Shown here: piece after piece, positions 1 through 64,000 of the stretch | Numbering within the stretch: position 1 is the stretch's first letter | Layout: every line of letters starts with the position of its first letter | NCBI GenBank assembly: GCA_002709235.1 | Contig: PAQI01000005.1 | Location: 126,130-190,129 of the forward strand | DNA from: Hirschia sp. | Lineage (GTDB): Bacteria > Pseudomonadota > Alphaproteobacteria > Caulobacterales > Hyphomonadaceae | Direction of reading: 5' to 3' | DNA length: 64,000 nt | The notes under the pieces: model-generated | The model's database searches: none | Told to the model about the DNA's origin: nothing | What the model saw: the letters and a program-made list of their open reading frames with translations, nothing else | Program-made: the position numbers and the translations under genes

Positions 1-3000
1 GCCGACAACGCCATCACCGATATGGCGATCGCTGGAACGCTGGTCGGCCTCACGGCATCTGCGACAGATCCCGACCTTGCAGATATGGTTGCCTCCTACA
101 CGGTGGACGACGCCCGTTTCGTGATTGATGCCTCTGGTGTAGTGACGGTCGCGGATGGTGCCCTGTTCGACGCAGCAGCAGAAGCCGTGATCCCATTGCT
201 GATCACAGCGATCTCGACAGATGGCTCCACCAGCCAGCAGGCCTTCAACATTCTCGTCACTGAAATCGCCGATGCGCCCGTGGGCGCAGTGGTCGATATC
301 AATGGTGCTGCCAATACACTCACCGAAGGTGCCTTGGCAGGGGTATCGGTCGGCATCACTGCTGAAGCTGTTGATCCCACGGAAGGAGACAGCGTCAGCT
401 ACAGTGTTGATGACGCTCGCTTTGTGATCGATACAAGCGGTGTTGTCACCATTGCCAATGGTGCTGTGTTCGATGCGGCGGGCGAGAGCCTGATCACGCT
501 CAATGTCACCGCGACCTCCACCGATGGCTCGACCAGCGCAGCAGGCTTCGACATCACGGTCGATGCCGCGCCGCCACCACCTCCGCCGCCTCCACCACCG
601 CCAAGTGATCCGATCCGGATCGAGGCCGAGGACATGGCGCTGGCGGGTGGCTATGCCGCCGAGACCCTGTCCAGCGCTTCAGGTGGCCAGATCGTGCGCA
701 ATGAAGCGGCTGTCGGCTCCACCGCCACCGCCAGCTTCACCTTTGACGGGGCCGCAGGCAGCTATGCCATCGTGGTGCGGGCCATCGACGAAAATGACGG
801 CAAGGCCCAGCTGACCCTTGTGGTCAATGGCACAGCCATCTCAACGCTGGTGATGGATGATCCTTCCGGCGGCCCCATCGCCCGGAACGGTGCGGTCACA
901 CTCTGGACCGCCGCTGACGAGCTGCCCCTCCAGCCGGGTGATGTCGTCACCATTGAGGGCACGTCGGAAGGCAAGGGTTCCTTCGAGATGGCCCGGTTCG
1001 ATTATGTCGAGCTGACGCCATTGACGGTCAGCCCGCCTGTCGGTCCGGTCAGTGATGTGGATGCTGCTGCGAACACGCTTGCCGAAGATGCAGTCGAAGG
1101 CACCCCGGTCGGGATCACCGCATCTGCCAGCGATAGCGACAACATTGTCAGCTATGCGGTAGATGACGCACGGTTCGTGATCAGTGCGACCGGCGTGGTC
1201 ACCATCGCCAACGGCGCTGTGTTCGATGCGGAAACAGAAGCCAGTCTCTCACTTGTCGTAACCGCCAGCTCCACCGATGGCTCAAGCAGTCAGCAGGGCT
1301 TCGAGATCACCATCACGGATGTGGACGAGTTCGATGTGGGCCCGGTCAGTGACAGCAATGGTGCTGCAAACTTCATTGTTGAGACCGCCATTGCGGGAAC
1401 ACTGGTTGGCATCACTGCAGCAGCGGCAGATGCAGACCTCACCGACAGCGTCAGTTATGGCGTCAGCGATGCGCGCTTCGATATAGATGCGTCAGGCGTC
1501 GTCAGCGTGGCAGATGGTGCCCTGTTCGATGCGGCAGCGGAATCGCTGATCACCCTGACCGTCACCGCGACATCGACCGATGGTTCAACCAGCGAGGCAG
1601 GCTTCGATATTCTGGTCAATGATCCTGATGCGGTGCCTGTCGGCCCGCTCAGCGATGTGGATGCTGCAGCCAATGAGATCGCGGAAGATGCAGGCGAGGG
1701 CACCCCGGTCGGCATCACCGCCCAGGCCGTGGACGACAATGAAGACGACACGGTCAGCTATGCGGTGGATGATGCACGGTTCGTGATCAGTGCGACCGGC
1801 GTGGTCATGGTCGCCAGCGGCGCTGTGTTCGATGCCGAGAGCGAGAGCTCTGTGTTGCTCACCGTAACCGCCAGCTCTACCGATGGCTCGAGCAGTCAGC
1901 AAGGCTTCGAGATCACCATCACGGATGTGGATGAGGTCGATGTGGGCCCTGTCAGTGACAGCGATGGTGCCGCAAACCTCATCGTGGAGACCGCTGGCGC
2001 AGGCACGCTTGTCGGGATCACGGCAAGCGCCATCGATTCAGACCTCACGGATACTGTCAGCTACAGCGTTGATGACGCTCGCTTTGTGATCGACACGAGC
2101 GGTGTTGTCACCATTGCCAATGGTGCTGTGTTCGATGCGGCGGGCGAGAGCCTGATCACGCTCAATGTCACCGCGACCTCCACCGATGGCTCGACCAGTG
2201 CAGCAGGCTTCGACATCACGGTCGATGCCGCGCCGCCACCTCCGCCGCCGCCTCCACCACCAAGTGATCCGATCCGGATCGAGGCCGAGGACATGGCGCT
2301 GGCGGGCGGCTATGCCGCCGAGACCCTGTCGAGCGCTTCGGGTGGTCAGATCGTGCGCAATGAAGCGGCCATCGGCTCCACCGCCACCGCCAGCTTCACC
2401 TTTGACGGGGCCGCAGGCAGCTATGCCATCGTGGTGCGTGCGATCGACGAGAATGACGGCAAGGCCCAGCTGACCCTTGTGGTCAATGGCACAGCCATCT
2501 CCACGCTTGTGATGGATGATCCGTCCGGCGGCCCCATCGCCCGGAACGGTGCGGTCACACTCTGGACAGCCGCAGATGAACTGACCCTCCAGCCGGGTGA
2601 TGTCGTCACCATTGAGGGCACGTCGGAGGGGGGACAATATTTCGAAATGGCGCGTTTTGACTATGTCGAGCTGACGCCGACAGCTTCTACTGTCACTGCC
2701 CTTGGGTCTGGAGAAACTGCACGCATCGCCATGCGATCAGCTGATATCGAACCAACCAAACAGGCAGAGACGGCCTCATCCGACATGTTTGCAATGGAGG
2801 CCGTATCGACTGGATCACCGGATGATTTCCTGCTTGTCGAGACGGTCAGTTCCGTTCCGTCGCGCCTTGCGGTTCCCGTTCAGGATGTCATGCCGTCCGG
2901 TGCGGATCAGGCGTTTGCCGATACCCATCTGAGTGTCGAGCCAATGTTGGACGATACGCTGCTGGTGAACACGCCATTGGATGATCTCTTCCTGGCCTGA
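1..3000 (+). CDS. Large repetitive surface/secreted protein (5' truncated by window)
   Basis: The frame is open at base 1, so the N-terminus lies outside; 999 residues are visible. Six copies of a roughly 90-residue cadherin/Ig-like unit are recognisable by the core VDDARFVI followed by GVVT, FDA and STDGS (near bases 85, 391, 1141, 1450, 1750 and 2052). Two modules starting IRIEAEDM, about 140 residues each, resemble beta-sandwich carbohydrate-binding modules and follow proline-only linkers of 11 and 10 prolines. The acidic tail ends in hydrophobic residues (DDLFLA), which fits a type I secretion signal, though no RTX repeats are visible. The probable role is adhesion or polysaccharide binding outside the cell. 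The cadherin-like and CBM-like calls are from motif appearance only. Confidence 0.75.
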   Translation, partial: ADNAITDMAIAGTLVGLTASATDPDLADMVASYTVDDARFVIDASGVVTVADGALFDAAAEAVIPLLITAISTDGSTSQQAFNILVTEIADAPVGAVVDINGAANTLTEGALAGVSVGITAEAVDPTEGDSVSYSVDDARFVIDTSGVVTIANGAVFDAAGESLITLNVTATSTDGSTSAAGFDITVDAAPPPPPPPPPPPSDPIRIEAEDMALAGGYAAETLSSASGGQIVRNEAAVGSTATASFTFDGAAGSYAIVVRAIDENDGKAQLTLVVNGTAISTLVMDDPSGGPIARNGAVTLWTAADELPLQPGDVVTIEGTSEGKGSFEMARFDYVELTPLTVSPPVGPVSDVDAAANTLAEDAVEGTPVGITASASDSDNIVSYAVDDARFVISATGVVTIANGAVFDAETEASLSLVVTASSTDGSSSQQGFEITITDVDEFDVGPVSDSNGAANFIVETAIAGTLVGITAAAADADLTDSVSYGVSDARFDIDASGVVSVADGALFDAAAESLITLTVTATSTDGSTSEAGFDILVNDPDAVPVGPLSDVDAAANEIAEDAGEGTPVGITAQAVDDNEDDTVSYAVDDARFVISATGVVMVASGAVFDAESESSVLLTVTASSTDGSSSQQGFEITITDVDEVDVGPVSDSDGAANLIVETAGAGTLVGITASAIDSDLTDTVSYSVDDARFVIDTSGVVTIANGAVFDAAGESLITLNVTATSTDGSTSAAGFDITVDAAPPPPPPPPPPSDPIRIEAEDMALAGGYAAETLSSASGGQIVRNEAAIGSTATASFTFDGAAGSYAIVVRAIDENDGKAQLTLVVNGTAISTLVMDDPSGGPIARNGAVTLWTAADELTLQPGDVVTIEGTSEGGQYFEMARFDYVELTPTASTVTALGSGETARIAMRSADIEPTKQAETASSDMFAMEAVSTGSPDDFLLVETVSSVPSRLAVPVQDVMPSGADQAFADTHLSVEPMLDDTLLVNTPLDDLFLA
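394..1020 (+). repeat. Intragenic duplication, copy 1 (cadherin-like end + Pro linker + CBM-like module)
   Basis: This segment, from the VSYSVDDARF core to the end of the first IEAEDM module, is nearly identical to 2056-2679. Differences are scattered single bases plus one proline codon in the linker (11 versus 10). The copies lie 1662 bp apart before the linker and 1659 bp after it. Confidence 0.9.
2056..2679 (+). repeat. Intragenic duplication, copy 2
   Basis: Second copy of the 394-1020 segment in the same reading frame. The copies diverge sharply just before the end of the module (a GKGSFEMARF-type stretch becomes GGQYFEMARF). This indicates a recent duplication or ongoing gene conversion inside the gene. 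Confidence 0.9.
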
Positions 3001-3004
3001 TCGT

Positions 3005-3997
3005 TCAGGCCGCACGCGCTTTCTGCCAGGCGTCGAATCGCGCGACGCCTGCAGCGACGCCGACCATTGAGAGCCCTGCGATCACCAGTGTCCACGGCGC
3101 TGCCCCGAGGGTTTCAAACAGCTGGGTATAGGCGTGTATGGCGAGGAACACGACGGCGGTATTGGCCAGAAAGCGCCGATGGTCGCGCGTGCCCAGCCAG
3201 ATACAGGCGACCAGGAATGCAAGCCATCCAATCGAGAATATCCCTTCATGGATAAAGATCGCATGTTCGCGCCATTCCTGGCTGGCACCCCACCAGCGGT
3301 CTGGCGCGGCCCACATCTCGCCGATCCAGTCACCCCAGAGCGAGCCGACCCAGAAGGCGAAATTGACCATGAAGAAGCTCACTCGTGCAGCAACTGTGGT
3401 GATGCCCTGCCAAGCCTCGTCCAGACGGTTGCGCAGCCAGTAGAGCCAGCCTGCCACAGCACTGAACAGCAGGATGGAGAGCGTCGCCTCGCGCACGAAA
3501 ATGCCATAGCTGGCGTGCCAGTAAGCTGTGCCTGATCCGACCAGTGCGCCTAGTGCAAGAGGGGAGAGCGCGGCCAGGAAGGGCTGGCGAAAGATCACGG
3601 CTGCGCCAGTGAAGATCATGAAGGCGAACAGATGCACCACCCAGCCCATGCCGTCTGGCCATGTCTCCTCGGCCTGCCAGGCCATCCACCCGACCAGTCC
3701 CACACAGCCCATGATGACAAGGCCATGGGCCAGCACGCGCCAGTCCTTGCCGGTCGTGAAATAGAGCGCTGCTCCGCCGCCAAGTGCGACCAGCGCCAGT
3801 AACAGGCCGATTGCGGGGGAGGGCTCCAGCGCCACCACGCCCGCCGCGACCGCCAATGCGCCCAATATGCAGAACAGATTGATGAACACGCCAATGCGGT
3901 TGGACGGTTCCCCCAGCCCTTTCAGGCGATTGGCGTCTTCGGCGGAAAGCGATCCATCAGCGACCAGCTTGTCGAGATCCAGTATTGTTTTCGCCAT
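3005..3997 (-). CDS. DUF2157-like polytopic membrane protein
   Basis: A 330-residue protein with a short cytoplasmic N-terminus (MAKTILDLDKLVADG) that matches the start of DUF2157 proteins, where a small helical segment precedes many membrane spans. About nine hydrophobic segments follow from residue 35 onward. Function is unknown for the family. The start was set at the internal ATG because a good ribosome site (AGGGACAGG) lies just upstream; the frame stays open further 5'. It converges on the large surface protein, with stop codons four bases apart, and has no operon partner. Confidence 0.7.
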   Translation of the reverse strand: MAKTILDLDKLVADGSLSAEDANRLKGLGEPSNRIGVFINLFCILGALAVAAGVVALEPSPAIGLLLALVALGGGAALYFTTGKDWRVLAHGLVIMGCVGLVGWMAWQAEETWPDGMGWVVHLFAFMIFTGAAVIFRQPFLAALSPLALGALVGSGTAYWHASYGIFVREATLSILLFSAVAGWLYWLRNRLDEAWQGITTVAARVSFFMVNFAFWVGSLWGDWIGEMWAAPDRWWGASQEWREHAIFIHEGIFSIGWLAFLVACIWLGTRDHRRFLANTAVVFLAIHAYTQLFETLGAAPWTLVIAGLSMVGVAAGVARFDAWQKARAA

Positions 3998-4125
3998 GAC
4001 CTGTCCCTGCCTGCGAATGACATTTGTGTCATCCTGCAGGGTGAGTAGGGCCAGAATGGGGCCTTGCCCCCCAAACGGACTCGGCCGAAACTTCACCCCA
4101 GCATCAACACCAGACGATCTGTTAC

Positions 4126-4716
4126 ATGGCCAAACTCTATTTTATCTATTCGGCGATGAATGCCGGCAAGTCGACCATCCTGCTTCAGGCGGCCTATAAC
4201 TATCGCGAACGCGGCATGCGCACGGCCCTGTTCACGGCGTCTCATTATGCCGAACTGGAAGATGGCCGGATCTCCTCGCGTCTGGGTGTGTCTGCCGAAG
4301 CAGAGCTGTTTGATGCCGATCATGACATGTTTGACTGGATCAGGCGGCTGAATGAACAAGCCCAGCCGGTCAGCTGTGTGTTCATCGATGAGGCACAGTT
4401 CCTGACCCGCGCGCAGGTCTGGCAGCTGGCGCGGGTGGCCGACAGGCTGGGTGTGCCAGTCATGTGTTATGGCCTGCGCACGGATTTTCGCGGGCAATTG
4501 TTCGAGGGCGCTGCCGAATTGCTGGCGATTGCCGATGACCTGCGTGAAGTGCGCACGATCTGTCATTGTGGGCGCAAGGCGACCATGGTGCTGCGCAAGG
4601 ATGCGCAGGGGGCTACCACGCTGGAGGGGGAGACAGTTCAGGTGGAAAAGGACGTCTATGTCTCTTTATGCCGCATGCATTGGGAGGAGGAGACGGGCCG
4701 GTGGCCGCTCGCCTAA
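4126..4716 (+). CDS. tdk: Thymidine kinase
   Basis: Type II thymidine kinase, 196 residues, a normal length. It phosphorylates thymidine to dTMP with ATP in the salvage pathway. The P-loop (SAMNAGKST) is at residues 10-18, the Asp-Glu of the metal site is in FIDEAQFL near residue 88, and the C-terminal zinc-binding lasso is marked by CHCG near residue 147 and CRMH near the end. The start ATG opens directly on the conserved KLYFIYSAMNAGKS segment. Its stop codon overlaps that of the convergent gene at 4713 by three bases. Confidence 0.95.
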   Translation: MAKLYFIYSAMNAGKSTILLQAAYNYRERGMRTALFTASHYAELEDGRISSRLGVSAEAELFDADHDMFDWIRRLNEQAQPVSCVFIDEAQFLTRAQVWQLARVADRLGVPVMCYGLRTDFRGQLFEGAAELLAIADDLREVRTICHCGRKATMVLRKDAQGATTLEGETVQVEKDVYVSLCRMHWEEETGRWPLA

Positions 4717-5378
4717 TGTACCACGAACAACACATAGGTGATCACGGCTGAATAGATCGCCATGACTGAAGCCATGCGCAGGATGACGACGCCCGCGCGG
4801 GTGCGCACGATGCGCACGCTGGCAGCGGCGGCGACCTCCGACAGTGCCTCGGCGACATGGGTGGAGATCTTTTCCGGATTATAGCGCGAGGCGGCGATCC
4901 AGTATTTCACCTTCTTGTCGCGCGTTTCCTCCATCACATGGGCATAGGCGCGGTCAAACACCTCTGCCGCCACGAGGTCACGCAGGGCCTGGATCATGTT
5001 CCATTTGGCACGCTTTGCATGATTGAGCATGAGCTTCAGGTTCGGCCAGATATTCACCAGGTCGAAGATCATGAACCCGCCCAGACTGGCAAGGATCAGC
5101 CAGCCCATGATATCGCGCGAATAGAACTCGAAGATCCGTCCCAGAAAGATCAGTGACACCAGGCTCGATTTGATCGCCAGATTGCGAGAGAAGGTGAGAA
5201 ACTGGCGCTGAACGAAACGGTCCACCGCGCTGTCGAGATCGGCAATGGCCTCATCGCGGGCCTGGTCGATACGCGCGTCCAGCTTCTTCTCGATCTCCTT
5301 GTCGAGACGGTTCCTTGCCAGCGCAACACCGCCAGACACGACACCTGCAGCAATAGTAAGGGCACGAAAAATCGACAT
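4713..5378 (-). CDS. Unknown membrane protein with amphipathic N-terminus
   Basis: 221 residues, family not recognised. Residues 1-20 are moderately hydrophobic. A charged helical stretch with coiled-coil character follows (about residues 25-60, rich in Lys, Glu, Asp and Arg). Two membrane spans lie around residues 70-115 and one at the extreme C-terminus (MAIYSAVITYVLFVV). The stop codon sits inside the 3' end of tdk on the other strand, so transcription of the two genes must collide or terminate within coding sequence. No function can be assigned. Confidence 0.65.
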   Translation of the reverse strand: MSIFRALTIAAGVVSGGVALARNRLDKEIEKKLDARIDQARDEAIADLDSAVDRFVQRQFLTFSRNLAIKSSLVSLIFLGRIFEFYSRDIMGWLILASLGGFMIFDLVNIWPNLKLMLNHAKRAKWNMIQALRDLVAAEVFDRAYAHVMEETRDKKVKYWIAASRYNPEKISTHVAEALSEVAAAASVRIVRTRAGVVILRMASVMAIYSAVITYVLFVVH

Positions 5379-5444
5379 GGACTCTATGTAGGTGTGTTTG
5401 GCGACAAGGGAAATGGGGCGATGTCAGCGTTGGCGATCATGGCA

Positions 5445-6707
5445 TCAGTCTCGGGTCAGTTCTGCAACAGCTTCGACATGGGCGGACCAGACAAACTGGT
5501 CCACAGGTGTGACGCGGCGGACCGAATATCCCCCCGCAGACAGCACCGCCAGATCGCGCGACAGCGTGCCCGGATTGCAGGACACATAGGCGATGCGCGC
5601 CACACTGCTGGCGGCCAGCTGTTCCACCTGCGCTGTAGCACCTGCACGCGGCGGGTCCAGCACGATCGCATCATATCTGTTGAGCTCGCCGGTCAGCAGG
5701 GGGCGTCGGAACAGGTCGCGATGTTCTGTCGTTACCGGATGGATAGTGCCTTGAGATGCCCGCGCTGACATCTCCAGGGCGGCAATGGCTGGCCCATCTC
5801 CTTCTACCGCATGCACGCTGGCATGTTCGGCAATTCGCAGCGCGAAGGTGCCTGCACCACTGAACAGAACAGCGACCTTGCCTGCACCTTTTATATGGTC
5901 GAGCACCAGCGCCGCCATGTGAGTTTCACCCGGTGTCGTTGCCTGAAGGAAACCGCCGGGCGGCGGCAGCAACCGGGCGGTGCCTGCCGCAAGCCAGGGC
6001 TGCTCTCGTGTCAGCGTATCAAAGCCCTTCAGGCTGATACGGATGAAGCCAAGCTCCAGCGCAAATGCTGTAACCTGCATCGCATCGCGCTCGCTGAATT
6101 TTCGCGGCAGTTTGGGAATATGTAGATCCAGCCCATTGCTGGCATCCGTCAGCAGGAAGGACAGTTCATCCTTCGGGGCCTTCAATATCATGTCGGCCAA
6201 TTGGCGCAGGGCAGGCAGGACATTGGTGATGCGCGACGTGCTCACTGGACATTCAGTCAGATCGACGAGATCGTGGCTCTTGCGCTTGTGAAAGCCCAGC
6301 ACGATGGCTTTGCCGCGTCTGGCGGCCGCGAAGGTCGCCCGGCGGCGCCCTCCGGCGGGTTCATGCAGGCAGGGTGCGATTTCCACCTGCTCCAGTCCAC
6401 GAGATGTCAGCGCATTGGCAACAAGCTGGCGTTTGAAATCCTGATAGGGTGCCGGTTTGAGATGTTGCAATGTGCACCCGCCACAAATACCGAAATGGCG
6501 GCAGGCTGCGTCTTGCCGGTCATCAGAAGACACCTCGATTGCAGTCAGTTTCAGTGAATCAGCCGGGCCGGTCACTCGCACATGCTCACCGGGCAGGGCA
6601 AAGGGCACATGCACTCTGGCATCGTCCAGTTCGGCAATGCCATCGCCCTTTGAGCCCAGCGCATCAATGATCAGTGTCTGTTCGGTCATGCGTGATGTGT
6701 CGCGCAT
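5445..6707 (-). CDS. TrmA/RlmD-type 23S rRNA/tRNA (uracil-5-)-methyltransferase
   Basis: 420-residue class I SAM-dependent RNA m5U methyltransferase. An N-terminal TRAM-like beta domain (about residues 8-60) is followed by an iron-sulfur motif CX5CGGC (CRHFGICGGC) with a fourth Cys in ECPVS near residue 155. The SAM-binding motif is in VLFSGAGTFAL and the catalytic motif is DPPRAGA followed by SCNPGTL, whose Cys forms the covalent uracil adduct. The presence of the cluster cysteines favours the RumA/RlmC/RlmD branch over TrmA; the exact target base cannot be told from sequence. A second possible start ATG lies six codons downstream (6689); neither has a strong ribosome site. Confidence 0.9.
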   Translation of the reverse strand: MRDTSRMTEQTLIIDALGSKGDGIAELDDARVHVPFALPGEHVRVTGPADSLKLTAIEVSSDDRQDAACRHFGICGGCTLQHLKPAPYQDFKRQLVANALTSRGLEQVEIAPCLHEPAGGRRRATFAAARRGKAIVLGFHKRKSHDLVDLTECPVSTSRITNVLPALRQLADMILKAPKDELSFLLTDASNGLDLHIPKLPRKFSERDAMQVTAFALELGFIRISLKGFDTLTREQPWLAAGTARLLPPPGGFLQATTPGETHMAALVLDHIKGAGKVAVLFSGAGTFALRIAEHASVHAVEGDGPAIAALEMSARASQGTIHPVTTEHRDLFRRPLLTGELNRYDAIVLDPPRAGATAQVEQLAASSVARIAYVSCNPGTLSRDLAVLSAGGYSVRRVTPVDQFVWSAHVEAVAELTRD

Positions 6708-6760
6708 CGCGCTGTACCGTCAATACCCAATCTGGCAGCTGGGCGGGAGAGTGACGTCAC

Positions 6761-7738
6761 TCACCATCCCGCCGCAACTGCCAGGCGCTCGGCTACGGAA
6801 TGCAGAAACGCCGTACGTTTCGTGATCGCGCCCTGCTGGGTCACATAGGTGCGTATCTGCTGGCGCAAGTCCGCGCTGAGTGGCGTATTGGCATGGCCCA
6901 AAGCTTCTCCCAGCATCCAGCCCTGCTGGGGATGACGCAGCAATTCGACAATCGCTGGTTCATTGCCCAACACCTCGTAATAGGCCGCATGACCTTTCAG
7001 CATCCAGCCGATACGTGTCTCGAGGCAGTTACGAAACCGCAGGGCAGCGTCGCGAATGCGCGCACTCGTATCGATCGGGCGCAACCAGCTCGTGCCAGGA
7101 ATGGGCGCAGGCGATAGCACTTCGATACCGATCTCCTCGACCAGCATGCGAAAGAGGTTCTGAAGTGATCGGGCGCGCTCCAGACGTTGAGCCATGCGGT
7201 ACTCATCACCACCCGCCTTGCCATGCTTGACGTAGAGGTTCAGCCCGGCTGTTACGAGTTGCGCGGCATTGGGAGTCTCCACAAGCGCCAGAATGCGTGG
7301 ACGACGCAGTGATTTTGGCAAGGCCTTCAACACCTGCACAATGCGTGCATTCAGCCTCTGGCAATGGCGCAGCGCCTTGGCACCATCATCCGACAGGATC
7401 TCGACCAGCGCCTTGAGCGTTGCCATGTTGATGGATTGATCACCCAGCTTGCGCAGGGCTTCGGCCAGGCCATCGGGTGCATCCGGAATCAAGGCGTCAA
7501 CCAGACGGCGCAGCGCCCAGCCTTCAGCCTGACGTGCCAGATCAACGTCCAGCATTGCACGGCGCGCTGCCAGACGCAGCACATTGCGCCGCGGGGCATC
7601 CAGCTCGAAAAAGGCTGCATGCGGGCTCGGCCAGACCTGAGCAATACGCTCGGCGGCGAGTGTGTCACCAATAGCCGCCAGCAGGCGACCGGATGGCGCG
7701 GGACGCGATTGCGCAATCCCGGTGTGAAGGGAAGGCAT
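6761..7738 (-). CDS. Unknown protein, possibly PcfJ-like at C-terminus
   Basis: 325 residues, mostly helical and Arg/Leu rich. The last 90 residues carry FRNCLE, then GHAAYYEV, PAIVELLRHP and GWMLGEALGHAN. That order (Asn-Cys, a basic or hydrophobic strand, then a Gly-x-x-Asn end) recalls the C-terminal domain of PcfJ-like proteins, whose role is unknown. This resemblance is inference only. The start is at the ATG preceded by GGAG nine bases upstream; an upstream in-frame ATG at 7783 lacks a ribosome site. It stands alone, with methyltransferase and tdk functions nearby but no clear link. Confidence 0.6.
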   Translation of the reverse strand: MPSLHTGIAQSRPAPSGRLLAAIGDTLAAERIAQVWPSPHAAFFELDAPRRNVLRLAARRAMLDVDLARQAEGWALRRLVDALIPDAPDGLAEALRKLGDQSINMATLKALVEILSDDGAKALRHCQRLNARIVQVLKALPKSLRRPRILALVETPNAAQLVTAGLNLYVKHGKAGGDEYRMAQRLERARSLQNLFRMLVEEIGIEVLSPAPIPGTSWLRPIDTSARIRDAALRFRNCLETRIGWMLKGHAAYYEVLGNEPAIVELLRHPQQGWMLGEALGHANTPLSADLRQQIRTYVTQQGAITKRTAFLHSVAERLAVAAGW

Positions 7739-8129
7739 TGGTCTTTCTCCAGCCTGTGGGCGGTGTGCCCAGGCCGGAGACAACAGTCACCGAATCTGGT
7801 CAGCCGCCCGAATGGGGGGTGTTTTTCAGATGCAGCTGGCCGCAAAGCGGACTGTAGCTGCGATGTTCGGTGCGTGATTGCATGTTGTGTTTCCAATTGA
7901 TCGCGCTGCCGCTCTCGACAACGCATTGCGGTGTTTTACCAATAAATGGGGCAAAAATGCGGTGGTGGTGAAGCAGGAGAAAAATTACACCCTGTTCGGT
8001 CGGGTTAGTAGCCGCTTCAACCCCATGGATCTCATCATGGTTGAAATAAAAAAGAGCTGCCTTCCTGTCTGGAGAGCAGCTCTTTTTGTGAGTCACTTGT
8101 GTTCAGGCAGATACGCCTGAACAGGCAGG
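7739..8129. other. Gene-free interval between ugd terminator and unknown gene
   Basis: The only clear element is the terminator hairpin at 8049-8087. Short frames exist on both strands (for example a 27-codon frame on the minus strand ending near 7800), but none has a convincing ribosome site or family signature. The AT-richer part around 7880-8050 probably holds the promoter of the minus-strand gene ending at 6761. Confidence 0.5.
8048..8089 (-). terminator. Intrinsic terminator of ugd (bidirectional)
   Basis: A perfect 12-bp stem (AAAAAGAGCTGC at 8049-8060 with GCAGCTCTTTTT at 8076-8087) and a 15-nt loop. On the minus strand it is followed by a T-run, as expected 40 bases after the ugd stop codon. 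It could also work in the other direction. Confidence 0.85.
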
Positions 8130-9440
8130 TCAGGCTTGTGGACGGCCAACACTGTCATATGAGAAGCCACGGCGTTTCATGTCAGCAGGGTCGTAGACAT
8201 TGCGCAGGTCAACGACCACATCACCCTTCAGCAGGCTTTTGACACGGTCCAGATCGAGAGCGCGGAACTGGTCCCACTCGGTCAGGATAACCATTGCGTC
8301 GGCATTCTCTACAGCGTGATAGGCACCGTCACAGAATACGATGTCTGTCATCATGTTGGAGGCTTCATGCATGGCTTCGGGGTCGAATGCACGGATCGTG
8401 GCACCCGCTTCCTGAAGCGCAGGGATGATGTCCAGAGCCGGTGCATCACGCATGTCGTCAGTGTTTGGCTTGAATGCCAGACCCAACAGCGCAATCGACT
8501 TGCCCTTCACATCGCCGCCCATGGCCTTGATGATCTTTGTCGCCATCGCCTTCTTGCGTTCGGCGTTCACTTCCACAACAGCATCCACGATCTTGATCGG
8601 GGAATTGTAGTCATTCGCCGTCTTGGTCAGCGCCAGCGTGTCTTTCGGGAAGCAGGAGCCACCATAGCCGGGGCCAGCATGCAGGAATTTCTTGCCGATA
8701 CGTCCATCCAGACCGATCCCCTTGGAGACCTGCTGGACATCGGCACCAACGGCTTCACACAGATCAGCAATCTCGTTGATGAAGGTGATCTTCACGGCCA
8801 GGAATGCGTTCGCGGCGTATTTGATCAGCTCGGATGTGCGGCGATTGGTGAACAGGATCGGCGTTTCATTGATGAAGAGCGGGCGGTAAAGCTCGCGCAT
8901 GAGTTCCTGCGCGCGCTCATCATCTGTACCCACGACCACGCGGTCTGGAACCTTGAAGTCCTTGATTGCTGCACCTTCGCGCAGGAATTCAGGGTTGGAG
9001 ACAACTGCAAAATCACCGTCTGGGCGCTTCTTGCGAATGATCGCTTCTACCTCGTCACCAGTCCCGACAGGAACGGTAGACTTGGTGACGACGACAGTGA
9101 AACCGTCCATGTAGTCCGCGATTTCATCTGCAACCGCATAGACATAGGACAGGTCGGCATGTCCGTCGCCACGACGTGATGGTGTTCCCACTGCGATGAA
9201 GACAGCGTCAGCATTCTTGACGGCTTCTTCCGCTTCAAGCGTGAAGAACAGGCGCTCCTCCCGGACGTTCTTGGCGACGAGGTCGTCAAGGCCTGGCTCG
9301 AAGATCGGGATCTCACCTTTCTCAAGGCGTTCGATCTTGGACGGGTCCTTGTCGACACAGGTAACCGTGTGTCCGAAATCAGCAAAACAGGCCCCGGAGA
9401 CCAATCCCACATATCCTGTTCCGATGACTGCAACTTTCAT
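8130..9440 (-). CDS. ugd: UDP-glucose 6-dehydrogenase
   Basis: 436 residues, full length. It oxidises UDP-glucose twice with NAD+ to UDP-glucuronate, a precursor for acidic exopolysaccharide or lipid modification. The N-terminal Rossmann motif GTGYVG is at residues 7-12 and the catalytic Cys is in GGSCFPKDT near residue 260. The central helical and C-terminal UDP-binding domains follow. The start ATG has AGAGGA about 10 bases upstream. The next gene upstream, a phosphohexomutase, is on the same strand and would feed glucose-1-phosphate into UDP-glucose, so the two form a sugar-nucleotide pair. Confidence 0.95.
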   Translation of the reverse strand: MKVAVIGTGYVGLVSGACFADFGHTVTCVDKDPSKIERLEKGEIPIFEPGLDDLVAKNVREERLFFTLEAEEAVKNADAVFIAVGTPSRRGDGHADLSYVYAVADEIADYMDGFTVVVTKSTVPVGTGDEVEAIIRKKRPDGDFAVVSNPEFLREGAAIKDFKVPDRVVVGTDDERAQELMRELYRPLFINETPILFTNRRTSELIKYAANAFLAVKITFINEIADLCEAVGADVQQVSKGIGLDGRIGKKFLHAGPGYGGSCFPKDTLALTKTANDYNSPIKIVDAVVEVNAERKKAMATKIIKAMGGDVKGKSIALLGLAFKPNTDDMRDAPALDIIPALQEAGATIRAFDPEAMHEASNMMTDIVFCDGAYHAVENADAMVILTEWDQFRALDLDRVKSLLKGDVVVDLRNVYDPADMKRRGFSYDSVGRPQA

Positions 9441-9496
9441 TGCGAATATCCTCTGTATAACAATACTTTAGCTGAGAGCGCCGCGTGAGCGACCTG

Positions 9497-11032
9497 CTAG
9501 ATTTCCTGGTTGTAATCGCCGACTTCCTCGAAAGCCGCCAGACGTGGTTTGATCTCTTTGCGGAACAGCTCGCGCATGTCCGCGTCCGATTTCATGCTTT
9601 CGACAACAACGACCAGTTCAGGCTTGTTGGAAGATGCCCGGACCAGAACCCAGGAACCGTCCTCCAGCGTGACACGTGCACCGTTGACTGTGTTCACCTC
9701 TGCAATCTTCCGGCCACAGATCGACCCGCCTTCAGCGCCAAGTTGTTCATAAGCGGCCACAACCTTGTCGACGACCGCATATTTCAGTTCATCATCGCAA
9801 TGACAGGCCATGGTCAGCGAGGTATAGGCCACGCCCAGCTCGCCCTTGAGGTCTGACATTTTCTTGTCGGGATTGCGATCCAGCATGCGCAGCACTTCAG
9901 CAGCCGCAACGAGGCCGTCATCATAGCCATAACCCAGCGGTTGACGGAAGAAGAAGTGTCCGGACTTTTCAAAGCCGGCCAAGGCATCCAGTTCCGTCGT
10001 GCGGCGCTTGATATAGGAGTGTCCGGTCTTGAAATAATCAACCGTCGCACCGTTCTCTTTCAGCACGGGGTCGGTCTTGTAGAGGCCAGTGGATTTCACA
10101 TCGACAACGAATTTTGCGTTCTCGTAATTCTTGGACAGGTCACGTGCCAGCATCAGGCCGATCTTATCAGCAAAGATCTCTTCACCGGTGTCATCGACGA
10201 CACCACAGCGGTCGCCATCGCCATCAAAACCAAGACACACATCTGCGCCATATTTCTTCACGGCCTCGCCCATGGCGTGCAGCATTTCGCTGTCTTCCGG
10301 GTTGGCATTGTAATTGGGGAATGTGTAGTCCAGATCGCATTCAAGTTCGATCACTTCCACGCCCATCTTGCGCAGGGCCGCAGGAGCGAAGGCACCAGCC
10401 GTACCGTTACCTGTGGCACAGACCACTTTCAGCGGGCGCTTGATCGCCACGCCTTTGGTGACGGCGGCTTCATATTTCTCACGCATGTCATCAACACGGA
10501 TGATCTTGCCGCCTGGTGCGGTTTCGAATTTTCCGCCCAGGACAACATCCTTGAGCATACCCATTTCATCGGGGCCGAAGGTCAGAGGCTTGTTGGCTCC
10601 CATCTTCACGCCGGTCCAGCCATTCTCATTGTGGGAGGCTGTGACCATGGCAACACAGGGAATGTCGAGTTCGAACTGGGCGTAATAGGCCACCGGGGAG
10701 AGGGCCAGGCCAATGTCGTGAACTTCCATGCCGCCTTCGACAAGTCCAGCGATCAGAGCGTATTTGATATTGGCGGAGTAGGAGCGATAGTCATGGCCGA
10801 CCACGATCTTTTTCTCGACGCCCATCTGGCCGATGACAGTTGCAAGGCCAAGTCCCAGCGCCTGTACGCCAAGGATGTTCAGCTCAGGTGCCTTGGCGGT
10901 CTTGGGGTCATCACCGGGTGCACCAAACCACCAGCGCGCATCATATTCGCGAAAGCCGGTTGGTTTCACCAGCGGGATGGTTTCAAACTCAAGCGTGTTG
11001 GCCTTGATGTCAGCCCGCGGCGTCATGGTCAT
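9497..11032 (-). CDS. Phosphomannomutase/phosphoglucomutase
   Basis: 511-residue alpha-D-phosphohexomutase that interconverts hexose-6- and hexose-1-phosphates. The phosphoserine loop is TASHN at residues 131-135, the magnesium loop is DGDGDR at 270-275, and the sugar-binding loop is GFEKSGH at 353-359. The C-terminal phosphate-binding domain contains RASSNKPE. The loop pattern is that of the bifunctional PMM/PGM (AlgC/ManB) group, so both mannose and glucose phosphates are plausible. A second ATG two codons in (11026) is an equally possible start. It lies 56 bases upstream of ugd on the same strand, likely in the same transcript. Confidence 0.92.
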   Translation of the reverse strand: MTMTPRADIKANTLEFETIPLVKPTGFREYDARWWFGAPGDDPKTAKAPELNILGVQALGLGLATVIGQMGVEKKIVVGHDYRSYSANIKYALIAGLVEGGMEVHDIGLALSPVAYYAQFELDIPCVAMVTASHNENGWTGVKMGANKPLTFGPDEMGMLKDVVLGGKFETAPGGKIIRVDDMREKYEAAVTKGVAIKRPLKVVCATGNGTAGAFAPAALRKMGVEVIELECDLDYTFPNYNANPEDSEMLHAMGEAVKKYGADVCLGFDGDGDRCGVVDDTGEEIFADKIGLMLARDLSKNYENAKFVVDVKSTGLYKTDPVLKENGATVDYFKTGHSYIKRRTTELDALAGFEKSGHFFFRQPLGYGYDDGLVAAAEVLRMLDRNPDKKMSDLKGELGVAYTSLTMACHCDDELKYAVVDKVVAAYEQLGAEGGSICGRKIAEVNTVNGARVTLEDGSWVLVRASSNKPELVVVVESMKSDADMRELFRKEIKPRLAAFEEVGDYNQEI

Positions 11033-11213
11033 TTTTGGTAATCCCCGTAGAATTTAAAACGTGTCAGGAAAAAATCCCCTGATGGTTGAAAGCAGGATCA
11101 TCACTAGCGCCTGTCAGGCAGCATGACAACGCGAAACGGGCCGCACCGATCAGCATTCAACCGATATTGCCACGAAGTGTGGACCCATCAGGCAATACTG
11201 GTGTGGCGGCAAC

Positions 11214-11229
11214 GTTCCACAGGTGGAAC
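11214..11229. promoter_or_regulatory. Perfect inverted repeat, possible operator upstream of the phosphohexomutase gene
   Basis: GTTCCAC-AG-GTGGAAC is an exact 7+7 bp inverted repeat with a two-base centre. It lies about 180 bases upstream of the 11032 start, in a 256-base gap otherwise free of genes. Symmetry and position suggest a repressor site. No family was identified. Confidence 0.35.
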
Positions 11230-11288
11230 ATGCGTGTTCAAATCCAGTTCTCAACACCCCCCATTCAGCAAGAAACGCGCCGGAAGCA

Positions 11289-11906
11289 TCACTCACGCGG
11301 GCGTTTGTCTCCGATTCCGCGCAGGCGAATGGACCGGACCGTCATGGATCTTTGCTTTTCCGGGACAACCGGGCGGATCGCCAGATAATCGTGACCCATC
11401 GAACTATCCGTATGTGGGACTTCATAGATGAAAGAGTATGATTTGAAGTCTGGTGTCAGATTGAAGGTTTCCCAACCGGATTCGCCAAATCGGCCGGTGG
11501 AATAATTGACCTCCATCGCGCTGGCTCCCCATTCTTCGGAGCTTCGCGCTTCTACGGTTATTTCAAGATCGCGTCCCTCATAATTGCGCTCAAGATCCGC
11601 TTCCAGCACGAGATGTGGCCCGTATAGCGGGGTATCATAGGCTTCTCGTGCTTCCAGCGAGATCGTGATCAATGTGGGGTTGCCACCTTCAGCGTCGACC
11701 AGGTCCAGCGTGCCGACCGTACCAGCGACAAAACGGTAGAGCTCATCGCCTTCGATTGTCAGGTTCAGCGCGTCACGGCCCGCGCCACTGACAGGACCGG
11801 ACGGCTTGCGGTCCGCAAACGGACGCAAGGCGAGCACGACCATTGTGACTGCAAGCAGCACCACAATGGGAAAGAAGAGCTGATCCGGTAAGGAGCGTTC
11901 GGACAT
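11289..11906 (-). CDS. Unknown membrane-anchored extracytoplasmic protein
   Basis: 205 residues. One N-terminal membrane helix (residues 10-29) acts as an uncleaved anchor. The remainder is polar, with beta-strand patterns and no cysteines, and would lie in the periplasm. The fold around LDLVDAEGGNP to TFNLTPDF could be a jelly-roll or carbohydrate-binding-like sandwich, but no family is recognisable. It sits upstream of the phosphohexomutase-ugd pair on the same strand, 256 bases away, so a role in polysaccharide handling is possible but unproven. Confidence 0.65.
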   Translation of the reverse strand: MSERSLPDQLFFPIVVLLAVTMVVLALRPFADRKPSGPVSGAGRDALNLTIEGDELYRFVAGTVGTLDLVDAEGGNPTLITISLEAREAYDTPLYGPHLVLEADLERNYEGRDLEITVEARSSEEWGASAMEVNYSTGRFGESGWETFNLTPDFKSYSFIYEVPHTDSSMGHDYLAIRPVVPEKQRSMTVRSIRLRGIGDKRPRE

Positions 11907-12086
11907 GTTGTAAACCGTTCGAATGATTGCTGGACGGAGTTAGCAGCTGAAACGATCATATGCGAGGGATTTGGCCCAAAAATGGACGGCACTTGCATTT
12001 TCGGATAGATAGCAATGCGTTTGGTAATGGCTTGGTAATGCTGACAGGTTAACAGACGTGCTGGTTGAATCATTTAAGGTGGGATT

Positions 12087-12593
12087 GTGAGCGTGTCGAC
12101 ACAGGTGCTGGATAAACAGGTGCTGGCCGACGCTAACATCAATCCAGAAACCGGCCTGGCGACCGATTATCTCAATCATTATAATGAAGTCGCGATGCTG
12201 ATCGACATGCTCAACAGCATGCCAGATGTCGTCGAGGACATCCTGGAATGGTCGCCGATCACCTATCCTGAACATTTCCATATTACCGGTTTTCGGGCCA
12301 AGGAACTTGCGATCGAAGCATTCAACAATTGTGACCCGCAGGTTCGAAGCGCATTTGATTCGGCTTGCCGCAAGGTTGAACGCGCCATTCAGGACGTGCA
12401 GGCACAGCTTGCGACAGATGAGCCGGATATCGCCGCGGCAGCAAGCTGCTCCGGCGACATTTACAATCACATCGCGGCGGTCGGTGGTTTGATCAATCCG
12501 GGCAGGGGCTCTGGCGAAGAGTCCGATGTCTGGAACATGTCTGGCGATGCTTCAGATGACGATCAGGCGGCTATTGACGCCTTGTTCGATTGA
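12087..12593 (+). CDS. Conserved-looking unknown acidic protein
   Basis: 168 residues, soluble, largely helical, with an acidic low-complexity tail (SGDASDDDQAAIDALFD). No domain recognised. Start at GTG with AAGGTGGG immediately upstream; a GTG two codons later gives better spacing and is an alternative. It ends six bases before the YcgN-like gene, so the two are almost certainly co-transcribed. A divergent promoter region of 180 bases separates it from the membrane protein ending at 11289. Confidence 0.7.
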   Translation: MSVSTQVLDKQVLADANINPETGLATDYLNHYNEVAMLIDMLNSMPDVVEDILEWSPITYPEHFHITGFRAKELAIEAFNNCDPQVRSAFDSACRKVERAIQDVQAQLATDEPDIAAAASCSGDIYNHIAAVGGLINPGRGSGEESDVWNMSGDASDDDQAAIDALFD

Positions 12594-12599
12594 TCCGCC

Positions 12600-13070
12600 T
12601 TGGCTGAAGACACCCCTTTTTGGAAATCCAGATCACTTCAGGAATTGTCCCATGATGAATGGGAGAGCCTGTGTGATGGCTGCGGCAAATGCTGTCTTCT
12701 GAAGCTTGAAGAAGAAGACACAGGCGAGATTGCCTATACGCGCCTTCACTGCCGCTTGTTCAATCCCGACACATGCCGCTGTTCCAACTATGATGACCGC
12801 AAGCAATATGTGCCTGATTGCGTGCAGTTGACGCCTGACAATATCCCCATGCTCAAATGGATGCCGCGCACCTGTGCCTATCGCCTGATCGCCGAAGGCA
12901 GGGATCTGCCCGACTGGCACCATCTGGTGAGTGGTGATCGCGCGGCCATCCACAAGGCAGGCAAATCCGTCCTCGGCAAGACCCTGTCAGAAGACTCCGT
13001 GCTGGAAGAAGATCAGGTCGACTGGATCATCGACTGGGAGTCAGCCGGGATGGGTGAGGAAGACTTTTAG
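12600..13070 (+). CDS. UPF0260/YcgN family cysteine-cluster protein
   Basis: 156 residues, typical YcgN length. The signature is WESLCDGCGKCCL near residue 24, followed by further cysteines in LHCRLFNPDTCRC, PDCVQL and RTCAYRL, which form the YkgJ-type zinc or iron binding pattern. The biochemical role of the family is unknown. The start is TTG at 12600, directly before the conserved AEDTPFW segment; there is no in-frame ATG before residue 80. It follows the acidic unknown gene by six bases, as a two-gene operon. Confidence 0.85.
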   Translation: MAEDTPFWKSRSLQELSHDEWESLCDGCGKCCLLKLEEEDTGEIAYTRLHCRLFNPDTCRCSNYDDRKQYVPDCVQLTPDNIPMLKWMPRTCAYRLIAEGRDLPDWHHLVSGDRAAIHKAGKSVLGKTLSEDSVLEEDQVDWIIDWESAGMGEEDF

Positions 13071-13096
13071 CAGCCCGCCATCATGGACGTACCAGA

Positions 13097-13870
13097 TCAA
13101 TCCGCCAGCGATGCGCCGCGCACATAGACATCGCGCGCAAGAAGCTGGATGCGGCGCTCCATCGTGGCGATGAGATCCTCCAGAATTACAGCTTCCGCGT
13201 CATGCTTTTCTCGAAAGATGCCAAGGCTGGTATTTTGTGGTGCACTCGTCCAGACCGAAATCAGCACACCGCCTTGTGCGGCATCGATCAGATGCGCCTC
13301 GCCATAAATGGCTGGCAGGGGCGTGTCGCCCGCTTCAGGTGCCACACGCTGGGCGACTCTGGAAAACAACCATTTGACCCGCTTCTTGGCGGCGCGTCCG
13401 GGCATGACAGCTTGCGCCTCGGATGTGTCCTCACGTCCAGCCTCTTCCGGCACGACAGAACTGTACGGGTCCGCCGTTTCGACAATGGGTTCAGGATAAA
13501 TCAGAGCGTAGAGCAGGACATAATCATATCCCGCGCGGGTGGCCATGTTTCGGGCGTTGAGTGCCGCGGCGGCTCCGCCATCATTCATTGGCGCGGGCAT
13601 GGGCAATATGCGAGAATATTCAAACGGCTCCATACGCTCTATCATCGGACCCAGCCGCATGGACATCGCTTCCCAGTCCTGGCGTTCCTTTGGCGAGAGT
13701 GTCTCTGCGCCGGTCTGTGAAAATCGCATATAGGCAATCGAGGTCGGCAGTTTCATCATGCCGTCTGCTGCATCTGCGCGCGCAGGCAATGTGCCGATGC
13801 ACAGCCACATTGCACCGAATGCTGCAAGCAGGCTGCGTCTGGCAATCAATGTGAGAGCGGTGTAGGGCAT
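13097..13870 (-). CDS. Unknown secreted protein
   Basis: 257 residues from the ATG at 13870. A clear Sec signal peptide (two Arg, then hydrophobic core LLAAFGAMWLCIGTL) ends near ARADA. The mature part has no recognised family. The segment AGYDYVLLYALI followed by AEAHLID-like strands (IYGEAHLIDAAQGG) looks like the periplasmic beta-fold of lipoproteins that report on stress, but this is speculative. A longer frame exists from a TTG at 13909 but would bury the signal peptide. Divergent from ruvC. Confidence 0.6.
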   Translation of the reverse strand: MPYTALTLIARRSLLAAFGAMWLCIGTLPARADAADGMMKLPTSIAYMRFSQTGAETLSPKERQDWEAMSMRLGPMIERMEPFEYSRILPMPAPMNDGGAAAALNARNMATRAGYDYVLLYALIYPEPIVETADPYSSVVPEEAGREDTSEAQAVMPGRAAKKRVKWLFSRVAQRVAPEAGDTPLPAIYGEAHLIDAAQGGVLISVWTSAPQNTSLGIFREKHDAEAVILEDLIATMERRIQLLARDVYVRGASLAD

Positions 13871-13923
13871 GAGGCGTATCGTGACCGGTCTGTTGAGGAC
13901 AAACGACAATTTGAGCGGATCGC

Positions 13924-13938
13924 GTTAACATCCTGTTC
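13924..13938. promoter_or_regulatory. Near-consensus LexA (SOS) box upstream of ruvC
   Basis: GTTA-N7-GTTC differs by one base from the alphaproteobacterial LexA consensus GTTC-N7-GTTC. It is placed in the divergent promoter region about 80 bases before ruvC. DNA-repair context makes it plausible; one-mismatch matches are common by chance. Confidence 0.3.
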
Positions 13939-14018
13939 GCATCCAGACGTTTCCATGCAGGTAACAGCCATTCGAATCATGCTGAAATGAGAATATGGCT
14001 ATTGGGACAGGACAGATC

Positions 14019-14573
14019 ATGACCGAGACGGCCATTCGTATTCTTGGCGTAGACCCCGGCTTGCGCAAGACCGGTTGGGGCATGATCGCCGTCAGCGGTG
14101 CACGCATGGCGTGGATTGGTCATGGCGTGATCCGCCCGGCAACCGATGCGCCGCTCGCCGAACGCCTTCGCGCGATCGTGCAGGGATTGCAGGCGGTCAT
14201 CACCGAGCACGCGCCTGACTGCGCAGCCGTCGAGGAAACCTTCGTCAATCAGAACCCGCGCTCCACACTCCTGCTGGGTCAGGCAAGGGGGGCGGCCATG
14301 GTGGGCCTGTCTCTGGCCGGGCTGGCGGTTGAGGAATTCGCCGCGCGCAAGGTCAAGCAATGCATTGTCGGCACGGGTGCAGCAGACAAGGCACAGATGG
14401 GTTTCATGATCGCGCGCCTTCTGCCCAAGGCTGGCAAGATGGGCGAAGATGAAGCCGATGCACTGGCCGTGGCGATCACCCGCGCCAATCACCTCAATGC
14501 GCCATCAGCCGCCACATCGGCAGCGCGCAGTCCCCGCATCGGCAAACGACCAGACTGGAAGGCTTCGGCATGA
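14019..14573 (+). CDS. ruvC: Holliday junction resolvase RuvC
   Basis: 184 residues from this ATG. It cleaves Holliday junctions during recombinational repair. The first catalytic Asp is in LGVDPGLRKTGW (residue 12), a Glu is in AVEETFVNQNP, and the final acidic pair is in GEDEADALAVA. The start was chosen because AGGACAG lies upstream and RuvC proteins begin about 10 residues before this motif; an ATG at 13995 would add eight residues. Its stop overlaps the ruvA start (ATGA), so the two are translationally coupled. ruvB does not follow. Confidence 0.95.
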   Translation: MTETAIRILGVDPGLRKTGWGMIAVSGARMAWIGHGVIRPATDAPLAERLRAIVQGLQAVITEHAPDCAAVEETFVNQNPRSTLLLGQARGAAMVGLSLAGLAVEEFAARKVKQCIVGTGAADKAQMGFMIARLLPKAGKMGEDEADALAVAITRANHLNAPSAATSAARSPRIGKRPDWKASA

Positions 14574-15199
14574 TCGGACGTTTGAGAGGCCGCGTCGCTG
14601 CCACTGGCGACGGGCAGGCGATGATCGATGTGAACGGCGTAGGCTATGTGCTGCATGCGGGCAGCAAGACGCTTTCGCGGTTGAGCGTTGGCCAGGAAGC
14701 CGAGATCTTCATCGAAACACAGATGTCGGAAAACGCCATCAAGCTCTATGGCTTCAACACAGCAGAAGAGCGCGCATGGTTTGCCCGCCTTCAGGATGCT
14801 CCGGGTGTGGGCGCCAAGGCGGCCATGTCCATTCTGGACGTGTTGAACCCACCACAGCTCATGGATGCCATCGCGCTGGGCGATGCCGCCAGCGTGCAGC
14901 GCGCCCATGGTGTCGGCAAGAAGCTGGCCGAACGTGTCGTCTCCGAATTCAAGGGCAAGCCACCTCCCGCGGGGCTGTTCGCTGAAAGCTTCACGCCGAC
15001 TGACAGCGTTGCCACACCGGCACCAGAAGCAGGCGAGGGCGGTGCATCCCGGTCCGATGCGGCCTCCGCGCTGGTCAATCTGGGTTACCAGCCTGCCGAT
15101 GCCCAGCGCGCGGTTGCGCAGGCCGTGCGCGATCTGGGCGAGGATGCCACGGAAGGCGCGCTGATCAAGGCCGCCCTTAAGCAGCTTTCCCGCATTTAA
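14570..15199 (+). CDS. ruvA: Holliday junction DNA helicase subunit RuvA
   Basis: 209 residues. It binds four-way junctions and loads the RuvB motor. The N-terminal OB domain begins MIGRLRGRV. Helix-hairpin-helix motifs are at LQDAPGVGAKAA and RAHGVGKKLAERVV (about residues 75-125). The RuvB-binding domain is at the C-terminus (ALVNLGYQPADAQ onward). An Ala/Pro-rich linker joins the two. It overlaps ruvC by four bases. Normally ruvB is next; here a membrane PH-domain protein is found instead. Confidence 0.95.
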   Translation: MIGRLRGRVAATGDGQAMIDVNGVGYVLHAGSKTLSRLSVGQEAEIFIETQMSENAIKLYGFNTAEERAWFARLQDAPGVGAKAAMSILDVLNPPQLMDAIALGDAASVQRAHGVGKKLAERVVSEFKGKPPPAGLFAESFTPTDSVATPAPEAGEGGASRSDAASALVNLGYQPADAQRAVAQAVRDLGEDATEGALIKAALKQLSRI

Positions 15200-15256
15200 C
15201 CTACCGGCGGAACCGCCTGTTCAGCCGACGCGTTGGTCCCCTGAAGGGAGACGCTG

Positions 15257-15721
15257 ATGTCTTATATCGAAAAACGCGTGTTTGAAGGCGAGACGATTGT
15301 CTATCGCGGTGAGTTTCACTGGTTGCACAAACTGGCACCCTGGCTCGCCTTGATCTTTCTGGGCGTGTTCCTGATCGGTATCTACCTCTTCATCAAGATG
15401 ATGGTTCACATCAAGACCACCGAATTCGTCGTGACCTCGCGCCGCGTGATCATCAAGCGCGGCTTCTTCAATGCCCGCATGGATGAGCTGGCGCTGGACG
15501 CGATGGAGGGGGCTCACACCCGCCAGAGCCTGTTTGGGCGTTTGTTCGGCTATGGTGATGTCAGGATCTCAGGTCGCGGCGAGGGCGGGCTGGACCTGCC
15601 CGTCATGGCACGGCCCGGACAGTTCGTGGCCGCTACCGAGCGCGCCCGGTCAGATGCCGAACACGCACCGATGGACCATCTTGCTGACGAGCTTCACAAT
15701 GACCTCGCAGGCGTGGCCTGA
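15257..15721 (+). CDS. PH domain (bPH2/DUF304-type) membrane protein
   Basis: 154 residues. A short N-terminal strand precedes two membrane segments (about residues 25-52). A bacterial PH-like domain follows, whose core FVVTSRRVIIKRGFF and GRLFGYGDVRISGRG matches the DUF304/bPH2 pattern. The C-terminus is acidic. Function unknown. Start ATG with AGGGAGA 10 bases upstream. It sits 57 bases after ruvA on the same strand and may share its transcript. Confidence 0.8.
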   Translation: MSYIEKRVFEGETIVYRGEFHWLHKLAPWLALIFLGVFLIGIYLFIKMMVHIKTTEFVVTSRRVIIKRGFFNARMDELALDAMEGAHTRQSLFGRLFGYGDVRISGRGEGGLDLPVMARPGQFVAATERARSDAEHAPMDHLADELHNDLAGVA

Positions 15722-15737
15722 TAGATTTCTGCCACCC

Positions 15738-16388
15738 TCAATGGGGTGGTGCAGATCCTGTGAAATCCGCCATCTGCCCCTCAATGGCTTTGCGATAGGC
15801 GGGGCGGGACAGGCAGCGCTTCTGATAAGGCCCCAGAACAGAATCGGATTTGACCCAATCGGTTGAGTCCAGCTGTCTCAACACAGATGCCATGAGCAGG
15901 TCGGCCGCCGAGAACGCGCCAACCAGCCACTCACGCCCGTTCAGATAGTTTGCAAGATGCGCCAGCCTGTCCCGGATCATGATTTCCTGCGCAGTCATGG
16001 CCCCTTTGTACCAGTCTTCCTTGCGATACATGATGGTAGTTGCAACCATTTGCGCGATGGGAGGCTCGACAGTATTGAGCGCCGAGAAGATCCAGCCCTT
16101 GGCCTGTTCACGCGCAACCGGGTCAGCAGACAGGAGGATGTCGCCCTTTTCGGCAATGTGCTGCACAATAGCGCCGGATTCAAACAGGGTCAGGTCGCCT
16201 TCCTCGTAAACAGGGATCTGGCAGAAGGGCTGTTTTGATTTCCATTCATCTGTCAGCTTGTGGGTGTGAGAGATGGTCTTCACCTGATAGGCAAGCCCGC
16301 ATTCTTCAAGTGCCCAACGCACGCGATAATCGCGCACCATGCCTTTTGCAAAACCCGGCACCCAGTCATAGGCATAGATCGTGATCAT
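15738..16388 (-). CDS. Glutathione S-transferase family protein
   Basis: 216 residues. The N-terminal thioredoxin-like domain has the cis-Pro region QIPVYEEGD and the glutathione-binding FESGAIVQHI. The C-terminal helical domain contains the N-capping motif FSAADLLMASVL. There is no clear catalytic Cys or Ser at the usual N-terminal place (YAYDWVPGFAKGM), so the reaction is uncertain. The start is the ATG preceded by CCGGAG; the frame opens further upstream without a ribosome site. It is 22 bases downstream of the DUF1428 gene and divergent from marR, hence probably part of a MarR-controlled stress operon. Confidence 0.85.
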   Translation of the reverse strand: MITIYAYDWVPGFAKGMVRDYRVRWALEECGLAYQVKTISHTHKLTDEWKSKQPFCQIPVYEEGDLTLFESGAIVQHIAEKGDILLSADPVAREQAKGWIFSALNTVEPPIAQMVATTIMYRKEDWYKGAMTAQEIMIRDRLAHLANYLNGREWLVGAFSAADLLMASVLRQLDSTDWVKSDSVLGPYQKRCLSRPAYRKAIEGQMADFTGSAPPH

Positions 16389-16410
16389 TTTGATGCTCCG
16401 GTGATTGATC

Positions 16411-16764
16411 TTACATATCCAGCGCCAGGTCGAAGCCGGCAAAGATCATGCGCTTGCCGTCCAGCGGGGCCTGCTGCATCAGGTCCATCATCGCTTCGTC
16501 CTGTTGCATGTTCTCCCAACCGGCATCAGCGGTGGCCTTGTCCGGCCACTCGATCCACGACAGGACGACGGTTTCATCGTCTTCCTTTTTCACGGCCATG
16601 GGAAAGGATGTGAGCTTGCCGTCAGGAACGTCCGTGCCCCAGCATTCCACATAGCGTAGCGCGCCGTATTTCCTGAACAATGGGCCCAATTGCCGGGCAA
16701 TGGCCAGATAATCGTCTTTCTTGTCTGTGGGTACGGGGGCGATGAATGCGGCTATGTGGGGCAA
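16411..16764 (-). CDS. DUF1428 family protein (YbaA-like)
   Basis: 117 residues, full length for DUF1428, a ferredoxin-like dimeric alpha/beta barrel fold. Family features visible are the N-terminal VPTDKKDDYLAIA, the central GALRYVECWGTDVPDGK, VVLSWIEWPDKATAD and the C-terminal GKRMIFAGFD. The biochemical role is unknown. First gene of the operon with the GST, and immediately downstream of the perfect palindrome at 16819-16836. Confidence 0.9.
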   Translation of the reverse strand: MPHIAAFIAPVPTDKKDDYLAIARQLGPLFRKYGALRYVECWGTDVPDGKLTSFPMAVKKEDDETVVLSWIEWPDKATADAGWENMQQDEAMMDLMQQAPLDGKRMIFAGFDLALDM

Positions 16765-16818
16765 TTTGATCTCCTGTCTCGCGGGGCCATTTGTTCAGGA
16801 TCCTTGATCCCACAAAAT

Positions 16819-16836
16819 TATGTTGATATCAACATA
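16819..16836. promoter_or_regulatory. Palindromic operator in the marR/DUF1428 divergent promoter
   Basis: TATGTTGAT-ATCAACATA is a perfect 18-bp palindrome halfway between two divergent starts (16764 and 16857). Size, AT-rich symmetry and place are those of an autoregulatory MarR site. Confidence 0.8.
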
Positions 16837-16856
16837 TATATCTCGGATAATGTCTC

Positions 16857-17345
16857 ATGACCGATTCGTTCCTACCTTCCATGCCATCAGATGGCCCGAC
16901 CCTTCAGGAGACTCTGGAGGTCCGCGACCGATGCTTGTGCTATCGTGCACAGCGTACTGCCCGGGCGTTTGCGCGTCATTTCGACAATGCTTTCAGGGAT
17001 ATCGGGCTGACCCATGGCCAGTTCTCGCTGATGATGGTGCTCAACCAGCCAGACCCACCGGGCGTGGCACGCCTGTCCGAGTTTCTCGGCATGGACCGCA
17101 CCAGCCTGACAGCAAAGCTGAAAGCGCTCACCAAGCGCGGCCTTGTCAGCGTGACTGCCGATGAGACAGACAGGCGCAGCCGCCGCATCGCCCTGACGCC
17201 AGAAGGTCGGGCATTGTTGAAAACCGCCCTGCCGATCTGGCGTGACGCGCATGATGCAATCGATCGGCAACCCTCTCCATACTCGCAGGCTGATCTCAGA
17301 ACAGCATTGAGTATATTCTGGGAGCATGAGGGGGCGGATAAATAA
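16857..17345 (+). CDS. MarR family transcriptional regulator
   Basis: 162 residues. The winged helix-turn-helix lies at about residues 58-115, with the recognition helix around RLSEFLGMDRTSLTAKLKAL and the wing at DETDRRSRRIALTPEGRALL, both hallmarks of MarR. Dimerisation helices flank it. Two cysteines close to the start of helix 1 (DRCLCYRAQR) match MarR/DUF24-like redox-sensing members in which oxidation releases DNA; that is inference. It is divergent from DUF1428-GST across the palindrome at 16819, so it likely represses both units. Confidence 0.92.
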   Translation: MTDSFLPSMPSDGPTLQETLEVRDRCLCYRAQRTARAFARHFDNAFRDIGLTHGQFSLMMVLNQPDPPGVARLSEFLGMDRTSLTAKLKALTKRGLVSVTADETDRRSRRIALTPEGRALLKTALPIWRDAHDAIDRQPSPYSQADLRTALSIFWEHEGADK

Positions 17346-17380
17346 AAAACCCGCACTCCAGTGAAGGAGCGCGGGTTAAA
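17344..17380 (-). terminator. Intrinsic terminator of ctrA
   Basis: AACCCGC (17348-17354) pairs with GCGGGTT (17371-17377), extended by CTCC/GGAG inside. On the minus strand the stem is followed by TTTTTT, 30 bases after the ctrA stop. It also lies just beyond the marR stop. Confidence 0.8.
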
Positions 17381-17410
17381 GTCTGATTCGGTTAGTCGTG
17401 GCGGCCGATA

Positions 17411-18127
17411 TCAGGCCGCGTCAGCGTCAGCGTCGATTGTCGCGTGCTGAGGGTCCGGATCACGCAGCACATAGCCACGTCCCCAGACGGTTTCGATATA
17501 GTGTTCGCCGCCGGTGGCGTTTTGCAGCTTCTTGCGGAGCTTACAGATGAAGACGTCGATGATCTTCAGTTCCGGCTCGTCCATACCGCCATAAAGGTGG
17601 TTGAGGAACATTTCCTTGGTGAGCGTCGTCCCCTTGCGAAGGGAGAGCAGCTCGAACATCTGATATTCCTTGCCGGTGAGGTGAACACGCTGGTTCTTGA
17701 CCTCAACCGTCTTGGCATCAAGGTTGACGAGGATGTCGCCGGTGCGGATGACGCTCTCGGCGTGACCTTTGGAACGGCGCACAATGGCCGTGATCCGGGC
17801 GATCAGCTCGTCCTTGTTGAATGGCTTGGTGAGGTAGTCGTCAGCGCCGTAACCCAGCGTCTTGACCTTGGCCTCGATGTCCGGGTTACCCGACAGGATC
17901 AGCACAGGCGTATTGATACGGGCCATGCGGAGCTGCTTGAGCACCTCGTAGCCGGAGATATCCGGCAGTGACAGATCAAGAATGATGAGGTCGTATTCGT
18001 AGATCTTGCCCAGATCTACACCCTCTTCACCGAGTTCTGTAATATAGATGTTGAAACCGGCTGCTTTCAGCATCAGTTCTATGCTGCGAGCGACGGCTTC
18101 GTCGTCTTCAATCAACAAGACCCGCAT
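17411..18127 (-). CDS. ctrA: Cell-cycle master regulator CtrA
   Basis: 238-residue OmpR-type response regulator controlling cell cycle, flagella and replication in alphaproteobacteria. The receiver domain has EDD at residues 7-9, phosphoacceptor Asp51 and Lys in TKPF. The DNA-binding domain contains [18 protein letters not shown] and the wing [18 protein letters not shown], nearly invariant in CtrA. The C-terminus ends DADADAA; a terminal Ala-Ala is the ClpXP degradation signal in Caulobacter. The start is the ATG preceded by GGGAG. Divergent from fliI across a region rich in GANTC and TTAA motifs. Confidence 0.97.
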
Positions 18128-18366
18128 GAGGTTCTCCCGAATCAGTTCTTTCACGACTACGCGTTGTTAACCAAGACTAATGAGCCTTAAAAGTGTTAAC
18201 AAAGAGTGTCACTATGGGTAGGGAGTCCTTCACGGAGTCAGAGGATTCAATTTAAACAACTTTTCCGCTGTAAATTTTTTCTGAATAAAATCGGTTAACT
18301 TGGGCTTTAAGACTTTAAGGCCAGCTGTCTGTTCAGAATCATTCGTTTCACAGACGGAGACCCGCC
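18128..18366. promoter_or_regulatory. ctrA/fliI divergent control region with GANTC and CtrA-like half-sites
   Basis: Five GANTC (CcrM methylation) sites occur at 18139, 18223, 18235, 18244 and 18336. Seven TTAA half-sites occur at 18167, 18187, 18196, 18252, 18295, 18307 and 18315, three of them as GTTAAC. No pair has the exact TTAA-N7-TTAA spacing; the nearest are N5 (18187/18196) and N8 (18295/18307). Methylation-sensitive and CtrA autoregulated transcription is the likely meaning. Confidence 0.6.
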
Positions 18367-19758
18367 ATGCTCGCGCAGGCCATTCGCGACGTCAAAGCCA
18401 TCCAGACGACTTCCTATGAAGGGCGTATCACCGCTGTAGAAGGGCTGCGCATCGAGGCGGCAGGACCTGTCGAGGCGCTGCGTCTTGGCGCCTATGCGCG
18501 CTTTGGAGATCCCGATGGTCCGCGCGGCGAGCTTGTCGGCTTCAATGGTGAAAGTGCCATCTTCCTGGCCTGTGATGACATTGAGGGCATCCGTCCGCAT
18601 TCGCCGGTTTATTTTTCTCACACAGACAGCCAGGTGCGCGTGTCCAATCAATGGCTGGGCCGGGTTGTTGATGCGTTCGGCGTGCCGGTTGATGGTGGCC
18701 CGCCGATCCCCTCTGGTGGCCGGGCACGACTGGTCAAGGCTGCTCCGCCGCCCGCGCAGTCTCGCGCGCGCGTTCATGAAGCGATGTCGCTGGGTGTGCG
18801 GGCGCTGGATGCGTTTGCACCTTGCGCACAGGGGCAACGCATGGGCCTCTTCGCCGGGTCGGGTGTAGGTAAGTCGACATTGATGTCCATGCTCGCGCGC
18901 AATGCCGGTGCGGATATTGTTGTGATCGGGCTGATCGGTGAGCGGGGCCGGGAGGTGCGCGAATTTGTCGAGGATACGCTTGGCCCTGATGGTCTCAAGC
19001 GTGCTGTCGTGGTGTCGGCCACATCCGATGAGCCTGCTCCAAGGCGTCGCCGCGCGGCATGGATGGCGATGGCGGTGGCGGAACATTTCCGCGATCAGGG
19101 GCTGAAGGTTTTGTGCCTGCTGGATTCGGTCACCCGCTTCGCCATGGCGCAGCGTGAGATCGGACTGGCCGCGGGTGAGCCGCCGACCACCAAGGGGTAT
19201 ACACCATCCGTGTTTGCCGAATTGCCCAAGCTGCTCGAACGCGCAGGGCCGGGGCCGGTAGCCATCAAGGGCCAGCCACAGGGGCATATCACGGGACTGT
19301 TCACCGTGCTGGTGGATGGTGATGATCATAATGAACCCGTGGCTGATGCGGTTCGCGGTATTCTTGATGGCCATATCGTGATGGATCGCAAGATTGCCGA
19401 GCGTGGGCGCTATCCGGCGATTGACGTGCTCAAATCCCTGTCTCGCCTGGCGTCCCAGCTTTACAGTGCAGAGACTGCGGATATCGCCAGACAGGCGCGC
19501 CGGATACTCTCGCTTTATTCCGATATGGAAGAGCTGGTGCGCATTGGTGCCTATGCACGTGGATCAGATGCAGAAGTTGACCAGGCGGTGATGCTCGCGC
19601 CGCAGATCGAAGCCTTGTTGACTCAGGACGTGTCTGACGCGACGCCGCCGGAAGAAACCTTCAGGCTGTTGGCGGGCATTCTTGGCCTTCAACAGGAAGC
19701 TGCACCAGCCGCCCCGCAGCGGCCATCATTGGCGCGCCAGCTGGGCGCAAAGAAGTGA
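18367..19758 (+). CDS. fliI: Flagellar export ATPase FliI
   Basis: 463 residues. It is the hexameric ATPase that drives the flagellar type III export gate at the cytoplasmic face. An F1-beta-like N-terminal barrel comes first, then Walker A GSGVGKS at residues 164-170, Walker B in LKVLCLLDSVTRFA, and the type III ATPase signature in GEPPTTKGYTPSVFAELPKLLERAG. It is the first gene of a fliI-fliJ unit. It starts in the promoter region shared with ctrA, consistent with flagellar class II control by CtrA. Confidence 0.96.
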   Translation: MLAQAIRDVKAIQTTSYEGRITAVEGLRIEAAGPVEALRLGAYARFGDPDGPRGELVGFNGESAIFLACDDIEGIRPHSPVYFSHTDSQVRVSNQWLGRVVDAFGVPVDGGPPIPSGGRARLVKAAPPPAQSRARVHEAMSLGVRALDAFAPCAQGQRMGLFAGSGVGKSTLMSMLARNAGADIVVIGLIGERGREVREFVEDTLGPDGLKRAVVVSATSDEPAPRRRRAAWMAMAVAEHFRDQGLKVLCLLDSVTRFAMAQREIGLAAGEPPTTKGYTPSVFAELPKLLERAGPGPVAIKGQPQGHITGLFTVLVDGDDHNEPVADAVRGILDGHIVMDRKIAERGRYPAIDVLKSLSRLASQLYSAETADIARQARRILSLYSDMEELVRIGAYARGSDAEVDQAVMLAPQIEALLTQDVSDATPPEETFRLLAGILGLQQEAAPAAPQRPSLARQLGAKK

Positions 19759-19768
19759 GCGCGCTTGA

Positions 19769-20176
19769 ATGAAATCCCTTCCGACCTTGTTGAAAATTGC
19801 CCAGTCGCAGATTGATGCGATTGCAGTAGAGATCGCCAGGGCGCAATCGGCGCTGGATGGATTGGCAACTCACCGCGCCATGATCCTCGCACGCGCTGAA
19901 GCCGAAGTGAGTTCCGCAGGTTCGCTTGACTTCGTAATGCAGGCCGCATTGCCGCAATATCTGTTTCGCAACAAGGCAGAGCTTGCGCAGATCGACCGCG
20001 AGCTTGAGCAGGGCGAAGCCATGCTTGAAGGTATCCGCGAACGCCTGATGGTCGCTTATCGGGAAAAGGCGAAACTGGAATCACTCGAGCGTCACCATGC
20101 TGAAAGGCACCGTCTGGACGAGCAGGCTCGCGAGCAGGCCGCGCTGGATGAATCCGCGCTGACCCGCCGAGGATGA
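19769..20176 (+). CDS. fliJ: FliJ-like flagellar export chaperone
   Basis: 135 residues and almost wholly helical, with heptad-like spacing typical of the FliJ antiparallel coiled coil, which acts as the central stalk in the FliI hexamer. Sequence similarity in this family is weak, so the call rests on length, coiled-coil character and position 10 bases downstream of fliI. No other flagellar gene is in the window. Confidence 0.8.
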   Translation: MKSLPTLLKIAQSQIDAIAVEIARAQSALDGLATHRAMILARAEAEVSSAGSLDFVMQAALPQYLFRNKAELAQIDRELEQGEAMLEGIRERLMVAYREKAKLESLERHHAERHRLDEQAREQAALDESALTRRG

Positions 20177-20307
20177 AGCCTGCCTGTTTGCAATGCCGTG
20201 TAACCATGCACCGCTTATAACCCTAGGATGTGGCACCGGGGATAAGGTGTGACGGTTCAGACGGCGGGCGCGTTACCGGCCTTTGGGTCAAACACGATCA
20301 GGCAGGT

Positions 20308-21633
20308 TCAGAAGCGGCGTGTTGCCGATACCGAGAAGATATTCACGGATGCAGAATATTCGCCGGTGACCGTCTCGTTGAAATTGCCGACCTCGTTGAA
20401 ATCGACGTCTTCAAAGTCCAGCAAATTATAGGCGGCATCAATCTGCCAGACATTGTCTGAGTCAGACCAGCTCGCGCCCACAGCATAGAGCCAGCGGTCA
20501 TTATCGGGTATGCGGACCGTGCGGAAATCGTCTTGGGTTGGGGTTTCGTCCAGTGTCAGACCTGCACGCAGTTTCCAGTTATCGTTCAGCTTGTAATCAG
20601 CACCTGCCGACCAGCGCCAAGAATCATCATAATTGAGTTCTTCCACAGAATCCGGCTGGGCAGGATTGTCAAACTGGACCCGCAATTCCTGCATGGAGGA
20701 CCATTCCATCCGCAATGCCGACGCATAAAGGTCGATCTTGTCCGTGGCCGACCATTTGATCCCGGCTTCAAGGCTGGCTGGAAGATCCAGATCGGCCTTG
20801 CCGCCTGTATCAGCGAATGCACCTGAGGCTGTCAGCGGCAGGGCGGCTGTGGGCACTTCAAAATCGGCTGACCCCTCAAGCGTGTGGTCCACATTCGAGC
20901 GATAGGTCAGGCCGAGCGTGATGTCTTCGATCGGGCTCCAGGCCAGGCCAGCATTCCAGCCAATCGCCCAGCTGTCGCCTTCAACCGTCACACGTCCATC
21001 TGCACCCTGAGGTACAAGACCGATTGCGCCACAGCTGGCTGGATCAAGCGCGCCAAGGCAGGTTGTTCCAAAGTCGATGGCCGAGCTCAGCGTGGCGTCG
21101 GCATATTGGGCGTCCAGACCAAAACCAATCGAGACCTTGTCATTGAAGGCATAGGCCACACTCGGGTTGATATTGATGACCTGGAGTTCCGATTTCAGCC
21201 CCTGATAGCGGCCGGGCCAGTCATCATCATAATCCGTTGCCAGGCCGAAGGGGGCAGTGACGGACATGCCAAAGGCCAGATTGTCCCTGACGGGGTACAC
21301 GACATGAAGAAAGGGGACGTAGGCATCTTTCAGAAAGCCGCTTGTATTGCCGCCAAGCGGCTGGCCCAGTACATCAGTGGATCCGCGGTCTTCGAAATCG
21401 GAATCGCCAATAATGGCCGAAAAGCCCGCCGTGGCGGTGATCTTGTCATAGCGGGTCATCAGGGCCGGATTGCCGAATGCGGCGGCGGCATCATCGGTCT
21501 GGGTCGGGCGTCCGGATGTCGAGCGTCCCAGATCAGCTGTTGAATATTCGTTGATCGCGAAACTGTCAGCGATGGCGGTTGGCGTTGTTGCAAGGACGGT
21601 GGCGAGGGACGCCAATATAATCAGCTGGCGCAT
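20308..21633 (-). CDS. OmpP1/FadL family outer-membrane transporter
   Basis: 441 residues. Signal peptide MRQLIILASLATVLATTPTAIA, then the hydrophobic-ligand hatch segment FAINEYSTADLGRS that typifies FadL, followed by the conserved AAAAFGNPALMTRYD. Fourteen-strand barrel patterns with Trp/Tyr girdles run to the C-terminal aromatic residue (SATRRF). A Cys pair (CLGALDPASC) lies in an extracellular loop. It probably imports long-chain fatty acids or other hydrophobic substrates. The start is the ATG with AAAGG upstream; the frame is open further 5'. The fliJ and porin genes converge. Confidence 0.88.
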   Translation of the reverse strand: MRQLIILASLATVLATTPTAIADSFAINEYSTADLGRSTSGRPTQTDDAAAAFGNPALMTRYDKITATAGFSAIIGDSDFEDRGSTDVLGQPLGGNTSGFLKDAYVPFLHVVYPVRDNLAFGMSVTAPFGLATDYDDDWPGRYQGLKSELQVININPSVAYAFNDKVSIGFGLDAQYADATLSSAIDFGTTCLGALDPASCGAIGLVPQGADGRVTVEGDSWAIGWNAGLAWSPIEDITLGLTYRSNVDHTLEGSADFEVPTAALPLTASGAFADTGGKADLDLPASLEAGIKWSATDKIDLYASALRMEWSSMQELRVQFDNPAQPDSVEELNYDDSWRWSAGADYKLNDNWKLRAGLTLDETPTQDDFRTVRIPDNDRWLYAVGASWSDSDNVWQIDAAYNLLDFEDVDFNEVGNFNETVTGEYSASVNIFSVSATRRF

Positions 21634-21724
21634 TATATTGCCTTTTCTGGGTGATCGTTTCCTTCCAGCCGCTATCTGCGGCTGGTTCACCCCTTTAACT
21701 GGGTAGCGCCGCAAAAAGTTCCAG

Positions 21725-23176
21725 TCAGCCAACTGTAGAAGATCTGATCGATTTACGCCGGATGGCTGTATTCACGATCGGGGCGTTGATTTCGATATGC
21801 TCGATGATCTTGCCCGCAACGTCCTTTCCGGTGGTTTTTTCAATGCCTTCAAGGCCGGGCGATGAATTGACCTCGAGGATCTTGGGGCCCGATCCTGATT
21901 GCAGGATATCCACGCCTGCAACGGCCAGCCCCATGGCGCGGGTTGATTTTACCGCAGCGCGGCGCTCTTCCTGGGTCAGCTTGATGACATGAGCCGTTCC
22001 GCCGCGATGAAGATTGGATCTGAACTCGCCCTGCGGGGCCTGCCTGCGGATCGCGCCCACGACCTTCGAGCCCACAACAAAACAGCGCACATCCGCACCG
22101 CCCGCTTCCTTGATGAATTCCTGCACCAGGAAGTTTGCATCAAGCCCGCGAAACGCATCGATCAGGCTTTCGGCGGCCTTGCGGGTTTCGGCCAGGACAA
22201 CGCCCTTGCCTTGTGTGGACTCAAGCAGCTTCACCACCACCGGGCCATCACCGACAATGCCGATCAGGTCCTTGGTGTCCTTCGGGCTGGAGGCGAAGGC
22301 CGTGGTGGGCATGCCCAGCCCCTGACGGGCCAGTAGCTGGTGCGCATAGAGCTTGTCGCGCGAGGCACCAATGGAGGCGGGCGGGTTGAGGCAATAGGCT
22401 CCCATCATCTCGAACTGGCGCAGCACCGCCATGCCATAATGTGTCATGGAGGCCCCGATGCGCGGGATCACGGCATCATATTGGGGCAGGGCCTTGCCAT
22501 CATAATGCACTTCCGGCTGGCTGGCATTGATCGCCATGTAGCAGCGGGCCGTATCGACCATTTCAAGGACATGGCCACGCGCTTCTGCGGCTTCTTTCAG
22601 GCGCATGCTGGAGTAATTGTTCGGCTCACGCGTCAACAGCGCGATGCGCAGGGGGCGGCGTGTGGCCTTGCGGCGCGGAAACCCCTTGTAGAGATCATAG
22701 GAAAGTTCCGGCTGGATGCATGAGATTGCGGGGATCACCGACATGTCGTCGCGGATCGCCGTTCGGCCGAACAACATGCGGTAGGACATGGTCTCGCGAT
22801 TGGTCAGTGTCATCTCGATGGGCCACGACCGATCGGCGAAGGAGACCTTTGTGGAGATCACATAGCGAAGCTCTGTTTCGCCATTGGAGGAGGTGACTTC
22901 GCGCCGATCCACGATGGGGGCCGCGCAGACGACCTCAAGATCAGGGTCATTGGGATTGGGAACGATTGTGAATCGGATCTGCGGGTTCTCGGCAGGGCCG
23001 AATGGCTCAAGCGCAGTGGCGTGAAGAGCAGATGTGCGCGCGCCAGTATCAACCTTGGCCTTGATGGCCGGCAGACCAAGATCGGGCAGAGCAAGCCATT
23101 CTTCCCAGCCAAGGGAAAAGCGGTTGTTGTCAGATATCGGGGGATCAAACTGGGGTGGCCGGGACGTGTCCGTCAT
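21725..23176 (-). CDS. RimB-type retropepsin domain fused to RimK-type ATP-grasp ligase
   Basis: 483 residues. The N-terminal part (about residues 20-160) is an ATP-dependent zinc protease/RimB-like retropepsin domain: [31 protein letters not shown], split by me at [11 protein letters not shown], carries the aspartyl-protease-like DTGA, and LFGRTAI follows. The C-terminal part (about residues 175-475) is RimK ATP-grasp: [52 protein letters not shown] and the metal-binding [12 protein letters not shown]. RimK adds glutamate to ribosomal protein S6; RimB removes it. Having both in one chain links ligation and hydrolysis. GGAG lies nine bases before this ATG. Confidence 0.88.
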
Positions 23177-23313
23177 GACGTTGCACTCCATCGCAGTTCA
23201 TGTCGCCGCCCCATAACGTGATAATGCGCACGCGTCCATGGCTTTGATGGGATGAGTTTGATGGCGTTGAAGAAGCCAGTGCGGATTATGTCCACACTGG
23301 CCTTTCAACACGC

Positions 23314-23940
23314 CTATTTCGGGTTGCAGTAATAATAAAGCTGGGCCTGATGTTCTTCGAAACCTTCGGCGGATACCAGAATGCGTGTGTCACCCCGCAT
23401 GGTGTAATCGGCGGTTGCAATGGCAATTTCCGAAGAGCCTGTCGGTGAGACGATATCGGTGCGCCCCGCTTCGGTCATCGCCTTGATGGTCAGCCAGTCA
23501 ATGGGAAACACGAATTCGCTGCCGCCATCTTCGCCAAGCCGGTATGCGCCATCCAGATCCTTCACCACACCATCTGATGTGGTCAGGCCGAACACGCCCG
23601 ACTGTCCGGCCAGGGCTGCGGGTTGAAACTCCAATATACCTGTCAGCTTGCCGGTGTCGGTATTGCAGACAAATGACAGGCCGTAGCTGTCATCATCGGG
23701 CATGGAGGAGTTCACCACACCCATATAGGGGTGTTCCGGCCAGAGCTTTTCGACCGAATACCACTGTGTCTCCGCACTTGCATCAATGCCAGCCGGAGTG
23801 GACCGGTTCGAAGCGACAGGCGCGGAATTGGCCTCTGAACCGGCCATTGGTTCGATATCGGTGGAAGTGCTCGATGTGGTGCAGGCGGTCACGGACAATG
23901 CGGCTGCGACCATACCGGCAAGTGAAAGACGAATGCTCAT
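23314..23940 (-). CDS. Unknown lipoprotein
   Basis: 208 residues. Signal sequence with lipobox LSVTAC (lipidated Cys near residue 20). A Ser/Thr-rich linker precedes a globular domain with three cysteines (FVCNTDTG, YYYCNPK). No family recognised. Stands alone, divergent from the small membrane protein gene region. Confidence 0.65.
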   Translation of the reverse strand: MSIRLSLAGMVAAALSVTACTTSSTSTDIEPMAGSEANSAPVASNRSTPAGIDASAETQWYSVEKLWPEHPYMGVVNSSMPDDDSYGLSFVCNTDTGKLTGILEFQPAALAGQSGVFGLTTSDGVVKDLDGAYRLGEDGGSEFVFPIDWLTIKAMTEAGRTDIVSPTGSSEIAIATADYTMRGDTRILVSAEGFEEHQAQLYYYCNPK

Positions 23941-24087
23941 GCGAAAAGGAACTCCCTTGTTTATCGCGCGATTCAGCCTTCAGGGTGTGATCGTGCGACA
24001 TGGCGAAAATGCGGGCGAAATTACGGTCGCTTTGTGAGGGGGCCAGAAATGGGCAAGCGATTTCAAAGGCCGGGATGGCAGATTGCG

Positions 24088-24333
24088 TCAGCTTATCATC
24101 AGGCGCAGGGCAATGATAATAAGCGCCCAAAGGCCGATTGTGCAGGCAATGACGAACAATGTCGTGGCGCGCGCAGACCATCGACGCAAGCGCGAAAACT
24201 CAGCGGGTGCATCGGGCACCGCATGATCGGAATGGGCATCGACCACGCGGAGTCTTGCTTCAGCCTTCTTGCGTCGTTGGAAAGGCGTTCTGCTGTGGCT
24301 GGCTGTTAGTTTCTGTCCGTCATCAACGGGCAC
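24088..24333 (-). CDS. Small single-span membrane protein
   Basis: 81 residues. A basic N-terminal half (RTPFQRRKKAEARLR) is followed by one strong C-terminal membrane helix (ATTLFVIACTIGLWALIIIALRLMI). The start is GTG at 24333, with AAGGAG nine bases upstream; a longer frame to an ATG at 24423 lacks a ribosome site. Tail-anchored topology suggests a cytoplasmic basic domain at the membrane. Family unknown; short and without neighbours, so only moderate certainty that it is real. Confidence 0.5.
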   Translation of the reverse strand: MPVDDGQKLTASHSRTPFQRRKKAEARLRVVDAHSDHAVPDAPAEFSRLRRWSARATTLFVIACTIGLWALIIIALRLMIS

Positions 24334-24456
24334 GAAATGAGTCTCCTTGAATTGCAACCTGATTATATTCTCTTGATTCAAATGTAGTGACCAAAGGTCG
24401 CGGTCTAACTTAAATATCGTCAATGCTTATCTGAGGGATGCGAATATGGGTGAAAG

Positions 24457-24524
24457 AATCTTGAATCACAAGCACTTTGTTACTTAACAAGCGTGGACAT
24501 ACCTTTGTTGGTGGATTCAAGATT
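24457..24524. repeat. Inverted repeat with GANTC sites
   Basis: AATCTTGAATC (24457-24467) and GATTCAAGATT (24514-24524) form an exact 11-bp inverted repeat around a 46-base centre. Three GANTC sites fall in or at the arms. It lies in an AT-rich 659-base gap (24334-24992), upstream of the candidate RNA. It may be a protein-binding or methylation-sensitive control element. Confidence 0.4.
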
Positions 24525-24734
24525 ATCCATTTCTGCGAGGATCAGGCCGCGATAAAGCGCTGTTCTGGAGCTGTCACTTTACGAAGAGGGTGCCGAAGCG
24601 TCGAATTCCATCCAAAGTTGAGAAAAAAGTGCAAATTGTTAATAAAAGTTGTAAAAAAGGCGGAAAATAGGTGGAAACCTTTACGAAAACCGAATTTTTG
24701 TTAACCATTGAGTAACTACAAGTCGTGTAATCCT

Positions 24735-24945
24735 GAATTCGAGCAAGGCGGATCCCCTCACTCTCTCCCCATTCGCCCGCTCAAACAGGTCGTTTCGGTT
24801 CACCCTCCTTACCGAAGCTACCCGTTAAGCGTGAAGGCCGCACCCGTCCATCCCACCCGTCCCCACTGCGGGTGCGGCCCAACGCTCCCCTCAGTAGATT
24901 TCAAAGAAAGACGACCGGAATAACCACCGGTCGTCTTTCTTTTAT
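24735..24945 (+). ncRNA. Candidate structured small RNA with anti-Shine-Dalgarno-like loop
   Basis: Three stem-loops follow one another. The first is TTCGGT/ACCGAA (24794-24799 with 24811-24816), whose loop reads TCACCCTCCTT. The second is GGCCGCACCCG/CGGGTGCGGCC (24836-24846 with 24869-24879), extended by AGCGT/ACGCT, with a C-rich loop. The third is a 16-bp terminator (24903-24918 with 24927-24942) followed by TTTTAT. The first loop closely resembles the 3' end of 16S rRNA (UCACCUCCUU). The 5' end was not located; a TTAACCAT motif (24701-24708) lies in the AT-rich region before it. No protein frame fits. Confidence 0.45.
24903..24942 (+). terminator. Strong intrinsic terminator (bidirectional)
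   Basis: A perfect 16-bp stem AAAGAAAGACGACCGG/CCGGTCGTCTTTCTTT with an eight-base loop. On the plus strand it ends the candidate RNA; on the minus strand it can also end pgsA transcription, 50 bases past its stop. Confidence 0.88.
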
Positions 24946-24992
24946 ATTGGGTTTTATATACCGGATCTGGTCGGTGTCGGATTAGTTTTCCG

Positions 24993-25688
24993 TCAAACTT
25001 CGCCGGGTATTTCGCGACGCGCACCAGTCGAGGTCAGATATATCACGCCGGTCAATACTGACAGGATGGCGGCGGCCCAGAGCAGGACAAGCCAGACTGA
25101 ATTGAGGACCGCGCCAGTGGCCATGAAGGGCAGGGCGATAAAGATCGGAGCAGCAACCGCGATCAGCTCCAGCGTGGTTTTCCATTTGGACAGCATCATC
25201 ACGGGAGCGCCTTCACCATCCGCAGCAAACAGGCGCAATACGGTGATAAGCAGGTCACGCGCGACAATGGCCAGGACAGGCACTGCAATCCAGATATTGA
25301 TATTGGACCAGCTGAACAGGGTGTCTGATGTTTCGTCAGCAGAAAAGCCGGAGATATAGGCGAGGACCAATAGTGGCAGGCCGACCAGGGCCTTGTCTGC
25401 GATAGGGTCCAGTATGCGACCGAACTTGCTGTCTGCATCAAAGGCCCGCGCGGCCATGCCGTCGAACAGATCAGTCAGTGCGGCAAAGACGAACAGGCCG
25501 GCGGCTGCGAACTTGTACTGGTCTCCGATCGCCTGTGCCGTCAGGACAGCATCAGCGGTCAGGTCACGCGCTTGCGGACCGAACTCTGCCTGATAGGGAA
25601 TGGAGAAGCCCTGCCAGATGCACCATGCGACCACGGGCGCAAGGACCAGGCGGGCCAGCGTCAGCAGATTTGGGATCATTGTCTTCAT
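24993..25688 (-). CDS. pgsA: CDP-diacylglycerol-glycerol-3-phosphate 3-phosphatidyltransferase
   Basis: 231 residues, inner-membrane enzyme of phosphatidylglycerol synthesis. The CDP-alcohol phosphatidyltransferase signature DGx2ARx8Gx3Dx3D is complete in DGMAARAFDADSKFGRILD and the following PIAD. Five or six membrane helices are visible. The central part has an insertion around residues 105-125 (SGFSADETSDTLFSW) in a loop. The N-terminus MIPNLLTLARLVLAPVV is typical of PgsA; the ATG three codons upstream is used. A single gene between the RNA locus and bfr. Confidence 0.93.
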   Translation of the reverse strand: MKTMIPNLLTLARLVLAPVVAWCIWQGFSIPYQAEFGPQARDLTADAVLTAQAIGDQYKFAAAGLFVFAALTDLFDGMAARAFDADSKFGRILDPIADKALVGLPLLVLAYISGFSADETSDTLFSWSNINIWIAVPVLAIVARDLLITVLRLFAADGEGAPVMMLSKWKTTLELIAVAAPIFIALPFMATGAVLNSVWLVLLWAAAILSVLTGVIYLTSTGARREIPGEV

Positions 25689-25813
25689 GGCGGATTTCCC
25701 CCGGCCGATTTCAATTGCAGATCTTGTAGCCGGGAATGGCGCGATTGTGGAGTGTGGGTTTCAGCGCGGTATGATTTCCACATTCTCAATCAGGGCCCGC
25801 AATCGCAACTTCT

Positions 25814-26296
25814 TCAGGAAGATGCGTTCGGCTTGGATTGGAACTGGACGAAGTTTTCCAGCCCCATCGACTTGATCAGCGATTGCTGGGTTTCCAGCCA
25901 GTCGACATGGTCTTCCTCATTGTCGAGGATCTTCTTGAAGAGATCGCGGGAAATATAGTCGCGTACAGATTCACAATGCTCGATGGCGTCGCGCAGGACA
26001 GGGATGGCCTGTTCTTCGAGTTTGAGATCGGCCGCGATGATTTCCTCGACATTCTCGCCAATGCGAAGCTTGCCCAGATCCTGCAGATTGGGCAGTCCTT
26101 CAAGAAACAATACACGCTCGATCAGCCAGTCTGCGTGTTCCATCTCCTCGATGGATTCCTTGTACTCTTTCTGCGCCAGTTCTGTGATGCCCCAATCCTT
26201 GAGCATGCGCGCGTGGAGGAAGTATTGATTGATCGCGGTCAGTTCATTCTTGAGGACCGTGTTCAGAAACTCGATGACTTTTGGGTCGCCCTTCAT
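25814..26296 (-). CDS. bfr: Bacterioferritin
   Basis: 160 residues, heme-containing iron-storage protein that forms a 24-subunit shell. The ferroxidase residues Glu18, Glu51, His54 and the later Glu and His in [10 protein letters not shown] are present, as is the heme ligand Met52 (EEMEHAD). Length and the [14 protein letters not shown] segment are typical. It is on the same strand as bfd and 107 bases downstream of it, so iron entry and release functions are together. Confidence 0.96.
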
Positions 26297-26403
26297 GTGC
26301 TGCTCCTGATTGTTTGATGGGGCCTTGCCGCCCGAAATGATTCCGGTCGGACGATAAGGTCTTGATGGAGGGGAGTCACGCGAACAAAGGGCGCTAAGTC
26401 AGA

Positions 26404-26601
26404 TTATTCCGCAGCAATGGAGCTTCCGGCGATTTGAGCATCATTGTTCTGAACCAGCATCTCGTGCATTTCTTCGCGGCACTGGCCACAATTGAAACGC
26501 TGTCCATGATGCTTCATGATCGCATTGGGGCATGCGGCCCCCTGCTGGATGGCGTCCCCGACCTGCTTGTCATTCAGGCGTCGGCAGATGCAAACGATCA
26601 T
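26404..26601 (-). CDS. bfd: Bacterioferritin-associated ferredoxin
   Basis: 65 residues, a [2Fe-2S] protein that reduces the bacterioferritin core so iron can be released. The cluster ligands are CIC near the N-terminus and CGQC near residue 38, the usual CxC...CxxC pattern. The start is ATG 26601 with GAGG nine bases before. A TTG three codons upstream is in frame but less likely. A Fur-like motif lies 35-65 bases upstream. Confidence 0.93.
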   Translation of the reverse strand: MIVCICRRLNDKQVGDAIQQGAACPNAIMKHHGQRFNCGQCREEMHEMLVQNNDAQIAGSSIAAE

Positions 26602-26635
26602 TGATCTCAACCTCGACTCATTAGCTCATGAGAAC

Positions 26636-26664
26636 CATTCGCACACAAATGCGAATGATTGTCA
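26636..26664 (-). promoter_or_regulatory. Fur/iron-responsive operator upstream of bfd
   Basis: TGCGAATGATTGTCA (26650-26664) matches the 7-1-7 Fur pattern TGANAATNATTNTCA at most positions. The overlapping CATTCGCA/TGCGAATG (26636-26643 with 26650-26657) is an exact inverted repeat. Position before an iron-mobilisation gene supports iron control by Fur, Irr or a relative. Confidence 0.55.
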
Positions 26665-26772
26665 ATGGCGAAAATGTCCCGATCCGGTCGCGTGGCTGTG
26701 GAATCTTAACATTTTCGTTTCATGACTTTGCCCTGCCAGTCTCATACCAGTTCAACAATCCGGGCGAGTGAT

Positions 26773-27570
26773 ATGACCGCATTCCGATTTCGCATTCTTT
26801 CTCTCCTGATCGCGATGAGCGTGGTGGTTCCGATGGGGGCTGGTGCTGCTGAGCCCGCTTCTGAGGACGCGCATGGTGAAGAGGCGGCGGATGGAGATGG
26901 GGCCAAGAAGAAGGGCAAGGATGAGGTCGCGCTGACATGCTCCGAGGAATTGGTGGGTGATTGGACGATTGCCTATGATGCCTTTGCCTTTCGCGTGATG
27001 AATGCGGAGGCCGAGATCGAATGGAAGATCCGCACACATCTGGACCCCGAGAGCACGCATGGCCTGCTGATCAAGGTCCAGCGTCCTCGCAGGACATCCG
27101 GTTATGTGCGCAGCCCGGAGCTGGACATCTGGTACAATCCGCCGCGGATCAAACTTCAAAATACCCATGGCAATGAATATCACGCCTTCGGCAAGGCGCT
27201 GAGCCACAGCTATGATCGCGCCATCGGGTTCGGCATGCGGCAGATCTGGCTGGAGCCGGATGAATTCTGGTATCCGCATGAAGATGCCTTCACTGTCCAG
27301 ATTTCCCAGATGGATGCGCGCAAGGCGATGACATTCGAGAAGACCCTTGCAACCACCGAGCAGAAATTGCGGGTGGAACTTTATGCGCCGATGTATTCGC
27401 ACAGCGAGCCGGTGGGGTATGGCGAGCTGACAGATACGCCGGGTCTGGCGGAGGCGATGAAAGTGGCGGCCTACAAGAACCATGAACTTTGGGGCATGGA
27501 TGCTGAATGTCGCATGGGCCCGGCCACGCTTGCGCCGGTAGAGGCGGCAAAATCGTCCAGCGGACACTAG
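26773..27570 (+). CDS. Unknown secreted protein ending within a 15-bp tandem repeat
   Basis: 265 residues. Signal peptide (FRILSLLIAMSVVVPMGAGA) precedes an acidic/Lys-rich linker and a globular domain with Trp/Tyr-rich strands (WYNPPRIKLQ, RQIWLEPDEFWYPHED). Two Cys (ALTCSEE and AECRMG) could form a disulfide. No family recognised. The ATG at 26773 was chosen because the upstream frame would place a polar extension before the signal. The TAG stop lies inside the first unit of a tandem repeat, where other units carry TGG. Confidence 0.65.
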   Translation: MTAFRFRILSLLIAMSVVVPMGAGAAEPASEDAHGEEAADGDGAKKKGKDEVALTCSEELVGDWTIAYDAFAFRVMNAEAEIEWKIRTHLDPESTHGLLIKVQRPRRTSGYVRSPELDIWYNPPRIKLQNTHGNEYHAFGKALSHSYDRAIGFGMRQIWLEPDEFWYPHEDAFTVQISQMDARKAMTFEKTLATTEQKLRVELYAPMYSHSEPVGYGELTDTPGLAEAMKVAAYKNHELWGMDAECRMGPATLAPVEAAKSSSGH

Positions 27571-27619
27571 CAAGGCGGCCACTGGCAGGGCGGACACTGG
27601 CGGGGCGGACGCTGGCAGG
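27560..27619 (+). repeat. Four-copy 15-bp tandem repeat crossing a stop codon
   Basis: Units are at 27560, 27575, 27590 and 27605, consensus GCGGACACTGGCRGG. Read in the upstream gene's frame they encode Gly-Gly-His-Trp-Gln/Arg. The first unit has TAG where the rest have TGG, and this is the annotated stop. Confidence 0.85.
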
Positions 27620-27709
27620 TTTGCACCGCGCCAGCACTGGCGGCCCGCACGGATATATCCGGCGGACGATTGACCATGCCTTTTGGTGAGCCGAACCCGG
27701 ATGAGGCTC

Positions 27710-28426
27710 CTAGCTGCTATCGGGCGGGGCGGATGATAGCAGACGTGATCGCTGGTCCTTTGCCCGCCGATCCATGGCGCAGACAGCAAAATGATGGGTA
27801 TTGAGCACCACTTCGCGAAGTTCGCATCGTTGTGGCACGGGTGGAGCGCCCAGTTTCAGCGGCGTGGCGCGCCGATAGGGTTCGCGCCTTGCCAGCCATG
27901 ATGCGAGCCGTCTTGCGGCACTGTCCGGCTTGTCCAATATCGCCACCAGCCCGTTGAAGCGGGCCAGCACATGCGCGCCGGGGGCAAGGGGGATCGGGTC
28001 TGGTGGTCTTGGCGCACCGATCAGAAAACCATCCTTGTCCCAGGCCCAGATGCGCGGCGCTGGCCGGGCAAAGGGCTTGCGTAGGTGTGGCGGTTTGATC
28101 GAGGGCCAGGGTTCGAACAGGCAGACCCCGCGCGCCCGGCGCTGAAGTGGAGTGTTGCAGGCGCGATCGGAGGTCTTTTGGGGGCGCGGTGCATCACGTG
28201 GTTCAGACGGCGTCAGGCGCAGCGCCATCACCAATACAAGCCGGCGCACCAGCGCTTCGATGGGCCGCAACATGCGCGCCAGTATCAGGCGTTGTGCACC
28301 CCACAATACCGTCATCTGCGCGGCGCTGGTGAACCCGAACACAGCCAGGATCACTCCCACCTGCTGGCGCACCGCCGCCCAGCCCCGCTCAAGGACTGTA
28401 TCCTCCCATCGTTCTTCATATGTCAT
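27710..28426 (-). CDS. Unknown basic protein with one hydrophobic region
   Basis: 238 residues, Arg/Pro/Ala rich. A hydrophobic stretch around residues 23-70 (GVILAVFGFTSAAQ and later LVRRLVLVMALRL) may be one or two membrane helices. The C-terminal half is Pro- and Arg-rich with scattered Trp. No family recognised. The frame is long for high-GC non-coding DNA but could still be spurious; it converges with the gene ending at 27570. Confidence 0.5.
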   Translation of the reverse strand: MTYEERWEDTVLERGWAAVRQQVGVILAVFGFTSAAQMTVLWGAQRLILARMLRPIEALVRRLVLVMALRLTPSEPRDAPRPQKTSDRACNTPLQRRARGVCLFEPWPSIKPPHLRKPFARPAPRIWAWDKDGFLIGAPRPPDPIPLAPGAHVLARFNGLVAILDKPDSAARRLASWLARREPYRRATPLKLGAPPVPQRCELREVVLNTHHFAVCAMDRRAKDQRSRLLSSAPPDSS

Positions 28427-28484
28427 GGCGCGGAGTATGGGGGTACGCGCCGGGGAGTGGGATTATTTTTTTTTGGATAAGGAG

Positions 28485-28979
28485 ATGCGGATCTATTCGG
28501 AGGTCGAGCATGGTACATCCGTCAAGCTCATCATTCCGCGTGGGATCGCAGAGGGCCAGGATGAATTGCCGGTGCTCAAGAGCATCAAGGCGACGGGCAA
28601 TGGAGAGGTGATCCTGCTCGTGGAAGATGAGGCAAACCTGCTGGCCATCGTTACGGACATGCTGGAGACCTTCGGTTACAGGGTCATCACTGCGCCATCC
28701 GGTGTGGAGGCACTGGAGCTGGTCAGGAATGGTGCTGTGTTCGACCTGTTGCTGACGGATATCGTCATGCCCGGCGGACTTGACGGGTTTCAGCTGGCCG
28801 CGAAATTGCGGGACCTGCAACATGATCAGCCGGTCGTCTACATGTCAGGCTATTCGGGGTTTCATGAGACGGAGATGGGCGAGGTTATCGCTCCAATGGT
28901 GCTCAAACCCTGCAATCCCGGTGTCCTTGCGGAGACCATCAAGGAGCAGCTGGCGGCCTCTGTTTCACCAGATGGATGA
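28485..28979 (+). pseudogene. Receiver-domain remnant of a hybrid histidine kinase
   Basis: 164 residues from an ATG with AAGGAG upstream. The first 18 residues (MRIYSEVEHGTSVKLIIPR) are the last strand of a histidine-kinase ATPase domain. A complete receiver follows, with phosphoacceptor Asp in LLLTDIVMPG, Ser in VYMSGYS and Lys in VLKPC. Dimerisation, H-box, N- and G-boxes are all missing. Homology starts abruptly after a run of nine T (28466-28474). Either a decayed hybrid kinase, or an orphan receiver still translated. Confidence 0.65.
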
Positions 28980-29062
28980 TGGTATCTGCGCTTTGGACGC
29001 ATTGACCCGCGCCTCACACAGCGTTACGCCGCTGGCAACCATCAATCATATTGACGAGTAAC

Positions 29063-30673
29063 ATGTCGCGCGACCTATCCGAACTCGCTGCGTTGGCTGA
29101 CAACGCAAAAGCCTGGCCCTTTGAGCAAGCCCGTGCACTGCTCAAACGCATCAAGCTGGCGGAAGATCACAAGGGCCGCGCCAAGGATCGTCCCGTGATC
29201 TTCGAGACCGGCTATGGTCCATCGGGCCTGCCGCATATCGGCACGTTTGGCGAAGTGGTGCGCACGACCATGGTGCGCCATGCCTTCGAGGTGCTGACAG
29301 CGGGGGCCTATCAGACCCGGCTGATCTGTGTGTCTGACGATATGGATGGCATGCGCAAGGTGCCGCCCACCGTGCCGAACCCGGAGGCATTGGAGCCTTA
29401 TCTTCAAAAGCCGCTGACCGATGTGCCTGATCCATTTGGCACGCATGACAGCTATGGCGCGCACATGAACAACCGGCTGTGCGGATTTCTGGACTCATTC
29501 GGCTTTGACTATGAGTTCCACTCGGCGACCGCGCATTACCGCAAGGGTGATTTTGACGAGGCCTTGCTGAAGGCGGTGGAAAAATTCGACGCCATCATGA
29601 AGGTGATGCTGCCGACATTGGGGACCGAGCGTCAGGCGACCTATTCGCCTTTCCTGCCGATCTCGCCGACCACGGGCCGGGTGCTCTATGTGCCGATGAA
29701 GGATGTGAACGCGAAAACCGGCGAGATCACATTCGAAGATGAAGACGGCACGGATGTCACGCTCAAGGTGACGGGCGGGGCGACCAAGCTGCAATGGAAG
29801 CCGGATTTCGGCATGCGCTGGGCGGCGCTGGGCGTGGACTTTGAGATGTTCGGCAAGGACCATCAGGCCAATGCACCGATCTATTCGAAGATCTGCAAGA
29901 TATTGGGCGAAGAGCCACCGACGCAGTTTGTCTATGAGCTGTTCCTGGACGAGAAGGGCGAGAAGATCTCCAAGTCCAAGGGGAACGGGATCTCCGTGGA
30001 AGAATGGTTGGCCTATGCGCCGCAGGAATCGCTGACCCTGTTCCAGTTTCAAAAGCCACGTGCGGCCAAGAAGCTCTATTTCGATGTGATCCCCAAGGCA
30101 GTGGATGAATATCTGCAACATCTGGCGGCTTACCCAGACCAGACCCCGGCCCAGCAGCTGGAAAACCCTGTCTGGCATATTCATGGTGGCAATCCGCCTG
30201 CCGAAACCGCGCCGATCTCCTTTGCGCTGCTGTTGAACCTCGTATCGGCGGCGAACCCGGAATCAAAAGAGGCTCTGTGGGGCTTCATCTCACGCTATGC
30301 GCCGGGCGCGACGGCGGAAAATGCACCGCTGGTCGATCACCTTGCGGGCTATGCGATGCGCTATTTCGAGGACTTCGTGAAGCCCACAAAGACCTTCCGT
30401 GCCCCCAATGACAAGGAGCGCGCCGCGATGGAGGATCTGGCAAAGCGGCTGGAGGCCTATCAGGGCGAGGAAAGCGACGAGGCGCTGCAAACGCTCGTGT
30501 TCGAAATCGGCAAGGACCATGAATTCGAGAATCTGCGCGAATGGTTCCAGGCGCTTTATGAAGTGCTGTTGGGCCAGTCTCAAGGCCCGCGTTTCGGTGG
30601 CTTCATCGCGCTTTATGGCGTGACGGAAACAGCAGGCCTGATCCGCAAGGGGATTGCTGGCCAGCTAGGCTGA
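29063..30673 (+). CDS. lysS: Lysyl-tRNA synthetase, class I
   Basis: 536 residues. It charges tRNA-Lys. This is the class I (archaeal-type) enzyme rather than the common class II form, as in many alphaproteobacteria. The signature HIGH is HIGTFGE near residue 58 and the KMSKS loop is KISKSKGNG near residue 307. The family-specific [11 protein letters not shown] segment and a helical C-terminal domain are present. The start is the ATG preceding [11 protein letters not shown]; an upstream in-frame TTG (29051) is an alternative. A monocistronic unit. Confidence 0.96.
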
Positions 30674-30831
30674 AACGGGCAATATCGAACAGGTGGCAGG
30701 TGTCGCGCGCAGCTCTGTTGAGGTGCCGCGATTTGCGTTGCTGCAACAATTTGTGACAATTTGATTAATGATTCGCAGTTTTCTGTGTAGATTATGAATT
30801 GACTGTTGCGCAGGCGCCGCAAGGTCTGTTT

Positions 30832-30850
30832 GCCCCTGATCGGGGCTTTT
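30832..30850 (+). terminator. Short intrinsic terminator
   Basis: GCCCC-TGATC-GGGGC followed by TTTT. It lies 160 bases after lysS and 93 bases before the next gene, so it could end lysS or an unannotated short transcript in the AT-rich gap. Confidence 0.45.
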
Positions 30851-30942
30851 GATCGCTTTTCGGTTAAAGTTCACTCTTTCGTGTTAATGGAACCATGACT
30901 CGATCATGTTAGTTTGTCTGCTTGTTATTGCCTCCAGCGCCT

Positions 30943-31431
30943 ATGCGGGATCTCGTGAAATATTTTCTTGATACAGAGTTTAATGGATTTGGCGGCGATT
31001 TGATTTCGCTGGCGCTGGCCCCTGAAGAAGGTGAGCCGATCTATCTGTGTCTCACGCAGGCCGAGTTGGGCGACAAGAAGATTACACCCTGGGTCAGCCA
31101 GTATGTCCTTCCTGTGCTGGCGACACCTGGCGCTGCGCCCGAAAGGCTGGCGCGCAAGGACTGGTCGCGCCGTCTCGCCAGCTATTTCAAGAATGCCACG
31201 CGCATCGAATTCGTGGCCGATTGGCCGGATGATATCCGCTATCTGATGCAGGCGATCACGGTGAAGCCGGGAGAGGTGATCCCACTGCCTGATTTTTCCA
31301 TGTCCTGTGTGCATGTGCCGTCATGGCCGAACCAGATCAAGGGGGCCGTGCGCCACAACGCCCTGTGGGATGCGCGTGCCCTGCGTGAGGCGATCATGCA
31401 CCCGCCTGAGCAACAGCGCCGCAGCGCCTGA
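30943..31431 (+). CDS. DEDD-type 3'-5' exoribonuclease-like protein
   Basis: 162 residues. The N-terminus YFLDTEFNGFGGDLISLALA contains the DxE metal motif of RNase T-like 3'-5' exonucleases. A later Asp is in FVADWPDD, and the C-terminal HNALWDARAL supplies the His and last Asp of a DEDDh site. Overall it resembles the compact Rv2179c-type exoribonuclease family. Probably acts in RNA maturation or decay. Start is the ATG at 30943; a TTG at 30922 is open upstream. Confidence 0.75.
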   Translation: MRDLVKYFLDTEFNGFGGDLISLALAPEEGEPIYLCLTQAELGDKKITPWVSQYVLPVLATPGAAPERLARKDWSRRLASYFKNATRIEFVADWPDDIRYLMQAITVKPGEVIPLPDFSMSCVHVPSWPNQIKGAVRHNALWDARALREAIMHPPEQQRRSA

Positions 31432-31516
31432 CACTGCCGCCCGGCGGGTGTCTTGCGGCGTCATGGAACACCCGGTTCAAAACATGCGTTAGTCTCTCTC
31501 ACAGAGGAGATTCGAT

Positions 31517-32320
31517 ATGGCTGATGGAACCCGGTCCGGGATTGAAAACACCTCGCCCGATCGCATTCACAACAAGGGCGCAGGCAAGATAGCCGTGCTT
31601 TATCGCATGGTGATGGAAAAACATGTCTGCCCCTATGGGCTGAAATCACTGCATCTGCTCAAATCCGAGGGGTTTGAAGTGCATGATCATTACCTGAAAA
31701 CGCGTGATGAGACAGATGCCTTCAAGGCTGAGTATGATGTGAAGACCACGCCGCAGACCTTCATCAATGATGAGCGGATCGGCGGCTATGACGCACTGGC
31801 GAAACATTTCGGCAAGCCTGTGAAAGACCCGAATGAGAAAACCTATGCGCCGATCATCGCCCTGTTTGGTGTAACGGCACTGATGGCGCTGGCGGCGGTC
31901 TTTGCGATGTTGGGCACGGTGTTGTCGATCCAGACGGTTGAGTGGTTCATCGCCTTTTCCATGTGTGCGCTGGCGATCCAGAAGCTTCGCGACCTGACCA
32001 GCTTTTCCACCATGTTCCTGGGCTATGACCTGCTGGCGCGCCGCTGGGTGCGCTATGCCTGGGTCTACCCATTCGCCGAGCTGGGGGCGGGTGTGCTGAT
32101 GATTGCTGGCGTGCTGGGCTGGATCTCGGGGCCGGTGGCGCTGTTCATCGGTGCAGTTGGTGGTGTGTCGGTCTATTACGCCGTCTATGTGCAAAAGCGC
32201 GACCTGAAATGCGCCTGTATGGGTGGCGACAGCAATGTGCCGCTGGGCGCGATATCCCTCACCGAAAACGTGATGATGGTGCTGATGGGCCTATGGACCA
32301 TTGGCAGATTGATTGTGTGA
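31517..32320 (+). CDS. Glutaredoxin-MauE/DoxX-like fusion membrane protein
   Basis: 267 residues. Residues 20-100 form a glutaredoxin fold with the monothiol-type site CPYG (VCPYGLKSL), cis-Pro TPQTFI and the GGYDAL loop. Residues 110-267 carry four membrane helices of the MauE-like group, with the conserved CACMGGDSNVPLGAISLTEN segment (two cysteines). Likely transfers reducing equivalents across or to the membrane; the family is found with thiol or metal maturation systems. Start ATG with AGGAGA upstream. Confidence 0.85.
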   Translation: MADGTRSGIENTSPDRIHNKGAGKIAVLYRMVMEKHVCPYGLKSLHLLKSEGFEVHDHYLKTRDETDAFKAEYDVKTTPQTFINDERIGGYDALAKHFGKPVKDPNEKTYAPIIALFGVTALMALAAVFAMLGTVLSIQTVEWFIAFSMCALAIQKLRDLTSFSTMFLGYDLLARRWVRYAWVYPFAELGAGVLMIAGVLGWISGPVALFIGAVGGVSVYYAVYVQKRDLKCACMGGDSNVPLGAISLTENVMMVLMGLWTIGRLIV

Positions 32321-32323
32321 CGC

Positions 32324-32944
32324 CTATTGGCTGGCCCATAATATGCGCGCGATCCAGTCTATCTGGGCGCGGGGTACTTCCAGCGGGGCATAGGCGGGAT
32401 TGGTGGAGATCAGTTCCACCCTATCGGCTGTCATCCGGCCCAGTTCCTTGGCCAGCACCTCGCCGCCATGCAGGCGCGCGACAATACGGTCGCCCCGGCG
32501 ATATTCCGCGCCCGGTTGCACGATCACACGGTCACCTGCGCGAAAGACGGGCTCCATGCTGTCGCCGGTGATCTCGATGGCATAGACGATTTCGTCGCCA
32601 AGGCCGGGAAAGTTGATCTTTTCCCAGTCGGGGCCATCCGGTCTGCCCTGCACATCGAAATAGCCACCCTGACCGGCGCGGGCGAGACCGACCAGCGGAA
32701 TGGCGCGTCCGGGGCGGCCCAAAGCCAGATCGACGAACTCGTCCCAGTCGGTGCCCACCGCATCCAGCGCGCGCGAGAGGCTTTCGGTCGACGGCCAGCG
32801 CAGGCGTGAGCCATCCGCGCTGGTCCGCTTGGACTTGTTGAAGGCCGTCGCATCCAGCCCGGCCAGCCGGGCCAGCCCGGACGGCGTCAGGTCATGACGC
32901 CGCGCCAGCGCGTCAATGCCCTTCCAGAGATCCTTATGGCGCAT
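32324..32944 (-). CDS. S24/LexA-like self-cleaving repressor
   Basis: 206 residues. An N-terminal helix-turn-helix (residues 5-60, with LTPSGLARLAGLDATAFN) is followed by a peptidase S24 domain. The Ala-Gly cleavage site is at residues 90-91 (LARAGQ), the catalytic Ser129 is in GDSMEP and Lys166 in EVLAKELG. Such proteins repress target promoters until RecA-stimulated self-cleavage after DNA damage. It is not canonical LexA, whose HTH differs; it resembles phage cI-type regulators domesticated in alphaproteobacteria. It converges on the gene ending at 32320 with only three bases between stops. Confidence 0.9.
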   Translation of the reverse strand: MRHKDLWKGIDALARRHDLTPSGLARLAGLDATAFNKSKRTSADGSRLRWPSTESLSRALDAVGTDWDEFVDLALGRPGRAIPLVGLARAGQGGYFDVQGRPDGPDWEKINFPGLGDEIVYAIEITGDSMEPVFRAGDRVIVQPGAEYRRGDRIVARLHGGEVLAKELGRMTADRVELISTNPAYAPLEVPRAQIDWIARILWASQ

Positions 32945-33104
32945 GGGAACATGTCCTCATGTCGTGAGAGATATGGGACTATAGCGCTGGTTATAGGAAA
33001 GTAAACCTATTTCGGCACGCGCAAAATGTGGCCCGGTTGGTCCCGGATATCGCCTGTGTCGATTCCGGAATGACAGTTTCAGGATGGCAATCGGAAACGC
33101 TGTC

Positions 33105-33125
33105 ATCCCGCACAAGATGCGGGAT
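33105..33125. repeat. Extragenic palindrome (ATCCCGCA type)
   Basis: ATCCCGCA-CAAGA-TGCGGGAT is an exact 8+8 bp palindrome. Sequences of this form are frequent in intergenic regions of alphaproteobacterial genomes as REP-like elements. The partner further right (near 33150-33165) looks like a second related unit. Confidence 0.6.
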
Positions 33126-33205
33126 CTACGGGACCAAGCGTGATATCGGGCAGATGCCGCGATGACGTGGGTGCCCTTATGCCTTCAACCGGAGTGGCCC
33201 AATAG

Positions 33206-33233
33206 CTGGGCTCCAGCGTTCGCTGGAGCCCAG
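33206..33233. repeat. Perfect 13-bp hairpin, REP-like
   Basis: CTGGGCTCCAGCG-TT-CGCTGGAGCCCAG, an exact 28-base inverted repeat with a two-base loop and no T-run, so not a terminator. It lies between two gene units. Confidence 0.7.
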
Positions 33234-33363
33234 ACCTTCGAACCGTTTACGCCGCCAGCATCTGCTGCGTGGATCCCGATTTTCAGTGGGATCGGCTGTA
33301 AGGCAGAAGAAGGCGGTTGAGAGATGCGCCAAGTCGCGCATAGTGGGGGGATGGGAGATCCAG

Positions 33364-34368
33364 ATGCGCATTTCGGTTTTCAGCACCAAGCCCTATGACA
33401 GGCAATTCCTGACAGATGCCAATGGCGGGGCGGGGCATGAATTGACCTTTCTGGAGCCGCGATTGTCGGTGGAGACCGCGCCGCTGGCGGCGGGAGCGGA
33501 TGCGGTGTGTGTGTTCGTAAATGATGTGGTGGACAGGCCTGTGCTGGAGAAATTGGGCCAGCAGGGCGTGAGACTGGTGGCGCTGCGCTGTGCGGGGTTC
33601 AACAATGTGGATCTGGCGGCGGCGCGTGATCTTGGGATTTCGGTGTGCAGGGTTCCGGCCTATTCGCCGCATTCGGTGGCCGAACACACGCTGGCGCTTA
33701 TCCTGTCGCTGAACCGCAATATCCACCGGGCCTATAACCGGGTGCGCGAGGGTAATTTCGCGCTGGATGGCCTGTTGGGTTTTGACCTTCATGGCAAGAC
33801 GGTCGGCGTGGTCGGCACCGGCAAGATCGGCGCAACAGTGCTGGAGATCCTGAAGGGCTTTGGCTGTGTGCTGAAGGCCTATGATGTGGCCCCTGATCCA
33901 GACTGCGTGGCCATGGGGGTGGCGTATGTGTCGCTGGAGGAGGTGTTTGCCGTCAGCGATGTCGTGACGCTGCATTGCCCGCTGACGCCTGACACGCATC
34001 ACATGGTGGATGAGGCCCTGCTGGCACGGGCGCGGACGGGGCTGATGCTGATCAATACGGGCCGGGGCGCACTGATCGATACGCGCGCGGTGATCGGGGC
34101 GCTGAAAAGCGGCCATCTGGGGAGCCTGGGCATTGATGTCTATGAGGAAGAGGCTGAGCTGTTCTTCGAGGACCTTTCCAATTTCGTGTTGCGCGATGAT
34201 CTGTTTGCGCGGCTTTTGACCTTTCCCAATGTGCTGATTACCGGCCATCAGGCATTTTTCACGCGCGAGGCGCTGTCTGGCATTGCCGAAACCATGATCG
34301 CCAATGTGACAGCATTCCAGGACAGTGGCGCGCCCCTGCATCCGGTTTCGGTAGAGCGACTGGCGTGA
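33364..34368 (+). CDS. D-2-hydroxyacid dehydrogenase, D-lactate dehydrogenase-like
   Basis: 334 residues. NAD-binding motif GxGxxG is in [13 protein letters not shown] near residue 153. The catalytic Arg is in [11 protein letters not shown], a Glu is in DVYEEE, and the catalytic His is in ITGHQAFFT near the C-terminus. The conserved [11 protein letters not shown] and YSPHSVAEH sequences and the long C-terminal [11 protein letters not shown] section match fermentative D-lactate dehydrogenases (LdhA). It probably reduces pyruvate to D-lactate. Start chosen at the ATG preceded by GGGAG; the frame is open upstream. Confidence 0.88.
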
Positions 34369-34439
34369 CCATTCTGGCAGCACAGCGGGGATGACGAATC
34401 CGTCGGGGCGCTCTAGGGTGTCGCTGCGACGGGGAGAGC

Positions 34440-35528
34440 ATGGGCATGGCCAAGATTTTCATCAGCTATCGGCGGTCTGACAGCCAGCATGCGGTTGACC
34501 GGCTCTATGAGGGGCTGAGCAAGCGCATGCCAAAGCGTGATATCTTCATTGATGTCGACAATATCCCCAAGGGCGTTGATTTTGTTGACCATCTGTCCTC
34601 GAAAGTGGCCGAGTGCGAGACCTTGCTGGCGATCATCGGGCCGCAATGGCTGACGGCTACGGATGAGACCGGCGAACGCAGGCTGGATGATCCGGGTGAT
34701 TTTGTGCGCATCGAGCTGGCAGCGGCGCTGAAGCGCGGCATTCCGGTGGTACCGGTGCTGCTGGATGGTACACCAATGCCCACAGCGCGTGATCTGCCGG
34801 CGGATTTGCAGGGGCTGGAGCGGCGCAATGCCGCCCATTTGCGCCGCGATACATTCCGGGCGGATGTGGAGCAATTGGTGAATGACCTGCGGCCTGCGGG
34901 TGGTGGATCGTCAAACATTGCGGGCAAGCTGGTCATGGGAGTTTGCGCGATCGCGATTGCGGCGGGAATTGGCTGGTATGCAATGACGCGCGTTTCCTCT
35001 GTTGAAGTGCCGGATATTGCTTTGCAGGATGAAGCGGCATCTTCGATGGGCGGCGAGGCGGACACAGGTTCCGGGACTGAGGCCGCGCCGACACCGACAT
35101 CCACGCCGACAACTGACCCCACGCCGACATCAAGGCCACAGGCGGTGGAGACGCCCAAGGTGCAGCCTGCCGCTGCGAGCGGGCCGCAATGGCAGACGAC
35201 ATCAAGCGGTCTGAAATATCGGGCGATGCGCGAGGGCGCAGGCGCGCATCCGACCATGCAGGACAAGGTGGTCACGCATTATGTCGGCAAATTGCTGGAC
35301 GGGACGGTGTTTGACAGTTCGCGCGCACGCGGTGAGCCGATTGAATTCAAGCTCAACCAGGTCATCCCCGGATGGGGTGAGGGGCTGCAATTGATGCGGC
35401 CGGGCGGGCTTTATGAATTCGTGATCCCGCCAGAGCTGGGCTATGGCGAGCGCGGGGCCGGAACTGTCATCCCGCCCAATTCACCGCTGTTCTTCGAGGT
35501 TGAGCTGATTGCGGTCAATCCGGGCTGA
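34440..35528 (+). CDS. TIR domain-transmembrane-FKBP fusion protein
   Basis: 362 residues. Residues 1-150 are a TIR_2-type domain: [36 protein letters not shown] and [21 protein letters not shown]; Glu92 in FVRIE is a candidate catalytic residue of NAD-cleaving TIRs. A single membrane helix spans about 161-181, followed by a Thr/Pro-rich linker (190-250). Residues 255-360 are a complete FKBP prolyl isomerase ([34 protein letters not shown]). Predicted topology: TIR in cytoplasm, FKBP outside. The second ATG (34446) is an equal start choice. Confidence 0.9.
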
Positions 35529-35570
35529 ATGCAGTCCGGCCCGATCTTTCGACCGGGCCGGTGGGATGCA

Positions 35571-37769
35571 TTACCAGATGCGGATGCGTTTTTCCGGCGG
35601 CAGGTAGAGCGGGTCGTCCTCGGTGATGTTGAAGGCTTCATACCATTCATCAAAGTTGCGAACGACGCCGTTCACGCGATAGTCCGCCGGTGAGTGCGGG
35701 TCGGTGTTGAGCTGGCGGCGCAGATATTCCTCGCGCGCCTTGTTGCGCCAGACCTGGGCCCAGCTGAGGAAGAAGCGCTGATCGCCGGTCAGACCGTCAA
35801 TCACTGGGGCTTCCTCGCCATTGAGCGACATCTTGTAGGCGCGATAGGCCATTGAGAGGCCGCCCACATCGCCAATATTCTCGCCGAGGGTCAGCGCGCC
35901 ATTGACGCAGGTTTCGCCATCATCCAGCGGGCAGAAGCCGTTATACTGGGCAACGAGCGCTTCGGTCTTGGCCTTGAAATTGGCTTCGTCCTCGGGCGTC
36001 CACCAGTTGCGCAGCACGCCATCGCCATCGGATTTGGCACCCTGGTCGTCAAAGCCGTGGCCCATCTCGTGGCCGATCACTCCGCCAATGGCACCATAGT
36101 TCACGGCCGGGTCAGCGGAGATGTTGAAGAAGGGTGGTTGCAGGATGGCGGCGGGGAACACGATCTCGTTGCGGTTGGGCGAGTAATAGGCGTTCACCGT
36201 CTGGGGCAGCATGAACCATTCGGTCTTGTCGATGGGCTGGCCGAGCTGGGAGATCATGTCGTCCCAGGCCCATTGATTGGCCGCCAGCTGGTTGGCCAGC
36301 GCGCCTTCATCCTGTGAAATGACGAGATCATCATAGGTCTCGAATTTTTCCGTGTAGCCGATCTTGGGCGTGAACTTGGCGAGCTTGTCGCGGGCCTCGA
36401 CCTTGGTGGCTTCGCCCATCCAGTCGATCTCGTCGAGATTGGCGGCCATGGCCTTGCGCAGGTTTTCCACCAGCTCATCCATGGCGGCCTTGTTTTCCGG
36501 CGGGAAATATTCAGCCGCATAGACCTTGCCGACACCTTCGCCGAGTGAGCCTTCAACTGCGGAAACGGCACGCTTCCAGCGCTCGCGCTGTTCTTCCTGT
36601 CCGTAGAGTGTCTTGCCGAAGAAATCGAAATTGGCTTCGTCAATATTGGCTGGCAGCACATCGGCATGGTCTGACAACAGGTTGACCGTCAGCCACGCCT
36701 TCCAGACATCAATGTCATAGGTGTTGGCCAGCTCGATCAGGCGGAACACGCCGCCGCCGGAAACCAGATCCACCTGTTCGGCGTCCAGTCCGTTTTCCGC
36801 GATCTCATCGGCTGTGGGCGTGACCTGGCGCACGATGAAGGCGTTCTGCTCACCCAGACCCATATTGTCGAGCATCTGCTGGACGGGGAAGGTGGTCTTC
36901 TTGACCAGTTGTTCGCGGGTCAGCTTGTTGTAGGTCAGGTTGCGGTTACGGCCTGCGGCGCGGTCCCAATGAGCCTTCGCCATTTCCTTTTCGAGGCCAT
37001 AGACGCGACCGGCCATGGCGTCTGCATCCTCAATCCCGGCCTCATTGAGCATGAAGGTGAGGAATGTGAGATATTTGCCGCGAATATCGAGGTTCTTGTC
37101 GGTATCCTTGAGGTAATAATCGCGGTCACCCAGGCCCAGACCGCTCTGGTTGATGTAGAAGATATAGGTGTCGGGGGCCTTGGAATCGACATCCACCCAG
37201 CCTGCGAAGGGCGAGTTGTAACCCACGGATGAGAACAGCTCGGCCAGGTCCTCGCGGGTTTCGACCGCTGCGATCTTGTCCAGCATGGGCTGGATCTGGG
37301 CCAGGCCCGCTGCTTCGATGGCAGCTTCATCCATATAGGCGTTGTAATAGGCCGCGATCTTGCCTTCCAGCGTGTCAGGTGCGGGGGATTTGGCGGCGAG
37401 GTCGGCAATGATGTTGCGCACGCGCTGTTCGGACATTTCCGCCAGCATGGTGAACGCTCCATAGCGCGAGCGGTCAGCCGGGATCTCGAATGTGTCCAGC
37501 CATTTGCCGTTGACGTGTTTGAAGAAGTCCTCACCCGGCGCGACCGTGTCATCCATGGAGGCCAGGTCGAGGCCGTATTCACCAAAATCCGAGGACATTG
37601 TCGTGACGATCTCGCGCGAGACCGTGTCGGCTTTCATCGGATCGACAATGGGTGTGTCGGCAGAGGAAGCGGGCACCTCCAGCTCGGCATCTTCAGCGGC
37701 TATTTCCGGTGCGGTCGCACAAGCGGCAACCAGCGCGAACAAGGATGTGGCGGCGATGAGTTTTTTCAT
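35571..37769 (-). CDS. M13 family (neprilysin-like) zinc metallopeptidase lipoprotein
   Basis: 732 residues, full length for M13. Signal peptide with lipobox ALVAAC (Cys17) anchors it outside the cytoplasm. Zinc motif HEMGH is in IGHEMGHGFDDQG; the third zinc ligand is Glu in GENIGDVGG; the substrate-binding NAYYSP segment and the C-terminal RVNGVVRNFDEW of the family are all visible. It cleaves oligopeptides. It converges on the TIR-FKBP gene with 42 bases between stops. Confidence 0.95.
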   Translation of the reverse strand: MKKLIAATSLFALVAACATAPEIAAEDAELEVPASSADTPIVDPMKADTVSREIVTTMSSDFGEYGLDLASMDDTVAPGEDFFKHVNGKWLDTFEIPADRSRYGAFTMLAEMSEQRVRNIIADLAAKSPAPDTLEGKIAAYYNAYMDEAAIEAAGLAQIQPMLDKIAAVETREDLAELFSSVGYNSPFAGWVDVDSKAPDTYIFYINQSGLGLGDRDYYLKDTDKNLDIRGKYLTFLTFMLNEAGIEDADAMAGRVYGLEKEMAKAHWDRAAGRNRNLTYNKLTREQLVKKTTFPVQQMLDNMGLGEQNAFIVRQVTPTADEIAENGLDAEQVDLVSGGGVFRLIELANTYDIDVWKAWLTVNLLSDHADVLPANIDEANFDFFGKTLYGQEEQRERWKRAVSAVEGSLGEGVGKVYAAEYFPPENKAAMDELVENLRKAMAANLDEIDWMGEATKVEARDKLAKFTPKIGYTEKFETYDDLVISQDEGALANQLAANQWAWDDMISQLGQPIDKTEWFMLPQTVNAYYSPNRNEIVFPAAILQPPFFNISADPAVNYGAIGGVIGHEMGHGFDDQGAKSDGDGVLRNWWTPEDEANFKAKTEALVAQYNGFCPLDDGETCVNGALTLGENIGDVGGLSMAYRAYKMSLNGEEAPVIDGLTGDQRFFLSWAQVWRNKAREEYLRRQLNTDPHSPADYRVNGVVRNFDEWYEAFNITEDDPLYLPPEKRIRIW

Positions 37770-37860
37770 CGGTCAGGTCTCTCCCGAGTTATCATGTCCT
37801 GCTGAGGCGGGTTGCTGGCATGAATTGCCTGCTACTGCCCCAATTATGAGAACATGGTTA

Positions 37861-40800
37861 CTATTCTGCCGGGTCCGGGGCAACACTGGAATGTGCTTCG
37901 CCCAGCACGTCGACATCGATGCCGGTAAAGCGGTCACCGATCTTGCGATAATCCTGTCCGGTGAAGATCCAGAGATAGAGACGGCGGATTTCCGTTCCGA
38001 TCAGGTAGAGCGATGGCACGAGGAACAGTGAGACCAGCAGGGCAAACAGAACGGCTGAACCCATCGCAACCACCATGGGACGCAGGAACCCGGCCTGGAC
38101 CGAGCGGTCCATGATCATCGGCAATACACCGATAAAGGTCGTCACAGAGGTCAGCAGGATTGGCCTGAAGCGCTGCACGCCCGATTCCACCACGGCTTCC
38201 ATGGCAGCCACGCCCTGTGCGCGGCGCTGGTTGAGATAGTCGATCAGTACGAGGTTGTCATTGATCACAACACCGGCCGCAGCAGCCACACCAAACCAGG
38301 AGAAGATGTTCATCGAGACGCCAAAACCCAGATGCCCGAACACCGCGCCGGCAAAGGCGAAGGGGATGGCTGTCATGATCAGGAGGGGCTGCCAGTAGGA
38401 TCCAAAGGCGATGGCCAGCAGGCAATACATCACGAAGAAGGATGCAAGCTGGAGAACCATGATTTCCTGGAAGAACTCGGCTTCTGATTCTGCCGTGCCG
38501 ATGGCACCGGAGGTCAGTCCCGGGTGGCGCTCGACCAGTCCGGGAATGAAGTTCTTGTTCACCGATTCAATGATGCTGCGCTGTGCCGATCCGTCCACTT
38601 CCGCAAAGACGGACACGGAGCGCTGGCGTTCGCGGCGCAGGATCCGATTGATGCCCGGCGCAAATTCAAGGTCGGCAACCTCCATTAAAGGGATCTCGCG
38701 GCCATCACTGGTGCGGATGCGCAATTCCCTCATGCTGTCGAGCGAGCGACGCGCTTCTTCCGGGAATTTCAGCATCACACGTACATCGTCGCCATTACGT
38801 GGCAGACGCTGGACTTCCGTGCCGTAATAGGCCTGCCGCACCTGCTGCGTAACCGTGGCCAGAGTGACGCCAAGGCTTTCAGCGCCCGGTTTCAGATTGA
38901 GGCGGATCTCGTTTGCGGCGGCGGATATGTTATCGCCGACATTATAGGCCTGCGAATAGGTCGCCAGATGGTCCTTCAACTCGTCGGCTGCCTCACGCAG
39001 CACGTCAAGATCCTCATGGTTGAGGGCAAAGCGCAGGCGGGCATCATCATTGCCGAAGCTGGCGCTGAATCGGGCGTCCTCGGCATCGGGGATCGGCCCG
39101 GCCAATTCACGCAGCTGTTCGGCGATATCCGAGGAGGAGACATTGGTGGGCCGGTTTTCCGGCGGCATAAGCCCGATCCACGCATTCACACCGCTATCGG
39201 TGGCGACAAAGGATCCGCTCTGAACCATGTCCTCGCCCAGATAGGCATATTTCGGGTTGATATCAGCGCGCAGCTTGTCCAGCCCGCTTTCCAGCTGGTC
39301 GGCGACTTCGGTGATGCGCGAGAAGGGGGTCCCGTCGGGCATCTCGATATTGACGAAGATCAGGTCACCCTCGACATCGGGGTCAATGCGAACCTTCACG
39401 AAACCGGTATTCATCAGGCCGATGGCGATAATGAACAGCATGATGAAGAAGGCCAGCGTTGCATAGCGCATCTTCAGGGCGACCTCGAGGATCGGCTGGT
39501 AGATGTTCTTGGCGAACCACAACAGGCTGTCGGCAATATTGCGCTGCATCCGGACAAAGCGGCTTGGCTTGCCCTTCTTGTTGACCATGCGCTGAGGTTT
39601 GAGATGCGCCAGGTGGGCCGGCAGGATCAGGAAGGCCTCGATCAGCGAAAAGGTCAGCGCGGCTATGACTGTCAGCGTGAAGTTCTGGGTGAACTGGCGT
39701 TGTTCGCCGGAGATCAGCGCCCAGGGCGCAAAGGCGATCATCGTGGTCAGCACACCGAAGATCACAGGCTTGGCCATCGCCATGGTGGCATGAATGGCCG
39801 CATCGGGACCGGTTCGGCGGCCACTTTCAACCTCGGTATGGATATTCTCGCCAATGACGATGGCATCATCCACCACGATCCCGATCACCAGAAGGCAGGC
39901 GAACAGTGTCATCAGGTTGAGCGATACGCCCATCATGGGCAGCAGCAGGAATCCACCGGCAAAGGCGGTGAGGATACCGGCAGAGACCCAGAACGCCACG
40001 ACCGGACGCAGGAACAATATCAGGATGCACAGCACCAGAATGGTTCCCATGAAGGCAGAGCTTCCGATGATGCTGACCAGCTTGGAGAAGAAGTCATCAT
40101 CGCTCCACAACACGTCGAGCTCTACACCTTCAGGCAGTGTCTTGTTGCGCTCCGCGATGAAGTCCTTGATGGCATTTGAGAACTTGGGCAGGTTCATCTT
40201 GTCGACGGAGCCGAACATGATGAAGGCCGCTGGCTCACCGTCATAGGTGGAGCGCAGGTCCGCATCCACGAAGCCGTCCTTCACCGTGGCGACATCGCGC
40301 AGACGGATGACGCCACCATTATTGTTCTGGCGGATCACGATCTCGCCAAACTGGTCGGCGGTGTCTGCCAGCATCCGGGCCTGGATGCTGACACGGCCGG
40401 TTTCGGTGCGCACATCACCGCCGGATGCGTTGAGCGATTGGGAGCGGATGGCCTGAGCAACTTCATCGAAGGTCAGATCGAAGCGCCGCATGGCGGATTC
40501 AGACAGCTCAATGGTCACTTCCTCGCCCAGCGTACCATTGACTTCGGCCAGTTCTGCGCCGGAAATCTGGGCGACTTCATCGCGGATCTTCTCGGTATAT
40601 CGCTTCAGTTCGCGACGATCGATATCGCCATGAAGGACGATGCCCATCCACTGATTGTCCCAACCCATCTCCTGGACGACAGGGCGATAGGCGCTCTGGG
40701 GCAGGTTGTTGATACTGTCGACGCGCAGCTTGACCTCGTCGAGAAACTCCTGGTGGTCGACCGATACCAGCGCCCGGATATAGACACCGGCACTGCCTTC

Positions 40801-41058
40801 GGAGGCCACGGATGTCAGCTGGTCGATGCCGTCAATGTCCGCAACAGCTTCCTCGATGCGAACAATGATCTGCTCCTCGATCTCCTGGGGGGAGGCTCCC
40901 GGCCAGGCCAGATGGACTTGCGCACCCGCGGCAGACACACCCGGGAAGACTTCCTTTTCCAGCCGGAAAAACCCAATTGCACCGCCCACAAGGGCGACAA
41001 TCATCAGGAGGTTGGCGGCGACGGAGTTGCGTGCCCAGAAGCTGACAAGCCCATGCAT
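37861..41058 (-). CDS. RND efflux transporter permease
   Basis: 1065 residues, the inner-membrane pump of a tripartite efflux system. Twelve membrane helices with two large periplasmic loops. Helix 4 has VVDDAIVIGENIH, the paired Asp of the proton relay. The N-terminus FWARNSVAANLLMIVALVGG and the sequence LRDVATVKDG place it with the HAE1-type drug/hydrophobic-compound group rather than metal exporters. Third gene of an adaptor-pump-channel operon read from 43900: its start base coincides with the last base of the adaptor gene. Confidence 0.94.
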   Translation of the reverse strand: MHGLVSFWARNSVAANLLMIVALVGGAIGFFRLEKEVFPGVSAAGAQVHLAWPGASPQEIEEQIIVRIEEAVADIDGIDQLTSVASEGSAGVYIRALVSVDHQEFLDEVKLRVDSINNLPQSAYRPVVQEMGWDNQWMGIVLHGDIDRRELKRYTEKIRDEVAQISGAELAEVNGTLGEEVTIELSESAMRRFDLTFDEVAQAIRSQSLNASGGDVRTETGRVSIQARMLADTADQFGEIVIRQNNNGGVIRLRDVATVKDGFVDADLRSTYDGEPAAFIMFGSVDKMNLPKFSNAIKDFIAERNKTLPEGVELDVLWSDDDFFSKLVSIIGSSAFMGTILVLCILILFLRPVVAFWVSAGILTAFAGGFLLLPMMGVSLNLMTLFACLLVIGIVVDDAIVIGENIHTEVESGRRTGPDAAIHATMAMAKPVIFGVLTTMIAFAPWALISGEQRQFTQNFTLTVIAALTFSLIEAFLILPAHLAHLKPQRMVNKKGKPSRFVRMQRNIADSLLWFAKNIYQPILEVALKMRYATLAFFIMLFIIAIGLMNTGFVKVRIDPDVEGDLIFVNIEMPDGTPFSRITEVADQLESGLDKLRADINPKYAYLGEDMVQSGSFVATDSGVNAWIGLMPPENRPTNVSSSDIAEQLRELAGPIPDAEDARFSASFGNDDARLRFALNHEDLDVLREAADELKDHLATYSQAYNVGDNISAAANEIRLNLKPGAESLGVTLATVTQQVRQAYYGTEVQRLPRNGDDVRVMLKFPEEARRSLDSMRELRIRTSDGREIPLMEVADLEFAPGINRILRRERQRSVSVFAEVDGSAQRSIIESVNKNFIPGLVERHPGLTSGAIGTAESEAEFFQEIMVLQLASFFVMYCLLAIAFGSYWQPLLIMTAIPFAFAGAVFGHLGFGVSMNIFSWFGVAAAAGVVINDNLVLIDYLNQRRAQGVAAMEAVVESGVQRFRPILLTSVTTFIGVLPMIMDRSVQAGFLRPMVVAMGSAVLFALLVSLFLVPSLYLIGTEIRRLYLWIFTGQDYRKIGDRFTGIDVDVLGEAHSSVAPDPAE

Positions 41059-42473
41059 CAGTTTGTACCTTCAGTAGATGAAACGCTGGCGGTTTCCGCT
41101 TCGGCGTCGGTGACGGCATCGACGGTTCCGTCCGCATTGCGCGTGAGGACTCGCAGGCGCATACCATCAAATGCGGCCTGGACAGCAGAGAGCACGACAC
41201 GTTCGCCTGGTTCGATGCCGGACAGGAGCAAGGCGCGATCGGCTTCACTCTTGAGCACTTCCACTTCGCGAATGCGCAAGACATCGACTGGACCGGTTTC
41301 AAGATCGGCGACGGTTTTCGAGGCATTCTCGGAGTCCGGTTTGGCCTTGTCGTCCTTCTTGTCCTCGGCAGCGGCATCTGTGGAGCCGGAGGCGCCGTTC
41401 AGCTTGGCGCTGCGGGCATCACGTTCGGCGCGCCACTCTTCGGCATCAACCGTTTCCACGACATAGACAGTATTGATACCACGCAGGGCCTGGCGCGGGA
41501 TGATGATCACATCCTCGACGGTGCGGCCGATAATGGATGCATCGACAAACAGGCCAGGTGCGAGCGGAGCTCCCTCATCGGCACCCTCACCAAACGGGTC
41601 CTCGACCTCGGCATAGACCGAAATCAGGCGCGAACGGCTGTCGATGGCGGCACCGGTACGGGTAATCTCACCGATCCATTCACGCTGGCGACCGCCGACA
41701 TTGGCGCGCAGACGCACTTCCGGTCCGGGATTATTGGCGGTCGCGTTGAAGGCGATGGGCAGGCCAAGCTCACCCATTTGCTGGTCGGAGATCTGAAGCT
41801 CGACCTCCATCACATCCGTGGCGAAGACTTCCGCGATAACGGCACCGGCACCGACAAACTGGCCGATATCCACGGTTTCATTCAGCACCATACCGTCAAA
41901 GGGGGCGTAGATGCCGGTCCGCTTCAGCTGGAGCTGTGCGTCCTGCAACTGGGCCTGGGCAGCTGCCAGCGATGCGCGGGCCTCTTCCAGCTGGGGCACT
42001 TTGAGGGCGAGCGGGGAGGCATCGTCAATGCCAAGATCCTGCAATTCGCGCAAGGCAAGATCAGCTTCGGCCTCGGTCTGTACCAGGGCCTGACGGGCAC
42101 TGGCGACCGTGCTTTCAGCACGCACGACGGAAAGCTTGTAATCGGCATCCTCAAGGCGCATCAGCAATTGGCCCTTCTTGACGAAGCCGCCATTGACCAG
42201 ATTATCGGCCACATAGTTCACGCGGCCTGATACCTGTGGTGCCAGATTGGCCTGGTTGCGCGGGGCGACTTCACCCTGCGCCGTGATCGACAATTGCACA
42301 TCCTCGCGCACGGCTTCGGCGACAAAGACTGCCAGCGCCTTGGGAGCTTCATTGCGCTCTTCGGGTTTGGGTTTGAGAGCCCCCATCACCGCGATCGACC
42401 CGATACCGAGAACGATGAAGGCAATCGGCAGGATAACTGCCAGAATGAGAGCGATGGTGCGGTTACGGGTCAT
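41058..42473 (-). CDS. RND periplasmic adaptor (membrane fusion protein)
   Basis: 471 residues. An N-terminal membrane anchor (LILAVILPIAFIVLGIGSI) is followed by a lipoyl-like strand (GEVAPRNQANLAPQVSGRV), a helical hairpin with coiled-coil pattern (about residues 105-185), the second lipoyl half (GIYAPFDGMVL) and a beta-barrel domain. It contains an unusual charged, Ala/Asp/Lys-rich insertion (SGSTDAAAEDKKDDKAKPD, about residues 370-400) absent from typical adaptors. It overlaps the outer-membrane gene by four bases and abuts the pump gene. Confidence 0.93.
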   Translation of the reverse strand: MTRNRTIALILAVILPIAFIVLGIGSIAVMGALKPKPEERNEAPKALAVFVAEAVREDVQLSITAQGEVAPRNQANLAPQVSGRVNYVADNLVNGGFVKKGQLLMRLEDADYKLSVVRAESTVASARQALVQTEAEADLALRELQDLGIDDASPLALKVPQLEEARASLAAAQAQLQDAQLQLKRTGIYAPFDGMVLNETVDIGQFVGAGAVIAEVFATDVMEVELQISDQQMGELGLPIAFNATANNPGPEVRLRANVGGRQREWIGEITRTGAAIDSRSRLISVYAEVEDPFGEGADEGAPLAPGLFVDASIIGRTVEDVIIIPRQALRGINTVYVVETVDAEEWRAERDARSAKLNGASGSTDAAAEDKKDDKAKPDSENASKTVADLETGPVDVLRIREVEVLKSEADRALLLSGIEPGERVVLSAVQAAFDGMRLRVLTRNADGTVDAVTDAEAETASVSSTEGTN

Positions 42474-43900
42474 GGCGCGGTCGAGCCTTCAGTGGACATG
42501 TCGGCATTTGGCAAGTCGGCAAGGGGCAAGGCCCCGCCGCCCAGGGCGATGTGATAGTTGATACGATTTGCAGCGCGATTGGCGCGGACGTTCAGCAATT
42601 GGCGTTCGGCGCTGATCCGACGGGTCTGGGCGTCGATCAGGTTGAAAATTGTGATCAGGCCGCGTTGATATTGGCGTTCGGCCAGGGTTTCTGCCGCTTC
42701 GGCCTCGGTGAGGGCTTCGGCAAGGGCGATTTCCTGTTTTTCAAGGGAGATATCTGCGGCACGCGCGGCTTCCACTTCGCGCCAGGCATTCAGGACCACA
42801 CCGGCATAGTCCGAGATCGAGGCGCGTGCGCGGGCGATTGCGGCTTCAGCGTCAGCTTTCAGTGCGCCGCCATTGAAGATCGGTGCGGTCAGATTGGCAA
42901 AGACGCGGCCGGCCAGCTGTTCCACATCGATCAGATCGGCGATCTCGTCGCTGCTGAAAGTGGTTGAGCCACCAATGCTGAGCGAGGGCAGAAGCGCCAG
43001 GCGGGCCAGTTCTGCGCGCATGCCTGCGGCGGCCATGCGAGCTTCTGCCGCGGCTATATCAGGGCGGCGTGCGAGAAGGTCGGTCGGGTTGGACAGATCC
43101 ACCATCGCATCGAGCTGCGGCGGGACATCGGGCGATTCAACGGCTGCGGCGGGGTAGCGCCCCAACAGGATTTCCAGCGACCTTGCGGCATCTGACACCG
43201 ATTGTTCTGCGCTGGCGATGGAAGCGCGGGTGCTGGCAACGGCGCTGCGGGCGAGGCGCACATCAAGGGCGGTTGCGACACCGGCGGAAAGGCGGCGTTC
43301 CGTGACCTGTGCGGAATTCTGACGGACGCGCAATTCATCCTGGGTGAGGATCAGCTGGGCGCGGGCATTGACCAGGGAGATCCAGGCGCGGGCGGTGGCA
43401 CCGGTGATTGACAGGCGAATGGCCGAAAGGTCTGCATTGGATGCGATGTAATCGGCATCCGCAGCGCGAACCCGGCGCGAGACACGGCCCCAGAGGTCTG
43501 GCTCCCAGCTGGCGGTAATGCCGAGGCTGTAGGCTTCGGTGCCCTGATCGAATTCTTCCACCAGTCCGGAATATGAATTTTCTGAACCGCCTGTGACAGA
43601 TGGCAGGGCGCGGCCACGAGCAGCGCGATATCCGGCACGTGCGGCATCGGCAGTTGCGACAGCTGATGCAACATCGGGATTGGCCTGCATGGCCTCTTCG
43701 ATCAGCTCGGCCAGCACGCCGGAACTGAACTGGGCGATCCAGTCTGACTCGGCGGCGGGTGCAGGCAGGGTCACGGCCCATTCATTTGGGGCGTCAGGCA
43801 GCGATGCCTCACGATAGTCACCCAGCTCTGCGCGCTGAGAGGAGATGCCAGCGCACCCTGTTACGAGCAGGGCGGCCGCCAGTGAAGAATAATTTTTCAT
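42470..43900 (-). CDS. Outer-membrane efflux channel lipoprotein (NodT/TolC-like)
   Basis: 476 residues. Lipobox LLVTGCAG at residues 11-18, then two repeated helical/beta TolC-type halves; the signature PDLWGRVSRRVRAADADYIAS and the later LAERQYQRGLITIFNLIDAQ are characteristic of the NodT family. It supplies the outer-membrane duct of the RND system. The start is the ATG with TTGAGG upstream. First gene of the operon, divergent from phoR across 250 bases. Confidence 0.94.
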   Translation of the reverse strand: MKNYSSLAAALLVTGCAGISSQRAELGDYREASLPDAPNEWAVTLPAPAAESDWIAQFSSGVLAELIEEAMQANPDVASAVATADAARAGYRAARGRALPSVTGGSENSYSGLVEEFDQGTEAYSLGITASWEPDLWGRVSRRVRAADADYIASNADLSAIRLSITGATARAWISLVNARAQLILTQDELRVRQNSAQVTERRLSAGVATALDVRLARSAVASTRASIASAEQSVSDAARSLEILLGRYPAAAVESPDVPPQLDAMVDLSNPTDLLARRPDIAAAEARMAAAGMRAELARLALLPSLSIGGSTTFSSDEIADLIDVEQLAGRVFANLTAPIFNGGALKADAEAAIARARASISDYAGVVLNAWREVEAARAADISLEKQEIALAEALTEAEAAETLAERQYQRGLITIFNLIDAQTRRISAERQLLNVRANRAANRINYHIALGGGALPLADLPNADMSTEGSTAP

Positions 43901-44150
43901 GCAAACCTCAAATTGCGTTCCATCCAACTGAACGCGAACGGCCTGAATAAATGGTTCTTACGTGATCTGCGCCTCGAATGTCAACAAATTATTATCGAAT
44001 TTCAATATGTCACAATTTTCGACTTTTAAGTGTGGCTGACATGAAACTGTCAAGTGTGACAGGTTATTGTATAGTTGATTCAACAAGTACGTGTGTAACT
44101 GACGGGGACTTAAATATCCGTTTCACGTCGAGATCACGGAGAATATCTGG
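43901..44150. promoter_or_regulatory. Divergent promoter region, RND operon / phoR
   Basis: AT-rich 250-base region. It holds a Pho box (44036-44053) nearer the phoR side and short palindromic TGACA/TGTCA repeats. No TetR/AcrR gene adjoins the efflux operon, so its control must lie elsewhere or with PhoB. Confidence 0.5.
44036..44053 (+). promoter_or_regulatory. Pho box (PhoB binding site)
   Basis: CTGACAT-GAAA-CTGTCAA: two seven-base repeats with a four-base spacer, as in the PhoB consensus CTGTCAT-AWAW-CTGTCAY, with three departures. It lies 98 bases before the phoR start, fitting autoregulation. A further TGACAG at 44057-44062 is an inverted half-site. Confidence 0.65.
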
Positions 44151-45599
44151 TTGGCGCAAAAGTCCACCCAAATGCAGACTAGCAAGACAAGCGGAAAAAA
44201 GCCGGGCGCTGGGAGTGAATTCTTGCGCCAGACTGCGATATTCTTCTGCCTTGGCGCTATAGTCTTGCTCGGCTTGTGGGGGGTGGGTGAGCTGTCACCC
44301 AGGGCGCTGGGTGGTTCGCTTTTGGGGCTGGCTGGGTTGAGTGTCGTTGCCGGATTTCTGGTTCGGGGCGTGTTTTCGAGTGGCGCAGGCGGCGCTTCCC
44401 TGGGGCCATCTGACGCGCTGGGGCTGAAAAATTTTCGGACAAATCTGGTCAATGCCCTGCAGGAGCCAGCTCTTTTTGTTTCGCCTGATGGACGAGTTGA
44501 TTGCGCAAATGCCGCCGCACGCAAGAATTTCCGGTTCATGGGGGAGGCTCCCTTCCTGTCATCGATTATCCGGCGTCCTGAATTGCTGGAGGCAGTGAGC
44601 ACTGCAACGGAGAGCCGGACCCAGCAGACATTCTCGATCGTGCTGCTTGATGACCTTGATCGTCACTATGCCTGCCGGGCGACTCCAATCGACATGGAAA
44701 GCGGCGTGGGCGTGCTGGTGACCATGCATGACCTTACCGAAGTCAAACGCGCTGAACGGGCACGCGCGGATTTTCTGGCCAATGCCAGCCATGAATTGCG
44801 CACGCCGCTGACCTCGCTTGCGGGTTTCATCGAGACCATGCGCGGACCGGCCAAGGACGACCATGAGGCGTGGGATCGCTTTCTGGAGATCATGTATGGG
44901 CAGGCCGAACGCATGCGCCGCCTGATCAATGACCTCCTGTCGCTGTCGCGGATCGAGCTCAATGAGCACCGCCGCCCAGAGACAGATGCGGATTTTGCGG
45001 CCGTGGTCAGCGAAGCGGTAGATGCGCTGGAACCGCTCGCCACGGAAAAGGGTGTGACGCTGAATTTCGAGGGTCTGAAGACCGGTGTGCTCGTGCATGG
45101 TGTTCGCGATGAGCTGGCACAGGTCGCGCAGAACCTGATCGATAATGCCGTCAAATATTCCGAGGATGGCCAGACTGTCACGATCACGGTCGGTTCCAAT
45201 CTGTCTCGCGATGAGGCTGTGTCCCTTGCTGGGCGGGGCATGGTGGGGGCATCGCGGATGACGATTTCCTCCAGTCCTTCAGGCACGGCGCAGGGCTATG
45301 CCGTTCTGCGCATTGAGGATGAAGGCCCGGGTATTGATCGCAAGTTCCTGCCGCGTCTGGCAGAGCGCTTCTATCGGGTCGATCCCGGACGTGGTCTGCG
45401 GCGCGGCACCGGGCTGGGGCTTGCCATCGTCAAGCATATCATCTCGCGCCATCGTGGGGATTTCCTGGTCGAAAGCCTTGTGGATGCGGGCACGGCCTTT
45501 GGTGTGCTATTGCCAATGGCTCCGGCCACACAGGACATTGCGCAGGGCGTTTCTCCGGCGCTGACGGATATTGTCGAGGAGGTCGAGATCCATGATTGA
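44151..45599 (+). CDS. phoR: Phosphate regulon sensor histidine kinase PhoR
   Basis: 482 residues. Two N-terminal membrane helices (about residues 25-70) are followed by a PAS domain (residues 95-195, ALFVSPDGRVD...). The H-box is ASHELRTPL, the N-box NLIDNAVKYS, and the G-boxes EDEGPGID and GTGLGLAIVKHI. Phosphorylates PhoB when phosphate is low. The start is TTG at 44151, with GGAG nine bases upstream; an ATG seven codons later is the alternative. phoU and phoB follow on the same strand. Confidence 0.93.
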   Translation: MAQKSTQMQTSKTSGKKPGAGSEFLRQTAIFFCLGAIVLLGLWGVGELSPRALGGSLLGLAGLSVVAGFLVRGVFSSGAGGASLGPSDALGLKNFRTNLVNALQEPALFVSPDGRVDCANAAARKNFRFMGEAPFLSSIIRRPELLEAVSTATESRTQQTFSIVLLDDLDRHYACRATPIDMESGVGVLVTMHDLTEVKRAERARADFLANASHELRTPLTSLAGFIETMRGPAKDDHEAWDRFLEIMYGQAERMRRLINDLLSLSRIELNEHRRPETDADFAAVVSEAVDALEPLATEKGVTLNFEGLKTGVLVHGVRDELAQVAQNLIDNAVKYSEDGQTVTITVGSNLSRDEAVSLAGRGMVGASRMTISSSPSGTAQGYAVLRIEDEGPGIDRKFLPRLAERFYRVDPGRGLRRGTGLGLAIVKHIISRHRGDFLVESLVDAGTAFGVLLPMAPATQDIAQGVSPALTDIVEEVEIHD

Positions 45600-45703
45600 C
45601 ACCTTCGCACGTCAAACTGATGCCATCATTGTGTTTCCTTGCTATATCGTCCGAATACGGATGATTACAGGTCGATCCCCGGCGGGATCCGAAGGAGAGC
45701 GGG

Positions 45704-46408
45704 ATGCGTAGTCCACTTGTGCCGACTGGCGCGAAAAAATCGGCGGATGCAGAGCTTGAAGCGCTGGCCGGAGAGCTGGCGCGCATGGGTGGCATGGTCG
45801 AGGACATGCTGGAAAAATCCGTACGCTCGGTGGTTGGGATTGATCACGACATGGCCCGCGCCGTCATTCGCCGTGATGCGGATGTGGATGCATTGCAGCT
45901 CATGGTCGACAATCGTATCCAGGACCTGCTTGAAGCCCAGCGGTTGAATCCACGCGGCCTGCGTCAGGCGATTGCGAGCATGAAGGTCGCCGCTGATCTT
46001 GAGCGTATCGGTGATCTGGCCAAGAACATCGCCAAGCGCGCGCTGAGCTTTGACGTGATGGAAAACACTGAAAGCGGTCAGGACCTCTCACGCATGGGGC
46101 GGCTGGTCTTTGCCCAGCTCAAACGCGTGCTGGATGCCTATAGCGCCGAGGATGACAATGCGGCCGCGCTGGTCTGGGAACGCGATGAGGAAGTGGATGA
46201 GCACTATAACTCTCTCTTCCGTGTCTTGCTGACCTACATGATGGAAGATCCGCGCACGATCAGCGCATGCACTCATTTGCTGTTCATGGCCAAGAACCTC
46301 GAACGCATCGGGGACCATTGCACCAATATTGCAGAAACCATTCACTTCCTCGTCACCGGGGACAAGATGACCGCCGAAAGACCGAAAGCCGATGACCTAT
46401 CAAGCTGA
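45704..46408 (+). CDS. phoU: Phosphate signalling protein PhoU
   Basis: 234 residues, two-repeat three-helix bundle. Repeated metal-binding patterns ERIGDLAKNIAKRAL and ERIGDHCTNIAE (the ExxxD signature) are each present. PhoU links phosphate transport to PhoR and normally shuts the regulon down. Start ATG with AAGGAG upstream. It overlaps phoB by 17 bases. pst genes, which usually sit beside phoU, are not present here. Confidence 0.95.
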   Translation: MRSPLVPTGAKKSADAELEALAGELARMGGMVEDMLEKSVRSVVGIDHDMARAVIRRDADVDALQLMVDNRIQDLLEAQRLNPRGLRQAIASMKVAADLERIGDLAKNIAKRALSFDVMENTESGQDLSRMGRLVFAQLKRVLDAYSAEDDNAAALVWERDEEVDEHYNSLFRVLLTYMMEDPRTISACTHLLFMAKNLERIGDHCTNIAETIHFLVTGDKMTAERPKADDLSS

Positions 46409-47129
46409 AGCCACGCGTACATCCTCGACCAAGAAGGTCGCTGCCAAACCCTATGCGCTTGTCGTTGAAGACGAAGCCGCGCTGGTGGAGTTGTTGAGAT
46501 ATAATCTCCAGGCAGATGGCTATGAGGTCGAGATTGCCAATGATGGCGAAGAAGCTCTGTTGATGGTCGATGAGCGCCAGCCTGATATTGTCCTGCTGGA
46601 CTGGATGCTGCCCAAGCTGGCGGGGATCGAGGTCTGTCGCCGCCTGCGGGCACGGTCTAGCACGCGCAATCTGCCGATCATCATGCTGACCGCCAAATCC
46701 GAGGAAGTCGACCGTATTCGCGGGCTGGACACAGGCGCGGATGATTATGTGGTCAAACCGTTTTCCATGACCGAGCTGAAGGCCCGCGTGCGCGCCGTGC
46801 TGCGCCGCATCCGCCCGGGTCTGGCCGATGACAAGGTGATCGCCGGTGATATCGAGGTTGACCGCACATCACACCGCGTGCTGCGCAATGGCGCTGAAGT
46901 GCATCTGGGCCCCACCGAATTTCGCCTGCTGGACTATCTGATCCAGCATCCGGGCCGGGTATTCTCGCGTGAACAGCTATTGGATGCGGTCTGGGGCTCT
47001 GACGTCTATGTCGAGGCGCGCACGGTGGATGTGCATGTTGGCCGGTTGCGCAAGGCGCTGAACAAGCATGGCGAACATGACCCGATCCGCACGGTGCGCT
47101 CGGCGGGATATTCGCTCAAGCCGGAATAG
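46392..47129 (+). CDS. phoB: Phosphate response regulator PhoB
   Basis: 245 residues. Receiver domain with phosphoacceptor Asp70 (LLDWMLP), Thr in MLTAKSEE and Lys in VKPFSM. OmpR-type winged helix with HLGPTEFRLLDYL and the wing RTVDVHVGRLRKALN. The N-terminus has about 18 extra residues (SSTKKVAAKP) before the receiver. Activates genes with Pho boxes. Last gene of the phoR-phoU-phoB operon. Confidence 0.94.
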   Translation: MTYQAEATRTSSTKKVAAKPYALVVEDEAALVELLRYNLQADGYEVEIANDGEEALLMVDERQPDIVLLDWMLPKLAGIEVCRRLRARSSTRNLPIIMLTAKSEEVDRIRGLDTGADDYVVKPFSMTELKARVRAVLRRIRPGLADDKVIAGDIEVDRTSHRVLRNGAEVHLGPTEFRLLDYLIQHPGRVFSREQLLDAVWGSDVYVEARTVDVHVGRLRKALNKHGEHDPIRTVRSAGYSLKPE

Positions 47130-47137
47130 GCTCTGGC

Positions 47138-48907
47138 TCAGTCCTCGTTTGCCGGGATCTCGTCCGCAGTCTGCTCACTGATCCAGGCATCCAGATTGGC
47201 TTCGACCACGTTGAACGGGATGCCGCCCTGCTGGAGCAGGACATCGTGGAAGGTGCGGATGTTGAAATCCTCGCCCAGCGCGGTTTCAGCCTTTGTGCGC
47301 AGGCGGTGAAACTCGATCTCGCCGATCTTGTAGGCCAGTGCCTGTGCGGGCCATGAGACATAGCGCTGGAGTTCGGTCTCGATATTGTGCTCTGACAGCG
47401 CGGAATTGTCGGTAAAGCATGTGCGCGCCTGCTCAACGCTCCAGCCTTTCCAGTGCAGGCCAGTATCGGCGACAAGGCGGCAGGCCCGCCACATCTCGTA
47501 GGAGAGGCGACCGAAACGCTCATAGGGCGTGCGGTAAAAATCAGCGTCCTCGCCAAGGCTTTCGGCATAAAGCCCCCAGCCCTCGACGAATGCGGTGGTC
47601 ATCAGGTTGCGGCGAAAGTCTGGCTGGTTGTCCAGTTCCTGTGCCAGTGCGATCTGAAGGTGATGGCCGGGCACGGCTTCATGCAGGGTGAGCGCGGGCA
47701 GCTCATAAAGCGGGCGGGCGCCAAGGTCATAGGTGTTGACGTAGTAGATCCCTGCGCGCCCCTGATGCTGGGAGCCGGTATAGTAACGTCCGGTCGTGTA
47801 GGTGGGCGCGATCTCGTCCGGCACGGGCTTTACCGTATAGGGCAGGCGCGGCAGGGTTTCGAACATTTGCGGCAGGAAACCATCGGCGCGCTTGGCCATT
47901 TCGGAGGCTTTTTCGAGCAGCTCTTCAGGCGTGCCTGCATAAAACTGCGGGTCCGTGCGCAGGAAGGCGAGGAAGTCTGCAAAACTACCCTCGAATTCGA
48001 CCTCTTCAATGATGGCTTCCATGCGGGCGCGGATGCGGGCGACTTCTTCGAGGCCGATTGCATGGATCTCGTCTGGTGTCAGGTCCGAGCCGGTTTCGGT
48101 GGCGACGCGGAAGCGATACCAGGCTTCGCCATCGGGCTGGTCACGGGCGGCGCTCAGTTCGTGTGTGGCGGGCAGATAGTCGGACTTCAGGAAGGTAATG
48201 GCCTCTTCCAGCGCGGTCCGGGTTTCGGCAGCAGCGGTCTCGGCACGGGCCTTGATCTGCGGGTCGGCATCGGCAAACGGCGCGGTGAGCCGCGAATAGT
48301 CGGCCTTCTCCATGTCGGCGATGATGATCTGCGTCGTGGAGCGTGAGCCGACAAAGCCTGTCTCGATACCGCGGCGCATGTTTGCCGTGTTCTCGCGGAT
48401 ATAGGCAGGAGCAGCTTCAAGCCGCTGGACGAGCAGGGCGGCTTCGTCGCTATTGCGCACGGGCGTATCGGCAATGGCATAGAACAGCAGTGAATGCGGG
48501 CCCCAGTCATTGGTGAAGGGCAGGCGGTCTTCGTCAAAGGCGATGGAGGTCAGCTGCTGGTCGATGAGATCGGAGAGCAGCTTGCGATTGGTGGCATCCG
48601 GCGCATCGGTTGGCAGGGCGTCAAGCTGGGCCCTGATGTCTTCCAGTGCGCTTTTCTGGGCTGCGCGGGTCTCGGGCGAGACGGAGGGCATGCGCGCGAG
48701 TGCCTGCGTGTCGCCATAGGCGGCTGCGGTGATGGGGTCGTTCTGCGTGTCGAGTGCGGCATAGGCGGCGAAGATGGCGTCGAGCTCCGCCTGGCTGGAG
48801 GCGGCAGGCTCTGAGGCAAGCGCAGTTTCGGTGTGGGGTGTTTGTGTGGCGCATCCGGCCAACGCCAATGAGAGTGCGGCCAGAGAGATGGTGTGGTGTC
48901 TGAACAT
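47138..48907 (-). CDS. DUF885 family lipoprotein (putative metallopeptidase)
   Basis: 589 residues. Signal peptide with lipobox LALAGC. The DUF885 hallmark HEAVPGHHLQ near residue 410 looks like a gluzincin-type zinc motif, with EGWGLYAESLG supplying a further Glu. Family members are thought to be extracytoplasmic peptidases. It converges on phoB with eight bases between stops. Confidence 0.9.
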   Translation of the reverse strand: MFRHHTISLAALSLALAGCATQTPHTETALASEPAASSQAELDAIFAAYAALDTQNDPITAAAYGDTQALARMPSVSPETRAAQKSALEDIRAQLDALPTDAPDATNRKLLSDLIDQQLTSIAFDEDRLPFTNDWGPHSLLFYAIADTPVRNSDEAALLVQRLEAAPAYIRENTANMRRGIETGFVGSRSTTQIIIADMEKADYSRLTAPFADADPQIKARAETAAAETRTALEEAITFLKSDYLPATHELSAARDQPDGEAWYRFRVATETGSDLTPDEIHAIGLEEVARIRARMEAIIEEVEFEGSFADFLAFLRTDPQFYAGTPEELLEKASEMAKRADGFLPQMFETLPRLPYTVKPVPDEIAPTYTTGRYYTGSQHQGRAGIYYVNTYDLGARPLYELPALTLHEAVPGHHLQIALAQELDNQPDFRRNLMTTAFVEGWGLYAESLGEDADFYRTPYERFGRLSYEMWRACRLVADTGLHWKGWSVEQARTCFTDNSALSEHNIETELQRYVSWPAQALAYKIGEIEFHRLRTKAETALGEDFNIRTFHDVLLQQGGIPFNVVEANLDAWISEQTADEIPANED

Positions 48908-49006
48908 GGCGCGGGCCCCTCGTGGATCAGGTGATTTGCACCGAGCTTATGCGCCGAAGGTGGATATCGGCAATGTAAAGAGTGGAATTTGCCGGCCGCT
49001 TTGGTG

Positions 49007-50812
49007 TTAAATGAAGCGCTCGGATACTACCCCCACAACGGCTCCGGAAATCGAAGCGAGCATCACGGCCAGCAGCTTCTGGTCAACGTCGCCGGTCGCG
49101 CTCCAGAAATCGCCAAGTTCAAGCGGGGTGTTTGTCAGTAATGCCAAGCCTGAAAAAATCGCACTTGCATTCGTGCATATGAGTAGGCTGACTGCTGCGC
49201 CGATAATGGCAGCGCCCAGATATGTGAAGATGAGGTCACGACGATCTGGATAATGATAGTGAACGATTAGACCTGCCATGCTGGCGGCTGATATAATCAA
49301 GGCAATCAACATTGAATAATCGAGCCAAGTCACATCTCCGCCACTGATGAGTGGCGGAGCAGTTGCCGTTTTGGATGCGATCATCAGGCACAATATAGGA
49401 GGCAGTAGTAGCCATCGGTTCCATTCCCAATCATTGGCGTAGTCCAGAATAAATGCTGTAACAACAAAGGCAGTAAATAGGGACGCGGGCCCAATCGTTG
49501 TTGCGGACAAATCCTCATTGAAGGGAGTGTTCATCATCCAGCCAGCCATCAGGAGACCAGCAGCAATTCCGGACAATATACTGATCGTCCTGGGAGGCTC
49601 ATCATAGGCTCCATGGAAGAAATATGCGCCGAGCAGTGCGGCCGGTATGACCAGGACGAGGTAACCCAAGTTAGAAGACACGAGCTGTATCGCTGGTAGG
49701 CCAAATATAATCAGTACGAGCAAGCCTGTCAGACTCGTCGTGATGATCGACAAGGACTTTTTGTTGATCAGAAATTCGTGCAACGGTTTTGGGGGCTTGC
49801 TGTCGAACACATTGGAGGTGCGTCGTCGCGAAGATCTTGCTGCAGCAATTTGTGATTGTATTGAATTGTCTTTTGTCAGAACCGTTGGTGTAAACTGAGT
49901 GCCGCTATCAGCAGCTGCAGCCTCTCCCGCAGCAAAAAGCTCATCCAGAGAAGCACTCCTGTCCGAACTTGCAGGGGAAAATTTGTGGAGCTGGGCTTTC
50001 ATGATTTTGAGCGTTTTGTCTTTTGATTTGATGAGATCTTCTGCGCTTTTGAGCTGTTCCTCCTGGGCTGTGCGGGCCTTTTCGGATTCCAGAAGCTTGC
50101 CTGTCAGGTCTTCTATCTTTTGAACGGTGGTTTTTAAAATCGCTTTCGTATTGGCAATCTCATCTGTTTTTTCATGTAGTTGCTGTTTCAGGGTGTCGAT
50201 CTGTTCTGCCATGTCTTCAGCGCGTGTGTTGGAAACGGCCAGTTCCCTTAATGCGTCTGCCTGCTGACGTGCTTCCACTTTCAATTGTTCGTTCAGCGCG
50301 CTTGCGCGTTCTTCGGTATCCGTACGCCGTGCGCGTTCAGCTATGAGTGTGGCATTCACCGATGCCATGCGTCGTCTGATCCATGCGGGTGCGTGAGGGG
50401 CAACAAGCTCCTCGATACGGTCAATGAAGCGCCGCCATCGGGCATCAGATGTATCACCTACCCAGTCTGTCAGATCTTCAGCCTGAAGTGAGCCGAACTC
50501 GACAGGAACAGCATCTGCATCCAATAGGATAGGTAGTAATTTTGCGCCAGCTTCGCGATGCTCAGTCTGGACATAGGACAGATTGGAATTTGTGCTTCTG
50601 GTGAAGATTCCATCCTGAACAGAGACATTCGACCAGCAACCAACAACACAGTGTGCCTGTCTCAATTGCATTAGAATCTGATCAAACCAGTCTCCGCCGG
50701 TTTCGATTTCATAGTCGAACCAGACATCAAACCCTTCAGATTTGAGGGCGGATGCCAGAGTATCAATTCTTCCTCGGTCTTCCTTTTTATAAGAAAGGAA
50801 AATATCAGCCAA
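49007..50812 (-). CDS. TIR domain-coiled coil-polytopic membrane protein
   Basis: 601 residues from TTG 50812. Residues 1-145 are a TIR domain: ADIFLSYKKED, VWFDYEIETGGDWF, CVVGCWSN and YVQTEHREAGAKLLPILLD; the Glu in YVQTE is the candidate catalytic residue. A long charged coiled coil runs about residues 165-290. Six to eight membrane helices fill about 350-601. GGGG lies six bases before the TTG, and TIR proteins usually start at this point; the frame extends to ATG 50893. Visibly AT-richer than its neighbours, suggesting transfer. Divergent from the mutase gene. Confidence 0.85.
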   Translation of the reverse strand: MADIFLSYKKEDRGRIDTLASALKSEGFDVWFDYEIETGGDWFDQILMQLRQAHCVVGCWSNVSVQDGIFTRSTNSNLSYVQTEHREAGAKLLPILLDADAVPVEFGSLQAEDLTDWVGDTSDARWRRFIDRIEELVAPHAPAWIRRRMASVNATLIAERARRTDTEERASALNEQLKVEARQQADALRELAVSNTRAEDMAEQIDTLKQQLHEKTDEIANTKAILKTTVQKIEDLTGKLLESEKARTAQEEQLKSAEDLIKSKDKTLKIMKAQLHKFSPASSDRSASLDELFAAGEAAAADSGTQFTPTVLTKDNSIQSQIAAARSSRRRTSNVFDSKPPKPLHEFLINKKSLSIITTSLTGLLVLIIFGLPAIQLVSSNLGYLVLVIPAALLGAYFFHGAYDEPPRTISILSGIAAGLLMAGWMMNTPFNEDLSATTIGPASLFTAFVVTAFILDYANDWEWNRWLLLPPILCLMIASKTATAPPLISGGDVTWLDYSMLIALIISAASMAGLIVHYHYPDRRDLIFTYLGAAIIGAAVSLLICTNASAIFSGLALLTNTPLELGDFWSATGDVDQKLLAVMLASISGAVVGVVSERFI

Positions 50813-50965
50813 TTTCGTCCCCTGATTTGCCTGTCTGGTTACTATTGAAGACAAAGCGGGATCAATCAACCAGCATATTCTTCCATGCATCATCCGATCA
50901 ATTTCTCTTGCCGAGATGGCATGTCGCTGGCATGTTGCGGTGCAACATAATCAGGGAGAGACCAG

Positions 50966-52942
50966 ATGGGTGAGAGACCTTTCCAGCATGATGCGGACCG
51001 GCCGTGGATCTTCCGCACCTATGCGGGCCATTCGACAGCGGAAAAATCCAACGCGCTTTACCGCACCAATCTCTCAAAGGGTCAGACGGGGCTTTCCATT
51101 GCCTTTGACCTGCCCACGCAGACGGCTTTTGACGCGGATCATGTGCTGGCGCGCGGTGAGGTCGGCAAGGTGGGCGTTCCGGTCAAGCATCTGGGCGACA
51201 TGCGCAAGCTGTTTGACCAGTTGCCGCTGGAGGAGATGAACACCTCCATGACCATCAACGCGCCTGCAGCATGGATGCTGGCGCTTTATGTGGCGCTGGC
51301 CGATGAGCGCGGCGATGACCGCAAGAAATTGCGCGGCACCACCCAGAACGACATCATCAAGGAATATCTCTCGCGCGGCACCTATGTGTTTCCGCCTGCG
51401 CCCAGCATGCGCCTGATCGCGGATATGGTGAGCTGGAGCTATACGGAAGTTCCAAACTGGAACCCGCTCAATGTATGTTCTTACCATTTGCAGGAAGCGG
51501 GCGCGACGCCGCAGCAGGAACTGGCCTATGCGCTGGCGACCGCGATTGCCGTGCTGGATGCGGTGAAGGCAGGCGGACAGGTGCCGGACAAGGATTTTGA
51601 CATCGTCTATGGCCGTATCTCGTTCTTCGTGAATGCGGGCGTGCGCTTCGTGACCGAGCTGTGCAAGATGCGCGCTTTCGTGGACATGTGGGAGGAAATC
51701 GGCCGCAATCGTTATGGTGTGCAGGACGAGAAGGCGCTGCGTTTTCGCTATGGCGTGCAGGTCAATTCGCTGGGCCTGACCGAGCAGCAGCCGGAGAACA
51801 ATGTCTATCGCATCCTGCTGGAAGCGCTGGCGGTGACGCTGTCCAAGCGCGCGCGTTGCCGGGCCCTGCAGCTGCCGGCCTGGAACGAGGCGCTGGGCCT
51901 GCCGCGTCCGTGGGACCAGCAATGGTCGCTGCGCATGCAGCAGATCATGGCCTATGAGACAGATCTGCTGGAATATGAGGACCTGTTTGATGGTTCGCAT
52001 GTTGTCGAAGCCAAGACGGCTGAACTGGCCGAAGGTGCCCGCGCGGAACTGGCAAGGATCGACGATATGGGCGGGGCAGTATCGGCGGTGGATTACATGA
52101 AGTCCGAGCTTGTCAATTCCCAAAAGGAACGCGTTCTCAATATCGAGAATGGCGACATGAAAGTCGTCGGCGTCAACGCGTTCACCTCGACCGAGCCCAG
52201 CCCGCTGGGCGGCGGTGAGGATGCGATCATGACGGTCGATCCCATGGAGGAAAGTGCGCAGGTGCGTGACCTTCAGGACTGGCGCAAGTCACGCGACAAT
52301 GGCGCAGTCGAACAGGCGCTGGCAGAGCTTCAGGCGGCGGCGCGCGAGGGGCGCAACATGATGGAACCTTCCATCGCCGCGGCCAAGGCGGGCGTGACCA
52401 CGGGTGAATGGGGTGAGGCGCTGCGCGAGGTGTTTGGCGAATATCGCGGGCCAACCGGTGTGTCTCTGGTGATCTCCTCGGAAGGCGACGAAGACATCGA
52501 GGCGGTCAAAAAAGAGGTCGAGCGGGTGTCAGACATGCTGGGCCGCACGCTGACCTATGTATTGGGCAAGCCGGGGCTGGATGGCCATTCCAATGGTGCC
52601 GAGCAGATTGCCGCGCGCGGCCGGGCCTGCGGCATGGATGTTCATTATGACGGCATTCGCTTTACCCCGGAGGAGATCGTCAACCAGGCCATCGAGAAGA
52701 AGGCGCATGTTGTCGGGCTGTCGATCCTTTCGGGATCTCACCTTGATCTGGTGCGCGATACCGCTGCGATCATGCGTGAAAAGGGCATGACCATCCCACT
52801 GGTGGTGGGTGGTATCATCCCGCCCGAGGACGCCATGGCGCTCAGGCAGATGGGCGTCAAGCGCGTCTACACACCAAAGGACTTCAAGATCACCGAGATC
52901 ATGGGCGATGTGGTGAAACTGGTGGAAGCGGAGCTGGGTTAG
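50966..52942 (+). CDS. ecm: Ethylmalonyl-CoA mutase (MeaA-type)
   Basis: 658 residues, B12-dependent acyl-CoA mutase of the ethylmalonyl-CoA pathway. A single chain contains the catalytic barrel (FDLPTQTAFDAD, NTSMTINAPAAWM) and the cobalamin-binding domain with DGHSNG near residue 536 (the DxHxxG base-off motif). The DxHxxG Ser/Asn variant and lack of a second large subunit point to the Ecm/MeaA group rather than methylmalonyl-CoA mutase. It supports growth on C2 compounds or acetate. Start ATG with AGGGAGA upstream. No other pathway gene is adjacent. Confidence 0.9.
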   Translation: MGERPFQHDADRPWIFRTYAGHSTAEKSNALYRTNLSKGQTGLSIAFDLPTQTAFDADHVLARGEVGKVGVPVKHLGDMRKLFDQLPLEEMNTSMTINAPAAWMLALYVALADERGDDRKKLRGTTQNDIIKEYLSRGTYVFPPAPSMRLIADMVSWSYTEVPNWNPLNVCSYHLQEAGATPQQELAYALATAIAVLDAVKAGGQVPDKDFDIVYGRISFFVNAGVRFVTELCKMRAFVDMWEEIGRNRYGVQDEKALRFRYGVQVNSLGLTEQQPENNVYRILLEALAVTLSKRARCRALQLPAWNEALGLPRPWDQQWSLRMQQIMAYETDLLEYEDLFDGSHVVEAKTAELAEGARAELARIDDMGGAVSAVDYMKSELVNSQKERVLNIENGDMKVVGVNAFTSTEPSPLGGGEDAIMTVDPMEESAQVRDLQDWRKSRDNGAVEQALAELQAAAREGRNMMEPSIAAAKAGVTTGEWGEALREVFGEYRGPTGVSLVISSEGDEDIEAVKKEVERVSDMLGRTLTYVLGKPGLDGHSNGAEQIAARGRACGMDVHYDGIRFTPEEIVNQAIEKKAHVVGLSILSGSHLDLVRDTAAIMREKGMTIPLVVGGIIPPEDAMALRQMGVKRVYTPKDFKITEIMGDVVKLVEAELG

Positions 52943-53027
52943 TGAGTATCAGGCCGCTTTCAATATTGGCCATGTCCCGCTAGCTTGTCATCTGGGAGTC
53001 GTCGGGGACGATGAAGCTGGTTGGGGG

Positions 53028-53894
53028 GTGGCTGTGTTGCACCGCATATTCTGGGTATTTGCTTTCACATTGATCCTGTCGGGGTGCCGCCTGGACGAGA
53101 TGTTCAAACAGGACCCTCGTGGCGTTTTCGATGAGCCAGAAATCTATGAGGCAGCGGATCGCTTTGCAGCTCTGTTCGAGAGCAGGGATGCAGAGGGTCT
53201 GGCAGAGATGGTACATCCCCTACTAGTAGATGTTTTCGGTGGAAGCGAAGGAATGCGGGGGATATTCGGCCAACTTCCAGAAGGTGAAATACATGTTTCA
53301 ATGTATTTTGCGGAACCTAGAATCGGAGATGATCGATATGGCGATTTGGAGGGCGCGCCACTTTATCTGTTCCTGTATGATGTGCGGATCAACAATAACA
53401 ACGCTCAATTACAGCTGGTATTGGCACAAAACGACGACACGTGCTGTTCCGTGACGTACATTTTGCTCAACGAGACCATCGGGCCGCCGTCGAAATATCA
53501 TGATTTCAGCTTTGCGAATAAAGGTCCGCTACATTATCTGTTTGCATTTCTTCTGGTGGCGATGCCAGTGTTTCATCTGGTGACGGCAGTGCATTGCGGG
53601 TTCAGCAAGGGCGTTGTGCAACGCAAATGGCTGTGGATCCCCTTTATCCTGATCGGGTTCTGGGGATTTAAGTTCAATTGGACCACAGGTGAAGTCGTCT
53701 TCATTTTGCTGAACATAAAAGACGGCATGGTCAATTTCAGCTTGTTCAACTTGAACTTGCTGGGGGCAGGTTACTTGAGAGCGGGCATGTTCACTCCCTG
53801 GATCATTACCATTGCACTACCTATCGGGCCGGTATGGTACTGGATACGCCGCGCGAGAATGGTGCAGAAGTCGGCGGTTGAAGACAATTTCTGA
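53028..53894 (+). CDS. Unknown lipoprotein-like membrane protein
   Basis: 288 residues from GTG. Signal-type start with lipobox LILSGC, then a globular part (about residues 25-150) with an NTF2-like look (AADRFAALFESRDAEGLAEMV), and four membrane segments in the C-terminal half. No family recognised. AT-richer than neighbouring genes, like the TIR gene at 49007, which hints that 49000-54000 contains acquired DNA on both sides of the mutase. Confidence 0.55.
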   Translation: MAVLHRIFWVFAFTLILSGCRLDEMFKQDPRGVFDEPEIYEAADRFAALFESRDAEGLAEMVHPLLVDVFGGSEGMRGIFGQLPEGEIHVSMYFAEPRIGDDRYGDLEGAPLYLFLYDVRINNNNAQLQLVLAQNDDTCCSVTYILLNETIGPPSKYHDFSFANKGPLHYLFAFLLVAMPVFHLVTAVHCGFSKGVVQRKWLWIPFILIGFWGFKFNWTTGEVVFILLNIKDGMVNFSLFNLNLLGAGYLRAGMFTPWIITIALPIGPVWYWIRRARMVQKSAVEDNF

Positions 53895-53902
53895 TGAAAT
53901 GC

Positions 53903-53937
53903 ACCCGCTCAACCCCTTAAGACCGGGTTGAGCGGGT
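53903..53937. terminator. Hairpin between convergent genes
   Basis: ACCCGCTCAACCC (53903-53915) and GGGTTGAGCGGGT (53925-53937) form a perfect 13-bp stem between convergent stops. There is no T-run, so termination may be weak or factor-assisted. Confidence 0.55.
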
Positions 53938-53957
53938 AATTGTCCGGTATCGATGAT

Positions 53958-55703
53958 CTAGAGCCGCGATGCTTCCAGGTCGACATCTGCCATGGCCCAG
54001 ATTTTCTCGAAGCGGGCGCGTTCGGTTGCGGCTTCCTCGGTCTTGCCCTGTGCGGTGAGGGACTGGATCAGGCCAAAGGTCGACCAGCCATTATTGGGAA
54101 AGTCCGACAGATCCTTGCGATAGACTGCTTCCGCATCTGCTGCACGGTCAGCCTTGAGCAAGGCCACGCCCAGTGACTGGCGCGTCGGGTAATACCAGAA
54201 GGGTGGCTCGGTATAAGGCAGTGCATCCTGAGATGCGACAGCGCTGGTGAAATGGGTGATGGCGGCGTTGGTCTCGCCCTCGGCCAGTGCCATTTCGCCC
54301 AATAGCAGGTCGCCGGCGATGCCCAGCAAGGCGCTCGCAGGATAATCAGCGCCGTCCAGATAGAGGATTTTTTCCGTCGTCATCAGGGGCATCATGGCAT
54401 CATGCTCGACCCTGGCTGCCTCGATCTCACCTGTGCGCGCAAGGGCGATGCCGCGTGCATAATGCCAGATGGCGTTTGAAAAGGAGAGGTCTGCGCGGGG
54501 CTGGGGCTTTTCGAGGATCTCGTCCCAATGGGCAAACTGCACCAGGGTGAGCAATGGAATGGTGTGAAAGAATTCCACGGTCGGGAACTGGTCGATCATT
54601 TCAAGGCGAACATTGGCCGCAACTTTTTCACCCGCTTCAATTGCCACGGAACTGCGCCCCTGCATGGAGGATGCGGCCCACAGGAAGTGGATATTGTGCG
54701 GGTAATAGAGCGCAGGATAAAAGCCCTGTGCATTGCAGGCCGCGATATAGTCCTCATCGACCTTTGCGGCGCGGATATTGGCCTCTGAGGCGTCGTGATA
54801 ACGCCCGACGCGCCAATAGATATGCGCTGGCATGTGCACGAGGTGGCCCGAGCCGGGCACCAGATTGGCCAGTGTGTCGGCGGCGGCTTCAGCGCGGGCA
54901 GGATTGGCGGATGCTTCAACGGCATGAATGTAAAGATGTAGCGCCAGCGGGTGTTCGGGCGCGCGGGCGATGATGGCTTCCAGCATGTTGATGGCGTTGA
55001 CGGCTTCGGGACGCGGGGTGCTCCCATCCGACCAATAGTCCCACGGCATGGTGTTCATCCACGCTTCGGCATACATGGCACCGATATCATTGTCCTTGGG
55101 GTATTTTGTGACAAGGCGTCCAAGTGCCTTTGCATATGCGCGATCCAGCGTGGTGCGGTCTTCGACGGGTTCAGCGGCATATCGTGCCTGAAGGGCGGTG
55201 ATCAGATCCTGTTCGATCTCGCTGGCACCGGGTGCGAGTTCAACGGCTTTGGATAATGCGGCGAAGGCGGCCGCTTGCTCATCCTCGGACATCACAGCCT
55301 TGCCGTTTGCGGTGACATTGATGTTGGGACCGGTGGCGAGTGCTTCGCCCCAGAAACACATGGCACAGCTCGGATCCAGCGTCTGTGCCGCGCGGAAGGA
55401 GCGGATGGATTCAGCGTGGTTGAAGCCGAAGGCCAGCACCATGCCCTGGTCGAAATATTTCTGGGCGTCGGGATCGCTCGTGGTGATGGGGCGATGAAAA
55501 TCGCCCATGCCCTCAAATAGTGGCGCGCCCGCACGCTCTGCCAGAGTGGGTGCTGCGAGTGTGGGTTCTGTGACCTGTTGCGTTTGCGTGACCGGTTCAG
55601 TTGAGACTGGATTTGCGGTGCAGGCCGATAAAATGGTTGCGGACATCAGAGCCATGAGCGGCCGAGATATGCGGCGTTCGTTCAATGTGTTTGAGTGTAT
55701 CAT
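53958..55703 (-). CDS. TPR-repeat lipoprotein
   Basis: 581 residues. Lipobox in ATILSAC, a Thr/Pro-rich linker, then tetratricopeptide-like repeats, including FNHAESIRSFRAAQTLDPSCAMCFWGEALA and HLYIHAVEASANPA-type helices (each under 20 residues in the core). Probably a periplasmic scaffold. Start is the ATG with GGGGACG upstream; a longer in-frame ATG at 55733 is less likely. Function unknown. Confidence 0.8.
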   Translation of the reverse strand: MIHSNTLNERRISRPLMALMSATILSACTANPVSTEPVTQTQQVTEPTLAAPTLAERAGAPLFEGMGDFHRPITTSDPDAQKYFDQGMVLAFGFNHAESIRSFRAAQTLDPSCAMCFWGEALATGPNINVTANGKAVMSEDEQAAAFAALSKAVELAPGASEIEQDLITALQARYAAEPVEDRTTLDRAYAKALGRLVTKYPKDNDIGAMYAEAWMNTMPWDYWSDGSTPRPEAVNAINMLEAIIARAPEHPLALHLYIHAVEASANPARAEAAADTLANLVPGSGHLVHMPAHIYWRVGRYHDASEANIRAAKVDEDYIAACNAQGFYPALYYPHNIHFLWAASSMQGRSSVAIEAGEKVAANVRLEMIDQFPTVEFFHTIPLLTLVQFAHWDEILEKPQPRADLSFSNAIWHYARGIALARTGEIEAARVEHDAMMPLMTTEKILYLDGADYPASALLGIAGDLLLGEMALAEGETNAAITHFTSAVASQDALPYTEPPFWYYPTRQSLGVALLKADRAADAEAVYRKDLSDFPNNGWSTFGLIQSLTAQGKTEEAATERARFEKIWAMADVDLEASRL

Positions 55704-55795
55704 GATCGTCCCCTTTGCGGCCCCAACTACCAAGGCCAGGGGGACAATCTAACAGTTAACGCCGCTTTGGGCCAATTGAGGCCCTGGGCAGGCCC

Positions 55796-56644
55796 TCAGC
55801 CTCCGAATGTATCGCAGGCATTGGGGTCGCCGGTTTCATAGCCGTGCTTGAGCCATTTCATGCGTTGTTCGGAAGAGCCATGGGTGAAGGCTTCCGGTGA
55901 GACGCGGCGGCCTGCATTGCGCTGCAGCGTGTCGTCGCCGATGGCCTGTGCGGTCTTGAGGCCTTCTTCCATGTCGCCCGGCTCCAATGCGACAGCGCCG
56001 CCGGAGACAGCCGAGGCATGGGCCGCCCAGACACCGGCATAGCAATCGGCCTGAAGTTCCAGCGAGACCAGATAGCCATTGGATTCCGCTTCGGTGCGGG
56101 CACCCTGCTGGGCCTGTCGCACTTTCTGCATGGCCCCGGTAAGCGACTGGACATGGTGGCCGATCTCATGGGCGATGACATAGGCGCGCGCAAAGTCCGC
56201 GCCGGAAGCACCCAGGCGGGTTTCCATTTCCTCCCAGAAGGACAGATCCAGATAGACGGTGGAATCGCCGGGGCAGTAGAATGGCCCCATGGCGGCTTGT
56301 CCGGCTCCGCAGGCGGTCTGTGTGCCCTGAGAGTAAAGGACGATCTCCGGCTTGCGATAGCCGTCGAAATACTGCTCCCAGACATCATTGACATTGGTGC
56401 CCACGACATCGACGAACTGGCCGGCGCGGTCTTCGGGTGTGCCGACCTCCGCTTCGCCCTGGGAGGAGGATGTGGTGCCGCCGATCTGGGAGGCGACCTG
56501 CTGGGCGGTTTGCGGGTCCACGCCGAAGACGTAATAGGCAATCAGCGCGATCACGGCCACGCCGATGCCACCGCCTGCGACTGTGCCGCCCATGCCACGG
56601 CGATCCTCGATATTGCCGTCACGGCGACCTTTTTCCCAGCGCAT
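55796..56644 (-). CDS. Neutral zinc metallopeptidase (KPN_02809/YpfJ-like)
   Basis: 282 residues. One membrane anchor near the N-terminus (VAGGGIGVAVIALIAYYVFG) follows a basic stretch, then a zinc peptidase domain with AHEIGHHVQ and the conserved ACGAGQAAMGPFYCPGDSTVYLD core, read here as two parts: ACGAGQAAMGPFYCP and GDSTVYLD. Family function is unknown. Start is the ATG preceded by AGGGAGATGG. Confidence 0.92.
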   Translation of the reverse strand: MRWEKGRRDGNIEDRRGMGGTVAGGGIGVAVIALIAYYVFGVDPQTAQQVASQIGGTTSSSQGEAEVGTPEDRAGQFVDVVGTNVNDVWEQYFDGYRKPEIVLYSQGTQTACGAGQAAMGPFYCPGDSTVYLDLSFWEEMETRLGASGADFARAYVIAHEIGHHVQSLTGAMQKVRQAQQGARTEAESNGYLVSLELQADCYAGVWAAHASAVSGGAVALEPGDMEEGLKTAQAIGDDTLQRNAGRRVSPEAFTHGSSEQRMKWLKHGYETGDPNACDTFGG

Positions 56645-56729
56645 GACCCATCTCCCTGAACTTGCCCAACCCAGCCGGAACGTTCCAGCGGGCATGTGGT
56701 TTCAGATTAACGCAAGATTGGGTGAGATG

Positions 56730-57104
56730 TCAGGAGATTGTTTTGGCGACGACGATTTCGGCAGATGAACTCAGGGGATCGTGGACGACACCGACCATGA
56801 TGGGTTCGCCGGTGCAGACGAGTTCGGTCAGCTGGCGCGCTTCACGCTTGGCGACGGGATCGAATTCGTTGCGCTTGTCGCCGATCCGGAAGGTGCGACC
56901 ATCGCTGGTTTCGACCTCGGCAACATAATGGCCAGATCCGACATAGGCATCCGCGCGGCAATAGTCTGCGGTGATGATTGCGCGGGTTTCAAAGCTTTCA
57001 ACACTGGTGAAGGTGACGAGGCTGGCAAAGCAGGCGGTGACAATGCTGAACAGTTTACCGGGATTGCGGTTCAGCCATCGTGATAGGGCGGATTTGCGCG
57101 CCAT
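56730..57104 (-). CDS. Unknown small membrane-anchored protein
   Basis: 124 residues. One N-terminal membrane helix (about residues 18-38) is followed by an extracytoplasmic domain with two cysteines (DYCRADAY, LVCTGEP). No family recognised. The start is the ATG with AGGAAG upstream; a TTG six codons earlier is in frame. It lies downstream of the candidate sRNA on the same strand. Confidence 0.6.
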   Translation of the reverse strand: MARKSALSRWLNRNPGKLFSIVTACFASLVTFTSVESFETRAIITADYCRADAYVGSGHYVAEVETSDGRTFRIGDKRNEFDPVAKREARQLTELVCTGEPIMVGVVHDPLSSSAEIVVAKTIS

Positions 57105-57229
57105 GTTGTCTGCTTCCTGCAATTGCTAATGTCGGCAGGGTTCAGATTAACAAAACGACCTGAAACCTTTGTCAGGCGCGCTTGCGAATTTTTACGCAAA
57201 TTTCCGGTGCGGCGGATATCTGGAAAAAA

Positions 57230-57334
57230 GAAAGGCCGCATCCAGAGGATGCGGCCTGAAAAGGTATGCCTCGGGGGGAGGAAACGCCCTTTGAGCAAAA
57301 CTCGAAAAGGGTTGCGAGAGAGGCACCTCGCATA
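57230..57334 (-). ncRNA. Candidate small RNA with exposed CCUCCCCCC segment
   Basis: Read on the minus strand: hairpin TGCGAG/CTCGCA (57313-57332), hairpin CCCTTT...AAAGGG with inner GAG/CTC (57287-57311), a single-stranded stretch containing CCTCCCCCC (57273-57281), then a terminator GGCCGCATCC-TCT-GGATGCGGCC (57234-57256) followed by TTTCTTTTTT. A sigma-70-like promoter lies just upstream. Total length about 100 nt. No coding frame. Confidence 0.55.
57234..57256 (-). terminator. Intrinsic terminator of sRNA candidate / lysR
   Basis: Perfect 10-bp stem GGCCGCATCC/GGATGCGGCC with three-base loop and a minus-strand T-run. It could also stop lysR read-through from 57429. Confidence 0.85.
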
Positions 57335-57340
57335 AACACT

Positions 57341-57369
57341 AAATTATTTTACAATCGTTCAAAAATCAA
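57341..57369 (-). promoter_or_regulatory. Sigma-70-like promoter for candidate sRNA
   Basis: Minus strand: TTGATT (57364-57369), 17-base spacer, TAATTT (57341-57346). The predicted start is near 57334, immediately before the first hairpin. A second reading, ATGACT-N17-TAAAAT, overlaps it. Confidence 0.45.
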
Positions 57370-57428
57370 GTCATAGTTTCGAAGGGGTGATATGTAATTA
57401 TGCATAGCTCGCGCGGGCGGTCCTGGGG

Positions 57429-58328
57429 TCAGGCGCGGAGTTCCGTTTTTGAGGCTTCAATCTCCGACACCAGCCAGTCACGGAATACGGATATGCGCTT
57501 GGAGCGCCGCAGATCGGACGGGTAGATGAAGAAGAGGTCAAAAGTCGGCCCGATATGATCCGGCAGTACCTTTTTCAGATTGAAGGAGTCCATGATCATG
57601 TAATCGGGCAGGTCGGCAATGCCGCCGCCATCGCGCACAGCCCGCATCATGCCATTCACATTGTTGATCTGAAGGGTCGCTTCGCGCAGATTGCGGTCAT
57701 CGCGCCCGATGCGCTGGGCCCAGTTGACGATCTTCATGTGCTCATCGGCCGGGCCATAGGTGATGATCTGGTGACGGTCCAGATCTTCTGGACGTTCGGG
57801 CACACCGGCCTCTTCAAGATAGGCAGCAGAAGCATAGAGGCTGGTGCCCACAGTGGTGAGCTTGCGCTGGATCAGATCTGCCTTGTCAGCGGCCCAGAGG
57901 CGGATGGCGCATTCGGCCTCCAGTGTCAGCAGATCATATTCGCGGTCATCCAGTGACAGCTTGACGCGCATGCGAGGGTAAAGCTGGAAGAAGCGGTGCA
58001 TGCGCGGGGCGAGCCAGAACGAACCAAAGGCCACAGGTGCGGTGACATGCAGTTCGCCATGCGGAGTTTCGCCGGTATCCTGTAGAGCGCTTTCGGCCGT
58101 GCGTGCCGCTGACGACATCTCCGCGGTGGCGCGGTGCAGGATGCGTCCGGCTTCGGTCAGCATCAAACCGCGCGCATGGCGCTGGAACAAAGTGGCTTCC
58201 AGCTTTTCTTCCAATGACGCGATCTGACGCGAAACGGCTGATTGGGAAATTCCCAACCGTTCGCCTGCGGCGGTCAGGCTACCGGTTTCAGCGGCAGCAT
58301 GAAAGCTCTTGAGCTTGTCCCAGTCCAT
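57429..58328 (-). CDS. LysR family transcriptional regulator
   Basis: 299 residues. N-terminal winged helix (LKSFHAAAETGSLTAAGERL, SQSAVSRQIASLEEKL) and a periplasmic-binding-like effector domain. Of the VxxAA/GltC type; co-inducer unknown. It lies 117 bases downstream of trxB on the same strand, a pairing often kept in alphaproteobacteria, so it may co-respond to redox conditions. Start at ATG 58328; the preceding TTG codon is unlikely. Confidence 0.92.
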   Translation of the reverse strand: MDWDKLKSFHAAAETGSLTAAGERLGISQSAVSRQIASLEEKLEATLFQRHARGLMLTEAGRILHRATAEMSSAARTAESALQDTGETPHGELHVTAPVAFGSFWLAPRMHRFFQLYPRMRVKLSLDDREYDLLTLEAECAIRLWAADKADLIQRKLTTVGTSLYASAAYLEEAGVPERPEDLDRHQIITYGPADEHMKIVNWAQRIGRDDRNLREATLQINNVNGMMRAVRDGGGIADLPDYMIMDSFNLKKVLPDHIGPTFDLFFIYPSDLRRSKRISVFRDWLVSEIEASKTELRA

Positions 58329-58445
58329 CAAGGATCAGTTCCTCCCAAACCCGCATATCCTGCAGGTTGCCGTACAAAGAGTGACCCAGCTTTCACCGGA
58401 CATCAACCAAGAGGTTATGGCTTTTGCGATGATTGGGTGAAATTG

Positions 58446-59435
<990 letters not shown>

Positions 59436-59586
59436 TCAGTCTCGTGCGGTGCAATCGGTTGAGGAGTGATCGCGACAAGGATCAAGCGATGAGTTAGGGG
59501 CCCGAAGGTGATTTGGCAATGGAGGCGAGTCACGACTGCGTGAAGTTAGCTGCACTGACCTGTGGAACACGGGTCTGCAGGGGCCT

Positions 59587-60618
59587 TCAATGTGAGTGTG
59601 GTGCTTCAGTGGGCGCATCGCTGATGCAATCGCAGCAATCTTCGCCCTGGGGCCCGCTTTCGTCGATCTCAAGCGTGACATGGGTCATGGCGTGATGGTC
59701 TGTCAGGCGAGTGCGCATGGCGCGGCGGACGGTCTGTGCATCCGCATCCACTTCCAGCCGGGCGTGCAGGGTGACGAGTCGGTCCGATCCGGTCAGTGTC
59801 CAGACATGGATGTGGTGGACATCTGCAACGCCGGAAATCTCTGTTTCAAGGTCTGCCCGCAGGGCATCGGGGTCAAAGCCGGTGGGGGCACCTTCCAGCA
59901 GGATATGGCCCGAGCGCTTGATCACGCGATAGCCGCCCCAGCCGACCAGTAGCGCCACAAAGATGGAGAGCAGGGGATCAATGGGTGTCCAGCCGGTCCA
60001 CATGATCACACCAGCGGCGATGATTGCGACCACCGAGCCCAGAAGGTCTCCGGCGACATGCCAGAGCGCGCCTTCAAGATTGACATCATCATGCCCGGCG
60101 TCACCGCCATGCAGCACGAAGAAGGCAACAATATTGACCAACAGCCCGACAATGGCGACGCCCAGCATCATGCCGCTTTCAATCGGGGCGGGGGAAAAGA
60201 AGCGTTGTGCGGCCTCGACGATGATCCAGCCTGCCAGCAGGATCAGGGTCAGGCCATTGGCGAATGCGGCGAGGATACGAAAGCGGGCAAAGCCGAAACT
60301 GCGCTTGGCGTCTGCCGGGCGGGTGGCGAGGTGAAAGCCGAACCAGGCCAGCAACAGGCTGCCGGCATCGGTGAGCATGTGTGCGGCATCGGCCAATAGT
60401 GCCAATGAGCCAGAGATGATGCCGCCTGCAACTTCCGCCAGCATGAAGGCGGCGGTCAGCCCACCGGCAATCGCCAGCCGGGTCTGGGAAGCATGGGCGG
60501 CGTGGTCATGGTCATCATGATCGTGACCACCATGATCATGCCCATGCCCGTCATTGTGGTCATGCCCATGATCGTCGTCATGAGCGTGGTCGTGTGTATG
60601 AGAATGATCATGCGGCAT
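59587..60618 (-). CDS. CDF family cation (zinc) exporter with His-rich N-terminus
   Basis: 343 residues. The first 42 residues contain about 20 His alternating with Asp/Gly. Six membrane helices follow, with the metal-site patterns HMLTD (helix 2) and HVAGD (helix 5), then a cytoplasmic ferredoxin-like domain with HIHVWTL. A CxDC-like CCDC lies near the C-terminus. Exports Zn2+/Cd2+/Co2+ by proton antiport. No regulator is beside it. Confidence 0.92.
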   Translation of the reverse strand: MPHDHSHTHDHAHDDDHGHDHNDGHGHDHGGHDHDDHDHAAHASQTRLAIAGGLTAAFMLAEVAGGIISGSLALLADAAHMLTDAGSLLLAWFGFHLATRPADAKRSFGFARFRILAAFANGLTLILLAGWIIVEAAQRFFSPAPIESGMMLGVAIVGLLVNIVAFFVLHGGDAGHDDVNLEGALWHVAGDLLGSVVAIIAAGVIMWTGWTPIDPLLSIFVALLVGWGGYRVIKRSGHILLEGAPTGFDPDALRADLETEISGVADVHHIHVWTLTGSDRLVTLHARLEVDADAQTVRRAMRTRLTDHHAMTHVTLEIDESGPQGEDCCDCISDAPTEAPHSH

Positions 60619-60726
60619 AAGGCGGATCTAACATGATGGTACGTGAATAAAAAGTGATAATAATCAGATATTTATGAATGTTATATCATAACCCGAAATA
60701 TGGGGGTCGCTGCTTTTATGCCACCA

Positions 60727-61770
60727 TCAGGCCGATTGAGTCACCCGGTGTTTTTCCAGCAGCAGTTCGACAATCCGGTCTGCCACACGGTCGATTTCGC
60801 GCAGGGGCTCGGTCTGATAGAGTTCGACATCACCGTCGAACCAGCGGGCAATGCCGCGTTTGAGGAAGCTGTCATGCAGGCGATCGAACTTGTCTGAACG
60901 GCCTTGCAATCGCAGGAGATAGATCGGTTTGGCGAACCATGCGGCCTCCGAAATCATGTTGGAGGAATCCTCCGTCACCATCACGATATCGGCAAGGCTC
61001 AGATAGGCCAGATAGGGGTTGGGGCCATCGGTTGCTTCGTTCTCGAAGAAGCGTGCACCGAGCTTTTCTGCCATGCGACGAAACCGGATACGGGCGTGCT
61101 CAGGCGTGCGGCGTGACAGGGTGATCCACAGCTTGGCACCCTTTCCGGCCAGTGCCGTCAGTTCCTGTTCCAGCTCAGCAGCACGGCCAGGGGGCAATGA
61201 ATGGGTCTTTGAGCCGCCACCGATGATCACAGCGATCTTGAGGCCCGGAGCATTGGCCAGGTCGCCGAAATCCAGCGCGGCCTGTTCAATGTCACCAGCT
61301 GCGAAATAGGCGGGTGAGCCTATGGTCGACAGGACATTTGGGCCGTCCAGCTGGTCATGTTCGGGCGGTATGACGAGATCGAAATTGTCCAGAGGAGCCT
61401 TGGGGTCCTGCGTCTGAACAACCAATGTCTTGCCCTTTGACCAGGATTTCACGCGCAGCGAATAGGGCACGGAGCGGCGACCTGATCCGATCCAGATATC
61501 GGGCCAGGGAGCCTTGAGCTGTGCACGTTCCTGCGCAGGCAGGGCACCCAGAGGATCTGGCCATGCCGTCGGAGGCAACCAGACCTGGGGCGCGCTGGGC
61601 GTCAGGCGTATCGGGTCCGGCCGATGGGCTTCGGACCGGATATGCGCGATAAGCGGCCAGCGGTTCATGTCGCCAAGGGCGCGCGCAATCGCGAGCGCCT
61701 GACGTTCAATGCCTGCACGTCCGTCGGAGACAACCCAGATGGAAGGTCCGACGGTGCCTTGGCTGGCCAT
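60727..61770 (-). CDS. ELM1 (mitochondrial fission ELM1-like) family protein
   Basis: 347 residues, family shared by alphaproteobacteria and plant mitochondria, with glycosyltransferase-B-like architecture. Seen motifs: VVSDGRAGIERQALAIA, WPDIWIGSGRRSVPYSL, VIPPEHDQL, GGGSKTH and VTEDSSNMISEAA. The last is a nucleotide-sugar-site-like segment, so an envelope glycosyl transfer role is plausible, but biochemical function is not established. Thirty-two bases upstream of it on the same strand is greA. Confidence 0.88.
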   Translation of the reverse strand: MASQGTVGPSIWVVSDGRAGIERQALAIARALGDMNRWPLIAHIRSEAHRPDPIRLTPSAPQVWLPPTAWPDPLGALPAQERAQLKAPWPDIWIGSGRRSVPYSLRVKSWSKGKTLVVQTQDPKAPLDNFDLVIPPEHDQLDGPNVLSTIGSPAYFAAGDIEQAALDFGDLANAPGLKIAVIIGGGSKTHSLPPGRAAELEQELTALAGKGAKLWITLSRRTPEHARIRFRRMAEKLGARFFENEATDGPNPYLAYLSLADIVMVTEDSSNMISEAAWFAKPIYLLRLQGRSDKFDRLHDSFLKRGIARWFDGDVELYQTEPLREIDRVADRIVELLLEKHRVTQSA

Positions 61771-61802
61771 GGTGCAGGTCCTTTCGCGTGATGGCGAAGC
61801 GG

Positions 61803-62276
61803 TTACTTGTAGGCGATATCCACGATCTCGTAGGACTTGGCACCACCAGGTGCAGCCACTTCAACAACATCGCCTTCTTCCTTGCCGATCAGGGCGCGCG
61901 AAAGCGGTGAGGAAATCGAGATCTTGCCGACAGAGACATCAGCTTCATCGTCACCCACGATCTTGTAGGTGGCTTCTTCCTCGCTGTCTTCATCCATGAC
62001 GGTCACGGTCGCACCAAACTTGACCGTGTCACCGATCAGGCGGGATGTGTCGATCACATCGGCACGACCGATCTTGTCCTCAAGTTCCATGATGCGGCCT
62101 TCAATGAGGCTCTGGCGGTCCTTGGCTGCGTGATATTCCGCATTTTCGGACAGGTCACCATGTTCTCGCGCCTCGGCAATGGCCTGAATGACCAGAGGGC
62201 GTTCGACGGATTTCAAATTTTTCAGTTCAGCTTCGAGAGCCGCGTGGCCCTCAGCCGTCATAGGAATGCGTTGCAT
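61803..62276 (-). CDS. greA: Transcription elongation factor GreA
   Basis: 157 residues. The N-terminal coiled coil ([17 protein letters not shown] to RIMELEDKI) carries the acidic tip DLSENAEY, the GreA signature that stimulates RNA cleavage in backtracked polymerase. The C-terminal FKBP-like domain ends [14 protein letters not shown]. It follows carB by 44 bases on the same strand. Confidence 0.96.
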
Positions 62277-62320
62277 ACGAGTTTACCGTTATAGTTACAG
62301 GCTCAAGAAGCCAGCAAGCA

Positions 62321-64000
62321 TCAAGAGTAGGATTGGAGAGCGCCCGCATCAAGAGGGCGCGCTTTCAGAGCTTCAATTGCAAGTGTCGCAGCCCGCGCAC
62401 CGGACATTGTGGTATAATAAGGCACATTCTTGACCAGTGCTGTTCTGCGGATTGATGCCGAATCACGCATGGATTGGGCACCTTCAGTGGTATTGAACAC
62501 CAAATGGACATCGCCATCGGTGAGTTTGTCAACGATGTGCGGACGCCCTTCGAGAACTTTGTTGACGGTCTGGACGTCCAGTCCTGCATCGCGCAGGATT
62601 TGCGCGGTACCCAGAGTTGCAAGGATCGAGAAGCCCATATCGATGAGCAATCTGGCCGTGGGGATGATTGCATCCTTGTCGCCGCTCTTGACCGAAATGA
62701 ACGCTGTACCCGCAATTGGCAGCTCTACACCGGCGGCGATCTGGGCTTTCAGGAACGCGGCAGCGAAACTGACATCAATGCCCATGACTTCACCGGTCGA
62801 GCGCATTTCGGGGCCGAGCACGGGGTCAACACCGGCAAAGCGCGCAAACGGGAAGACCGCTTCCTTGACTGCGATGCGAGGTGGATTGATGGGGCCTTCA
62901 CCGATGGAGAAGGGGGCCAGTTTCTCACCAATCATCAGCTTGGCCGCAATCGATGCGAAAGGACGGCACACCGCCTTGGCAACGAATGGCACGGTCCGAG
63001 AGGCGCGTGGATTGGCTTCCAGCACGTAGATTTCACTGTCCTTGACCGCGAACTGCACATTCATCAGGCCGACAACATCCAGCGCCTTTGCCAGTGCGCG
63101 GGCCTGGCGGGTGAGTTCATCCTGCACGGACTGGGAGAGTGTGTAGGGCGGAATGGAACAAGCGCTGTCACCGGAGTGAACGCCAGCTTCCTCGATATGC
63201 TCCATGATTCCGGCGACATGCGTGTCTGTACCATCGCACAGCGCATCCACATCCACCTCAATGGCGTCTGACAGATAGCGGTCGACCAGCAGCGTGCCAC
63301 CTTCGGCTGCTGACAGGGCTTCTTCACCGAAATTGGCGAGGTCATTTGCGTTGTGCGCGATCTCCATGGCGCGGCCACCGAGCACGTTGGAGGGGCGAAC
63401 CATGACCGGATAGCCAACACGCTCGGCAATTGCCACAGCATCAGCGATGGAGCGGGCAATTCCGGACGGAGCCTGTTTGAGGCCGACCTTGTCGAGCAGG
63501 GCGGAAAAACGCTCACGGTCTTCGGCAAGGTCGATGGAATCGGGTGATGTGCCAAGGATCGGAACATTCGCCTCGCCCAGGCCGGGGGCGAGCTTCAGCG
63601 GGGTCTGGCCACCAAACTGCACGATGACACCGGCGAAATCTCCAGTGGATTGTTCCACATGGCAGATCTCCAGCACGTCTTCGAGGGTCAGCGGCTCGAA
63701 ATAGAGACGGTCGGAGGTGTCATAGTCGGTCGAGACGGTTTCGGGGTTACAGTTGACCATGATCGATTCAACGCCGAGATCCTCCATCGCGAAGGCGGCG
63801 TGACAACAGCAATAGTCAAACTCGATGCCCTGACCGATCCGGTTGGGGCCACCGCCGAGGATCATCGCCTTGCGGCGATCCGACGGCATGGCCTCACATT
63901 CAGGCGGCATGATCTCGCCATTGGCGTTCATGTAACCGGTTTCATAGGTAGAATAGAGATAAGGCGTCTTGGCTGCAAATTCTGCTGCACAGGTGTCGAT
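62321..64000 (-). CDS. carB: Carbamoyl-phosphate synthase large subunit (5' part missing at window edge)
   Basis: 559 C-terminal residues; the frame is open at base 64000. The visible part holds the end of the first half ([19 protein letters not shown]), the second ATP-grasp domain ([29 protein letters not shown]-like [12 protein letters not shown]) and the C-terminal methylglyoxal-synthase-like allosteric domain ([19 protein letters not shown]). It makes carbamoyl phosphate for pyrimidine and arginine synthesis from glutamine, bicarbonate and two ATP. Confidence 0.96.

Follow-up and report, generated by a model that had tools for sequence, protein, structure and literature searches.

A gene of Hirschia sp. 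that joins a TIR domain, a membrane helix and an FKBP domain in one reading frame

Results and Discussion

We identified a gene that encodes a TIR domain, a single membrane helix and an FKBP domain in one reading frame, within a 64,000-nucleotide stretch of Hirschia sp. DNA (the whole of which is referred to as the window). The gene is real, intact and rare, and its architecture is a singleton in everything that we searched. From its parts, and from those of its relatives, a mechanism in which a periplasmic FKBP controls a cytoplasmic TIR enzyme seems plausible. Below we give the evidence for the gene and its domains, followed by its distribution and context and what these suggest of its function.

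Domain structure of the gene

The coding sequence lies on the forward strand at 34440..35528 (362 aa, the stop codon being included in the coordinates) and contains no internal stop. Translation more probably starts at the ATG at 34446..34448 (+) than at 34440, because many relatives start with MAKIF or MPKIF and because the upstream sequence ggggagag would then stand at a more usual spacing. A Pfam search of the 362-aa protein at E <= 0.001 returned two domains only, TIR_2 at residues 6-146 (34455..34877, +; E 6.3e-12; 46.5 bits, cut-off 28) and FKBP_C at residues 271-357 (E 3.1e-30; 104.8 bits, cut-off 21.1). Hydropathy analysis gave one hydrophobic segment, residues 160-178 (34917..34973, +), of moderate hydrophobicity (peak mean 2.01). 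This is followed by a disordered linker rich in Thr, Pro and Ala (residues 179-249; 34974..35186, +), and the FKBP domain as a whole, delimited by Pfam, a structure match and its pocket residues, spans residues 250-362 (35187..35525, +).

A first-pass annotation, made from the sequence alone, had described a TIR_2 domain, one membrane span and a complete C-terminal FKBP domain in one frame, and Pfam, hydropathy and the unbroken 362-aa frame bear this out. It had also called for structure prediction of both folds, and AlphaFold models support both. The model of the whole protein (11 sequences) has a mean pLDDT of 74.5 and a pTM of 0.45. Both domains are confidently modelled; the helix at residues 161-176 is itself of low confidence, and most of residues 153-246 fall below a pLDDT of 50. 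Third-position GC in the two domain parts is 0.70 and 0.72, and since the codon-position GC of both resembles that of the other window genes measured, we see no sign of assembly artefact or decay. The occurrence of TIR and FKBP in a single frame is not a chance match, and the anatomy of the protein is well supported.

The TIR domain

A profile of 34 related TIR domains (A1), in which the window TIR groups with its subfamily at 40-68% identity, was searched against all PDB chains. Chains of SARM1 and of C. elegans TIR-1 matched at 1.5e-16 to 2e-13, and the sole other chain below 0.01 was 4c7m, at 0.0089. By profile, the bacterial TIR subfamily of A1 is far closer to SARM1 and TIR-1 than to any other solved chain. 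This contrasts with a 2020 survey which, in the portion of its text available, found no bacterial homologues of SARM1 (PMC7075850), and a tree of the subfamily could bear on a possible bacterial source of SARM1. As the best 50 Foldseek and the best 50 VIA matches of the full model all fell on the FKBP part, the TIR domain was modelled separately (3 sequences, pLDDT 88.9). SARM1 then topped both Foldseek and VIA-align (Z 18.4, rmsd 2.1, 136 aligned residues, 28% identity); among the best 50 VIA-align matches, plant TIRs scored Z 12.6-14.8 and SPARTA 12.7-13.5.

Glu92 (codon 34713..34715, +), named in the first-pass annotation as the candidate catalytic residue, aligns with the Glu of the SARM1 motif DWVHKE, that is with E642. 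It is E in 78 of 79 aligned rows, two of which are the window protein itself, and the remaining row has a gap. D38 and D87 are likewise D in 78 rows and Y10 is Y in 77, the rest being gaps; overall, Y10, R11, R12, D38, G45, D87 and E92 are each kept in 74 to 78 of the 79. Y10, D38 and G45 correspond to Y568, D594 and G601 of SARM1, and F88 replaces W638. In the parts of the SARM1 study available, the printed mutagenesis primer places E642 in WVHKEIV, E642A has the most extreme effect, the examined mutants, including those of Y568, G601 and W638, are reduced, and D594A and G601P are cited as lowering NAD+ hydrolysis (PMC8266388). The Glu pocket, the loss of which was a stated concern of the first-pass annotation, is kept at E92, Y10, D38 and G45, with Phe at the position of W638, and this conservation supports an NADase-type pocket in the TIR half. 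Relatives without an FKBP show the same conservation at these catalytic positions. A Glu at this place is also present, according to the available text of the 2020 survey, in TIRs with no reported activity (PMC7075850).

SARM1 is thus the closest solved TIR both by profile (1.5e-16) and by structure, with four of its residues matched by kept counterparts. Unlike it, the window protein has a membrane helix and an FKBP domain after the TIR, as well as F88 for W638. SARM1 itself also comprises ARM and SAM domains, and its gating is by metabolites.

The FKBP domain

The nearest solved folds of the FKBP part are of the Mip type. LpMIP (8bk6) comes first, with Z 21.9, an rmsd of 0.8 and 113 of 113 residues aligned, and Burkholderia Mip-like proteins and E. 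coli FkpA are also near; identity to the Mip and FkpA structures among the matches listed is 42-54%. Because all 113 residues align over equal ranges, a constant offset of 150 from LpMIP can be used. The positions which we take, from general knowledge of FKBPs, to form the pocket hold Y281, D292, F303, I309, W312, Y335, V343, I344 and F352. The active-site residues, on whose presence in a model the first-pass annotation had made its reading depend, are therefore kept. The window protein shares the FKBP_C fold and this pocket with Mip, FkpA and FklB; it differs in that their N-terminal helical dimerisation domain is replaced by TIR, membrane helix and linker. No FKBP_N domain was found by Pfam at E <= 0.001, and residues 153-246 are mostly below pLDDT 50. 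Among the matches listed, the closest FKBPs of the same taxonomic family belong to genus g7 and consist of a single domain (59-61% identity). On reading their sequences these have no evident signal peptide, so FKBPs of this type are not exclusively periplasmic. Elsewhere in the host genome the query matched one further FKBP, a tandem frame (G000:C24) with at best 42% identity.

The kept pocket would also fit a membrane-anchored periplasmic folding helper, in which the FKBP does the work and the TIR serves just as scaffold or oligomerisation anchor. By our reading of the sequences, loci of Ferrimonas, Vibrio and Photobacterium encode FKBPs that lack a TIR and are anchored by a single hydrophobic segment at the N-terminus, and as the only other FKBP of the genome is the tandem one, Mip-type activity may otherwise be missing. 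However, the conservation of TIR catalytic positions in relatives that lack FKBP points to a TIR function that is independent of FKBP, and we consider a folding helper unlikely. 

Distribution of the TIR-FKBP pairing

We examined 176 loci for both domains, as the first-pass annotation had proposed. TIR matches at E <= 1e-3 comprised 141 frames, pooled into 101 genes wherever frames shared a 25-residue stretch (77 genes at E <= 1e-15); not every weak TIR match listed was fetched into this set. FKBP was matched by 44 frames of the same loci, and the two domains were joined only in two copies of the window gene. None of the other 100 TIR genes had an FKBP, where 7 of the 101 are cut at the locus end in every copy and their C-terminal parts were not fully read.

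A search with the full protein gave some match in 103 of 105 genomes of the same family; among the matches listed, TIR and FKBP pieces were at one place only in the window genome (G000). TIR-only searches found matches in 59 of 398 genomes sampled from the order, 8 of 385 from the class and 6 of 398 from the phylum, three samples that each include the genome of origin. The family of G150 (a match in 34 of 60 genomes) and that of G633 (1 of 2) were searched in the same way, and the TIR-only samples overlap. Two other genomes of the genus, G001 and G002, contain no fusion. G001 has no TIR match at all, and G002 has the TIR-membrane helix half (58% identity over the TIR) with another tail. A peptidoglycan-binding reading of that tail (L054), suggested by eye, was dropped as Pfam did not confirm it at E <= 0.01.

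The fusion was absent from 72,556 plasmid records, of which 97 match (the best 40 of the 97 are single pieces covering <=43% of the protein), and from 50,697 phage records, of which 17 match (the best 15 of the 17 cover <=35%). A fusion would rank first, and the best-ranked matches are single pieces, so no plasmid or phage place combines both halves. Leaving out the linker, the two domains account for ~75% of the protein, and a line at 80% coverage would by itself be an unfair test for a fusion. IMG/VR scans returned 4 relatives of the TIR and none of the fusion. A mobile-element origin was set aside, given that the best-ranked plasmid and phage matches are partial pieces and the IMG/VR relatives TIR only.

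In the open-licence literature, among the matches listed and judged by title and the start of the abstract, we found no TIR-FKBP fusion and hence no earlier description of the architecture under another role. The FKBP named in PMC8195603 refers, in the text available, to GreA/B-C. The first-pass annotation had called the arrangement unfamiliar. This stands for the pairing, which was found nowhere else searched, but not for the layout of TIR, membrane helix and a further part, which is itself common among TIR relatives. The TIR-FKBP pairing is new; modular TIR proteins with varying second parts are already known.

Genomic context

The gene lies in a slot between conserved borders. G001 and G002 keep the order class I lysyl-tRNA synthetase, S24, slot, M13 peptidase and RND genes, with genes in the slot other than those of the window. 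In the window the left border is an S24 peptidase/LexA-like gene (32324..32944, -) and the right border an M13 peptidase gene (35571..37769, -), both assigned by Pfam and synteny. The slot holds the TIR-FKBP gene and a gene for an NAD-binding 2-hydroxyacid dehydrogenase (33286..34368, +; Pfam), which ends 71 bases upstream on the same strand. G002 has a 65% identical copy of the dehydrogenase on a 103 kb contig (L129, G002:C7) that also bears genes for RepA (RPA, 2.2e-72) and for a ParA-type protein. Because the slot content varies and this copy is found beside RepA and ParA-type genes, the dehydrogenase and TIR-FKBP genes appear to be accessory genes, carried as cargo at a variable site. An operon of the two genes was considered, and we claim no such link, as the 20 kb read around the G002 copy contained no TIR match. 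That contig of G002 is plasmid-like overall.

A variable slot, and a fusion seen in one genome only and absent from two others of the genus and from the other TIR genes examined, might reflect a recent neutral domain shuffle, by which a TIR-membrane helix half gained an FKBP cassette and the fusion had no selected function. Against this, neither the frame nor the codon composition nor either active site is impaired and there is no sign of decay, and we think such a shuffle rather improbable.

NAD-cleaving TIRs act in several known defence systems, and a further possibility is that the same periplasm-to-cytoplasm control serves as an abortive anti-phage system, the FKBP sensing phage entry and defence being the specific output. 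A PADLOC ThsB profile gives a partial match (44.4 bits) at residues 5-73. The resemblance to Thoeris ThsB is one of TIR similarity over these residues; unlike ThsB, the window protein scores 45.8 bits against a cut-off of 220 (ThcB4, NF058526), and no ThsA partner was matched by PADLOC at E <= 1e-8 in 6 window genes, the M13 gene lying outside the scan. No PADLOC family of any kind, and so no defence partner, was found in these 6 genes at that threshold.

The neighbours of the relatives were likewise compared with a control. Ten PADLOC families, with one member each, were matched at E <= 1e-8 in 111 neighbouring frames, hand-picked from 145 called frames at 19 relative loci (one neighbour is itself TIR-like). 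As a control we took 13 loci that have no TIR match; 103 of their 138 called frames yielded 5 families and 7 member matches. With no excess of defence families over the control, the idea of a defence island was abandoned. The first-pass annotation had also advised a look for conserved neighbours; the borders of the slot are conserved in G001 and G002, its content is not. Envelope stress or interbacterial attack would fit equally well as triggers, and we judge an anti-phage role in particular to be distinctly improbable.

The TIR subfamily and its modules

Pfam was run on 62 relatives, the window protein included; these are 69 unique frames minus the short or cut L110, L079, L082, L140 and L084, and L083 and L116 (250 and 288 residues). 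TIR_2 was found in 61, and FGE-sulfatase was the commonest partner module (16 of 62), followed by Sel1 (4), WD40 (2) and pYEATS (2). By a crude hydropathy rule, 39 of the 69 relatives have exactly one membrane segment after the TIR, as does the window protein, with none in 24 and several in 6. The subfamily by this count is not uniformly receptor-like. In the 39 one-segment relatives, the same crude rule finds more K/R on the N side in 32, equal numbers in 6 and fewer in 1.

The window protein shares with these relatives its TIR subfamily and, for most, the single segment after it, and differs in its C-terminal module. Since many different domains take the C-terminal place in this subfamily, we regard the FKBP as one interchangeable module rather than as a unique invention. 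According to reviews, in the portions available, bacterial TIRs come in many architectures and some TIR proteins have transmembrane regions (PMC8635717, PMC9153377). FGE-type domains occur with TIR in predicted conflict systems (PMC7159879, PMC8195603, PMC10907252), and FGE-sulfatase is said to share the C-type lectin fold (PMC8195603), again as far as the available text of these papers goes.

Several relatives deserve mention in their own right. L114 (G633:C99) has a TIR, a membrane helix and OpuAC (E 1.6e-26), a glycine-betaine-type substrate-binding domain, and is a possible osmolyte-reading TIR protein. L059 (G089:C6) has OmpA (E 1.1e-11) in the corresponding place and is possibly a cell-wall-bound TIR. 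In L173 (G130:C7:60000-65000), TIR_2 (2.5e-15) is oddly paired with an enzyme of metabolism, pterin carbinolamine dehydratase (6.5e-19), which follows it. Finally, an expanded array at L055 (G026:C2:90000-109900) and L168 contains seven subfamily TIR frames in 20 kb and a weaker one nearby; the second domains by Pfam are Sel1 in three, FGE-sulfatase in one and pYEATS in one, with none in two.

Proposed mechanism

OmpA and OpuAC normally work in the periplasm, and OpuAC binds ligands. Together with the K/R bias of the one-segment relatives, these partners argue for a topology with the TIR inside and the module outside. The window protein's own flanks have one K/R on each side (net 0 vs -1), an ambiguous charge pattern. 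Applied to this member, the family pattern would place the TIR domain in the cytoplasm and the FKBP in the periplasm, with one membrane helix between them. NAD cleavage, coupling and the topology of this member are what we infer.

We propose that the protein is a one-component switch of the inner membrane, whose cytoplasmic TIR NADase would be clustered or released by an event at the FKBP in the periplasm, a proposal to which we give about the same weight as to all other readings together. The FKBP would bind a prolyl-containing periplasmic partner, which might be an envelope protein that has misfolded, a phage or toxin polypeptide entering the cell, or a small ligand. Binding would alter the clustering or tethering of the protein, and clustered TIR domains would form the active NADase and convert NAD+ to ADP-ribose or a cyclic form. 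The cell would then be slowed or killed, or a signal sent. Control by envelope folding state or an FK506-like ligand, as suggested in the first-pass annotation, is likewise hypothetical. PPIase catalysis is perhaps retained merely as a binding pocket. Since the module is exchanged with OpuAC, with FGE of C-type lectin fold and with OmpA, the module seems more likely to be a reading part than an enzyme directed at its own TIR. The pairing is a singleton and so offers no measure of selection on it.

In a last alternative, the hydrophobic segment would be embedded in the membrane or rest on it, the FKBP would not be carried across, and it would restrain TIR self-association from the same side. 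This reading can draw on the moderate hydrophobicity of the segment (peak mean 2.01), on its ambiguous flank charges, on the g7 FKBPs (59-61% identical) without evident signal peptide and on the cotton FKBP-family protein TIRP1, whose binding to a dual-TIR protein, in the available text, inhibits self-association and autoactivity of the latter (PMC10170703). It is very improbable given the family topology (32 of 39 with more K/R on the N side), the OmpA and OpuAC partners, and a cotton case that is in trans and in another kingdom.

Returning to trans-membrane control of the TIR, cotton TIRP1 and its target GhRVD1 resemble the window protein in that an FKBP-family protein acts on TIR self-association. 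They differ in being two separate plant proteins with inhibition via binding, and no fusion or intervening membrane is described in the text available (PMC10170703). On the strength of that account, a link between FKBP and TIR may recur by independent routes (PMC10170703, available text). Animal Toll-like receptors also combine an extracytoplasmic module, a single membrane helix and a cytoplasmic TIR, as the accessible part of the 2020 survey has it (PMC7075850); in the window protein, by contrast, the domain order is reversed and there is no LRR ectodomain, and the likeness is an analogy only. If the proposed switch is true, the protein would offer a small model of how a TIR NADase is controlled across a membrane, to be set beside Toll receptors and beside laboratory chimaeras in which FKBP is used to force TIR domains together. 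More tentatively, and with some doubt on our part, bacteria may possess Toll-receptor-like single-gene envelope sensors built from a SARM1-type TIR NADase, a membrane helix and an exchangeable periplasmic reader. Here the reader would be a complete immunophilin and the protein a natural FKBP-gated NADase, tying periplasmic protein state or a macrolide-like ligand to loss of NAD+ in the cytoplasm.

A second TIR protein is encoded in the window at 49007-50893 (-). It has 628 aa, with TIR_2 at residues 31-152 (E 1.7e-19) followed by an apparent coiled coil and then a multi-span membrane end. Its PADLOC matches are weak only, as is its one plasmid match, and with a GC of 0.494 vs 0.583 for the window the gene is possibly foreign.
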